From Porogramme epimiltina (lineage: Eukaryota; Basidiomycota; Agaricomycetes; Polyporales; Polyporaceae), in contig FTLJ01000758.1 of assembly GCA_900155495.1 (NCBI GenBank), positions 1 through 64,000 of the forward strand: DNA of 64,000 nt, in the 5' to 3' direction. Below, piece by piece: positions 1 through 64,000 of this stretch. Numbering within the stretch: position 1 is the stretch's first letter; the number at the start of each line of letters is the position of its first letter. The notes beneath the pieces are model-generated. The model ran no database searches, was not told where the DNA came from, and saw only the letters and a list, made by a program, of their open reading frames with translations. Both the position numbers and the translations under genes were made by a program.

Positions 1-268
1 GGGGGGGTGGGGGCATCTGCTGGTGGGGTTGGTAGGCACCATAGTATGGGGGTGGGTAGAGTGCCAGGGCGGGGTCAATAGGCACAGGGGGGGAAGGCGG
101 GGGCGGCTGCATTTGGTGTGCCAATGAAAGCTCGTGTGGGTGGTGGAGGGTGATGGACTGGGAGGAGTAGGAGGGCTGGTGGTGCTGGTAGGGGATGTGC
201 TGCTGTTGGTGGTGGTGTGGACTGTGATGAGTCTGAGGGAGGAAGTAGTCAGGGTACGAGGAAGACAT
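1..268 (-). CDS. N-terminal part of a Q/H/P/Y-rich low-complexity protein, truncated by window edge
   Basis: The minus strand is open from an ATG at 268 to the window edge (89 codons, no stop). The protein starts MSSSYPDYFLPQ and continues with His/Gln-rich and Pro/Tyr-rich runs, including PIDPALALYPPPYY near residues 63-76. No folded domain is visible. Such N-termini are common in basidiomycete transcription factors (C2H2 and others), but that is inference only; the diagnostic part lies outside the window. The long empty region upstream of it would fit a heavily regulated gene. Confidence 0.6.
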   Translation of the reverse strand, partial: MSSSYPDYFLPQTHHSPHHHQQQHIPYQHHQPSYSSQSITLHHPHELSLAHQMQPPPPSPPVPIDPALALYPPPYYGAYQPHQQMPPPP

Positions 269-674
269 GATGAGAAGGGAGGACGGGAGGGGAAGGGGGG
301 CGGGAACTGACATTGGGGCGAGGAACTGGAAGGAGATGGCAGGCGAGCTTAAAGGAAGCTGGGCAATCCTTCTTTGCGAGGAGGACCGTAGCTCACGTGG
401 AGTTGGGGCAGGCCGACAGAACGGGGCGAAGCGCTATTGGAGATTGGAGATGGGAACGAGGATGGACGGAGAGAGGTGAGAGAGTTGAGAGGGGGGGACC
501 GGTTCAGGACAAGAACGAAATTTGGATTCAGCACGGGCAATCAGAGAGTCGACGGGTGGCTGTCACCCTTGGCGGATCGGACTCCGCGCGACAACGAGTG
601 GGAAGCCGGAGGGGACGTCGAGATCTGGAAGAGGCGGGGCAGCGAATCTCAGGAGGGAGGCTCGCTCGCAGCAG

Positions 675-693
675 CTTCGTCGTCGTCGTCGCG
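675..693. repeat. CGT/GTC triplet microsatellite
   Basis: A short run of about five consecutive CGT units (ttcgtcgtcgtcgtcgcg) lies in the GC-rich non-coding region. No function can be assigned. Confidence 0.6.
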
Positions 694-1040
694 CAGAAGC
701 GGGGTAAGCGGGCAAAACGCTGAGCCCGCTTGTGCGACAGAGTGTGACCCCACCGCTGAGCTAACGCCGGAGTAGCGCCCGCCCCTGCCCGCGCCGCCGC
801 GCTAAGCCCCGGACTCTGACCTGGGGTAGACGCTAGCGCACGCCCCGCCGATCCGCCGTCCGATCTCCCCCGCCAATCCGCTCTCAGCTCCTCCCCGGCG
901 TGTGCGGCCCGTGCCGTGGCCCCCTGCCTCTTGCGGCTCGCTCCCGGCCCCCGACTCGGACCCGCCTCCGGGGCGCAGAGCGCACAGAGGCGCACGGGCT
1001 GCCGCCGGCCGGCGCTCGGTCGGGGGCGTGGGACCCAACA

Positions 1041-1057
1041 GCACGCACGCACGCACG
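1041..1057. repeat. Short GCAC tandem repeat
   Basis: About four copies of the tetramer gcac lie in a row in GC-rich sequence with no gene model. Confidence 0.6.
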
Positions 1058-4000
1058 AGTCAGGACCCAGCGCCAGCAGGACCACAGACGCCGCACCGTA
1101 CCCAGGACCGCCGCCCACAGAAGAGGGCGGGTACGTATCGCGCAGCCTTCCCTTATCCGACTTTTACGCGACAGCGGGTCACGGCGCACCCCACACCCAT
1201 TCAGACCCGCGCACTCCAGCCACCTAATTTTCCGCCTCGGTCCCGGTTTGGGGCCTCCCTTCGCACACGCATCCCGTGGGAGCACCCACAGGCGCCTCCG
1301 CTCCAGTCCCCCGTCTCAGGAACAGAACACGGCCCAATTCGTCCTCCTCGCCCTCACTCCATCCTCCTCCTTCCAGGCCGCCCCTGCCACCCAAACAGCG
1401 ATCTTCGCATTCCAGCGCCGCCATCCTATTCATCCCCTCCCCCGCCCGCCCGCCCGAATCTCCCACCGACCCTCTCCCACCTCCTTCGCCCGCCCCAGCC
1501 CCCGTCACGCCAGTTCCCCGTTTCCAAGCTAATTCCGTCCACTTTAGGCTCCTCTCGTCCCCTTTTGCCCCCCTTCTCGCTCCCACTCCTCCTCCTTCTT
1601 CCTGCCAAACAAAGCTCTCTGATCGCTTTCTAAGCCCATCCTTCCAGCGCCCTCTGCGCCCTCCATGTCGCCATCGCCCCCTCGTCACCCTCACCTCATC
1701 CGTTCGCACCATTAATCACCTCCCCCTCAGTCCAATTGTGACTCTCATCTCAGTAACCTTTGCGTACTTTCCCATGCCCGTCCGTCGTGGCTCTTATCTG
1801 ATCCACCGGCCAATCAGTATCTTCTTCTCTTGGTGACAAGTGTGCAGGCCCGCCACCACGCCTATTTCGTTGCGACATATCATTCATTTCGTCCTCCTGT
1901 TGCCTCCTTCTTCTATGAAGAACGCCATTCGTTCCTACTATCTTTCGTTCACACCACCCAGATGGCCGATCTCGCCTCTGATAAGCGGGCCATGTTTGTG
2001 CTTCCCGAGTCTCTCTCAGACGCACAGCTGCGTCCGGGCAAAAGTGCACCGGGTCTGTCCACGTTCAGCATGCATTGCTGCTTTCCCGTCGCTCCCAGGA
2101 TCGTGACCTCGTTCCAAACCTGCACCGCCTCGACGTAACGGCATCCTGGATCACCAGCTCCCCCCGCTCCTCCCCCTCTCCAGCTCACCGCATGGACAAC
2201 ACAATCATAGGAACATGGCTAACACGCCTGGACTCGGTGGCAATATCAACCTAAACACCCATCCTGACCGGGCAAACTTGGGACCTGCGCCTGCTCTGCA
2301 GGCACACGAAGTCGCACGGCCCCTCCTCCGCGCGCGAAGACCCGGCCTACCGCCGCTTCGGGTGACCCGAACCAAAACCATATCCTTACACGGTTCTGTC
2401 CACGGTACCACCCTCCCGTTCCGACCGCTTCTCAGCGTTCGCACACTCCGCCAGGCTGCCGCAGTTTCGAACAGTTCGCGAATCTCAACCCTCGACCTTC
2501 GACCGACCGTCCGGGCCACAGGAGGGACCAAAAGCGCGCTTCGCACCTAGTGCGGCCTGTGCCCGCCCCGTCCGGCATCCCATACCGGACCACGATTCGC
2601 GGTTCGCGATTCGCGCGGCGCATTCATTCACCACACTCCCACTCGCTCAGCCCGTTCCGCGACCATGGGTGCGCCCAGGGCGCGCCCGCTCGTCCCGGTG
2701 TCTAAACTTGGTGCGTCCAAGCTCAATCGTGTCTGCGCCCTCCTGGATCCCGGGCTTAGTACCTCCCAGGTTCCCTCCCGCGAGACCTCAGGGCGCCGTC
2801 GAGGCCCTGGCTGCCGCCGGTAGGCGCTCCCAGCGCCGCCTTCCGTCGCGTCTCTTTCCTGCCCGCAGCGTGCGCACACTCCGCGTCGCCCCTTCGTTCC
2901 CCCATCCGAGACCCCGCGCGTTCCCCGACTGCCATCGGTTGGCAGTTTCGGTCACCGATGGCACATGACTCTCACGTCGCCCAGGATGCCTCCGCGAAAC
3001 TCCAGTCGCTTGAGGCCCCCGCCCCGCCCCTTGCTGCGTCACACGCAAGAAAACACAATGCGCTGGGCACAGCGACGCTCCCCCTGTGGCGCGAATCATG
3101 TGTCAGCGCCCTCCCCGCCCTGCGCCCGCTTCTTTTCATTCATCTCCGTGGACACCACATGCGCCCCCAAATCCGCTCAGCTGGCGCAGGAGTGACTGCG
3201 CTGCATCGCTGGAGCCGGCGGCAGCCCGTCTCAATTGTGCAACACACCGTCAGCCTCCACCTTCCGGGCCTTTACGTGAACCCGGGGAGTGGAGACTGGC
3301 GAATGCTGGAACGCCGTACGGGACGCCATGGGCGAGGCACATTGAGTCCCCATTTAGCGCGAGCTGGGCATACCCAGCCAAGGGAACCGTTAAGCACGGG
3401 GAGCTGTTTACCGGGGCGCGTCGGCGGTTCCAGGAGCGCGGATGGCGTGCTCGCCGCGCCGAGTGCGTTCGTCGACCGTCGAGCGAGTACACGCTAGAAA
3501 CCGTCGCCTGTCACCGAAGCTCGCGAGCGAAGGGCGTGTCGCGAGCTGGCTGGCGAATTAGCTCGCCCTCCCGCTCGACCGGGGGAACGGGCACCGCAGC
3601 GCAGAACAGTGCACGGAAGGCGGGCGAGCGGCGGTAAGCCCGCCGTTCGCCACGAATGTACACAGACCTGCCCTATTTTCTCGCGACGTCATACCCGTTC
3701 ACAGACGTCGTGCACGTCGCCGAGGGGGGCGCGCCCGGCGCACGTCCGCCGCCGGGCAGCATCCTCCCAATCGCCGTGCGTGCATGGTCCGTTGTCGACC
3801 GCGATGATTCGATATTCGCACCAACGGCTGTCTCATCAGGGCGGCCCCCTCCCTCGTCCAGAGGACGACCGGCAGGCCCGCTTCCCACTAGAATTTTCTC
3901 GTGCTCGCGATCGCCTTTCCTCGTCGAACGCGCCGCTGCGGCCCCCTGCGCCTCTCTCTCAGGCCTGGCAATCGCAAAGGGCCGCGGCGGGATCGTCGAC

Positions 4001-4380
4001 CACGGCGGCCGGCAGATTTTTTTCCTGCTCCACCCGCCCGCGGCCTTACGGTGGGCCATCGGCTGTGCGCCACGGGACGTACGTGTGCGCGGGCTCAGCT
4101 GGGAGGCGCGCCCCCGCCTCTCCGCGGCCCAACTTAGAAACAGCATGGGACGACCGGTAGCACGCGGCCGCGCATTGCCTCTAAGCGCGGGCGCTCCCGC
4201 GAAGCCCTCAGAAGCGGGCTAGTGACGGTCGCGGGACCTCGCCGCCCCTGGCCTGCCGGGCTTGGCGTCAACTGCGTTTCCCTGCATCAGACTCTGCGAC
4301 GGGCACTGGAGACTCGACTCGACGCGAAGCCGTCCGCCGCGGCGCGCGAGTGCGACGGGGAAGGGGAAGGGAGGGTGGGG

Positions 4381-4406
4381 GCGCGTCGACGGTCGAGTCG
4401 ACGCGC
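4381..4406. repeat. Perfect 10-bp inverted repeat
   Basis: Arms gcgcgtcgac and gtcgacgcgc are exact reverse complements separated by six bases (ggtcga). The site is in the GC-rich gene-free region and could form a cruciform/hairpin or bind a dimeric factor; neither is shown. Confidence 0.65.
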
Positions 4407-4537
4407 TCGCACGTCCCCCTCGCCGCTGGGAGCGACGCCGAGGGACTGTGAACGCTTCCAACGCTTTTTTGTGCCCTCCCGCACCGAGGCGGGCGCAGAA
4501 GGCGCTATTTCTGGGGCGCACGCGGGACAGCGGGGCA

Positions 4538-4567
4538 CCCCGCGCCCCGCGCCCCGCGCCCCCGCCC
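4538..4567. repeat. C/G-rich heptamer tandem repeat
   Basis: Three adjacent ccccgcg units are followed by a degenerate C-rich tail, inside a GC-rich gene-free region. Confidence 0.55.
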
Positions 4568-5124
4568 CTGGCTGCGCTCTATCACGTCCGCGCGCCCGAA
4601 GGCTGCCTGCGGCCGTCAGCACGCCTTCGGCGGGCGGGGCTTCTGCGCCTTCTGCGGAGCGACTCGGGTGCTCGGGCGCAGGCGTCCGTCGCGCTCGGGC
4701 TTCCCGCGCCAGGCCGCCGTCTGCGCCTTCCTGGCCGCGCTCGACGCGCATCGTAGTCAGCCAGTCCGCCGCGCGCACACGGGGGCGAGGGGCGCGCTGC
4801 GCGCGGCCGGTCATCCGCGCCCCTCGCGTTCTCGAGCAGGGCACGCGTTCCGTAAGCCATGCCGACATCGACGCTCACGCCCCACGGCGCAAATTGCTGC
4901 CTGGGCAGAGAAGAGCCAGGTCCGCCGAGCGACGCTGCGCGCGATGTGGTTTCTGGTCGCGCGTTCGCCCGTCTCACGAGCGTCAGGAGGCCGGGCGGCG
5001 TTGAATATGCGACCCTGTGCGCCGTTCTTTAGAAGTGGCACGCTCCAACAGTGGAAATGGGGGGCATCTGATTGGGTGCTTCGCGGGGGGAGGGGCAGCG
5101 ACGAGGTGAGCGTACACAAGCAAT

Positions 5125-5154
5125 CATACTTCATATTACTTCATATTACTTCAT
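5125..5154. repeat. Ten-bp tandem repeat (tcatattact)
   Basis: Two perfect copies of tcatattact are flanked by partial copies. The tract is AT-rich and sits at the edge of the GC-rich block. Confidence 0.6.
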
Positions 5155-8100
5155 GTATTAGCCGACCGGCGTTCAAATGGCGCACAATTGAGGCGCCGCG
5201 CCCCTGTATGGCATCCCAGGCCACTAGCGCGTCGAAGCCAGCACCAGGAAATAGACCGGCGGAAGCTTGCGGAGGTCCGGGCCGGAACTCTCCTCGACCC
5301 GCGAATCCCACATTGCTCCCGTGCTCATCCTTGCGCCGTCCGGCATAGACCTCGCTGTCGGTCGGGACAAGGCTGAGGTTGAGTTGCCGCGGCGCGGCGT
5401 GTCCTCCGGTGTTCGTCCTGTGCTGTTCGAGTCGAGATCGTCCCCACCGAGTCGCCACCAAGGGTGCGTGGCTGGCGTGTTTGCACAGCCACGGCTCTGT
5501 TAAGAGCGTTCCGGGCATCAAGTTCTGATCACCACTGTGGTGGCAGCCACGGCTCTAGCTGCGTCGTGTCCACAGGGTCGTGACGGTGGAGTCACCGAGC
5601 GAGTCGGGCGGAGCTTGGTGGTTCGTGTCTTCTTAATTCCGCTAGATTTAGGGACGCGATTGTGGAGAATGGCAATGTAGAGGCTCCTTACTGCGGGAGA
5701 AGAAGCAGGAGAAGCGACAGTCTGATCGCTACTGGCGCGGTAGATTCAATTATATCAGCCACCTCAACAACGAAGTAGCAGCACCTTTCTGTTTGAACGT
5801 AGAAACCGCGTGACGTATAGCAGGGACGTTCGAAAGCATTTTACCATCCTTTCTGAGCACTGGTTTCCGGGGAGGGTTGGGAACCTGCGGAGAGCGCAAC
5901 TTGCCTGGGTAGGGATGGTACGGATTGCAGATCCACGGGTTCACTGGAGACGGTCAAAGAAGATGCCACGAGCATGTTCTAGTGTGGTTCCGAGAGAGGT
6001 AGAAATGAAGATCAGCTGAGCGTGCAATACGCCGACTGGAAAAAAAGCCATCTGCTCGTCAACCTTCTTTGCAACTCAGCTACCCACGTAAGTGCAGAAT
6101 TCCGCGAGCGGCGGAAAGACGGACGAACGGTTGAGACTAGTCCCTTGAATTTTTCCTCGTCAAAGGACGACTTTGCCTCGAACGCGTATCTATGATGTCG
6201 ACGAGAGTCTTGCGGCGGAGACAAGAGACTGGGCGCGGGTGGTTCGTTCTAAGTCGCCTTCCAAATCCGGCGGAGTCGACTCCGCGGCGGGATCCGAGAC
6301 CAGCCGGAAAAGGGTCCGGGAGCACAGCCGTGGGCGTCGAGTGACGATAGGTGACGATGGGCCACCGATCTGATTTTCCGACCGGGCGATTGGGACGGTG
6401 GTCTGCGCTGACGCAGTGACGCGACGCGGAGTGACGGCGGTGACCGTCCAGCGTTCGGCGCTCAGCGCTCAGCAGCCAGCTCCTGCCCCGCTCGACGGCC
6501 GACCCCCCGCAGGCGCCCGCTGGCACTCCCCGGCGAGCATCTTCCCATTCCAGCACACGCTCTCTCGTCCACCGCGGCATGCCCCGATCTCGCCCGCGCC
6601 CCTTCCCTCGCCGTTCCCTCGCCCGCGCTCGTCCCGCACTACAAATTCGCGCCAAATCACCCATCGCGCTATCGCTCTGCATCCGCGATCGTCCCCCGCC
6701 TTGAGAACGACGACAACGTTGAGAGGGGAACGCTGCTAGCGAGTTTCTCCAACAGAAACGACCCGCTGGAGGCGCTCATCACGGCGAAACGGCTGCGCGC
6801 CGCTGCGTCTGGTGTGTGCGCCATGCGTCGATGGGGCAAACATCGAGACCAGATCTCCCCGCAAAGTTCGGCGGCCCCGAAGCGGAAGGCTGTTTTCGGC
6901 CCCTCCTCAGCCTGGCCCGCAGCCGCCGCTCCTTCCTGCGACCACGGCAGGCGCGCGAATATTCAGTCGTCCGTGGCCTGCCGCCCCAGCCGTCCGTTTC
7001 TCGAGCGCGTCCTATTGACGTATCGCGCCCACCGTGCCGTAAGTCTGCAGCCCTCGCCCTCGCCGCGGGTGCCCCAACCAACTCTGCTGACGCACTCTAC
7101 CCACACACAGTCACCACAGCCCGTCCGCTGCGATGAGTCGTCTGCTAGCTCGTCGGCCTATTCCAGCGATAAGGGCCCATGACGCTGCGTCGTGAGCGCG
7201 CGCACCACATGCTCGCCCCGTCTTCTTCGAAAACGTGGGTCCGTCGTTCTCAGGAATGCCTTCGCCATATGGCATGCACTGATGATTGCGTTGCTGTCCC
7301 CCTAGCTCGTTCAGGCGAATGGCGGCGCGTGATTCTCATCACCATTCGTTGCTGCTAGCCTTTCGCTTGCTCTAGAGTTCCTCCAGATGTCGGAAGATGA
7401 CGTCGAAGCTCGTCTTTGCCCCGTATCCTCCGCTGACGGCAGAGCGTTGACGAAGCTGGTTTCCTCCCGCGCATGACTCGCACACTCTCAAGTAGGGTGC
7501 GGCAGCACCTTCTTTGTGCTGAGACCGGCGAGGGGACCCGCGTCATCTGGTATGAGATCCCGCGACTGCCCGCTCCTTTCTACCACGACGCATGCGTCCT
7601 CGGGCCCCACCGCCGGCCTGACAGATCATCACGCCTCCAGTCTGCACGCCCGCCGCGGTGTCTCTGACGTGCTCGAGGTCGACGCGGATCGATCTGTGCG
7701 TGCATGCGCGATTATCAGATAATACGACCTCTAACTCAAAGTTCGTTCACAGGAACAGCTGGCGATTGTTCTTCCAGCGTCGGAGTCCTCGTTGTGACCT
7801 ATCACGAGCCCCCGACGTCGTGCCTTGGTTTGTACTAGTACGACTAATAGACTCCTCGGACATCGGTCCTCGACGCTCGACTTTGCTGAGGACCCTCGTC
7901 GGAAGTGTATCCCGAATATGGCGTGTTCGTGTGGCTGGCCGAATGGCCATCCATTCTTTTGGCCCCTAAATGTCGTAAACTCATCTCGGCGATTACTACA
8001 ATGTGGACAGTGAATCTTCACCTTGTTCCTGTGAGCAGCGTTTCCTTTTGTTACTTCCCTGCGGGTGTACTAAGACTGCGGCACGATGTCGTAAACCGTG

Positions 8101-9278
8101 AACGGATCGTCTTCCATACAGCGAACCCCCGCCGTGCGTGTCCAGTGGCGCATCTAGGCCAACTCTGGCCACCGGGTTACTCACCGCCTCGAGCGCGCTC
8201 TTGGTGAGCCTCCTAACTTAAACCTCCTTCCATGTGCACACTGACCAGATCCGCTCGACGTGCTAGCCAAGGATGCAACTTACGCCGTTAGCACCCAGTC
8301 TGTGGCAGCATTGTTTCGGGACATCATTCAGTCGCTCTTCCGTGCCTAGCTTCGCAGCCCCACCGGCCGTCACTCTCCAGCAGTACCAGTCTGCTAAGGT
8401 CCGCCTTCTATCATACATCAGACCAAGCTCCTCCCGCCTTCGCGAACGTCTGGAAATACGAACACCGCCCATGTTCGTCCCCAAGCCCTCCCAGTCACCC
8501 TCGTGCCGAAGTGCCCCGAGGGCCAGCATCGGTCCTGTGCCGTCGTGCCTCCTCGCGCCCATTGGCCGACACCGACTCGTGGCCCGCTCTCGTTCACAGC
8601 CCACGAACAGCCCACAAATCAGAGCGGGGCGGCATGCCCGCAAGGCTCGCCCCCGGTCGGACGTAGATCCCGCGTCCCACATGCGCCCCCGCCCCGCACG
8701 CGCGAACGAGCGGCCAGGGCGACCCCGTGCCCCACCCCGCCGTCCGCGCCGCCGTTCCGCACCCTCAGCTCTTCTCCCGCCGGGGGACGCAGCCGCCGGA
8801 GGGGGCAGCCCTCACTCGGGCCTTGTGGCGGGTGCAAGCCGCCAGCGTCGGCCTCGAGGCTCGCATCCTACTTGCACTGCGCCCCCCGATCCCTTGTGTG
8901 ACCGCGTCCGCGTTCCCAGGGCCCGCTCACGCTCCCAGCGGTGCACAGCGTGACGCGCCGCCGCGCCGCCCTGGGCCTGGCCCGGTGCGCGGGTGCGGAG
9001 CCGGCATTCCCGTCTTAGTGCGCGCCGCGGCTTTCGCGGGCGTCGGCGCGCACTAGACATTCCTGGCAAGAGAGCACTCTCCACGCCGCCAGGACGCCGA
9101 GGCCGCGCGTTACGACAGGCCGCGCGTGCCGCGCGCCCCCGTGGCCCCCCCCCCCTCCTCGCGCCTGCGAACGGCGGCGGGCTGACAAGGGAGCGGAGGC
9201 TTGGGCGCCGCCGGCCAAGGCCCAAGGACGGGGGTGCGGCTCGCGCGCAGAGGAAGCGCGTCCTTGGTCCCCGCGCGC

Positions 9279-9286
9279 TATTTATA
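9279..9286 (-). promoter_or_regulatory. TATAAATA box inside a GC island (minus-strand orientation)
   Basis: The plus strand reads tatttata, so the minus strand has the classical TATAAATA element, isolated inside sequence that is otherwise almost all G and C. No coding start lies a short distance downstream on the minus strand. It could be the core promoter of a non-coding RNA or of a very long leader of the gene starting at 268. Confidence 0.3.
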
Positions 9287-11754
9287 GCCGGCGCGGCGGG
9301 GCGCGAGCCGCCTCCCAGGTGCTCGCACGCGCGCGCGAGCCCGACGGCTGCGCGGCCGGTGTGCAGAGTGCGGCAGGGGCGCAAGGGGCGGCGCGCGCGG
9401 CGTCTCACACTCGACGGGCTCTTCGGTCGCGCGGCCACGTATGCGCGATGGTTTCGTGCTCAGGACGCGGGTTGGGGGTGAGAAGGCGCGCTATTTTCCT
9501 TTGAGGAGTGGAAGTTGCGGCGCGCCAGACGGCACGGGGGCGTGCCAGCGGACGATTATAGCAGCGCGCGAGGCGGTGTACAGCTTCGCGCTCGTGTTCC
9601 GCGAACTTGAAGGTTATCGTAGTGTATACGTAGATTAGGCACGTCCTGTACTCCGCCAGGAACGACGTCGGCGTCGCTGTCGGCGTCGATATACTTAGCG
9701 TGCGGGGGGTAGCCGCGACGGTGTGTGCCTTTGGCCGTCGCAAGCTTACAACGGCATGTCGCGGAGCGATGCGTGGGTTCAAGATGACAGTAATCAACGT
9801 GTCGCATCAGGGGCACAGATACTCCACGCCCTTTTCTTCGAGCCGACTTCGTAGTTGATTGACGGGCAGGTATCACCGAATGGCGTGCGCGACAGTGAAA
9901 ATCCACGGTTCGAATGATTATTGACACGACGAAGGGTTTTAGTCTACCACTGACGTGGTGCTATCTCAAGTTTTCCAAGAGTTTTTTCCGCCACACATTT
10001 GGTCCTATCGGCCTGCCACTAGATACAACGATTGGCTGTGACTTGGAGACACACACGTACAGAAGTCCGAGAGTGCATCGGGGGTCTGATATCCCGACCA
10101 AGGGAGGTGTGAGGGCTGAATCCTTAAAGTAGACGACCTGAAATGTGTTTCCTTGGACCTCGCACGTCTTCCTTTGCTCGTGGTAGTACAATTCAGCACA
10201 ACGAGGCCCTTTTAAAGCTGTCGGTGATGTCGCCGGAACAATAAGTAGGTTTAAATATATGTGGCCCAAGGATGCGCGGAGTACGTGCAGCCCATAGCCA
10301 ATGCACGCACCTGAACAAGGGCCCGACGGACGACCGCGGGAGTTGGGCTTTCGGTGACGACCGCAGTGACGCGCGTCGTCCTGCTGAGCGATCTAGCGCG
10401 GGCCGTTATCGGTCGCGGCCTAGCAAAAGCACCCAGCAGCGCCAGTGAGCACCTGCCGGGGAGCCTACCACGAGCCTCAATTGAGTGCATGGGAGAGGAG
10501 AGACGGAGCTGGGTGAGCAATCGCCATATTAGGAAGTGCGGAGGCAGGATCGTACTCACGACCGCCGTACGTCCCGAGGGCGAGAGTTTGCTCGAGCCCT
10601 TGGTACCTGCACCGACGTCGACATCGACAGCGACCCGGGTAGATCTGACCATCTTCGGCGGTCAGAAATATCGCCGAAGCGGGGCTCGTCGGACGGGCGG
10701 TGCGTCGAGGCTCGAGGACGTCAGAGTAAGGCCGACAGTCGTGCGTACCGTCTACCCCCCGTTATGCACCCGTTACGGATTGGAGAAGGCACCCTGTTTT
10801 GCGCTAGAAGCGCGCTGAGCTTGTGGCGCAAGTCTGGAGGAAATCTGGGAGGGCGGGGGTGGGAGTGCCAGGGTTGGGGGTGTCCTAGCGAGTTTCGCTC
10901 AATGATGCTTAGGAGGGCGTCATCCCGACGTTGTTACGGCGCGGCGGGAAAATTGCCTGCAACGTTCATCACATGCATTCCAAGACGGAAGTGTACGGGA
11001 GGCCGATAAGTCCTCTTCGTGAGGAAAGCCATTTTTACAACGAGACGGACAAGGAGCTCCCGTTCCGCTGCTGGTACCCAAGCCTCTTGGTCCGCCGTTG
11101 GCATGCGAACTGAGAACATGAACGGTAAAGTTTGCTTAATGACGACAATGGGAAGCTCAATCGCCATAGGACGCCGGCCTGAATTCGTCTGGTTCTGTGC
11201 AAGAGTCCGATCATCAGAGGCCCGTGAAGGATAGATGCGGAGGACACCAGCGAACCGTGATCGTGGGGTAATTGTACAGGGCGCACAGTTGTACCTGCTT
11301 AGCGCATGGGCAAGTTCTTGATGTGTAGGGCGCTACCATGAGGCTGCGCAGAGGCTTTGAACATGACCTGAAGATGATGCATTTGGGGGGCTGAGCCCCA
11401 TTAACAATGCCCCCTGCACGTGGACTACAGCTGCGTGGACTCCGAGATGTCACGGACAGGTGCGTGCTCCCCTCCACAGTTATGATTTGATCCGCCTAGG
11501 CTGAGCATACGGCGCAGCGGAAGCCGCAGGCCAGAGATAGGGACGAAAGACGGCGGAGGTCGACGAGCTCGGGGTCGACACCGCGGATGGTGGTGGTCGT
11601 GAAAGAGAGGGCGGGGCCAGTACGGGCCGGATTGAGACTCCGCTGTGGCACAAGGACGGGGAGGCGCGCTGGGCGCTCGCGCTCAGCTGGCCTCGTCGTC
11701 CAACTTGCCGTCTTCGAGCTGCGCGAGGCGGCACGCCCTTCATCCTCCTCCACG

Positions 11755-14655
11755 ATGAGCAACAACCCTCGCACCGCCCTCTACCTTGCACCTTCCGTCA
11801 ATACCACCACGTATGTCTCTCCATTTGACTTGCGTGCTTGTCGTTTACTCGTTCGCGCAGGGTGGTCACGACGACGACTACGACAACGACATATGCGCCC
11901 ATTCCTCTCCCATCCGCCCCTCCGCCTGCCTCACCAAAGGACCCCAAGCTCTATCCGCTCATCAATGCGACGCTTCCAAGATCATTACGCGAATTCCCTC
12001 TCGTTTTCCCAGGTGGTTCTCGTGCCACTTTCCGTGATGGCGAATTCGGAGAGCAGGAGATGCAGGAGGAGGAGTCGGTTGTAGAGGGTAATGGGTGGAG
12101 AATGGTCAAGCGTGATGAAAGCGACTCGAGGAAAGAGGTCGGTCTGGTGGAAGCTATCGAGCGGTACGGCCGGAAGAGGTCTTACAGTAACGAGAACATG
12201 ATGGAGGGCATCGAGGTCATTCCTGGCTTCGTCGCTACAACACCTCCTCGCAAGAAGGCCAAGAGTCACCCATTACCTCCCATAAACACCATGAACTCTG
12301 CCGCACCTCCATCGCCCCTCCCGTCGCCTCATGGATCGCCTCCTCCCGAGAGCATCTGGCCGTCAGCACCTCCTAGTGGACATTCATCACCCCAGCCTCT
12401 GTCCCAAAACCAAGCACCCTTCCAACCTGATCTCTCTGTCACGACGCTCCTCGCCCTTCCCACACTGCTTTCGCATTTCTCGACTCTCCCACCGCCCCTC
12501 CAATCCCACGTGCTACTCACTTTCCTACGTCACTCTCCGCTCTCCGTCCTACGGACACTCCATTCCGTCCTTACGCCAACATTGGCCAGGGACTTTCTGA
12601 CGCTTCTACCACCAGAGTTGGTGTCGCTGGTCCTCAGTTTCCTTTCCTTCCCCGATCTTGCACGCGCATCACGAGTATCCAAGACATGGCGAGCGATTGT
12701 GGATTCGGATCCCGTGCTTTGGCGCGACCTCTTGAAGACAACAAAGATCTGGTTTGGACACGATTCCGAAATCGCGTTTCATGACGCTATAATGGCGAGG
12801 CGGAGGCGACAGGGCTTGCCTGCACCGAACTCCCTTCCACTTCCACATCCGTACAAGATCCTCTTCAAATCGCGTCACCTCACACGTACACGTTGGGTCA
12901 CGAACCAGAACCCCAAGCGCCTCACTTTCCAAGCACACGGGCGTTCAGTCGTGACATGCCTCATCTTTTCTCATGGCCGCATCATCTCGGCGTCAGACGA
13001 CCACTCTATCCATGTCTATTCCCCTGTAACAGGGGCGAAGATTCGTTCGCTGGAAGGCCACGACGGAGGCGTGTGGGCGCTCGCCGCGACGAAGAACACC
13101 CTTGTCAGTGGTTCGACGGACCGTACGGTCCGAATCTGGGATCTCGAGACAGGGCGCTGCACTCACGTCTTTGGCGGGCATACAAGCACCGTGCGCTGTC
13201 TCGCCATCGTGAAGCCGGAATGGATAGATTATGAGAACGAACATGGGATCGTCACGCGGGAGAAGTGGCCGAAGCGACCCCTCATTGTGACTGGCAGCAG
13301 AGACCACTCCTTGAGAGTATGGACTTTGCCGAAGCCTGGGGACGATGAGTATAGATGCTACGGCGCGGATGATACCGAGGTCGATCCTTCAGAGGTGCGT
13401 AGATGGACGCGTAATCTCTGCTTCCTGATTGGGGATCTGACGTCATCGCCCTTACAGGAGGACGTGGAGGACAACCCATACCATAAGCTTCATCTCGAAG
13501 GACATGACCATGCTGTCCGTGCCCTCGCCGCGAGAGGCCGTACACTTGTTTCCGGTAGCTATGACTGTACCGTCCGGATATGGGATATTATCACGGGCAC
13601 GTGCAAATGGGTGTTAGTTGGGCACACACAAAAAGGTGCGAGGCTACTTTAGTCTAGCTCAAACTTTCGGGAATACTAACTGTACCCCTCTTCGCTCAGT
13701 GTACAGCGTTGTGCTCGACATTAATCGCAATCTTGCCTGTTCGGGATCCATGGATGGCACCGTCCGCGTCTGGGATCTCAGTACGGGTCAATGTCAGCAC
13801 ATCCTCGCCGGCCATACGTCCCTTGTCGGCCTCCTCGGCCTTTCCCCATCCTACCTCGTCTCCGCAGCAGCGGATTCTACGCTGCGCGTATGGGATCCCG
13901 ACACTGGTGATCTGCGGCATACCCTTGCTGCGCACCAGGGCGCCATCACTTGCTTCCAACATGATGAGTTCAAGGTGCTGAGCGGGTCGGACGGCACGCT
14001 GAAGATGTGGGACATCCGCGACGGCTCACAGGTCCGGGACCTCCTCACAGGGATCGTTGGCGTCTGGCAGGTCGTCTTCGAGGGTCGATGGTGCGTGGCT
14101 GCGAGCAACCGGATGGATTCGACCGTGCTCGACGTCTGGGATTTCGGTGACGACGAGGACGAAGGCTGGGAGGGCGAGCCCCCGGGCGGACAGTACGATG
14201 AGGAATCGGATTACTCGGACGAGGACGACGAGATGGATCGTGCCCAAGTGGAGGCCGACGCGATGGACCAGGACCTAGACGGCATCCCGTCGGACGCTGA
14301 GATCCTCGACGCCCCCGACATCACCTCGGACGACGACGACGACGTGGACCGCATGCCTGACTGGAGCGGCGTCGAAGACGCCTCGACCGCCCGGGCGTCG
14401 TCGAGTCGCGACCCCGCCGAGCCCTCTTCGAGTAGCCACTATCGCACGCGCACCTCCGCGCGGGCACGGTCTTCGCGCGAGGTGGAGGGGGTTCCTACTC
14501 TTCCTCCGGCACTGGGCGCGGCCGATGTCCCCCTTTCTGCGGCGCCGGGCGCGGGATCCTCGGATCCCCCGCTGCGCATGCTTCCCTCCGCGGACGAGAC
14601 GCCGACGCGGCCGCGTACGCGCAACGTCAGCCATCGCAGGCGGTGGCAGCCCTAG
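11755..14655 (+). CDS. CDC4: CDC4-like F-box/WD40 protein (SCF ubiquitin-ligase substrate receptor)
   Basis: Join 11755-11810, 11861-13394, 13458-13635, 13700-14655; 907 aa. SCF receptors of this family bind phosphorylated substrates through a WD40 propeller and Skp1 through the F-box, driving ubiquitination in the cell cycle. Seen here: a Thr/Pro/Ser-rich N-terminus; a helical segment near 215-260 resembling the Cdc4/Pop D (dimerisation) domain; an F-box near 265-310 (LPPELVSLVLSFLSF); then about eight WD blades (SGSTDRTVRIWDLETG, SGSYDCTVRIWDI, CSGSMDGTVRVWDLSTG). The insertion between early blades (RPLIVTGSRDHSLRVW) is typical of Cdc4/Pop1. A very acidic tail follows. Introns 2 and 3 are 63 and 64 nt; intron 2 keeps frame without stops but is removed to restore a conserved junction. 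The family call is stronger than the choice of CDC4 over other F-box/WD40 paralogues. Confidence 0.88.
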
Positions 14656-16502
14656 GGCGGGGGACGCGCGGTGACCGCGTCCGCAGCCGTGCGCCCCTTC
14701 CCTTTCCAGTGATTGCCGTATCATCATCGGTGGTTTTGTGTACAGTAGCATAGCATCCCCCCACGTAGACCGCGCGGACGGTCGACTGCCCCGTGTATCG
14801 TTCTGCATCCTGTTGTCGCTCTCGCTCGTCCGTGTGATCTGATTTTTCTCTTCTATCGGCTCATCGACCCCCTGTTTGCGAGTCTTCTGTGCCACGGCCG
14901 TACGTAAACCTCTACGTATGCATGTGCAGCCCGCTGGGCCCGCTACACGTACAGGCATAACCTTTCTCTTCCATAGACGCATCATGTTTTGGCTCGCCTC
15001 CCGGAAGGACTGCTGTACATAGCCTATTCACGAACACGTATAATACATTGTTGTGGAACAGAATCGGACCCTGCCCGAGATCTGTCTGTCGAGCCTGGCC
15101 TGGGGTCCCGGGACGGTGCAGACAACCTTGGGCCCAACCCTACCTCCACTCGGTCCTCCCAATCGGTCGGGGCGCCAAGGGTGGTCAACTCCCTTCCCTT
15201 CATCCCGCCCTCGCGGAAGCGTGCTGCACGCGATACGGTATCGATGTCGAAGGTTCCCCGTGCGAGGTACGTGCGTACGGCATGCCACAGCCTGTCTCTC
15301 GAGGGAGCGCGAGCCCGATCCGCGGTCCCGGGCCTGGCGCCTGGAAGGGTCGGGCGGTGGGACGGTGGCGCGGGGGCGGTAGGCGTATCGCGCGAAATAG
15401 CGGTCCAAAACCTGTCATGCGGGCGAAAACACGGGAGCTCGATCGAGGGTGTGCGGGTCCCGAGCGCGCGATCCGCGTCGGACAGGGCTGAGGGGCCGCG
15501 CGTGGGGTCCGTGGGCCGTGGGCCGTGGCTTCCGTCGGTGGCCCCGAGGAAAGGGGTCCGATTCCTGTGCGGCGTACTGAATGGGCGGGGCGGCCGCGCG
15601 TCCCGGGCGGACCATCGGCGCCGCGCGGGGCTTCTGCGGATAGGATGGGGAGTGGGGCGGCGAATGGGACGGGGTGGACCCGGGCTGGAGGCGCGCGGGC
15701 GCGAGGGGTGTCCGCGCGGGGCGCACAACGGGCAGGCGGCGCATGGGCGCGTGGAGGATCGCCGCGGTGGGAGGAGTGGGAGAGCACGTTCGCGTGCCGT
15801 AAGGGCGTCGAGCGAGCGCAGATAGCGTCGAATGGCGGGGGGCGGGCCAATCGGACGAGGGTGGGGGGACATCAGGAAGGCGCATTCGCAACCAGTCGTG
15901 TTCATTGCGGTGAGAAAGGGACGCGGGGCAGGGCCGCACGCGGCGCCGTTGGAGGCTCGCGTCGACGTCGACTTCCACGCACGGCGGACCCGACGGCTTG
16001 GGGAGAGCCACGAGAAGAACGCTGTGCTTTTGGCACCTCCCGGTCCCGTACCATGGTACGCGCCCTATCACGGCAAACCCCGCCGCCCGTTCCTACGAGA
16101 AGCAGGTAAATAGGCACAGCGCCTGAAACACTCAACGCTTCGCAACATTCTAAAATACCTATGGGGTCCTCAGTTTGCAGGCCTCATAAAGCGCACAGTC
16201 TTCTGCCAGTCGTCGTTTGGTCACCGGCACATCCGTCTGCTTTCCATCGCCGGCGCTTGCGCGGTCGGGAGAAGGGCATCAGCAAATGCGGCGCTCAAAA
16301 ACGCCGGCGATATCGTCCATGGATGCGATATCATTCTAGACAGTGCTGTAGAACAATATCTATGCCTAAAGGAGAACCGACGGATACCACGGATTTCGTC
16401 GTGTGCACCGAGCCAATCGTCGCTAACTGTTGGTACAAAGCGTGGGGAAAGCGAGGAGGGCTCGCGTCATTGCAGTGGCCTCTCGATGACGAACCGAGTC
16501 TC
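14656..16502. other. 1.85-kb convergent intergenic region, GC-rich
   Basis: This lies between the 3' ends of the CDC4-like and cyclophilin genes. Long open frames exist on both strands between about 15000 and 15900, but they overlap each other, are Pro/Arg/Gly-rich and show no domain or convincing splice structure, so I treat them as GC-driven noise. Confidence 0.55.
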
Positions 16503-17265
16503 TCATTGGACTCGTGCTTTATGTATCTTGACGTCTTCGCGTGGACTGGGGGGTAAAATATCAGGCACATCTCCCGAGGATAGAACTCCACCGGGCTCGA
16601 GACCCACCGATCTTGAGCGTCCGTCGCCACCGCGCCAAGCCGCTGTACTACCCGCATACCCCCACTAACACGTCCGAAGATGGTGTGTTTGTTGTCGAGG
16701 TAAGGGGTAGGGGCGAGGGTTACGAAAAATTGGGACCCTGAAGAGATAGGAACTGAGACGAACGGGAAACGTGGCATAAAGCGGAGAATACACACCGTTC
16801 GTATTGGGCCCTGAATTCGCCATAGCTAGGATACCTGCACCCGTAAAGCGAAGTTCTGGATGGATCTCATCCTCACTAACACCGCCGGTTCAGAAACACG
16901 AGCGGACGGTTCTCGACGGAGATGACTCACAACTTTTGACCGTAGATGCTAGTCCCTCCACGACCCGTGCCCGTAGGATCACCTGTCTGGATCATGAAGT
17001 CCTGGGAGCACAACGAGTGAGTACTTCTTGCTTGGCTGTACGAGCGTTCCCGTTGACGTACTGCTATGATACGGTGGAAAACGACGCCGTTGTAATACCC
17101 TCTCTTGGCCAATTCAGCGAAGTTTCTGCACGTCTGGCGCACGATTGTCAATCAGGGGTTCTGCATGGTGCAATGTTGGGCATCCCGACCTACTCGAGGG
17201 GCGTGATCCCAGTACAGCTCCAGCTGGACGTCTCCCATGCTGGTCTCAAGCACAACGGATTCCAT
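16503..17265 (-). CDS. ppi1: Peptidyl-prolyl cis-trans isomerase, PPIL1/Ppi1-type cyclophilin
   Basis: Complement join 16503-16545, 16608-16737, 16796-16875, 16931-17001, 17062-17133, 17194-17265; 155 aa, the usual size of the single-domain PPIL1 class. These enzymes catalyse proline isomerisation, and PPIL1 members join the spliceosome. Active-site features are visible: [19 protein letters not shown] (Arg45, Gln53), [10 protein letters not shown] (Phe102/Phe103) and [11 protein letters not shown] (His116). The residue that is Trp121 in cyclophilin A is Tyr111 here, which in other cyclophilins weakens cyclosporin binding. The gene ends [10 protein letters not shown], recovered only after splicing a short last exon. 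Its start is 293 bp from the oppositely oriented DTD1 start. Confidence 0.93.
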
Positions 17266-17558
17266 GACGTGTGCGAGGATGGTGTGGTGTCGGTAGGTCG
17301 ATCGGCCGGTCCCTGGGCTAGAAGGTGATGGAAGAGAACAGGGAGCAAGGAGCCGTCCTCGCTTAGCTCGCGCACGCGCCCGGACGCGTCGTGCTCGTTC
17401 TCACCGGGCGCTAGCTCCGCGGCGTCCTCCCGCGGCGCTCCCTGAATCTCTCGGCCACCCACCGCCAGCCCCGCCACCACCGCGCCAAGTCCTGTGCGGC
17501 ACCGAGCTCGACACCCCCACTCACACACACGCTGTAATTTTGGACACCATCGCAGTCC
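17266..17558. promoter_or_regulatory. Divergent promoter between cyclophilin and DTD1
   Basis: This 293-bp spacer between two head-to-head starts must hold both 5' regions. No TATA box or known binding site is convincing. Confidence 0.5.
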
Positions 17559-18853
17559 ATGCGCGCGATCGTCCAGAGGGTCTCTTCAGCGTCGGTCACA
17601 GGTGCGCGCAGTCGCGCTCCCGCGTCAATCTCGCGCTCACTTCTTGTCCTTCGCGTTCGCACAGTTGACAATGAAGTCATCTCATCCATCGGGCGTGGCC
17701 TCATGGTCCTCGTCGGCATAGGAAGAGGTCGCTCCCCTTACTACGCATCTCGAACATCACAGCTGAATGATGCACGTCCGCACAGAACAGACGATACGAC
17801 AGCCGACCTCGAAGACCTAACGAAGCAGATGTATGTCCGCCCTCTTCCTCACCACCGTGCGAGGGAATTCTAGCGCGACAGGCATTCACACATGTGCCCC
17901 CGTCTACCGCGACCCCAGCGTGTCGCTCAAGGTCTTCTCCGATGACGCGTCCGGCGCGATGTGGAAGAAGAACGTCAAAGACATTGAAGGCGAAGTCCTC
18001 TGCGTCTCTCAATTTACCCTCTTCGCGAGCACAAGCAAGGGAAAACCCGATTTCCACCGAGCAATGGTGCGCCTCAATTCTCCTTCCCGTGCCTTCGTAT
18101 TGCCCCCGCCCGCGCGCCTGACCTTGGCCCCTCCCCCGCACCCGCGGCCGCTGACCGCCCGCCCCTCCCAGGGAGCAGGGTCCTCCCGGGACTTGTACGC
18201 CTCCTTCCTGAAGCGTATGGGCGAAATGTATAGGCCCGAGAAGATCAGAGGTACGCGCCCCCTCCCCTCCCCGCGCCGGGTTCTATAGCGCGCCCCGCCC
18301 CGCACACGGGCCCGCCCCGGCCACGGTCTGCGGCCACGCGACCCCGCGCGCCGCTATTTTGGGCGCGGCCGGGGTGGGGTGGGCGCGCGGCCGCGGCTGC
18401 GCCCGCCATAGTGTGTGTGGGGACTCGGACGAAGATCGCTGCTGACGTGCTCTCTGCGCCCGCGCCCGCACCCACCCGCGCCCTGTTCCGCGCCCGCGGA
18501 CGACGCGCGTGTCGTTGTGTGAACAGACGGGCGATTTGGCGCGATGATGGACGTCCGCCTGACGAACGAGGTGCGTGCGGCGGCGGCCCGGGGGTCGGTT
18601 TGTCCGTCGAGTCACTCTCCGCTGACTGACAGAGTTTTTTTGTTGTTCCGCCCAGGGTCCCGTAACTTTTACGTTGGACTCGCGAAAGTTCGAGTATGTC
18701 GACCCGCAGTCTGGCGCTGCCACACCGAAGAAGGGGTCGTCGGGCAAGCAGACGCCGCAGTTGCAGAAGGGAGCGCCCCCGACGTCGATGCCGATGCCCG
18801 ACGAGCAGGCTGCCGCAGCCGTGCAAGACGCTGCGCGTTCTTCGGGTTCGTAG
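17559..18853 (+). CDS. DTD1: D-aminoacyl-tRNA deacylase (DTD1)
   Basis: Join 17559-17601, 17665-17727, 17791-17830, 17919-18066, 18172-18250, 18527-18570, 18656-18853; 204 aa. DTD removes D-amino acids (and glycine from tRNA-Ala) attached to tRNA, keeping translation homochiral. It starts MRAIVQRVSSASVT as in the family. The two catalytic-pocket motifs are present: SQFTL (Ser79-Gln80) and GPVT (Gly140-Pro141), the latter preceded by MMDVRLTNE. After the DTD fold there is a C-terminal extension of about 50 residues rich in Pro, Gln, Ala and Ser (from about residue 153), beyond the usual ~150 aa. The fifth intron (18251-18526, 276 nt) is long and very GC-rich. Intron 2 uses a weak donor, GTCGCT. 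Confidence 0.9.
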
Positions 18854-19501
18854 AGAAGCTGTTTGTAATCCCCGGCGCGCCGAATCCGAAATGCTAAGCA
18901 TTTATACGCTTCATCGATGCAAGGACGTTTAGGCTGCGTAACGCGGTGTTCGTGAGTCGCCGACTGAGAAAGCCACGTATGTCCAGTCACGCATGCCCGA
19001 CCGTGGTACGCGTACTCCGGTTTCTTACACTCAAGGGCGTGACGTGCCGGCATGTCAAGGCAAAAATTAAACGACGAACCTTTCCGGACAATCAAGTTCA
19101 GTCAAGGGACTTTTACCGCACATCCGGTACGCATTGTTCCTTAGTGAACAGCTTCCGGGATAATATGCGTGAGTGACGCGGCATCCTGCGAGCGCGGCAA
19201 CATGCACAGTGGCCGCGTCTATTCTTTCGTAAATGCTCCACAATACGCCTGCTCTCGGCCCCGGGACGGACGTCAATTTGTTGTCAATCACCGCATATCC
19301 GTACCTCAATCCCACCGTGGGGGTTGTGCACGCATGGCCAGCATTCATCTCCCAGAGAGTGGATATTCGTCTGCTCATTGCGTCTCTCGCGACCCCTAGC
19401 GACACAACAACACGGTGCTACATAGAACCTGAAGCCAAACGCCACCAGCCGCCCTACGAACGCCTGCGACCTTCTGGCCACCGACACGCTGCGTCATAGT
19501 C
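18854..19501. other. Convergent intergenic region
   Basis: A 648-bp spacer between the DTD1 and PGS1 stop codons. I see no RNA gene, repeat or additional coding exon; it presumably holds both 3' UTRs. Confidence 0.5.
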
Positions 19502-21430
19502 TCACAACATGCCCCCCACAACGCCGACCAATGCCCGCGTGCCCATTCGGACCCTGCGAGACTCGGAATCGGTCTCGCCGCGCCACGGGTGCGCATGCGC
19601 GCGGAGCCCGTCGACCTCCTCGCCGAGGCGCCGTCGGAGCGCCGCGTCCGTCGTCGCGAGCACAAACGAGAGCTCCGTGTCGAGGTCCGCCGAACGTGAG
19701 TTGAGGTTCGTCGACCCGAACAGGGTGAGGACGGGCGGCGCTGTCGGTGTGGGACGTACCCATATGCCTGGGGTTTCATTTCAGCCATCGCGGGTGTATC
19801 GAGGCACGCCGAGCGCGGGAGAGGCGAAGCCATGTGAGTGCGCTTCGGAAGATGGGGGACCGCGCAAGCAAGCTATGTCGCGCACCTTTCGCGTGGTATG
19901 TCCATCCGTCGCGTTCCCACTCGTGTAGCTGGACACCGGGAATGACTGATGAACTTTCGGGGGACCATTCGCGTCCCGCGGCGCGGACAGCTGTCATGAA
20001 ACGCCGTTCGAAGAGGGTGTATGCCTCGGGGATGCGCCCGGAGATACCCTTGGATTTGTAGAATCCATTGGCCTAGGTATAGGGCGTGAGCACTGTCATC
20101 TCCGCGGAGAGATTAAATAGTGATAGAGTGCACTTACCTTGGGACTGGCAGCAAGAATCCGGCAGGCCAATTCCGAATTGATCACCGCTGATTGATAGAG
20201 TTTATGCAGAGAGAAGTAGCCACTCGTCAAGTCGATTAGAGGTCCATCATAGGTCTCGGTCGACCGCACGGTGAATCTTTGTTGTGCCGACAGCTCGCGG
20301 AAAAGCAGTAATAGGGAATGTTCTTCCTCCCTAATGTCAAACTGCCCAGCCTGTATCATGGGAAACACCAATACATCGGGTTCGTCTGGACTCGCTGGCA
20401 TGGCACTCGCAATTGATTGCACAGGCCGCGCTGTGGACGCGTTACGTTGTGCCTTCTGCAGAGAACGTAATGCTTGCTGTGCCTTGGCTTCTATTCGATG
20501 AGGGTGGGTTGATGGGTCGGACCAGTGTAAAGAATAGTCCTCTAAAGGGTTTGAGGAGGGGAGTAGCGTGTAGGAGAACGTGGAGGCCGCTCGGAGGAAG
20601 TCAAAACAGTAGTTGGCAAGGTTAGGTTGATCTATGAACTGCAAATATCGGTCTTGTCTGTTGGAAAAATAAGTCGTGTTCAAATTGGCTCTAAACAACG
20701 ACCACATTAGGCCCGACGTAGTAGCAAGTTGGACATAAACATCTATTCTCACCCAGAAATTATCAACGAGTCATCTGCGCCATAAATCTTAGGGTGCCAG
20801 GTGCCCCAGCCTTCGTTGAACCGTGGGGGTACAATTCGCGCCATGAGGCCTTTCAATTTTGGACTCCGGAAGAGGTATACATGGAACCTATCCGGGTGCT
20901 CTTGAAGTAATGGGAGGAGAATCCTCGCTGTGGAGTCGGGACCGGGTCGAGTAGAGCGGTTCAGATCGAGGTGTAAATACACGTGGAGAGCGGGGTGTTC
21001 GCGGAGTGATGTGCGTATAGCATCAATCTTGCATTGTGCTCGTTAGTGACAGAATATAAGGTGGCGAACCGCACTCACTAACTCGACGTCTTCATAGCCA
21101 ATATATAGAGAGGATAGGAATAGTCTATGCCGTGCATTCCGTATCATATTCTGTTTCGTGCTGTCTCAGAGCGGAAGCATAGATTTGTAGGGTGTGGCTT
21201 ACAAGTAATGTCTGATAGAATACGCGTGGTTCATGCATGACGGAAACACTCGAAGAGTGCATGGAGAAGCATGGCTGGTGTTCGGCGAGTTTCACGAGAA
21301 ACTGGCGAATCGTAGGGTCGAAGGACGAGGTGGAGACATTGCGCGGTCTCTGCGCGGCAGCTATAGGTATGAGCGCGGGGTATATGCGGAGACGAGAAAG
21401 ATGGAGCGCATTGCGCGCTGCACCGAACAT
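19502..21430 (-). CDS. PGS1: CDP-diacylglycerol-glycerol-3-phosphate 3-phosphatidyltransferase (PGP synthase)
   Basis: Complement join 19502-19767, 19886-20072, 20138-20690, 20753-21027, 21079-21150, 21203-21430; 526 aa. It makes phosphatidylglycerophosphate from CDP-diacylglycerol and glycerol-3-phosphate, the committed step to cardiolipin in mitochondria. Two phospholipase-D HKD motifs are visible: WHPKIYGADDSLIISG (His178, Lys180, Asp185), followed by ANLNTTYF, and YHAKG (His436, Lys438) followed by GSTNLNSRS. I chose the ATG at 21430 because it begins an Arg/Ser/Leu-rich, acid-free leader like a mitochondrial presequence (MFGAARNALHLSRLRIYPAL). An in-frame ATG at 21577 would leave only 31 bp to the Scd6 start. 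The 3' exons are much richer in GC than the 5' ones. Confidence 0.9.
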
Positions 21431-21608
21431 GGACTCGGGCACAACACAGTGGCTGGTGGCTGGAGAATGTCTCGAACGGGCGCTTGTGAGAATGCGGAAC
21501 GCGTCAGAGGGCGTGGGAACGGAAGACGCCGAGCGGGCAAGGGCGTTGGTCGTTGCTGCAGGCTTTGACGATTCCATCCACTTCCCTCTCCCCTCCACTG
21601 TTTTCGTC
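21431..21608. promoter_or_regulatory. Compact divergent promoter between PGS1 and Scd6
   Basis: Only 178 bp separate the two chosen start codons, so both 5' UTRs and core promoters must share or overlap this segment. No TATA box is evident. Confidence 0.45.
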
Positions 21609-23225
21609 ATGGCCGCGCTCAGTTTCATTGGGTACGCGCGCACTGTCCCTCATACTCATCTGTGTGCTGATTCTGGACTCTCAGAAAGCCAATTTCTCTT
21701 ATTTCGCATTCGGATGTACGATACAGAGGTATTCTGGCGGGCATCGACCCTGTCGCGTCAACAATTCAACTCTCAAATGGTGCGTCGTGCTATGCATATA
21801 TACTCTGCGCGTCGCTCACACTGGTCTATTTCTTAGTGTACTCTATGGGCACAGAGTCGCGAAGGTGAGCGCCACTGTCTGGTCGACGTGTAAATGTGAT
21901 GAACCCATTACGGATGTAAAAGAGCTACGGCTCGCTTGTCCGAGAGCGCATAAACCTCGTGTGGATTCTTCCGTTGCCTTCCTTCTGATCTTTGACGCGT
22001 CTTTGGCAATCTTTTTGGTTCCTTGGCTCACTCATACTGACTGTATTGTCACTCAGGCCGCCAAATGAATACATCCCCCCCGTACAAGACCCCTACACCT
22101 ACATCATATTCCGTGCATCAGAAGTGAAAGATCTTGCCGTCGATGACTCCGCGACTCAGAGGAGGAATGTACACGATGATCCTGCGGTTATTGGTGTGAG
22201 TCCTCTTCCCCCCTCATCCCTAACATATATCACGCCTTGCTTGATGAAACCATTGACGGATGTAACGAGCACTGCTCGCATGTCCGAGAGCGCATAAAAC
22301 CGTGTGGATATCCCGTTGCCTTCCTTCTGACTTGAGCCCCATATTATCAACTATTGCAACATGCAACTCGGGCGCTGACTTTGGGTTACAGGCATCGGCA
22401 CCTCCGATGGCACCAGCGTTCCCTCCGTATGGCTCCCCGTCTTACACACAGCAGGCTCCTGCAGCTGTCCCGCCCCAGCAAGGTCAAAACCAGGTGCCCC
22501 CGCGGCAGCAACAGGCATTCCCAAACCGTCAACAGCCTGCCCAGCCATCCGGCTCGCAGCAGCCCGCCCAAACCCCGAACGCGCCAGCACAGGCCAATAG
22601 CGCGGCTCCTGCCCCACCGCGCGCTGCACGTAACCAGTCGGTAAACTCGGCAACGGCTTCGATGGAGACGATTGAACGCGCCATTGGTGATCTCCGCGTG
22701 GCTAACGGTGCACCGAATGGCGCGCAACAGCAAGGGCAGCGTGGCGGCCGCCGAGGCGGACGTGGCCAGGGCTCAGACATCAAGGCAGGCGATCTGCGGG
22801 TGCCAACGACGGACTTCGATTTTGAGAGTTCCAACGCGCGCTTCGACAAGGCTGCCTTAGCTCCGTCCCCACGGGGCACGCCGAAGAACGATTCTACCGA
22901 GGCCGAGGACGCTGAGGACAGCGAGGCAAAGGCGAAAGCGAAGGAAGAGGAGAATGCTGCCTACAACCCCAAGAAATCTTTCTTCGACACCTTGTCGTCT
23001 GGCAGTAACGGTCCCTCTGCGGATGGTCGCGGGCGGGGTGGTCGCCGTGGCGGAGGGCGCAACCGCAGGGAGGAGGAGCGAGAGAGGAACGTGGCGACGT
23101 TCGGCGAGGCAGGCATCAATGGCCTTTTGGGCCCAGGTGCTTATGTCGGCGGTTGGGGTGGCTATGGTAGACGTGGCGGTGGACGTGGTCGGCGTGGGGG
23201 GGCTACAGTCGGTGCCCGTTCGTGA
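21609..23225 (+). CDS. SCD6: LSm14/Scd6 family mRNA-decapping and translation regulator
   Basis: Join 21609-21631, 21685-21779, 21837-21864, 22057-22195, 22392-23225; 372 aa. Scd6/LSm14 proteins repress translation and promote decapping in P-bodies through Dhh1, Edc3-type contacts and eIF4G. Domains: an LSm14 domain at 1 to about 75 (MAALSFIGKPISLISHSDVR, then GILAGIDPVASTIQLS and PPNEYIPPVQDPYTYIIFR); a Pro/Gln-rich linker; an RGG patch; the FDF box near 237-250 (TDFDFESSNARF); the FFD/TFG region near 292 and 325 (SFFDTLSS, NVATFGEAGINGLLG); and a C-terminal RGG-rich end. Splicing in exon 4 uses the GTGAGT donor at 22196, because the GT two bases upstream would break frame. Introns 3 and 4 (192 and 196 nt) are long for this region and share a duplicated element (listed separately). 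Confidence 0.93.
21898..21988 (+). repeat. Intronic duplicated element, copy A (Scd6 intron 3)
   Basis: It begins 33 nt into intron 3. It aligns along about 90 nt with copy B in intron 4, including two uninterrupted identical 18-mers, tgtccgagagcgcataaa and ccgttgccttccttctga, plus cggatgtaa near the start. Confidence 0.85.
22243..22330 (+). repeat. Intronic duplicated element, copy B (Scd6 intron 4)
   Basis: This is the second copy in the same orientation, starting 47 nt into intron 4. It carries the same two 18-mers as copy A at nearly the same spacing; sequence between them has diverged by substitutions and small indels. Confidence 0.85.
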
Positions 23226-23495
23226 GCTTTCGCCGAGTGATTTTGGAGTTGAGGATGGTCGTGCACACGGACTGTTATCGCGCTTGTGTCTTCGCTACTT
23301 AATGCTGTCGTGAGTGCAAAGATATCTTCGATGTTGTCCACTCTCTTTTAAATATTGCGAAGTGTGATTAAAATAGTGAAGAAAACCTGGGTTCTTCTAG
23401 TAGGATGATACAGTATAGTGCATATAACAGTGACAGGGGTACAGTTAGAGAAATAGAAAGGAACGCAAGTGCAGCACGCATGTAATCTTAGGACA

Positions 23496-24450
23496 CTACC
23501 TCCTGCGTGATTTAGCCTTCTGTGAGCGGCGTAATGCCCTCCATCCCAGTGTCCAGAATGCCGCCGCAACACCAAAGGGCGGGAACAGCCAGGCCGCTCT
23601 CCACGACCAGCTCACTTCCTTCTTGAGTCGTTGCACAAGCTGTTCGACCTGACGCTCTAGGTCTTGCGGCGAGCCCGAGTTGTCTAGGACAATATCTGCG
23701 TACTGGATCTTCTCGGCGATTGGTAACTGGGCATTCAGTCGGGCAGATGCATCTTCGCGGGACGAACTGTCGCGTTTCATGAGCCGCTGCAGTTGAATCT
23801 CTGCGGAGCTGCCAGAGGAGAAGGTTGAGCGGACCAGAACCCGGCTGAGCGGGAGCAGATGCACGCACCAGTAGACCACAACAATCCTGCCGACCCACTT
23901 CCACAGCCCGCCCTCGATGAGCAGCGGCACGTCGAGCACGCACATCCGCTCTCCCCGCCACCAATGCCTCAGCACGGCCCAGAACATCGCGCGGCGCACG
24001 GCGGGGTGCACGATCGCGTTCAACGTCTTGCGCTTCGCCTCGTCCGCGAACACGATGCGCCCGAGCGCGGGACGGTCCAGCGCGCCGTCGGGCGTGAGCA
24101 CGCCCGCCCCGAACGCGCGCACGATGGCGGCGAGGGCGGGCGTGCCCGGCTCGACGACTGCGCGCGCGAGCACGTCCGCGTCGATGATCGGCACGCCGTG
24201 TGCGCGGAAGAGGGTGGAGACGGTCGACTTGCCCGTGGCGATTCCGCCCGTGAGGCCGACGACTGTGGCGTAGGCCGTCAATGAGCGTGGCGGACGGTGG
24301 TGGGGAACGTGGAGAGTTCGGGGGTATGCGGGAAGAGTGCAGTGGGGCCACGCAGGGCAGTGGGCATGGTCGTACGTTGGGCGTAAGTATGGGCAGGACC
24401 GTCAATGTTTGATGACGTATTATGTGGGCCCGCGGAGACGCACCTAGCAT
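23496..24450 (-). CDS. CAB5: Dephospho-CoA kinase, membrane-anchored
   Basis: Complement join 23496-23808, 23869-24262, 24444-24450; 237 aa. It phosphorylates the 3'-hydroxyl of dephospho-CoA, the last step of coenzyme A synthesis. The frame that contains the P-loop has no ATG after its upstream stop. A 7-nt first coding exon (ATGCTAG at 24444-24450) with a GTGCGT donor and a CCACAG acceptor gives MLVVGLTGGIATGKST, exactly the family start. Other motifs: IIDADVLAR, VLDVPLLIEGGLWKW, and QLQRLMKRD after a 60-nt in-frame intron. The C-terminus has a hydrophobic segment (about 208-226, AWLFPPFGVAAAFWTLGW) followed by RRSQKAKSRRR, a tail-anchor-like end consistent with association to mitochondria, ER or lipid droplets. 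Confidence 0.92.
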
Positions 24451-24929
24451 TATGAGTGTAGAACCGAGATATTGACTTGTGGGGTAGATGTTGCTGGCTC
24501 GAAAAGAGTCGCAGAGGTGGATGAGGGTGCGCAGGGGGGAGTAGAGCGGCCTATGAATGTGCTGCAGGCATGCACATGGCCATGAAGGTGGCGGTTTGTG
24601 ACGGAGCGACGTTGGTCTTCTCCTCGCGCGCTGCCCGCGTGCATCATCGGTTTGCTCAACATCCGTCCGCGTGTAGACTTCCTCGTGCATCATGTCGTTC
24701 ATATTGAACAAACTGTCGTAAGACCCTATTCTAGACTATCCGTATATCACCACATTACATCGGCGCACGTTAATGCGGTGGGGTATGTCATTAGGCTCTA
24801 TAGTATGCGATTCGCGAACTCCTCCGGGCCAGCATAGTGACAGATGGGAGAGCGTTGTCAAAAAAGTAATCATACAGTGTAAACCATGTCCATGTGATGC
24901 ATGCAATAGGGAAAGAGAGCAAGCGAGCG
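24451..24929. other. Intergenic region between two minus-strand genes
   Basis: This 479-bp stretch holds the promoter of the CoA kinase and the 3' region of the EH-domain gene. No other feature is visible. Confidence 0.5.
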
Positions 24930-26639
24930 TTATCGTAGTATCGGCCTTGAGGCTTGTATAGGCGTAGGCTGGCGAAGCTGAACGCGATGCGGGACGTTTT
25001 TGTGCGCATGCGCCTTCCGTAACTCTTCGTCGATCCGCCACATACCCTTCACGAACCCGTCGCGGTCCAATGACCCCGTGCCGACCGGGTCACATTCCAT
25101 CCTGCATGCACGGGGCTGTTTAGCGATGCCGTATAACGGACGCGCAAGTACCTGAGCTACTCACCATATGACACGCAGCGTCGCGTTCTCTAACCTCGAC
25201 AACTTCCAAATAGCCTTGACAATCTCTGCATCTAACCGGTCTTCCGGGCCCGCTTCCTCTGCAACTGTCTCCGTCAGCGTTCTGCCGCTGGACGGCGCAG
25301 CGCTCGCAGTTTCGGGATTGGTGATCAAGTCCACCGAAAGTCCGCGCCAACCCGCTGCCTGGCGCGATTTACGACTTGGTGGCGGAGATTTGGCGACGAC
25401 GGCTTGGCGCGCGGCGGTGACATTCGCGAAGAATACTAGTTCGTACCGCGTCCGCGCTGCGGGAGGGACGGGGGTTGGTCGCGTGAGCTGCGCTAATTTG
25501 GGTTTGGGCGTGGTGGTACTGCGAGTGCTAACGCTCGTACGAGACGTCGCCGTGCTCAGAATTGAAGAGCGGTCCGAATTGGATCCTGAGGGGGTAGACG
25601 TCGATGCAAGAGAATTGCGAGAAGAGGGAGGACGAGAACGCGGTGGAGGTGGAGGAGGGCCATCGCGCTTAGCAACTAATAATGGCGAATGGCGTGGAGA
25701 GGTGGGAGCAGATGACGGTGGCTTTGAAGGTCTCTGCGGGAGCTTGGGAGGCTCTGGTGCAAGCTTGGATGCATATACTTCCCAGTCGTGCGAGACGGAG
25801 GAGACGGAAGGGCTCACGGCAGATGTCATGGAGAGGTTCTCAAAGGATTCATCCAGGCTGATGGCATCCTGTTCGATGCTCGCGCGATCGTGTTCAAAAT
25901 CGTCGTGGTCACCGGGGTAGCTGGCTATGTGATTAGAGAATGTACTTGGAGTTCCCGGCGTCGTGGGATCCGTTCCGCCGTCAGAAGAGAGAGATACGGA
26001 GTGGAAGGATGAAATGGAGGAGGCTTGAGCATGGCGCGAGTTGAGTCCAAGTTTGGATAAAGGTGGATATGTGTGGTCAACGGTCAAGGAATCAGAGGAC
26101 GACCTAGTCGTGGGGAGAGGCGGAGGCGGCGGCTTGGGACTGCGAGAAAGTGACGTAGTGGAAGAGTTGGATGCAGAGGCAGATTTGAGGGAGGAATAAG
26201 ACGGTTTGCGAGGAGGTAATGGTGGTGCTGCAGCCGCGCGATTCTTAGGTGGGGAGTCCAAGTTGATGAGTGGGGGTGGTGGTTTCCTAACCACCGAGTC
26301 GGAGACATGTCTGGGAGAAGGCTTGGGGGCGAGCGGAGGGGGTTTTCGTGCAACAGGCGGTCTCTGGCGAGGGACATACGGAAGTGGCCCATCGTCGACC
26401 ACCCAGTCTTTGAGATCGATGAGCGACGTTTTCCTCCCCAAGATTGGAGGAGAGGGAGAAGGAGAGGGAGGGACAGCCCTGATTTGGGTGGAGGGAAGGA
26501 TGGGGGTTAATGTGGTGGCCATCGGAGAGATGGGTGTCTCCAGGAGGTCCGGTGGGGGCCGAGAGGGTACGACAGTTGCGTTGGAAACTTGCATGGCCTC
26601 AAACGCATGCACCCTCGCCTTGACTGCAGACGAGGCCAT
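24930..26639 (-). CDS. EH-domain protein, Irs4/Tax4-like
   Basis: Complement join 24930-25101, 25165-26639; 548 aa. Residues 1 to about 420 are disordered, with many Pro-rich (PPPPPL-type) and Ser-rich runs that could bind SH3 domains. The C-terminal ~110 residues form one EH domain: RLDAEIVKAIWKLSRLENA, then an EF-hand-like loop DPVGTGSLDRDGF and VKGMWRIDEELRKA. A single C-terminal EH domain after a long disordered region is the layout of yeast Irs4/Tax4, which activate the phosphoinositide phosphatase Inp51 and act in autophagy and rDNA silencing; the function here is by family analogy. I use the ATG at 26639 (MASSAVKARVHAFEAM). An upstream in-frame start at 26726 would add 29 Arg-rich residues. 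Confidence 0.8.
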
Positions 26640-26922
26640 GCTGGATGACAGACCGGAGGGAGTGCAGCAACGGACGGAGGGTGCGAGGCGGGGTCGTCGG
26701 TGTAGCGAGCGGAGGAGACGCGGCAAACGCCGGCCCTGGGCGTCGTGCCTTCCGGGCGGCTACCACACTTGTCGCGGTCACTTCGGACGCGGCACCGGCG
26801 GGTCAGAGTGGGTCAGTGCACTGACGAGATGGAGCATATCCCAGACGCCGTCAGCGGCGGCAAACCCGTCTCTCTCTCCCTCCATCATTACCCCCCGACG
26901 CGCTCAGAGAGGTTCTGACTCT
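26640..26922. promoter_or_regulatory. Divergent promoter between EH-domain gene and IML2
   Basis: A 283-bp head-to-head spacer. No specific element is recognised. Confidence 0.45.
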
Positions 26923-29732
26923 ATGGCAGCTACTCCGACCACCGACGCTCAGCTTCGTGCAGCCACCGTCGGTTTCGACCACCTGTTCGCCAATGACCTC
27001 GAGAAAGCGCGCGAGACCTTTGCTAATGGAGATTCGCCCTTCCACCTCTTGGGCCACGGTGTTTGTGCGTTCCTCGAAGCCGCACTCGGAATGGAGGTAA
27101 GCAGCCTTCTTGACTCCGATTCATCTCACCCCTCATCCGTAATCTCCGTAGGCAGGCCTGATGGCCGAGGCCTCACGTCTCCTGGCCCTCTCAGAGGCAG
27201 GCTCGAAGAAGGAGCTGAAGCTCGCCAAGTCGGCTTCTCAGTCAACGCAGTTTCCCCCAGGAACCGAGTGGGAGCTATTGCACTCAGACGCCGTCATCCT
27301 CCTTGGCCTCACCCACGCTCTCAGGTGGGTCCATGTGGATTGTTTGACCCTACATGCACCCTCACACACCCCTGCCCACTAGCGAGTCGTACATGGGCTA
27401 TATCCAGTGCCTATATGCTATGAATAGGCTAGTGCCTATCGCTATCGCCGCCTCGTTCCTTCGCTGAGACTTCTCCGACAGCGCGCACTCCAAGTTCTCC
27501 AAGTACGCACGCTAGCTTCTGTCCTTCTGTCGGTAGCCGATGGAGTTTGACCGTGTTTTTCCCAGATTGTACAAGACTGTTTATCCTAATGGGCTCGACG
27601 ATTACGCCACGCCCGCCGCTTCTGCGCCCAATTCTAGGGCACCCAGCATTCGGTCTGAGGCGTCCGGTTCTTCTGCCCCTAAACCAGCGAAGTCCTCCGG
27701 CTTTTTCAGCCGATTCACCGGGTCGTCCTTGACTGTCCCGACTACTCCCCAAGCACCCATAGTTGCTCCGGAGGGCTCGGTCGACGAGCTGATCTTGTCA
27801 GGGACAGCGTTCGGTACGCGATGCGTTCCCTATCCAGCTCCCCGCCGCTGACATATGTTCCAGGGTTTGGGTAAGTCCCACATGGGCCCAAGGTTACGGA
27901 GCCTATCTATCGCTGACCATCGTTCTTGGCAGACTGTTCAACCTCGTGTTTTCCTTGCTCCCTGCCAAGGTTCGGTGAGCACAAATGTTCCCACATATTA
28001 TTAAACCTCGACCTGATGAGAGTACCTAGCGGTGTTGTCGGTTTCTTTGGATTCAACCATGACAGGAAGATGGCCCTCCGTGCACTGGCTGTATCAGCCG
28101 CTAAAACAGACGTACACGCTGTCTTCGCAGGGTAGGTCCACCTATACTATTCGCCCCTTCGAGACAGACGTCTTACTGCCATAACAGCTTATCTCTCATG
28201 ACGTACCACGGTGTTGTACTGCTCATGGCTGGGTATCAGGCAGACGAAGACCACATTCTCAGGCAATACCGGGCCATTGTTGACAAGTATGTCGTACATT
28301 GCCTGTCAGAAGACCATCGATTGACGTTCACTCCCAGGCTCGAGTCCAGATATCCCACAGGCTCTCTCTGGATCTTAAATCGGGTAAGCACGCTCTTCAT
28401 TTCCCCTTGCTTCATCGAGAGACTGGTGCCCAACGATCGTAAAAATAGGCAAAAATCCTCCGCATGTCATACGACCCAGATGGCGCTATTAAGGTTCTCC
28501 AGGACGGCCTCTCACCGGACATGCCACACACGTTCGCCCAGGCCGACGGTCTGGTAAGTTCAATAGCGATGCCTATCGGTGTCTTGAAGTGCGCTTGGCG
28601 GTGTACTAATGTTGGTGTATGCCACAGCTTATCTTCGAGCTTGCGTGGACGCTGCTTTCGCAACGCCGATACCAAGAGTCTGCCGATGCATTCCTCCGTG
28701 TCACTGAAGTCAATAGCTGGTATGTTTGGGTTCGCGTTGACCGTGGGTTTCTGACATTGAAGATCTCCCCTCTGTAGGAGCCACGCGACCTATTATTTTA
28801 TCGCGGCTGGGTGCTACATCTCCTTGAAGAACTATGAGAAAGCTCAAGAACTTCTTGACAAGATCCCTGACCTCATCGAAAAGAGGAAAATCGGCGGGAA
28901 GGACTTGCCGACAGAGGTCTTCATCAAGAAGAAGCGTACGTGACGTTGACTATCATCGCGTACCTGGTCATCTGAGGACAGAATTGCAGTGGCATTTTAC
29001 AAGGAGAAGCAAATGGCTATGACTGGGTCTGAGGATGGGTTTGCTCGTGCTGCCTCGATCAGTCCAGCTGAAGGTGCGTACATTGTAACAAACCATGCTG
29101 AAATCTGCTGAGTCACATACCTCTCAGAACTCGCCATCTGTAAGTACATTTTTTTATCGTTATCGTTTGGGCACGACTAATGATGACCCATTGCCTTAGT
29201 TTGGAATACACATGCTCGCATTACGAAGGATACCGCGATAGCTCACATACAGGAGTGGTCCACTTGCCTCCAAACCCCTGTCCAGTTCCGCAGCGACTTT
29301 ATCAAGGTGGCCTCATCCGACGACACCTCACCAGCAAGTCCTCCTACACAGAACCACGACACCGCCGACGAGCTCGCGATCCGCGCACTCCTGCTCGGAA
29401 TTGTCCACCGCACCGCGGGAGACCTCGCCGCCTCTCGTGCCTTCCTCCAGGACGCGGCCGCGCGCCAACCTGCAATCCGTGTCAGCACGTGGGTCGGCGG
29501 CGTCGCATGGTTCGAGCTGGCCGTGCTCGACCTGAAGATGCAGCAGGCGGCGGGCGCAGATGCGGACATTGATGCATGGACGCCCGTGCTCAAGGGGGCT
29601 ATTGAGAAGCTCGACAAGGCTCTTGGACTTGCGACGCAGCAAGTCGATCTGTCGAGTCGCCTCGACAGCCGGATCGCTATGCTGAAGGACGAGATTACGC
29701 TCAAGCGAGAGATGCTAGGGATCGTGGCCTGA
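26923..29732 (+). CDS. IML2: IML2/TTC39 family protein (outer mitochondrial membrane / inclusion-body clearance)
   Basis: Sixteen exons: 26923-27096, 27152-27324, 27383-27427, 27482-27502, 27566-27813, 27864-27870, 27933-27974, 28030-28131, 28188-28286, 28338-28383, 28449-28553, 28628-28719, 28778-28935, 28990-29073, 29128-29139, 29200-29732; 646 aa. Conserved stretches of the family are recovered across junctions: [85 protein letters not shown]39/Iml2 proteins have helical TPR-like repeats; yeast Iml2 helps clear inclusion bodies with lipid droplets. The exon pattern is extreme, with micro-exons of 21, 7 and 12 nt, and intron 3 starts with GC. The 27814-27863 and 27871-27932 introns flank the 7-nt exon (GGTTTGG). 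Confidence in the family is high; the exact function in this fungus is unknown. Confidence 0.9.
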
Positions 29733-30289
29733 GATTTAGTGCTCGCTCAGAGGGAACGAGTTTTGATTTTTGCCTTACTGCGTGGCGGGGATTGCTTCCG
29801 GATAGGACATATCCATAGTTAGGTATGTAGCTCATGGACGATGGGATTCTAGAATTACGATATCTTCACATAATGATATGGACGACTTGGCTATATTTCT
29901 CGCAGACACATCCCTCACGGTCTCATACTCGCCGAGGTGAATGCAGGTCATAGCTATAACAGAAAATCGAATGTACAGACACAGGGTGCCAATATAGAGA
30001 ACGCTGTCGCTATTGAAAGGATGAACGCTACATCGCCGGGTTTGATGGACTATATTGTGTCGACCAAGATATCTAGGATTGTACATTCACATTTGCAAGT
30101 GAGAGGATTATGAGACACATCGAAACTATGATGCAATGTTGACTACGCAGAAGAGCCAGCGTCGGTACAATCCATCCAAGGCGCATTATCAGCGTATATA
30201 AAGCTAATTCCGACTGACTGAGTGATGAGCATCATACTATCCGTGGCATGCTCGAGAGAGCAGCAGTGCAACTATCCCTGACCGACGTT
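29733..30289. other. Convergent intergenic region
   Basis: A 557-bp, relatively AT-rich spacer between the IML2 and ATG9 stops. No gene or repeat is visible. Confidence 0.5.
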
Positions 30290-33200
30290 TCATATCGCAC
30301 GCGGTGGTCCTCGTCCCCTGCCCTTCACGTTTGCCCCCGCTCCATAGATTTGTGCAAGCAGCCCGAGCACGCCCCCATCCTCCAGCTCGCGCTCCTCGTC
30401 CTCCTCCTGCTGCGACTGCGCCACACCCGGGCGCGCCCGACGCCCGTCGACGTATGACTCGCCCAGTGTGCTCACGACGCCCCCGTCCACAGCGATGTCC
30501 TCGTCCTCGTCCTCGGGGATCGGCTCCGGGGGCGCCACGCTCCCCTGCGAGTCGCCGAGCACCGCCGTCTGCGCGATCGCGGGGGGGCCCATGTGCGACT
30601 GGAACATGACCGAGTCCGACGCGACGGGGCGGAGCTGCGCGGGGTGCAGGACGCTCCCTGTGCCGAGGCCGCCGCCGCGCCGCCGCATGACGCTCTGGCT
30701 CGCGCGGAGGGCGCGGTCGTAGTCCTGCCCGGGCGGGTGCAGCTGCACGGTGGACTCCATGTTCGCGTCCCCGGCCATGCCTATGGGCACAATAGGGCGG
30801 TGGTGGTGGAGGAAGCGGCGCCGGCCGAGGCCCATGGGGTGTGCGGAAGAGAGGTCGGCGATGCGGGAGAGGTAGAGTGAGCTGGTGGGGTCGGCGGGCG
30901 TCCAGTCTGGGTGTGCGGCCTTGAAGTTGAGGAAGGATTTCTCCATCTTCCCCTCCTTGGATTGCCAGTGCTCGTCGATGGCCTTTCCCGGAGCGCCGAA
31001 CTGTTGTTGTGAGAGTGTCAGCTGAGACGAGAAAGGGAGTGAGCGCCATGGATGAAAGCGTACCTTGACATTGCCGTGCCGCTGGAAATCGAACACTGCA
31101 AACGAGCATACGTACCCCAGCTCGTCAACGTGTACTGAGAATTCGCGGAAGAAGTCGACGATAGCGGGTGCGCACGGCGGGAGGGAGTACCAGAGCACAA
31201 ACGGCGTGAGGATGACCGACAGGAGTTCTTGTATGAATGTCATGACTTTCATCGCGAAAAGTTGCCCAAACTCTTCATGCACGTGCTTTGAGTGCAGCTC
31301 GCCCTTCCACTCGTCCGGCATGTAGTGCGTGTATTGAACGACCTCGGACATCAACAGTTCTGGGTCGAACACGTGGTTGTCCTCCGGGATCATGCCCCGT
31401 GCGACGGCAAGGATCGAACCGAAGACGGTGATATAGAAGAGGACGGTGCGGTGCGGGGTGATCTCGAAGTGCAAGAAGAGGTCCGGATCGACGACGGAAG
31501 CGAGGACCAAAACGGCAGCGAACGAGCCTGCAATGAAGGCCACGAACCTGCAGGAAGGAGATAAGTCAGCACAAAATTGCAACACCAACAACGCTGTGAT
31601 ATACCTCGCTACGATCGTCACTTTCTCGTTAGGGAATTGTCCGATGTACATGCTCGCAGTCTCGTACGACTCGTGAAGTCGACGTTTGAAGAGATGCGGC
31701 AGCTCATTGAACTCGCGGAACTTCCACTGGGCATATGGGGTATATGCCCGACCGCCGATATTTGACGGGTTCTTGTGGTACTCCTGTGCGACCCGATGAG
31801 AGTCATGTAACCTCTAGAAATGACGCTAGGAACTTACCTCGAAGTAACGGAAAAATGAATACATGAGCAAGTAAAGTACAATGAACGGCGCGAAAACTGC
31901 GTTCAGCATGCCCATGAATATAAGTCGTCGTTGGAGTCTATGGAGTGGGACGTCAATGGGAGGGCGTACGGCAGCGGTGAGCTTATCCGGATACGTACCC
32001 TTCGATCAGTACCGCACGATTCTTGCTCTTCAAAAAGACCTTCCGCACGCGACCGCTTTCATCAAAGAGGTATTCCATCAAGCAGAACCGCAGGTTCCAC
32101 TCCAATGCACGGGTAAGCAACCTGCCCTTGGTTTCCTCGCTTTGGCGCAAGAATGCGAAACGATTGAGGAATTGAGGGAGTGGCACGCGCAGGTCAAGCA
32201 GTTCCTTGTTGAACAATGCGATTAGGTAGTTCTCCTGCCGCATGATTCTGTTGGCGATGTCGTGTGCATCTAGCTTCGCCGTGACGGACTGATGTGCGGC
32301 CGAATTTGACGAGATGGCGGTGAGCGGGTTGTCTTCTCGAATAGCCCCTATCCGGCGCACGACCTCGGGCCACGATATTGTCTGAATATCTTGCTAGAAA
32401 CCCATTGGTGAGTGAAGTCTTCGGCGCATAGAGCAAAACTTACGTCGGGTATATGTAGGAGGTGAGTGTAGAAGCGGTACATGTCGACGAGTCGCATCAT
32501 ACTGAGAGCGTATGACACGAGCTGCCAAATGAAGAACGCAGAAAAGAGCATAAAGAACAGGAGCGTGAATCCGGAGAACCTAGACGAGATGTGCCATGAG
32601 TACACTGAACGGACTGCTGCATATAACCTGGGCGTGATGCCCGTGAAACGTTCCTGCGACCCCTCTCTAATGGACCCATAGTTATAAACTGCACGTACCT
32701 CGACACGCATCTCTTCACTACAACCTCATCTAGCCGTGTAATCTTGTCTGGTCGGATACGCGAATAGTCCACACATCCAAGCAAGAATGTTGAGAAGCTT
32801 ATTACGAACCCGACTGTGCTACGTGAAGCTATTAGTACATATGTAAAGAACCACAAGGTGAAGAGCACGGACAGGAGGTTAAGACCACGGGACAGCGCTA
32901 TGCTGTAGATGCCCTTCCCTTCGTAATAGTAATACGCTTCTTGTAGAAACGCGTCGAGATTGTATACGTTCACCCAATTCCATAAGGCTCGTTCGTGCGC
33001 GTCGAGGCCACGCATCTGTCTCGTTTGGGGTTCATGAAGCGGTTCGGACGGCGGTTCTGGGTCGGGATTGATTTCGGACGGACGAGGTGGTATTGATACA
33101 GGCGTGTCTGCAGATGACGTAGGGAGGATAGATTTGGGGGCGGTCTGTCTGCGGGACGAGTATAACGGCTGGGCGCGGTCTTGCCGTTCCTTCCCCTTGG

Positions 33201-33615
33201 TGCTCTTCGGACGGGGTGGCGAGGGCCGCCGCTGAGTAGGGGCTGAGGCTTCTACCATGAAGTCCGCTGGTACTTCATCGTCAGACGACTCCTCTCCGTC
33301 CTTGGGGTCTGCATGGCGGTTATTGGGGTTCGGGCGGAGGACGTTCATCTCGGAGGCGTCTGCGGCCCATGCGGTCTTACGCTTGCCATGCGACTTTGTC
33401 GTGGAGCGTAGGATAGACCCCCGAGATGGCTGGCCGGACTCGAGGTCGTGACTCTCCTCATCTTCCTCCTCGACGACGGACTGATTGGCCTGCATGTAGC
33501 CTTGATACGTGCGGCCCATGGGGTTGAGCATGTTGAGGAATGGACGAGAGCTAGCGCCACCTGGGAAGATGGACTGAGAGCCGTACATGGAGCGTGAGTT
33601 GGAGGAGTTCGCCAT
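30290..33615 (-). CDS. ATG9: Autophagy-related lipid scramblase Atg9
   Basis: Complement join 30290-31000, 31064-31547, 31605-31783, 31838-31937, 31999-32393, 32444-32579, 32699-33615; 973 aa. Atg9 is the multispanning membrane protein of autophagy vesicles; it scrambles lipids as the phagophore grows. N-terminal ~210 residues are disordered and acidic/Ser-rich. The conserved core follows, with membrane segments (FTLLFFMLFSAFFIWQLVSY, MLNAVFAPFIVLYLLMYS, FVAFIAGSFAAVLVLASVV, TVLFYITVFGSILAVARG) and hallmarks YTPYAQWKFREFNELPH, YPNEKV-like FPNEKVTIVARF and MTFIQELLSVILTPFVLW. The C-terminal ~230 residues are again disordered, with an acidic run. Intron 6 (31001-31063) is in frame without a stop and could be read through, but removing it restores the conserved order. 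Start codon: first ATG in frame. Confidence 0.95.
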
Positions 33616-34100
33616 GCTGCATGGCCAGAAAGACCCTTAAGACGGTTGCGAACAATGCAAGAGGAGAGGGACGCGGGAGGCTTGCGCGTCGCAGGGGGCT
33701 CAGTTTGGAGACGAGGGCGGGCGCGAGGCAGCGCTTCCGGGAGCGAGGATACGGGCGCTTCGTGATTCCGCGCCGCCGAGTCCGCGCGACGGCGGTAGGC
33801 GCCCGGAATGGGTGACAGGCACAGGCGAGAGCTGAGCGCATAATACTGCTATTGTGTGCTTCCGGGTATGTCCTTGTGTCGTGCCCACACTTCTCCTGTA
33901 CGACAGCAGGCCTCCCCTTCGATAGGTAGGAATGGGAATCCCGGCAGGAAAAGTCAGAGGCACTGACAGAGCAGATCTGTCGAAATGGGCGCCTGCCCGC
34001 AGCGAGCGGTGTTGGCGCATGATGTGCCTCAAGCCGTGCAAAGGACGCTCCCAGTCTTTCCACCTTCCGCTCCTCCACCTTCTAGCCTATACCCTACCCA
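33616..34100. promoter_or_regulatory. Divergent promoter region between ATG9 and arrestin-like gene
   Basis: A 485-bp head-to-head spacer; no recognised binding site or TATA box. Confidence 0.45.
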
Positions 34101-37100
34101 ATGGCCCAGCCTAACTTGTTCGTACTTGGCCGTCTCTTTGCTTGTGCTCTATCTCACGCCTCACCAGAACATTACGTCCCCCTCCTAATGTTGACTTCGT
34201 CCACGGTACGTATTCCGTACCTGGGTTGCGCGTCATAGCATTCACGTCGTCCACCCAGGTTACCCTGGAATTCCCCCAGGGACCGACCGTCCACAGGCTG
34301 CAGTCAAAGGGGTGCGTCTTCCTGCTCTCGCGCATCATCTATTGTCGCTCACCGTCCATCCTCGCAGGCCATTGAGGTACGGGTTGGGCAACAGGGTGTG
34401 AAGGCGAAATGGGTTCGCATTGAGCTCAGGAAGATTGAGACCCTCCCGGGCGGTGGTGTCACCAACACTTTCTTTGACTTTGTCGGTCAGAGTCCCATCA
34501 ACCTCTGGCAGTCTGCGAACGAGGAGTACTCTACGTTGCACACCGTAAGTACCTGTCCCTGCTGCCTTTATGCGCTCCTATCTCCTTAACCCCTCGCTCC
34601 AGAATGACTTCCCTTTTTTCATCCGAATTCCGGAGTCCATCCCCCCAACAATTGCACTGGAGAAAGGAGGTGAGCCTTGCATATCCATTCAGCCACTCCC
34701 GCCGCCACATTGTTGCACCATGTCGAAGTCTGGCTATTTGAATGTCCCCCCTCCCCCCAATCCTCGTTCGTCGTCGGGCTGGTGAGGCGTTTGGCACGCC
34801 AGAGGTGTCGCGAGAACCATGGGTTACCACCTCGACACGCAGTCCACGGGCTTTCGATGGTCATCAAGAAGCGTGTAGTTCGGGCGCATCGAAGATTGGG
34901 TGGCAGATATCCCTGACCGGATCAATAATTTGGAGAATAGAGGGTGCCTGCTACCGTTCAAACGGGCTGATTTTCGGCGTTCCGACCCTTTCCCAATCAA
35001 CAACTATGTCCGTTTGAACGGTGGCGGTCAGTCTCATGAATGGAGTAAGCGTTCGTTGGGATACTCAGCCATGGCTCGTACTTCCCCTTCTTGGTTACGC
35101 AATAGCCATTGGCTTGAATAGCCTTCAGCTCCTGGGCCCTGACTTGCGGTAACTGCGTGGTAGAAGCGTCATAAAACCATCGCTTGTGACGAATGTTCCA
35201 CTTCTCGACCCCGGGCCGGTGATTATTGTATAGCAGATGCACAGGATCTTATGGGTTAATGTCCAGTGATATCTTGCTTTTGACGTCTTGCTTGGTTCTC
35301 AGTTGGCGGGGAGGTCGTCTTACTGTGTGTAGTCGATACTAATCAATCGTCCACAGCTGGTATCAAATATGAACTCATCGCATCGGTATGCGTGCAGGGC
35401 AAAAAGTGAGATTAATTGTATTTTATCTTGCACGAATGTATTTAACTCTACCTAGGGGTTTCCTCCGACGCGACAAGCCCGTGGTTACTGCGACGGCGTC
35501 CACCATTATTATCGACAAACACGAGTTGCACTCAACATGGCCAATCTACTCTCAACCCGAAACGCGCAACCAGTCCCAGGACGGCGTGACGCTTGTGGTC
35601 GAACGTGCGCACACGTGCTACGGCCCCGGCGACCGCGTCGTGGTGATGGCGATTGTCAAGTCAGACACCCTACACACCGTCATTCTACGCGGATTCGAGT
35701 TCGTGCTCCGCGAAACGACTATTTTCCGCGCAGCCCCCCATACCCAAAGCAAGAAGGGGAGCCCGCAAGTGAAGGTGTCCAGCATCGGGGAACAGAAAGT
35801 TCCTGTGAACGCGACGCTCTACGGTGGCACACAACACAAGGCTGAGCTGAGCGTGACAGTCCCATCTCACCACACATCGGCGACAATCAACGCTGCACGG
35901 CACATTGACATCAACTATGTGCTCATCGTGAAGGCGCTGATGGGCACCGGGCAGCCCATTGTCATGGAATTGCCTATCATGATATCGAACTGGCCTCGGT
36001 ACGTTGCTCACGACTTCGCCTACTTCCTGACTAACGCTGTAGTAAAGGGCGGTGTCCGTAGAAGCCATGAGGTATGTTTCGCTATTGCGTTGGCCGTAGC
36101 TAGTCCATTACTCACGTTGTATCCAGGCGAATAGGACACGCGTTTAACGTCTCCGTCCCCAACCATCCGCCTCATCAACAGGTTGCGTCGCCACCATCGC
36201 AGTCTACAGCAAGCTCGCCGACCAAATACACGGGCGCACCGATCGTCAAGGTCAACAACTCGCACGGTTACTCGAACTCCATTGACCAGAAACCCCCTCC
36301 CGCCTTATCACCGCCACCGCCCAAGGTTCTATCTCAAACCGCTCCGCCCCTGGAGAGGCCTCGGGATCGGGTCGTTGCTGCACTCGCAGACGAGTTCGGC
36401 GTGCGTAAAGACGACGTCGTGGCGACTCAGACGATCGGGGCGTATGGCGGCAGCGGCCCTGTCCCCGCGACGGGCCCGATTGCCCGTGCTCGCGCTGTGA
36501 GCGCCGCGTCCTCGAACGAGAACGGTAGCGCCATCAGCGGGGCCAGCCCGCGCCCGCGGAGCAGCACTGGGCGAGGCGTGCCGCAACAACGGCTGACGAT
36601 CGTGAACGCGAGCGAGGAAGAGATGCGCGAGCAGTTGGAGGCGGAGGCGGAGCGTGCACGGCGGCAGCCATCGACGATTCTCGAGAGCCCTGTGGCGCTC
36701 AGCCCACCCGCCAAGTCCTCCCCGACCTTCTCACAGAAAATGTCAGCTTCTGGGCCCGGACCGCGGTGGCCTTCAGCCGAAGAAGAGAAAGAGCGGCTCT
36801 ACAATCGCGCGGTTGCGGACGTCAAGCGCGTCCAGGGCCGTGTGCCTACAGATGTAAGTGCTTTTGTTGTGGGATACGCTCACCGAATTAACGACCCTAC
36901 AGACCGCGTCACAAAACGGGAACGCGGATGCCGTTTCCCTCAAGAGCCCTACCCCAGTCAGCAGCTCGAGCAAGCCTCATAATCGATGGCCGACAGCCGA
37001 CGAGGAGAAGGCGCAGCTCTTCGAACAGGCTCAACGCGCCGTCGCTCGTGCCCACGCTGGTGCAGCCTCCGCAAGCGCCGGCGGGTCATCCAGTGCGGGA

Positions 37101-38471
37101 GCTGGGGGCAGCACCACCAGGGCTCCAAGCATGTCCGCGGGCGCCGCGCTCTATTCTGAGGCCATGTCCGCCATTAACAAGCCAGTCTCACCTGCGCCCG
37201 TTACGCCTATGGCTTCGCCTCAAGTAGTCAGTCCAACTCCTATCCGCCAATCGACCGGCTCTGCAATGCCCTCCGCTTCGGATGAGAAGGCGATGCTGGC
37301 TCGTTACTACGAAGCTAAGAATGCTGTTTGGCAAACACATTCAGCGCACTATGGCCAAGTTCCGGGCAATGCGATGGAGCCCGTGTCCTACGACTCCACA
37401 CACCCGAACCAACAACAGGCCAGCAGCCCTGCTCCTTCGCAATCACAATTTCAGCCCCAGTCGCCTCCGGCCGCCACTCCTTCTCCGGCTGCGTCCTCAC
37501 ATCTCATCCTTTCAGAGAAAGAACGGCTCCGCCGGCACTACGAGGCCCAAGACGCTGCTGCCGCTCAGCCGCAACAACAACCATCCTGGCAACCTGGGCC
37601 TCCCCAAGAGGACTATGCGTCGTCACCACCGCCCGAGCCGTATCCTGCAGGCGCCGAAGTTACCCGCTTCAGTTCCCTCTACAGTGCCCCTCCCACCGGT
37701 GGGCCCCCACCATTCGCCGCTTCCCCCGCTACACCGATGTCCGCGTACGCCGAGAAGGAGATGTTACGGCGGCGGTACGAGGAGCAGGACGCCCTCAGTT
37801 CCCCAGCCGCGCGCCCCACACCGACGCCACCTCCGCGCTCGTCGACGCTGATGAACGGCCGCGGTCGTCCCCCACCCACTCCCCCAATTTCGCCACAAGC
37901 CACCCCTGGCACCCCTCTCTCCTCGCGTCCACTTACCGCCGTAGAGGAGAAGGCGCGTTTGCGCGCAATGTACGAGGCCGAGGACCGTGGCCCTCAAGCC
38001 CCGGCTTACGTCCCAGGCCTAGGTCAGATGCAATCGCCGTATCCATCGCCTCCGCCGTCAAACGGGTTCCACGCGCCCAATGTGGTCGGGGGCTACGCAA
38101 GCGTCCCACCGCCCCCTCCGCTCGCGCCGAAGCCCCCACGCGAGTACATCGAAGAGACGCGCGCCGAGGACGCCCGCACCACCGCCAAGCTGAGCGCGAT
38201 CGACGCCGCGGGCCCGGACCTCGCTCTTGCAGAGGAGCGGGACGAAATCGATGGCGAGGACGAAGAGGCGGGAGGCGCGGACGTGGAGGAGATGGATGTG
38301 CAAAATAGCACATTCGGCCCCGGTGCACTTGCTGCCCTCTCAGCAGGACCGGGCTCTAAGCCTGGGACGCCCGGCCCGGGGCCGTCTCGCTCCAGCACGC
38401 TCAGTCCGCCCGGCACGCCGCTCGCAGTGCCGCCCCCACCACCTTTGCCGCCGAAGGTGCTCATCGAGTGA
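34101..38471 (+). CDS. Large arrestin-domain protein with repeated EEK motif tail
   Basis: Ten exons: 34101-34117, 34168-34205, 34259-34311, 34368-34544, 34603-34669, 35357-35405, 35456-35998, 36048-36071, 36127-36853, 36903-38471; 1087 aa. The N-terminal ~330 residues form arrestin N and C domains: MAQPNLTLRPPPNVDFVHGY, VRVGQQGVKAKWVRIELRK, FPFFIRIPESIPPTI, RAHTCYGPGDRVVVMAIVKS, then NWPRAVSVEAMRRIGHAFN. Fungal arrestin-like proteins act as adaptors between cargo or sensors and ubiquitin ligases or endocytosis. Residues 340-1087 are disordered and Pro/Ser-rich, with at least six copies of a degenerate motif S/T-A-x-E-E-K-x2-L-x3-Y-E-A. I noticed no PPxY motif of the kind that recruits Rsp5. 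Exon 1 (17 nt) uses a weak GTTCGT donor; exon 8 is 24 nt; intron 5 is 687 nt. The family is secure, the partner is unknown. Confidence 0.88.
34953..35022. repeat. Inverted repeat inside the 687-nt arrestin intron
   Basis: Arms accgttcaaacgg (34953-34965) and ccgtttgaacggt (35010-35022) are perfect reverse complements 44 nt apart; similarity extends a few bases outward. The host intron is more than ten times the local norm. Confidence 0.7.
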
Positions 38472-39553
38472 AGGTGCTCATTCGATGTCTTCCCCTCGAA
38501 CAGTTCATGAAAATTTGGAGCTGTTTCTTGAATATATTCCCCTCGTCCGGCGCTCTCCGTATAGTACAATTTTCGTGGACCCGCAGGTTCCCTCGGACTA
38601 CGTTATGCAGATATCGTTGTTCATACCACATACCACCAATCTACGCCCTGGCCCCCTCAGCCCTATTTGTAGCCGCAGTGCACAACCCCGTCGATCTTTA
38701 ACCTTATTTCCTTTGCAGCTCTCCTCTTCCCTCTCCCGGCCGGATATCTCGATCCAACTCCTCTCCTTCCCCGCCCCGATACCTGCGTCGATGCCTTCCC
38801 GATGTATATTCTAGTTTCATCGTCCCCCTGCTTTTAGTACATGCATGTATCTTCTTCACCCCTTCTCATTCGTTATCTTTCTTGTCGCACGCTCGTCGTA
38901 TTCTGCCCCGCGTAGTCGCTCCTCTTTACTCAGCCATCTGTACCTATCTGATGTGATTCAATATATGATGGTCCGTCTAAACTGGACTCATTGGAACTCA
39001 ATGTAATACTAGGACTTGTGAACGCGCAAGGCAACTCGCTGGGCACGCATTTCCAAGGAATCTCTGGCTATCGTTGTTACAGGTGATATAGGATTACAAC
39101 GATATATGCCGCTAGGTACAAGTACATCTATGTCCGAACGTCGTGCACTACTTGGTCGTAAGAAAGGCCACGCGGGGCCGAGTGATTTCTGCCCTAAGAG
39201 CCCGGTGACCACACCCCCGATGACTGGGGAGATGTACAAGCTACGCGCAGAAACAAGAAACGCCCCAAGCAGAGGGCCGGTGTCATGCGTGCATGGTACA
39301 ACAAGAGCAGAGACGCGTGTGTGCTCTGCTACCCCGCCGGGCTCACCCTGATTTTCGTGTTGGAAGATGGTAGCATGGATGGACTTGAGGAGCAATGTGA
39401 CTCGATGAGGTGCATGGGGTGGAAGGGGAAGGCGGAACCGAGCCGGAAATGTGTGGGAGACAAGAATGGCGTGGATGAGATGGAACACGGAATGGAGAAG
39501 ACAGCTCAACGCATACCCCCTTCCCCACGAAGAGACACGCGTTTTGAGCCTGC
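38472..39553. other. Convergent intergenic region
   Basis: A 1.08-kb spacer between the arrestin and HSF stop codons. It is pyrimidine-rich near 38700-38950; no RNA gene, repeat or coding exon is supported. Confidence 0.5.
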
Positions 39554-41833
39554 TCATCGCTTGCGCTTCACCTTCCTGCCCGTCTCCTCTGCAGGCGGCG
39601 TAGGCAATGGGAGGTCCGCCACGTCCGACTTGCGCTTCGCGTGTACCGTCGTGCCGTTCGTCACCACGCGCGGGCTGCGCGTGACCTTCGGCGAGCCCCC
39701 GTCCGCACTCACGCTCGCCTCGTCAAGGAACGCCGCGAGCTGCTCAGTGCTCGCGTCCTCGATCGCAGTCCCGTCGATACGCGCGTTGTGGTCGTAGCGG
39801 TCCGTAATGTCCATGTCCGGGTAATCGAGCCCGCCGCCGCCGACGCGGCCGTCGCCGATCTGGCTCAGGAGCGAGTCGAGCAGGTAGTCGGGGACAGCCT
39901 CTGATCCGTGTAAGTCGAGGCCGCCCATCGGACCCACGCCGTTCGCACCATTCGCGAAAGGGTCGGGAGGAAGAGGTGGCGGGAAACCATTTGTATGAGG
40001 AATACCATTTGTGCCGTTAGGGTTGGGTCCAACTGGGCTGATGGGAGAGATGGAGTCGTCAGAAGATGAAGCAAGAGTTGATGGGTCGATGCCGAGGTTC
40101 TGGATGAGCGAGTTGATCGACGACTGGAGCATGTCCATGTCCGCGTCAATCTCGGTCGCATCCCGATAGCTTTTTTGTAGACGGTTTGACTCGTCCAGGA
40201 GGAGCTGAATAGGAGGGCTTTCGTCTGTGGGCACAGGTGCTAGAAGTGGCTGCTGGGCCGTGGTGGATGAGGATGGGGTTGAGTTGAACCATCGGGCGTA
40301 GTCGGTTTGCGTGGGGTCGTAAGCTGCGACGGCGGAATGACTGAGGTTGGAAGGGGGCGGGGGTTCGGATGGGGTAGTGAGATTGGGGATCGGTGGTTGT
40401 TGGTTCGCGAATGCTTGCATGATTCTCTGAAACTGGGCAGGATTGCTCATCATTTGCTGCAGCGCGGCCTGCCACATGACGGCGTCTGGGGCATTCTGTC
40501 CATTCATAGGGGGAAGCGTCGGAGGGTTCGATATTGGATTGGGTGCTGCAGCACCGATGAGACGAGGGGCGGGTGACGCACTGTTTGTACGGGAGATAAT
40601 TTGGGAGGGGCGCAGCGGAGGCGACTTCGCTTGATCTGAGAGCGAGTCCGCAGCAGGCGAGTACGCTTCGGAGGGCGGAATGGTCTCCACAATGCTCGGT
40701 GTAGATGCAGATGTATTCGGGGTTGCGACACTAGCAAAGCGGTCTGGAAGAGAGCGCCTATTACTAGGACGCTCTACTAGGAAACCAAGTAGAGGGTGCT
40801 CACCTGAAAAGGGGGTATTACCCTTGTTGCGCCTGTAGTCCGCCTCGTCGTCCTCGACCTCCACAATATCAACGTGCTTTGGCACTCGTCCATTACCGAT
40901 CATGAGCCGTTGCCGGATGCGGGGGGTGACTTGGGGTGGCGTATGTGACCCGTCGGCGGAATGGGGAGTGTTCTCAGCGTGTCCAAATACACCAGCCAAA
41001 AACTTGAGGATGCGGTTTATGGTGTCCTGGTGCTTGGCGTGGCGTTGGCGTGCCGCGATCGCTTCCTTCCAGAGGGCATCGTTGGACTGCTTCAGCGCAG
41101 AGAGATCGGAGGAGATGGCTTGTTGGTGACGCTTGATAGCTGAGACGCCGTTCACGATGGAGTTGATGTCCAAGAGATGGCCAGATTGGACGGTAGCCGG
41201 GGGTGCGGCAGTGGTGGCGTCGTTAACGTCGAGCATGGGTTCGTCTGCCTGGCCGTGATTGGGCTGCTTCTTGCGCTGAATGAGACAGAGGAGATCGGGC
41301 TGACCCCGGCGGAAGTTTGGGTGTTCGAAGTGCCATGGTTCGGTGTCAGAGTCGCTCTTCAGGACGCCTTGTTGCAGGTGAGGAATTTTGTGAAACCCGT
41401 ACATGTTCAGCTGGCGCACGAAAGACGCAAACTTTTGGTGCTTGAACCAACGACCCAGCACCTCGCGAGCAAAACGTTCATGGTTGAGGACTTCATAGCG
41501 CGGTTGCAGAAGTGGACGAAGGGGCGGAGAGGGGGAGAGGGGGGCGCAAAAATGAGGAAGATGTCGGAGAGCAGAGAAAGGAAGGACTGACCATAGAAGG
41601 AATCGCCGTTGTCGGACCATTTGATAAGCTCCTCATTGGCTAGATCGTTGACGATTCTAGTGGGCGGAGTAGCATGTGAGCGGCGAGGAAAAGGACAGAA
41701 GGCGATGGAAGGAGACGGACTCGTATAGTTTCTGCAGAAAAGGAGGGACAATTTGGCGGGCGGCCCTGGAGAGATGGGACGACTCGCCCCGGGCTGTCTG
41801 CCTCGCGAGGGCCACTTGGGTGTCGAGGGACAT
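39554..41833 (-). CDS. HSF1: Heat-shock transcription factor
   Basis: Complement join 39554-40743, 40804-41490, 41592-41656, 41721-41833; 684 aa. HSF trimers bind nGAAn repeats and activate chaperone genes. The DNA-binding domain spans about 26-135: RQIVPPFLQKLYE, NEELIKWSDNGDSFY, VLNHERFAREVLGRWFKHQK, FASFVRQLNMYGFHKIPHLQ, then NFRRGQPDLLCLIQRKKQ. A heptad-rich segment (about 165-230, GHLLDINSIVNGVSAIKRHQ onward) fits the HR-A/B trimerisation coiled coil. The rest is Ser/Pro/Asn-rich with a basic end RKVKRKR. The start used is the ATG at 41833 (MSLDTQVALARQ). The frame stays open a little further upstream without another ATG, so an extra 5' exon cannot be excluded. Confidence 0.92.
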
Positions 41834-42143
41834 GTCCAGTGCGGCCGCGGACTCGAAACTGCTCGAAGGCGCGTTAAAAGATAGAGGGTACAAGGCAAGG
41901 ATGATGGAAAGTATGACGTCCTCCCTCTCTTCCTCAGTCTCGCCTCCGCACAGCCACAGCCGCCCGCCCAGCGTCTCACCGCGGCCTCACATCGGCCACC
42001 AGGCGCACACATCAGCCTCTCGTTCTTCTCGCCGCCTCAAACTTCGAACAGTTCTCATCTCGGGCATCATCACTCTTCTCTCCGGTGTCCAAACGCCAGC
42101 ATTTGCAGTCCGACTACGTACAAGAAGACGCCTCCCGGCCCTG
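41834..42143. other. Intergenic region, presumed HSF1 promoter
   Basis: 310 bp between the HSF1 start and the COG6 stop on the same strand. I did not find a convincing heat-shock element array. Confidence 0.4.
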
Positions 42144-44776
42144 CTATCGCCCCTCCTCCTGCAGCCCAAAGATCTGCCACAGTAGCCGCACCTGCCCAAA
42201 CGGCCGCTCGCTCCCCAGCAGCGTCGCCGCCGCCTCGTACTTGTTCTCCGGCCTTTTGACCTCCTCGCATACCCGCTCGTACGTCTCCGCCAGCCGCGAC
42301 AGCGCCGCCTGGTGCACGCGTGCGTGCAGGCTCTGCACCGCGAGGAGCGACAGCCGCGGCGAGTGCACGACTTCAAGGCCGGACAGCCATTCTGAGAAGC
42401 GGTGAAGTGCGGCTTGGAGCGCCGCCGGCTCGGCAGCCGGGACGTGCGATAGAGGCTCCTAGAACGCATTGTTCAGTAAAACCGCTAGGTCCAAGAAACA
42501 GGGGTGTCGGCAGCCGTCTGCCCTACTACTCACATTCTGTCGCCGTGTCTCGACCGCCGCGGCGATCTCCGCCAGCCCAGCATCGGCGAGTACATCTGTA
42601 TACTGTCCAGGCGATCAGCCCGACGATAGACGATCAAAGAGGAGAACCCCTGCGCTCACATGCTCTTCAATAAGCTGCAGGACTTTCGCGTCCACGAGAC
42701 CTTGCACGACGCCGCGCTTCTCGACCGTGAATGCGAACGGCTCCAGTACGCTCTGCAGATACGCAAGTGTATTGAGCACAAAGACGGCCTTGTCCCACGC
42801 AGGCCGCTGCCGCTTCTTCTCGTCCGCGCCCGTGAGACACATCTCAAGCGCAGGGTCGACCATCTTGTCGAGGATGTCCCGAAAGCCGGCTTGGAGCTCC
42901 TCTTCGCCCTCGTCCCCGAGCAAGGACGAGTCGTACACCACCATCATCTCGCGCAGCACCTGTGCGTGATCGAGGATGACTAGAGGAGGGGATACGCCTG
43001 CCTCGTCGAGGTCCTGTGTATTCCAATCGGATGAGCGGTGTGCCTACCCTGAACAACCGGCGGGCGCTTACAAGGGGAACGCGGAGGAGTGACCGCCCGA
43101 GCGCTTCGACGGCTCCGTGGAATATTGAGTACGCCAAGTCTGTCAACCTATAGAGAAGAGCTCAGCCTCCCACTCCTCCATCGCCACCACGTCCGACTCA
43201 CTCTTCGAGCGTCTTCGACAACAGCGCCTCCTTCCCGATCGTCCGCTGCATCGTGAGCATGTAGAACCCGAGCAGGTTCGCGATCTTGTACAGCGTGATG
43301 CTGCTCTCCTGCGACCGCACCGTCTGCTGCACGCGCACGCGCAGGGGCCCGCACAGGCCGCGCACCGCGCCGTCCGTGAGCTCGCCCATCGACGCCTCCT
43401 CCGCGCTCGCGCCGAACTCGCGCACCGCGCCGACCATGCGCCGCTGCGCGCCGCGCACGCCGAACAGGCTCTCGAGGAACTCGCGCTCCGCCGCGATCGC
43501 CTGGTGCACCCACGCGAGCATGTCCCCGACGTACCGCAGCGGGTCGTGCGCGTGCAACTCGATCGGGCGCGGGAGCCCGCCCGGCCCGCCGCGCGTGAGC
43601 GCGTCCATGAAGGACGAGAGGAGCGTCGCCTGGCGTGTTTGGGAGAGATACGTGAGTGCTTCCCTGCGAGTCGTCCGTCAGCTCCGACAGCCTTCTGGTG
43701 GATGGGATACGCACGTGAGGAGCTCAGGCCGCTGCCGGAGGCGTCGCACGGCCTCGACGAGGGTGGGCGGGACGTCGAGGCTCGCGTCGCGGCCCATCTG
43801 GCGGAATTCGAACGCGCAGTGGCGGAAGAGCTTGTCGTACGCGGCCTCGAGCTGCGCGGCGGTCGCGGACAATATGTCTATCCCGGCCTTGGTGTCGCCC
43901 TCGTCGCCGGTCATGAGTACGCGGCAGTCGTCGCGCACTTTTTCTGCCTTGTCCATTGCCGCGAAGAAGCGCGACCCGACGGGCACGTCGCGCGCAGAGA
44001 TCGCGGCCTTCTCGTCTGCGCTGAGCGTGAACCGTGCGAGGAAGAGCGTGATGATCGATTGTCGGACGGCGACGCCCTGTCTGGCAAGGAAGAAGCGGTT
44101 AGATTCTACGAGGGAGACGGGGGTATAGAGACGGACCGTTCTTCTCGCAGGGAACCGGCACGCTCCAGGAGAGACTTGCATGCTTTGTTCGTCTCGTGCA
44201 GCTGAGTCTGGGCCTCGTCGCACCGGGTTCGCATCAGCCCCAAATGCTCCTGGAGGGTATCTAATTGCTGTGTATGCTATAAGTACATGTGAACGTGTAC
44301 ATGAAATCCCTACACACCTTGTCCACCTCCCCAAATGCCTGTAGGAACTGTCGGCTCGACTCAGCAAGCTTATTTTCCACGTCGCGTCGTAGGTTCTTCC
44401 GAGCACGCGCAGCAGTTTCGCCTGCAACACTTTCCTCTACCGCAAGAGCTGATGCTGCAGCCATCCCATTCGATTTCACGCCTACACCCAAACCGACCTC
44501 CCCTTCGTCCTCCGCATCGCCGTCCGTCTCAGCATCCAGCACTACTTCCTTTCCCTTGCTGCTGCCATGCCCATTCACCAGTCCGCCCGAAGTTGACCCC
44601 GAGCTAGAAGTCGATGCATAGAGCTCCGCAAGTGTGTCGAGGGCCTCGCGTGTCGCGTCGTCGTCGAAGTGGGCGCCGAGGACTTTATAGAGGCGGAGAG
44701 AGATCGGGTTCTGTGTCGGAGGTGTGGCGAGGCGGATGCTAGGTATGCGCGACGATGAGGGCGAGATGGCGGTCAT
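42144..44776 (-). CDS. COG6: Conserved oligomeric Golgi complex subunit 6
   Basis: Complement join 42144-42458, 42534-42602, 42660-43013, 43072-43147, 43202-43663, 43715-44080, 44137-44267, 44318-44776; 743 aa. COG tethers retrograde vesicles at the Golgi; Cog6 belongs to lobe B. Conserved features: NPISLRLYKVLGAHFDDDAT near the N-terminus, a helical coiled region (QLDTLQEHLGLMRTRCDEAQ), LREERQGVAVRQSIITLFLA, RFTLSADEKAAI, FFAAMDKAEKVRDDCRVLM, then EALTYLSQTRQATLLSSFMD and KEALLSKTLEELTDLAYSIF. The first in-frame ATG (44776) begins MTAISPSSSRIPS. For the exon starting 42602, the acceptor GGACAG is used rather than the nearer TATACAG, which would shift frame. Many Arg/Ala-rich GC-biased codons; otherwise ordinary. 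Confidence 0.92.
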
Positions 44777-45386
44777 GCCGGATGGGGAGTGCACTCGCTG
44801 CCGCCCGCTGCGACCCCGCGCCGGGCGGAGGCGATCAGAGCGCCTGAGTGTGGCTTCGCCTTTGCCTTTCACCGCAGGGACTGGTCACTGAGCGGGTGCC
44901 AATCACGTTTGGCGGACTCGTATGATTTATTGTACCCAAATTGAACCGTTTGGACCTATCTACCCCCTTCAACGTGGGACGTTGAGCGGGATATTATTCA
45001 TGGCCTCTATTTGTGGGGATGGGCAAGAGACGCGCAGGGGGACAAGGCTGAGAATACTGAGAGCGCTGAACAGGGTGGCGGAAATTTCGAGGAACGCGCA
45101 CGAGGGTTCTGAGGACTTGCACCCCTTCCCACTCGACCGTATGTATCTCAGAGCCTCTGCATGCTCGGAGGATGTGCTAGTCGGTCGCGGCGACCGGTCG
45201 TGCGACTGGGGCGGTCGTCCGAGGACGGTCCTGGACGGCGGGCGCGCGCTGGGGCAAGTGGTGTGACTTTGGGGCGTGACCGATTTCACCCGAGGCGCGT
45301 ATGAGCCCGACACGTCCCAGTCCTTTTTGCCCCTTCATCCCCACCGCCAGCGACCTCGTCCCCCTCCCTCCTCCACCCACTCAGCC
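44777..45386. promoter_or_regulatory. Divergent promoter between COG6 and PDA1
   Basis: 610 bp between two head-to-head starts, with a pyrimidine-rich stretch just before the PDA1 ATG. No gene is supported within it. Confidence 0.45.
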
Positions 45387-46900
45387 ATGGCCACCCTCGC
45401 TCGGATACGCACCGCCGTCCCCCGCCGCATGGTGAGCACTACCCACAATCCCTCAACCCCGTTCTGTGCCTGACGTTTCTTGTACCCGCCAGCCATTAAA
45501 GGCCTTCGCGGCGGCGCGCTCGATCCAGACGGCCGCGGACACCACGCAGCTCCACCAGGACGCGTCGCACTCCGAGCCTTTCACGGTCAAGCTCCATGAG
45601 GACTCCTTCCACGGGTACAGGACGGATACTCCCAGCCTCGACGTCGAGGTCACCAAGGAGAACCTCCTCAAGTGGTACAAGCAGATGACTGTCATTCGTC
45701 GCATGGAGCAGGCCGCCGATGCGCTCTACAAGCAAAAGCTCATCCGTGGTTTCTGCCATCTTGCCATTGGTCAGGTACGTCCTCACTTTCCGCCGTGAGC
45801 GCTGCACTTCGAGGACGGCTGGAGCTGAGCTGTCACGTCGACCGCGCCTACAGGAAGCCATCTCAGTCGGTATCGACTCCGCCACGGACTTCGACGACAA
45901 CATCATCTCCTCCTACCGTACCCACCCCTTCGTCCTTCTCCGTGGCGGCAACGTGAAGAGCCTCATCGGCGAGCTTCTCGGCCGTGTATGCGGTGTTTCC
46001 AAGGGCAAGGGTGGCTCTATGCACGTCTTCACCGAGGCCTTCCAGGGAGGGCACGGTATCGTCGGCGCGCAGGTCCCGCTCGGCGCTGGTCTCGCCTTTG
46101 CATCAAAGTACTCGGGCAAGAAGGCCGCGACCTTCGCGATGTACGGTGACGGTGCGAGCAACCAGGGTCAGGTGTTCGAGTCGTACAACATGGTGCGTAA
46201 GCCTGTCGTGACGTGTTTAGAAGCTGTACTCAATCGTATCCACAGGCGAAGCTCTGGAACCTCCCGTGCATCTTCGTTTGCGAGAACAACAAGTACGGTA
46301 TGGGTACTTCTGCGGAGCGCAGCTCCATGAACACCGAGTACTACAAGCGCGGCGACCTCATCCCTGGTATCCAGGTGAACGGTATGGACATCATCGCCGT
46401 TCACCAGGCATCCAAGTGGGCGAAGGAGTGGGTGAACAGCGACAAGGGTCCTCTCCTCGTCGAGTTCGTCACCTACCGTTACGGTGGTCACTCGTACGTC
46501 TTATATTTTAACGTCACTTCGACGCATTGCTGACGCGTGTTCCCTCGCTAGGATGTCGGACCCCGGCACCACCTACCGTACCCGTGAGGAGATCCAGCGG
46601 ATTCGTTCCACCCAGGACCCCATCCGCGGCCTCCAGCGTTACATCAGCGAGTGGGGCCTCGCGTCAGAGGAGGACCTCAAGGCTATCGACAAGGAGGCGA
46701 AGGCCGAGGTCGACACCGCCGTTGAGGAGGCTAAGGCCTCTCCCTTCCCCGACGAAAAGGAGCTCTGGACCGACATCTACTCTGCTGGTACTGAGCCCCC
46801 CTTCATGCGCGGTCGTGAGCGCGAGGAGGTACGTTCATTTCCAACTTATTTATCCCTGTCGTAATGCTGACTCGCCGTTCCTTAGTTCTTCGTGTACTGA
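45387..46900 (+). CDS. PDA1: Pyruvate dehydrogenase E1 component subunit alpha, mitochondrial
   Basis: Join 45387-45431, 45493-45774, 45854-46192, 46246-46493, 46552-46828, 46886-46900; 401 aa. With E1 beta it decarboxylates pyruvate using thiamine diphosphate in the mitochondrial matrix. A presequence is evident ([15 protein letters not shown], Arg-rich and acid-free). Conserved parts: [39 protein letters not shown], the ThDP motif [15 protein letters not shown] with the downstream Asn in [15 protein letters not shown], and the phosphorylation loop [20 protein letters not shown]. The last exon is only 15 nt and supplies FFVY and the stop. Codon use is strongly C-ending, as expected of a highly expressed gene. 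Confidence 0.96.
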
Positions 46901-47097
46901 GCTGGCCGTGGCTTCGTGGAAGGACGAGGGCGGGGTTTGTCACTAGGTTGTTATAGACTACATTACACTGGTTGATATACTACTGCTTTCTACGTGACGA
47001 TATGACGATTCTGTGAATCCGACCTCCGTCTGTATAATCCGTGGAATTCGGGACCGGGGTGGACTGCTAAGTAATCCAAGAACAAATGTCCATACGA

Positions 47098-47980
47098 CTA
47101 CGCCGGCCTCACTGGGTTAATGATGACCTCCGTCCCATCGTCTGCAATTACTTTGAAGCGTACTATGTTCCCTCGTCAAGACGTGCGCAGGTGAGACGAA
47201 GGGAGGTACTCACAGATCTGGAATGGCTCCCCCTTCGCTTTCCGGATGCTCGTGAAGTAGAGGGTACCGGCACCTGCGCGACGTTCCGTCAATGATCCCT
47301 CGCAGAGCAGGATCCTCGCGCACCTTTGTGCCCCTTCACGCGGAAGCTCAGGTCTATGTTCCCGCCCGGTATGTGGATCTGCGCCACGCCCGTCAGCCCA
47401 CTCCGTCCCGCCTCTCTCCCGCTCCCTGCGGCTCGTAGACGAAAACACTCACCGCGCCGTCAATCCAGGGATCGCCGTTCAGCCACCAGACAGGCTCTGG
47501 GCGCACCGCCTCGCCGAGCACGGCGCGCAGGGACGCGCTCTCGCGGACGGCGGCCATGACCTGCTGCATGATCGAGGACGAAAGCTTCTCCTGGTTCGTG
47601 ACGAAGAGCATGAACACGCCCCACGCGCTCACACCGAGCGCGCCGAGCGCGAGAAGCGCGGGCCATTTGCTCTGCAAGTGTAGGGTTCAGCATGCGGGGA
47701 CAAGGGAAGGGGCGGGTCGAGGGCGGGGGGCAGGAACGGCGAAGCAAGAGGTGGAAGGACGTACGCGGAGAGGCGGCAGGTCGCGCGGCGAGGGACGGGC
47801 GTAGTAGAGCCCGGGGCGCGAGGTCTTGTCAAACGTCTCGACCTCAGGAGATGCTTTTTGCGTTTCGGGGTGCCGCAGAGGTGAGGAGGGCGAAGCGTAG
47901 GCTCTTGCGAGGGCTGGCAATGTGGGGGTGCGCAACCCCGGACCTCGACGGAGGGATGCGCGGAGAACGGTCGCAGACAT
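47098..47980 (-). CDS. COA1: Cytochrome c oxidase assembly protein Coa1
   Basis: Complement join 47098-47162, 47214-47273, 47324-47378, 47453-47671, 47765-47980; 204 aa. Coa1 binds newly made Cox1 in the mitochondrial inner membrane during complex IV assembly. It has an Arg/Ala/Ser-rich presequence (MSATVLRASLRRGPGLRT) and then DLPPLRSKWPALLALGALG, which leads into the single membrane segment (to about residue 90). The conserved intermembrane-space part follows: IHIPGGNIDLSFRVKGHKG, AGTLYFTSIRKAKGEPFQI, LRFKVIADDGTEVIINPV. Three short 3' exons of 65, 60 and 55 nt had to be joined to recover it. The gene ends 198 bp from the PDA1 stop, convergent with it. Confidence 0.88.
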
Positions 47981-48478
47981 GAATTCGTGACCCTTTTCGC
48001 GGCGCGTTCGCAGCTCTCTTGCGTCGGTCGGGTCTTATAATGGGGAAAGGTGTGGGCGGTGAGAGCCAGGAGGCGAGAGGAAGAGGAGAGAGGAGGAGGA
48101 GGAACGTTCGTGACTGTCCGAAGGTTCCGAGCGCCCGATGTGCCGCCGCAGACGCGTCCCGTCTGCGGCGCGCGATTTCCGACGCAGCTTGGACCCGGAC
48201 GTCCACCGTCGATTTCTACGACACTGCGTGTCTCGCTCGTTGCGTAGCTAGAAGCAGTGCGACGAAATAGGTTCGTCTCAAGCTCTATCCCTTCGTCGTG
48301 CACTCGTCCTAAGCAGCCTCCAGGCTTATATGCAGATCCTCATTTCAGCTGAACGCTGTTGGCCGCACGCCCCTCTGCCTCGCGAAGGGCTCTGAATCAG
48401 GCGTTCTCCCCTTGCGGATTGGACCCTCACTTCATTGTGTTCCCCAGCGCCCCCCTCGCCCATATGCGTACGAATACA
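47981..48478. other. Intergenic region, presumed COA1 promoter
   Basis: 498 bp between the COA1 start and the DNA methyltransferase stop, same strand. CpG frequency is normal here. No other feature seen. Confidence 0.45.
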
Positions 48479-51400
48479 TCATTCTACCTCAGGGCTCTGT
48501 AGCCTTTCGTCATCCTCTCGGCTTCTCCTGCCACTCAAGTACTCGACATATGCTTTCCCAATCTCCTTTCCCAAGGCCAGTGCCAGAGGTACAGGTACGG
48601 CATTTCCGATTTGCCTGAGTTGCTGTTAGAGTTGTGTATGTGTCAGTTAAATATGGTGACTTGAAAGTAAAAGTTGGGCGACCTACATCCTCGATAACTT
48701 TGCTGACCTTCTTGTTGACTGACAGGAACTGATAGCTGTCCGGAAAGCCTTGTGCTCTTGCACACTCTCTGACAGTAAGTGCTCGCTTTTGCTGTCATAT
48801 TAGGTGAGTGTGTGCATCCCCTAAAATGGTACATAGCACTCACATTAGGGTGAAGTACCTTGCTTGCCATTGCATTAGGAAGCACTTTAGTCATTGCAGT
48901 GACAAAATGGCCATTCCCATCCAGCCTCCCATAGATATCTGCTGTGTGTTAGAGATTTGACTGCTGTGGGTTATTGTGTGCTCACCATATCTCTTCCGAG
49001 TCTTGTCCTCGGAGTCTTGCAGTTCCAAGGGAATGTCTAATTAAGATGAGGTAAGGAGTTGTCTAGTAACTTGTTAGTTCTTTAACTGACCTTTATAATA
49101 AGCATCTGGTCTTAAGGGAACATTGACAGATCTATCAGGAAACACTATAAGAGGTGATGCTCATAGGCTCAAATTAAGCATTAGCTGGCTTACCTTTCTA
49201 CAACAAGTGCAGGATACCTCCTTGTGTAGTGATATTTGACAGCATCATTATCCAAAGTCCTCATCCATTGCTGGTAGCGAGTCAATGGAGGTGTGTGTTG
49301 GTAGGAGGTGGAGTCCTTGAACCCTGATAGAGAGAGAGATTCAGACACTACAGCATCAAGGCATGGAATGCCCAGCTCCAAGCGCTTAGAGTCTTCAGCA
49401 TGCTGCCTCTTTGATCTGGGCAGTATGTGATGAGGGTCTTTCCTAAAACCTAGGTCAGCACATAGGAAATATGCAAGGGGGTTAAACCATAGCCTACCAG
49501 TCAAAACTAGGCTGTGGAATGCTAAAATCAGCTAACAAAGGGGTTAAGTTGTAGGTTCACATACCAAGTCCCCAATGGCATCATTCACTGTAACAGCTGG
49601 AAGAGGGGCACATTGATGGCCTTCCTCAAAGCAACCTGAACGAAAAGGGGGATACAGTATATCACCTGTTGGCAGCCTGTGCTTCCTAACAGATTTGGGG
49701 TATGCATATTGGGGGACAGGAAACTTAGGCAAGGGCACATCCCTTCTAGCCCCCAAGAATATAACTCTGGATCGACCTTGAGGGGAGCCATGTTGGCCAG
49801 CTTGCAGTATTTGGAACTGGACCTGGTACCTGTAAGTTACTTCTCAGCATATAAATGGAATAGCTTTTATAAGCTAAGATCACCCAAGGCCAGTGAGAGT
49901 CCTAATGATAAACTTGACTATTCCCATCTTGACACCTTCCTTTAGTTCAACTTGTTCAGCTTCTGCTCTCTCTCCAAGAGAATAGCTGAGAAGTCCTTGA
50001 ACATTCTCTAAGAGAAAGAAAAGGGGCCTATAGAACTCCACATAGGAGATCATATTGCAAACCAAAGTACTCCTGAAAAGTTTGCTCAATGCATTCACAT
50101 AAAAATGCCAGTTATATAGAATAAAGCACCTTTGGTCATCTGGCCTCTAAATTGGACATTGTTTTGAGTTTCAGACAGGATATATATGTGATGGTCACTT
50201 ACCTTGTGAAAGTTCATTTGAGAGAAACTCTGGCAAGGTGGTCCTATTTACAATCATAGGTTAGTAATCATAGGAAGGTGACCTAATCCAAAACACACAC
50301 CTCCAAATATAAAATCAACCTCTCCCCTTTGAGGCATTGGTGGAAGAGCTCTAGACTGATCATGGCTTTTGAGGGGCAATGGTCTTCTTCCTTCAGCAGT
50401 GTCAATAGCATGCTGTAGCAGGCAATTGGAGCACAAATCATATACAGTTGCAGTTGGATGGTTTGCCCTAAGCACCACAAATAAGCATAAATCAGCTATA
50501 TATCAGGTTGTGCTCACTGGAATGTCTTAGCTGCACTTGGAGAGAATTCCACGGCCCAATGTGTCTCAATGTAACCAGATAGATGAAAGCCTGTTGACAG
50601 GCCACCTGCACCTATATAAGGGTCAGCCTTGAGTTCCCACACAGATCCAGTGCTTACCTGCAAAGAGGTCCAGTCCCCTCAGCTTGTGGAAACTTTGAAG
50701 CATGTTCTCCTTGAGCAAAAGACTATGTTGTAGGGCTGCATGGCACTTGTCACATTGTGGAATGAAAGGAGGGGAGAGGGGCTCCAGGAAGCCAGATTGA
50801 GGAGATATAGCTTGCAGATCACAATAAAAATGATCATCCTCCTGAACCCAGCTTTCCTGCTCTGAAGGGGACAAGGTGCAAGTAACAAAGGCCTTTCCCT
50901 CAATGGTAGAAGGTGCCACCAAGGTTGTGACCTTTGTCCTGAATAGTCTCCTCTAATATAGGATTAGTATAAGCCACTATATGAAATAATCTACTTACAT
51001 TATCTTGGTACAGGAGAGTGTCAGCTTGCTGAGCCACATGATCATAGCGACCATATTGGAGAACTTTGATCTCTCCAACTTGACCAGGCTTGCTGCCAGT
51101 AAATTCAATGATCTGTCCAATGTCAAGTAGGCCCCCACTTGTGCAGTGGATGTACACAAAGTCATTGACATGGTAGTTGATTCCCTGGTGCACAAAACCA
51201 CCCCCTGGTAAGGATTGCCAATTTTTCTTGTGTGCTTGCATCTCCTTGTAACCACATGCCACACAAGGCTGGTGAGGGTCACAGAGAGCCAGGGCTTCCT
51301 CCTCCTGTTTAGGAGACAACTGAAGGAAAGCATTGGTGCTGGAATCTAGGGTGAGGCTAACATATAATTAGCATGTGCGTTGCATAGTAGAATAGATGGT

Positions 51401-53029
51401 TTAAAAACCCTGTGAAGAAGAGATTGGGGGTTTCATCTTCATGAGGGTCATTGAGGGGCTCCACCTCTTGGATTGGCCAAGGGACTGTGTTGCAGTGAGA
51501 GTATATGCATTCTAGGGAAAGGTCATCACACTCATTAAGCCAGAAGAGTGCTCTAGAATGTGAGGATTCTTGCAACACAGTCCTTGAGCCATGCTCCAAC
51601 CACTGGGCATGGAAGCACTTCACTCCCTTTTTCTCGAAGAGGAAGCAAATCTTGCAAAACCTACAGAACAGTTAAAGGGGAGCATCTTAAAGAAGGACAA
51701 TACACACCACCACTTATTAGCAAGCTCATTTTGACGGCATTGAGCTTGTTCAGATTCAGCATTCCTAGCTCTCTGCTTGTGGACATCTTCTCCTGGTTGC
51801 ACCATAATGATGTCACCAACCTGCAGCAGAGTTAATGGAAGCCTGAAGACAGAATATTATGCAGACAACATACTGTATAAGTTATACCATCAATAGATAC
51901 ACTATTGTAGAAATGCTTGGTGCTGGCAGCACTGCCCCATGTCATCTTCAGGGGATTAGCACGATGGGTGGCACGTGTTGTTGATAGGGAAGCCGGACAA
52001 GGCCCACTCTCATCCAAGTCCACAACATGCAGGTCCTGAGAGAAAAGCTGTTTGGCAACTGACGCGACCTTGGGGGCTACCACCGTGGCACAGTGCTGTC
52101 GGAGGACAACTTTCTCTATAGCCATTGTCCTTTTTGGGTGGAGACAGAATCGGGACATTGGCGGAGCTAGAGAGGGACCTAGCTGCTTCACTATTTTAGA
52201 CTTGGAGAGGATCTTGAAAGAGGCTTGCTGGTCCACAGAGAAGCCTTCTAGGACTTGAGTGAAGTATGCCACCTGTATAGTTATGAGTCATGGAATATCG
52301 GCAGATGCAAATGGCGAGCGTACAAACTCCGGGGACTGTGTATCTGGAGGACATTGTTGGGAAGGAAAGGACTTAAGGGCTTCAATCAGCGTGGCGGAAG
52401 GGTCCGCTAGGGCCATGGTGAGGAGGTGGTGCACGAGGGTATGATGGCGCGTCAGAGTGTCGAAGCACCGAGCGTATGCTTTACTCGGATTTCTCAGAAT
52501 ATACCAAGCATGAGCCGTCCTGACGTAGATCCTCCTGGGACGCCGTGAGTGCAGTGTCAAGATTGATGCTTAGAGATTACAAGGCTTACCCGTCTAAACT
52601 GAGAGACCCGTTGTCCGCGGAGATATGGTGGACGTTGCATTCGAGCACGTCAGAGAGCCGCACTTCAACGCCCATGTTTCGCGACCGCCAGCGTTTTTCC
52701 TGATCTTCGCTGTAGGAATACGCATCCCCTGTGCCGTGCACGGGATCGCGTAAATGGCCAACGAGGATATCAAAGAGAGGCGTCCATTCCGATGTTTCCG
52801 AGCTGTAGAAAGCGAAATTGTCCAACGACCGTACGGGTATGTCGTCCCAGTTCTCGCCGGCAGTAGTCTCCGATAGCGGAGTCTCTCCCGGGAGTTCTAA
52901 CGCCGCGTCCTCGAATACTTCGTGAGAACGATTTTAGTATATGACCGACCAAAATTCGGTGGCGGGCCGCGCCACGGTGGGCTCACCTGGTGACGGGGGA
53001 CTATGAAACCGAACCGAAAACGTCAACAT
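48479..53029 (-). CDS. DNMT1-type DNA (cytosine-5) methyltransferase with RFTS and BAH domains
   Basis: Complement join 48479-48622, 48687-48791, 48844-48938, 48986-49036, 49091-49131, 49194-49442, 49498-49511, 49565-49829, 49884-50072, 50130-50146, 50203-50243, 50301-50467, 50518-50611, 50658-50952, 50999-51356, 51409-51660, 51708-51820, 51874-52272, 52324-52534, 52590-52917, 52987-53029; at least 1156 aa. Order: RFTS-like region (DDIPVRSLDNFAFYSSETSE, IYVRTAHAWYIL), BAH1 (YTVGDIIMVQPGED), BAH2 (NYHVNDFVYIHC), catalytic domain. Motifs are intact: I LDLFAGAGGLSTGF (~663), IV GGPPCQSFSQMNF (Cys ~757), VI LENVQ (~795), VIII QAGQHGSPQGRSRVIFLG, X RQIGNAVPVPLA (~1114). It should maintain CpG methylation after replication. 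Micro-exons of 17 and 14 nt. The ATG at 53029 is the simplest start; upstream non-AUG-initiated or extra 5' exons to about 53345 are possible. The middle of the gene is almost free of CpG. Confidence 0.9.
49021..51960. other. CpG-depleted block inside the DNA methyltransferase gene
   Basis: By hand count there are nine CpG in about 2940 bp (near 49278, 49383, 49641, 49773, 50552, 51048, 51378, 51635, 51735), at roughly 40-45% GC. Just outside (51961 onward and below 49000) CpG returns to several per 120 bp. Both introns and exons are affected. Arginine inside the block is coded almost only by AGA/AGG, whereas the 5' exons use CGN freely. TG and CA are conspicuously common. Confidence 0.85.
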
Positions 53030-53579
53030 TTCTGTGAGATGACCGTTGTGTACAGTATAAAACCGACCTTCTATGTCGTTTTCTTGAAGGAACTTGGACC
53101 CAGACCCGAGCCGTGGAGACGTGACTCTGTGTCATCTGCGCTGGGTGAGCATACGAATAAGAATTTTTAGTGACTCTACTAACCGGCTTACACGTGTATT
53201 GCAGAGATTCGGAGTAAACGTGGCGGGGTGGAAGGCTACTTCAAATCCTGTATACAACGGAATCAGGTCCTGAGCTTCAACTTCAAGCCCTTGAGTGACA
53301 CATCTCCGTCCTTACGGTGGTGCGGCACTCAAAGAGAATTTACGAGAGGACAAAGTCGGCGATCGCGAGCATTGCGGACGTACCAAACCAAATTTTGGAA
53401 GGGCTGTGCGTGGTTGAAAGTGGATGGAGGCGAAGAAAGAACGGGCGCTTACACGGTTCAAGACGCGTGCCAGGACGCGTCCTGTCACAGTCACCCTCAC
53501 CCTTCGTCACTCTCACCCTTCGACCACTCTCTCTCCCTGCCTCCCCACGCGTCCACCCCCACCCTACGCGTCGTTCACG
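53030..53579. promoter_or_regulatory. Divergent region between DNA methyltransferase and MCM7
   Basis: About 550 bp head-to-head. On the minus strand, segments up to about 53345 splice in frame onto the methyltransferase exon at 52987-53029 (for example QYT|VTSPRLGSGSKFLQENDIE|EMLTF), but no ATG begins them, so they may be 5' coding exons whose start I could not place. The MCB cluster lies at the MCM7 end. Confidence 0.4.
53463..53571. promoter_or_regulatory. Cluster of four ACGCGT (MCB) elements in the DNMT/MCM7 divergent promoter
   Basis: ACGCGT occurs at 53463-53468, 53475-53480, 53547-53552 and 53566-53571, the last ending 8 bp before the MCM7 ATG. ACGCGT is the binding site of MBF-type (Mbp1/Swi6) factors that drive G1/S genes in ascomycete yeasts and is palindromic, so it can serve both directions. 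Basidiomycetes have homologous APSES factors; their use here is inference. Confidence 0.6.
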
Positions 53580-56343
<2,764 letters not shown>

Positions 56344-56604
56344 ATTTGGGAATTACCTGTTCTTCTCCTGTGCTGCTTCGTTCCGACTGTCCATATTGAT
56401 CTTGTTCATCTTGTCCATCTATGTACATTACCCGTGCCGCGCTCTCCGATTGCTGTGATGTCTGTATTGTTCTGTAGCGCATAAATATATCCAGTCCTTG
56501 CATAAGATATGAGGAATACAGATGCTCGATGCCATTATGAGATATCTCTCTACCCCAAAGGATCGACGAACAACAATAATCCGTCCGCGCGTCCCAAATG
56601 GACA

Positions 56605-59502
56605 CTACCGAGTCTCGGACGCATGCTCCCAGCTACTCCCGCTCCCACTCCCGCTGCCGGGACTGTCCGACCTGGTCGCCTTTTTCTCTACGGGCGACTC
56701 AGGCTCATCCCTATACCGGGCTTGCTGGCGTCCACTACCGCCACTAGGCGGGTCATCGTCGTCCAGGAAGCCCGAGTGGAGCCCAGTGTCAAGCGCATGC
56801 GAAATCGAGTGTGGGCGGAGCGCGGTCTCCTCGTCGACGTCGTCATCGTCGTCGGACACTTCGCCGAACGCATCATACAGCTCCTTGGTCGTCCGTGGCG
56901 CTCCGCGAGGCGCGCCGCCCACGCGGCCGAGCGCGACCTCGTCATCGCGAAGAGAGGTGTAGTTGTCGCGCTGGCGGCGGCGGACCGCGCGCCTCCAGAA
57001 GAAGATGCCAGCGCCAGCGGCGAAGAGGAGTACGGCGCCGATCGCGACGAAGAACCAAACCTGGTTTGAGACGAGGTTCGAGAGGTCCGAGAACCAGCCC
57101 TCGTCGGGTGTCGGCGTGTTGGTCGCGGATGCGAGATCCTCCGCAGCGGTCTTTGTGGCGGTCACGCCCGTGGTAGTAAACGCGGGTTTAGTGTTTTCAC
57201 CCTCCGCTGAGCCGTGATCACCTGGTAAGTGCTCTGTAGGACGGACGTATGACTTTGTGTTCGTACTCGTCGACGTCTCCGTAGTAGAAGCCTCTGCAGT
57301 AGTTGTGGTCGCGACTTCAGTGTTGTTTGGCGGGGGTGGAGGAAGTACGTCAGCAAATTCGTCCGTCGGCACCTGGTAGGCCTTGTGACCCTTCTCCATA
57401 TCCTTGACAGCGCCCCAAATGCTCATCGTCCATCCGAGGAAGACTCCGGTGTGATCCTCCTTGCGTTGGTCCGAGACTCGAAGCGACCAATCGCCGAGCG
57501 GACTCTCGTCCCTAGATGCTCATCGTTAGTGGCGTGAAAGCACAGCCGGAAACAAACTTGAAGTACATACCAGTGCTTGACGGTCATGAAAGTCCAGCCA
57601 GGGAAGCCCGTATTCGCACCATCGCCATTACGGCGAGCCGCCAAAACGCTCTTCACCCCATTCGGGCTAACAAGTTCAACCTCGACGTCGCCGCGACGTG
57701 AGTGGGTGATCCAAACCTTGACGGTGATGTGCTCCAGTTGCTCGAAGTTGTGGTGATCGAGAGTCTCCTGGGTGACGGTAATCTTGCTCTCAATGCCTTC
57801 CGGTGGAATAGTCTCGCCGCCGGTGGCCTTCTCGTATGAATCCATTGTGCCGTTGTTGATCTGGACAACGGGAAGATCGATCCAAGTCTGCGGATTAACG
57901 GTCTTCCAGAGCTGCGCCGCTTTGACGAACTCGAGGCCGTTCAAACTACCATACCCGTACTTGTAGCTGTAGGGGCGGCCCGCGGCGGTTGTCTCCCAAT
58001 CAGGGTCGTCGGGGTTTACTTGCAAAGCGGTTCGAACACAGAGATGCTGGACATCGCGCCACGATAGGTCGGGACTGTAACATGGCTCAGCCTCACTCCA
58101 GCACACACACTGCAAATCGCACTCACCGAGCTTCAAGGGCAAGAGCAAAGACGCCGGCCGCGTTAGGCGCAGCAGCAGACGTACCACCGTGTGAGTGGGA
58201 ACACTTATTCTTCCCTCGGTCCGTCGTCGTCTGAGCGCGGGTTAGTTAAGGACCTTTCGGGCATGATAAACATGAGCGCACGATGTGGTTGCCACTACCA
58301 GAAGTGTAAGCCACTATCATATTCGCCGCACAAGCCTCAGAGTAGTCGGGGTGGAAGCCTTTGTAGTCGATTGCCGCGACAGTGACGGAGAAGATGCTGT
58401 TCGTGTAGCCGTCGAAGTTGCACTGGTCACCACTGCGTCCGCCGTTCCCGCTCGCGAAGACGAAGACTGAGCCCTTCCCACCTCTACCCTCCTGGATTCC
58501 GTTGACCATGGCCTTCTTAATAAGGTATCCAGGACCCTCCATCGAGCGACCATCGTCAGGTGGCCCCCAGCTGCAGGAGTAGATGGATGTATTCTGGTAG
58601 TCGTAGTTGAGCGCGGCCGCCTCGTCGACGTCGGAAATGGGCCCCGAGAGGATGCGGATTCCGGCCACTTTGGACTCGTACGCGATGCCTACGCCACAGA
58701 CGTCGTTCTTCACAGCGGCGATCTGCCCCGCGCAACGGGTGCCATGGTGGTCGTCGAAGAGGACTGGTGTAGGCAGGTCCGTGTGATCGTTGTAGTCGTG
58801 CGAGCCGTACGCGTACTGGGATTCCTCTCAACATCAAGTCCAGAGATCATGAGGGAGAATACGCACGAAGTTCGCAGCGAGGTCATCGCTGGTATAGTCC
58901 AACCCGTCGTCAACCAAAGCGGTAATTACGCCCTTCCCGGTGAACCCCATGTCCCACACCGAGGTGACATTCATCATGTGCTCGGGGAAGTCGTCATTGA
59001 CCAGATGCCACTGCTTCGAGAACTCTGGGTCGTGAATGCCGAGCCGCTGGGCTGCGGCCGCGGACGTTTCGATGTCCTCAGGCGGCGGTCGTATGGGCGG
59101 TGGGGCGCGCTTAACGCGCTGACGGAGAGTCTGGGGGAGAACGTGTCGCACGGAGGATGAGACCCGCAGACTCCTCGCGACGTCGTCCGTGCGGGCGTGG
59201 AGGGTATGAGCACTTCTTGCCTCCAGTCGGATAGCCTCCAGCGAGCGCAGTACTGGGTCAGAGATGGGGTCGGCGTGCCGCCTCTCGAGTCCCTTGGGTG
59301 TGCGAACGAGCCAGTGGTTGGCGAGTTCACCGGCTTGTTCGATAACTTCTACGCCCAGCGCCCGCGCGCACTCGGCCAGCGATGCTCCCGCGAAAGGGTC
59401 GTGTTCGATGACATAGTAGTCGTGTGTTGTGTAGTGTCGCTTCGCGGGTTGAAGGGCCAAGACGGACTGGATGGCGAGAATAAGGCAGAGGGGGAGACGC
59501 AT
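56605..59502 (-). CDS. KEX2: Kexin, Golgi proprotein-processing serine protease
   Basis: Complement join 56605-57511, 57571-58074, 58127-58230, 58282-58815, 58867-59502; 894 aa. Kex2 cleaves secreted precursors after Lys-Arg/Arg-Arg in the late Golgi. Signal peptide (MRLPLCLILAIQSVLA); propeptide ending in an autoprocessing site VKR (Arg132); subtilisin-like domain with Asp198 (ALVDDGLDY), His236 (DDHHGTRCAGQI), oxyanion Asn in FASGNGG and Ser408 (HGGTSAAAPNAAG); P domain (HITVKVWITHSRRGDVEVEL, GDWSLRVSD); Ser/Thr-rich stalk; a membrane segment about 745-766 (VWFFVAIGAVLLFAAGAGIF); and a cytosolic tail with RRAVRRRQR, a YDAF tyrosine signal and acidic runs (SDDDDDVDEE, LDDDD), which fit Golgi retrieval. 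All exons join in frame. Confidence 0.95.
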
Positions 59503-59879
59503 CCCGCGCCCGACACAGCAAGACGGGCTGCGCGTTCAAGGAATGGCAAAGAGGGGGAAGGGGGAAGATGAAGAGGATGTCGCAGGCGGGGAGCAACCGA
59601 AGGCTACTCACACTGCCGGTGGCTGCCCGTCACAGCGCCCGCAAGGACAGTACTGCCTGCTGTGACCAAGGCGGTCACATCCCACTGACGGCATTCAATC
59701 CGGCCAAGTCACTCCCACATGCTCCCCTTGGCTACTCTCACTCACATGTCAAGGCACCTTGAGGCTATTTTGACGTGACTGCGGGAACGCCGCTCTAAAA
59801 GACGGCGAGCGCAGAAATAGTAGCACATGATATGGATACATTTCGTTCGAGTCCGTCACCTCGACGTTCGTACTAGCTT
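59503..59879. other. Intergenic region, presumed KEX2 promoter
   Basis: 377 bp between the kexin start and the MTHFR stop on the same strand. No distinct element recognised. Confidence 0.45.
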
Positions 59880-62216
59880 CTACAGTAAACTATTCCCCCC
59901 CTTGAACATGAATGTCCACAGGGCAGCAGGGTCCATAAAATCATGGTGCACCAGGCTGACGAGCCAGCGTTGATCCCGGATGCCCTCTAGTAGGCGACGT
60001 TCCTCCGAGCCCGGAGGGTAAAACGACGCCCACTCCGACCAGATCGAAAAAGCTTCGGCCTAGAAAGAAGGCTGATTGTGAGGCAATGACAATGCAAAGA
60101 AAGCCATTGGTACGTACCTTCCACGAAAGGAACGATTCTTTCTCAATGATCGTCGTCTGAGCGATTTCCTGTCCCGGGAACACTCCCCAAGTGACTGCAT
60201 TGCGCCCGCCCTCTGGCACATTCGTCAATAGCTCGCCCTTCAAGCGGAATAGTCAGACGATGCGCCCTTTGCGATAGTAGCAACCCGGCTCACCTCGACG
60301 TTACCAGCAAAGTAGCTAACCCATCCAGCACCTTCTTCTTCTACCTTCTTCACGATCCTCTCAACGTCCTTCTGCTCGACGAAGAACTCTACGAAGCACT
60401 TCTGATACACATATCCTCCCCGTGGACCCCATCCGACCACCTCGTCCGTTGATGCAGCGCCATTGATTGCAGGCTGTGACCCCACCGTCCACCACGACTT
60501 CATCGTCAGCCTCTCGAGATGAGGGAAGATCATGAGCGATTCTGGAGACAACGGAGTCGCCGAGAACGGTGTCGTTGTGATTTTGGAGTGCAGGTGGCGC
60601 AGGAACAATTGTGTCAGGTCGTCCACTGTCTTCGGATGCCCCCACTGCGCGAGCGGGCCCGCTGCGGCTTTGCTCTGTAGCGCGGAGCTCCCCCAACGAT
60701 CCGTCTCGCCGTACGCGGGGCTTTTGAAGTCGCCAAAGCGCCCGTTCGGGAAGTCATCCCAGTCCGCGACGTTGTTGATCTCGCCCTTGCCCGCCTCGCT
60801 CTCAGGGGGAGGGGCGGATGTCAACTCCTTGGTTGCGCGGTCGGCCGCCGCGTGGGGTGTCACGGTCCTCTCTGGGGGCCCCTGCTCGTCCTGAAGTGAC
60901 GTGAGAATGCATGTCACGCTGGAGGCATTAGGCGTGCGTACCGCTATAAGCTTGTTGACGCTCTGGGGAACATTCCCAGCCAAGCCCAAGCCCTCCAGAA
61001 CGCGCGTGACGCTCTTCTCCAAGTTGAGTGTACAGAAATGTACACCCCCAATACCACTGGCTTGGAGTCGTGTGATCATATCAATGGCGAGCTTCACTCC
61101 GTACTCCTTGACCTTCTGGTCATCATGCTACAGGCACGTGTCAGACATTGCATACATATTGCATGAAAATAGCAAACGTACACGGATGGGCACTAGTTCA
61201 TGCATCATTTCCGGAGGAACACGCGTTCCACAGAGCTTCGTCATCCGGAGGAACGACGCGTAAGTCTGTATAGGCATAATTCCGGGAATAACAGGAACGG
61301 TGATCCCTAGTGGGAAAGACTGTTAAATATGCGACAACGAAATTGGATGGTCTGATTATACCCTTTGCTCTCACTTTCCCTATCCACGATGTAAAGCCTT
61401 CTACGTCATAGAACAATTGAGTGACGATGAAGTCTGCGCCAGCATCAACTTTCTGCTTGAGGAAGTCGAGCTCCCCGTCCTCGTCAGTCTCCTTGTCTGG
61501 GTGGCCATCCGGATACGCTACAGGGTAGATGGTTGAGGTCAAATACCGACCGATGGTGTATAGAGGCTAAAATGACCTGCCACGCCCACACAGAAGTCTG
61601 CAAATTCAGGCGTCGACTTGATGTACCGGACGAGATCGATACCGTGTTGGAAACGCGGATCCGTGGGTATCCAATGTTCTTTCCCTCTTGGTGGATCTAC
61701 AGAAGGAAAGGTCAAAAGCCGTGTCAGTGCCACCAAATGCTCGGATATTCGTACCCCCCCGGAGCGCCAGGATGTTTTCGATCTTCCGCTCCCTCGCAGC
61801 CTAATGACCACATGAGAACCAAACGGATATGCGCGAGGGAAGGTTTGGACTCACTCGCAAAGCATCGTCGACCGTGCCCTGCATCATGTTGGTGCATGTC
61901 AAATGCAGAATAGTATCCACACCATGCTCCAACTGAGTCACTCCGGCAAGGTCAAGACTGCGGTCCCTCGTTGAACCCCCAGCACCCCATGTGACACTGA
62001 GCGCAATGGGATCCAGGGAGACCATGCGTGATATGCGAGCAAGCAGATTTTCAAAGCCCTAGAAGCAAATTCGAGATGAGCCCCCACGACGTCGATTGAC
62101 TCACGTATAGCGAGCGTGCATGGTGCCTTCACCTCATCGGTCTTCGGCGGAAAGAACTCGAGCATGTAAAATAGCTTGCGCGGGTCGCGCTGCGCGATCT
62201 TGTCGATGAGCTTCAT
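59880..62216 (-). CDS. MET12: Methylenetetrahydrofolate reductase
   Basis: Complement join 59880-60059, 60118-60237, 60294-61127, 61182-61306, 61362-61517, 61577-61696, 61755-61800, 61855-62058, 62133-62216; 622 aa. It reduces 5,10-methylene-THF to 5-methyl-THF with a FAD cofactor, feeding methionine and S-adenosylmethionine synthesis. Catalytic TIM-barrel: FYMLEFFPPKTDEG, LSVTWGAGGSTRDRSLDLAG, LHLTCTNM, ENILALRGDPPRGKEHW, DFIVTQLFYDVE, VIPGIMPIQTYASFLRMTK, GGVHFCTLNLEKSV. The C-terminal regulatory domain follows (VGWGPRGGYVYQKCFVEFF, LLTNVPEGGRNAVTWGVFPG, EAFSIWSEWASFYPPGSEER). At the 61577/61517 junction the model reads VAAYPDGH where the family usually has a Gly before Tyr. I cannot tell MET12 from MET13 type by eye, so the symbol is tentative. 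Confidence 0.9.
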
Positions 62217-63558
<1,342 letters not shown>

Positions 63559-63816
63559 GCTCTCCTCGCCGTGATAGAGCGTATTATACATCTCCCCTGC
63601 TTTATACGTTCTTACATGTAACTATACCTCCAACCTCGTGTACACTCTGCCATTTATTTGAACCTGGAACCTGGGATGTTGTTGTACCCACTCGTCTTTG
63701 TAAGGGATCTAGCATTACAACAACGCAGGTATAGCCTATTGCTACAAATTGTGAGGTCATACGTCCGCCAGTGCGAATTGTACATATTTGTGTCCGACTT
63801 CCTTTCCAACGGATAC

Positions 63817-63991
63817 TCAACCGCGATTCATAGTATTCCCCGCACCCTTGGGGTTCGCGTCCGTGTATTGAGCCCAACTCTCGTCCTTTTGCCGTTTTTC
63901 CTCTTCTTTGTCTTCCCCAAATGTGGTACCGTCCTGCTCTGCATCCATGGCCAACTGTTCCTTGGACGTCGGCTTCATCTCGGATTGAGGC
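63817..63991 (-). CDS. TAP42: Last exon of TAP42/alpha4-like PP2A regulatory protein (partial)
   Basis: The minus strand has a terminal exon preceded by a TTTGCAG acceptor at the window edge; earlier exons lie outside. The 58 complete codons end KRQKDESWAQYTDANPKGAG then NTMNRG and a stop. That ending, after an acidic/basic stretch (GEDKEEEKRQK), is characteristic of Tap42/IGBP1, which binds PP2A-type catalytic subunits downstream of TOR. It converges on Ypt6 with a 258-bp spacer. Confidence 0.85.
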
Positions 63992-64000
63992 CTGCAAACG

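Follow-up and report, generated by a model that had tools for sequence, protein, structure and literature searches.

A CpG desert over the body of a predicted DNMT1 gene of Porogramme epimiltina points to long-term methylation of the gene

We analyzed a window of 64 kb, i.e., the whole stretch of 64,000 nucleotides taken from contig FTLJ01000758.1 of Porogramme epimiltina, which carries a DNMT1 gene (hereafter DNMT1a) at 48479..53135. DNMT1a is encoded on the minus strand. Its model has 21 exons (53031..48479) with a frame of 1156 amino acids open across all of them, and the 20 modelled introns are all GT-AG, in agreement with the intact frame and splice sites first described. The start codon is likely further upstream (ATG at 53135-53133), because a VWVQVPSRKR stretch (~53111-53073) resembles the N-termini of orthologues, albeit with weak matches (E 0.06-1). 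The protein is 44-50% identical to its orthologues in Polyporaceae and matches the Pfam profiles PF12047 (26.1 bits, cut-off 22), PF01426 (60.8 bits, in two stretches), and PF00145 (185.7 bits). On the minus strand, the exons of the RFD (replication foci) domain are at 52324..52917, those of the two BAH domains at approximately 50658..51820, and those of the C5 cytosine methylase at 48479..50700 (model residues 660-1132). The latter include the stretches FAGAGGLS, GGPPCQSFS, ENVQG, QGRSR, and GNAVP, which we take to be the catalytic motifs. With RFD, two BAH, and C5 methylase in a single protein, DNMT1a is a predicted maintenance methyltransferase of the DNMT1-RFD (Masc2a) type. This resembles the DNMT1/Masc2a described in Agaricomycetes, which has the same domains and is one of two DNMT1 beside DNMT5/Rad8; a CpG desert of the gene is unmentioned in the parts of these studies on which we rely (PMC5974365, PMC7862722). 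The divergent neighbour, MCM7, is on the plus strand at approximately 53602..56248 (Pfam matches from 54581 on) and has a normal CpG content.

Most of the body of DNMT1a is a CpG desert. Between 49021 and 51960 there are 9 CpG for 144.6 expected from base composition (observed/expected ratio, O/E, of 0.06), 5 of which lie in 49801-51960. Both counts are exactly those initially given, while the expectation, previously put at ~130, is ~145 when recomputed. TpG and CpA are in excess in 49021-51960 (O/E of 1.29 and 1.38, vs 1.03 and 1.04 in the whole 64-kb window). As controls, we used the window outside 48401-52400 and 20 loci of the same genome, 259 kb in total. The lowest CpG O/E was 0.742 among control windows of 2.9 kb (n=408, overlapping) and 0.478 among those of 500 bp (n=517, mean 1.05). 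The longest gap between CpG reaches 779 bp in the block, against 146 bp in the controls.

Two-state maximum-likelihood limits place the depleted block, a feature without strand like its parts described below, at 48612..52291 (24 CpG vs 187 expected, O/E 0.13). In its core (48785..51960), exons have 10 CpG in 2335 bp (O/E 0.08) and introns 1 CpG in 841 bp (O/E 0.03). The ends had been described as abrupt, but we find them graded: CpG is partly depleted in a shoulder on either side (~48.5-48.8 and ~51.96-52.3 kb). In the upstream shoulder (51961..52299), CG account for 12 of the 69 CG+TG+CA at 51960-52330; in the downstream one (48500..48790), in the last exons, the O/E of 200-bp windows is 0.64, 0.52, and 0.19 from 48501. 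The block was said to extend from the BAH domains through most of the catalytic domain. The BAH exons are indeed within it, but its reach is greater: it runs past 49000 into the last exons and hence includes nearly all the catalytic domain. The desert thus begins ~0.85 kb past the probable start codon and fades shortly ahead of the stop codon. It spares ~0.85 kb of the 5' end, where the RFD exons are CpG normal (O/E 1.24 for the exonic sequence of 52300-53031), and the flanking DNA. CpG loss along the transcribed body, accompanied by a TpG/CpA excess and an exempt 5' end, is the pattern expected of gene-body CpG methylation.

The sequence context of the loss is informative. Codon-final pyrimidines in the block are 3 C for 110 T before G, vs 180 C for 144 T before other nucleotides, and in the latter context the share of C (56%) is close to that of the undepleted 5' part (60%). 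This test rules out a general drift towards AT or non-CpG methylation. There are no NCG codons in the block for 53 NCA, and TpG and CpA are equally frequent in its exons (204 and 201). Codon usage is ruled out as the cause since introns are depleted as much as exons. Relative to the flank at 52.4-57.4 kb, the stretch 48901-51950 has 0.0036 CpG per bp (vs 0.088), 0.166 TpG+CpA per bp (vs 0.127), and a GC content of 44% (vs 54%). CpG loss amounts to 0.084 per bp, of which the gain of TpG+CpA (0.039 per bp) covers about half, implying that the remainder changed further or that the baseline differs. These results support a loss by C-to-T decay in CpG context, on both strands, in introns and exons alike, and under purifying selection throughout. 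The overall pattern looks like long-term decay of 5mC in a selected gene, and not like a burst, a transfer, or a pseudogene.

A CpG-poor stretch could also have been supplied by horizontal transfer, gene conversion, or misassembly, and the GC content of the block is 8-16 points below that of three flanking stretches. However, C at codon ends before non-G is as common as in the 5' part, and a donor would thus need to differ in CpG alone. The open frame crosses both edges of the block, and P. epimiltina falls beside Epithele both in the tree of the DNMT1 catalytic part and in that of DNMT5 (fast searches, without support values). No second copy of the block was found, and all three routes, among them the conversion or transfer from a CpG-poor copy evoked in the original prediction, are extremely improbable.

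Arginine is mostly encoded by AGR in the block (31 of 39 codons), as previously noticed. All 24 columns of DNMT1a with Arg in at least 60% of the orthologues remain Arg, and so do the 18 such columns of the block, where 12 are AGR. By comparison, in our draft of DNMT5 from this genome, AGR is used at 2 of the 79 conserved Arg (Fisher p 2e-9). That codons of conserved Arg have become AGR supports a decay of long duration. Among the CpG remaining in the core, five are in CGN codons of conserved Arg (49278, 49383, 49641, 49773, and 51048, with Arg in 52/61, 58/61, 55/62, 61/62, and 57/61 orthologues), i.e., half of the 10 coding ones. Two are in CGN codons of non-conserved Arg (48997, 51735), three span codon joints (49010, 50552, 51635), and one is intronic (51378). 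Taken with the context test and the equal depletion of introns and exons, the retention and recoding of Arg uphold the initial reading of CpG decay over a long time in a gene whose protein is under selection.

The 12 AGR among 18 conserved Arg exceed the neutral expectation of 0.39 derived from the intron composition of the block (p 0.018), and under this simple expectation mutation alone does not explain the surplus. Deamination does not yield the transversions required to change CGN to AGR. CpG itself may have been selected against: were the gene a silencing target, CpG-poorer alleles would escape, and loss would be favoured beyond mutation pressure. That the excess of TpG/CpA accounts for no more than about half of the missing CpG is in line with this. 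Yet, TpG/CpA products do appear at synonymous sites and in introns, the neutral expectation is a rough composition model on 18 sites, and methylation would be presupposed anyway. We regard such selection as quite unlikely.

RIP targets duplicated DNA and leaves strand-biased runs and nonsense codons. In contrast, a search of the same genome identified no second copy or relic of the block, and in the only paralogue found, DNMT1b, the sequence that was read shows no depletion. TpG and CpA are balanced in the exons of the block, there is no in-frame stop, and CpG loss is near saturation in an open frame. We thus rejected RIP or duplication for want of a second copy and of strand bias. A repeat-directed episode, by methylation of duplicates or RIP-like mutation, could have occurred in the past while a second copy of DNMT1a existed that was later lost. 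In the portions of the literature cited here, most basidiomycetes surveyed have 1-3 DNMT1 genes (PMC7862722), and an agaricomycete, Rhizoctonia solani AG8, has undergone a RIP-like, CpG-biased C-to-T hypermutation that includes coding regions (PMC4014442). Against this, the genome has kept no detected copy or relic of the block, and DNMT1b matches a Lentinus DNMT1 query at only 34-50%. The limits of the block track the gene, with graded edges, and a burst should strike conserved Arg, yet every one of them is retained, most now as AGR. Such an episode is very unlikely.

We then considered the rest of the genome. Our survey comprises the window and 293 kb of loci (overlaps counted), ~0.8% of the 41.9 Mb. 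Of the two DNMT1 genes detected, one, DNMT1a, carries the desert. Where read, CpG is normal in DNMT1b, in DNMT5, and at two loci with SRA domains, which rules out a depletion of the whole epigenetic machinery. Among the overlapping 500-bp windows of the loci (leaving out those with <30 C or G, or >50 N), 23 of 1108 are below an O/E of 0.45, and all are in the Copia-bearing loci L044-L047. The other deserts that we met are on Copia-bearing contigs, and the longest is repetitive DNA. On contig C560, the same CpG decay adjoins a Copia fragment, in DNA matching many other contigs, showing that this genome does lose CpGs in this way at repeats. A scan for ordinary genes with equal depletion had been proposed; within the ~0.8% covered, it revealed other deserts only at Copia-bearing loci and no gene like DNMT1a in the 259 kb of controls (~86 genes by assumed density), such that up to 3.4% of genes could have such a desert.

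These numbers bear on another explanation, namely that many single-copy genes are, or once were, body-methylated or in facultative heterochromatin, and that DNMT1a just happens to be among them, by the same chemistry and with no self-targeting. The survey spans only ~0.8% of the genome, DNMT1a was perhaps singled out by the initial reading for its name, and genic regions of Pleurotus are described, in the section cited, as somewhat methylated, above all near transposons (PMC5974365). However, low windows are confined to Copia-bearing loci and the other methyltransferase and SRA-domain loci are CpG-normal. On contig C599, RVT_1 and RVT_2 are absent among the matches listed, and the neighbours of DNMT1a include MCM7, an E1-dehydrogenase gene, and a proprotein convertase. 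Hence, this explanation is rather unlikely. Past residence in a methylated neighbourhood, also suggested earlier, is disfavoured by neighbours such as MCM7 being CpG-normal.

We consider it quite probable that the body of DNMT1a was CpG-methylated for a long time in the germ line of this lineage. Over this time, its mutable CpGs would have turned into TpG/CpA, with purifying selection preserving the enzyme, and it is the mutation pattern that points to methylation as the cause. In animals and plants, gene-body CpG methylation with CpG-depleted genes concerns a class of many genes. DNMT1a is similar in having methylated-type CpG loss over its body, an exempt 5' end, and an intact gene. It differs in being the one such gene in the surveyed stretches and in encoding the methyltransferase. 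Fungal gene-body methylation was perhaps largely lost for mutating coding DNA; DNMT1a, a selected gene of which no second copy was found, appears to have borne this mutational cost to saturation. Available excerpts report that fungi have largely lost gene-body methylation (PMC13297926), which counts against a methylated DNMT1a body, with exceptions among ascomycetes (PMC7862722).

One step further, the maintenance enzyme might itself sustain the methylation of its gene body, in which case enzyme level and genome methylation could sense each other. Such a self-targeting feedback is plausible. It would resemble the Arabidopsis ROS1 rheostat (PMC4380477) and methylated IBM1 intron (PMC11265718), where, from what we cite of these works, the methylated DNA of a chromatin-marking gene can report the methylation state. 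In Arabidopsis, the methylated gene encodes an eraser (demethylase) and regulation was shown by experiment, whereas DNMT1a is a writer and a putative sensor proposed from its sequence. Among the matches listed in the open-access literature, we found no CpG-depleted or self-methylated fungal DNMT gene. If methylation is confirmed, DNMT1a would be a fungal writer gene carrying its own mark. The combination of a CpG desert and AGR recoding would then also be a fossil to look for in the sequence of other fungal genomes, and could show how often the methylation machinery regulates itself.

Whether DNMT1a is its own methylation sensor throughout Polyporaceae, the enzyme tuning its expression by keeping its gene body methylated and DNMT1b and DNMT5 being exempt, is a more doubtful and tentative idea. 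If true, the desert should be conserved across the family. The median DNMT1/DNMT5 distance ratios in Polyporaceae are 6.05 for the N-terminal part, 4.85 for BAH, and 3.7 for the catalytic part, vs 2.15-4.87, 1.73-2.94, and 1.63-2.15 in three other groups. As the undepleted N-terminal part is also fast in the trees, the speed of DNMT1 is not creditable to hypermutation of the block, and we dropped a block-specific acceleration of the protein. A scan of viral contigs and a search of plasmids gave no DNA of relatives. The Arg deficit of the DNMT1 block relative to DNMT5 is larger in 14 Polyporaceae (median -0.127) than in 24 others (-0.087; p 1.7e-4, with a statistic that ignores relatedness, on protein data, and with exceptions both ways). 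The protein data predict a low CpG content of DNMT1 in Epithele typhae, Ganoderma leucocontextum, and Trametes maxima, as well as in Dentipellis and Steccherinum, and a normal one in Trametes sanguinea, Phlebiopsis, and Mycena.

DNMT1a lies on the minus strand of contig C599 (83,136 bp, one of 926 contigs in this 41.9-Mb genome), from 53031 to 48479, and was modelled with 21 exons, GT-AG introns and a single open frame of 1156 codons. Translation probably starts a little upstream of this model (ATG at 53135-53133), since a VWVQVPSRKR stretch there resembles, if weakly, the N-termini of orthologues. Pfam matches cover a DNMT1-RFD domain, a pair of BAH stretches and a full-length C5 methylase. 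The closest named orthologue is that of Epithele typhae (50% over 96%), followed, among others, by those of Lentinus, Daedaleopsis, Dichomitus, Cerioporus, Ganoderma and Trametes, all of them Polyporaceae. MCM7 is the divergent neighbour, and further genes nearby are an E1-dehydrogenase gene (downstream, at ~2 kb) and a proprotein convertase (upstream, at ~4 kb); C599 is absent from the listed matches to two reverse-transcriptase families in a profile search of the contigs.

Between 49021 and 51960 we count 9 CpG, against 144.6 expected, and the five originally reported in 49801-51960 are correct. A two-state fit within 46-56 kb places the limits of this depleted block at 48612 and 52291 (log-likelihood gain of 186), with CG making up 3.8% of CG+TG+CA inside and 41.7% outside. 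The ends, originally described as abrupt, are graded. As controls we used twenty loci of the same genome and the window outside 48401-52400 (259 kb in total). The lowest CpG observed/expected ratio (O/E) there was 0.478 among 517 windows of 500 bp and 0.742 among 408 overlapping windows of 2.9 kb, and the largest distance between consecutive CpG was 146 bp, against 779 bp in the block. An intron within the desert (51357-51408) has a weak splice donor, GTTTTT, and was called from frame continuity.

The loss is specific to CpG. In the block, pyrimidine-ended codons end in C or T in a ratio of 3:110 before G and of 180:144 (56% C) before A, C or T, whereas C accounts for 56% and 60%, respectively, in the undepleted 5' part of the gene, and for 72% and 74% in the drafted DNMT5 gene of the same genome. 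There are no NCG codons and 53 NCA codons in the block, where exonic TpG and CpA are equally in excess (204 and 201). Introns and exons of the desert core are both depleted (O/E of 0.03 and 0.08). Relative to the 5-kb flank at 52.4-57.4 kb, 48901-51950 has 0.084 fewer CpG per bp and a GC content 10 points lower; TpG+CpA rises by 0.039 per bp, about half of the CpG loss, and the other half must reflect sites that changed further or a different baseline. Deamination of 5-methylcytosine at CpG yields TpG and CpA, and the pattern in the block is broadly what this process would produce, in line with the decay of methylated CpG originally proposed. A general drift to AT, codon preference, non-CpG methylation and foreign DNA are all disfavoured by a pattern this specific to CpG.

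Arginine codons bear on the age of the block. Within the block, 18 columns hold Arg in 60% or more of the scored orthologues, and DNMT1a has Arg in all 18, encoded by 6 CGN and 12 AGR; the draft DNMT5 model has Arg at 79 of 85 such columns (77 CGN and 2 AGR; Fisher p 2e-9). Because a transition at the CpG of a CGN codon replaces the arginine or creates a stop, a switch to AGR requires slow transversions in a protein under continuous selection. This implies, from codon usage, long exposure to CpG decay, and speaks against a single mutational burst. Ten coding CpGs remain in the core (48785-51960): five in CGN codons of arginines conserved in 85-98% of the orthologues, two in CGN codons of non-conserved arginines, and three across codon joints. 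The share of AGR at the conserved arginines exceeds a rough neutral expectation of 0.39 (p 0.018), a surplus that, with 18 sites, weakly hints at some selection against CpG.

The other methylation genes read in this genome have normal CpG. DNMT5 (contig C126; methylase and SNF2) has an O/E of about 1.1; this DNMT5-type gene (L006, about 2-9.4 kb) carries near its N-terminus a QKPITSFF stretch resembling a PCNA-binding box. A second DNMT1 gene, DNMT1b (L050, C704:26950-28800), is 34-50% identical to a Lentinus DNMT1 query; its O/E is 1.04 across 1851 bp and drops to about 0.47 in two 200-bp pieces; by eye, its PCQ motif is seemingly split by an intron. Two SRA-domain loci range from 0.71 to 1.46 in 250-bp windows. 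TET/JBP-like matches at C356:21558-21968, C642:13786-14025 and C369:9751-10146, one above the family cut-off, may represent a 5mC eraser.

Whole-locus O/E was 0.69-1.42 in 23 reverse-transcriptase loci. The RVT_1 loci L024-L043 are mostly open-framed with normal or high CpG (0.80-1.42), so they are either young elements yet to decay or unmethylated. Of the 1108 overlapping 500-bp windows of the loci read (293 kb, overlaps counted), O/E drops under 0.45 in 23, every one of them within the Copia-bearing loci L044-L047 (C301 and C560). The Copia locus L044 (C301, about 5359-9090) has 0.31-0.39 at both ends and a higher middle. In L047 (C560:1-6000), a desert of about 3.2 kb (2050-5250, O/E mostly 0-0.3) adjoins a Copia fragment that shows no depletion in its reverse-transcriptase part. 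The desert sequence matches 27 places, including itself, on many contigs (long matches mostly at 74-80%), which identifies it as repetitive DNA, the expected type of methylation target. The DNMT1a block has no other match in its own genome. Within the ~0.8% of the genome surveyed, repeats and one DNMT1 gene thus bear the same scar.

We consider it likely that the DNMT1a desert reflects methylation decay. The gene body would have carried CpG methylation in the germ line for a long time, and may still do so. The desert spares the 5' end, covers the body and fades ahead of the stop, which is the shape of gene-body methylation. One review describes this type of methylation as mostly lost in fungi (PMC13297926), with ascomycete exceptions in a second source (PMC7862722); these and a third describe basidiomycete methylation as falling mostly on CpG, clustering in transposons and depending on DNMT1 and DNMT5 for its maintenance (PMC7862722, PMC5974365, PMC13297926). 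It would be natural to suppose that the maintenance enzyme keeps the mark on its own gene as a sensor, similar to the plant sensors ROS1 (PMC4380477) and IBM1 (PMC11265718) but placed in the writer. We regard a conserved self-sensing function as rather unlikely. The desert may also fall on a methyltransferase gene by coincidence: with no other gene desert in roughly 86 control genes (a count from assumed density), as many as 3.4% of genes could have one, and this one may have been singled out for the gene's name.

In trees of the N-terminal, BAH and catalytic parts of DNMT1 and of DNMT5 (35 species, three of 37 pairs dropped, rows less than half filled omitted, fast searches without support values), the rate of DNMT1 relative to DNMT5 is higher in Polyporaceae than in Boletales, Agaricales and other Polyporales, a ratio that a slow DNMT5 in Polyporaceae would also yield. 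The undepleted N-terminal part is likewise faster, and the rate is therefore no proof of block-specific hypermutation. We also computed, from proteins only, Arg/(Arg + Cys/His/Gln/Trp) in the DNMT1 block minus the same ratio in DNMT5. This index is -0.149 in P. epimiltina, and its median is -0.127 in 14 Polyporaceae (P. epimiltina included) against -0.087 in 24 species from outside the family (one-sided p 1.7e-4, uncorrected for relatedness). The lowest values are those of Epithele (-0.199), Dentipellis (-0.198) and Steccherinum (-0.176), and exceptions are Trametes sanguinea (-0.038) and two Mycena (about 0). Ganoderma leucocontextum, which lacks a DNMT5 partner in the set, has the lowest DNMT1 Arg ratio of all scored proteins (0.176).
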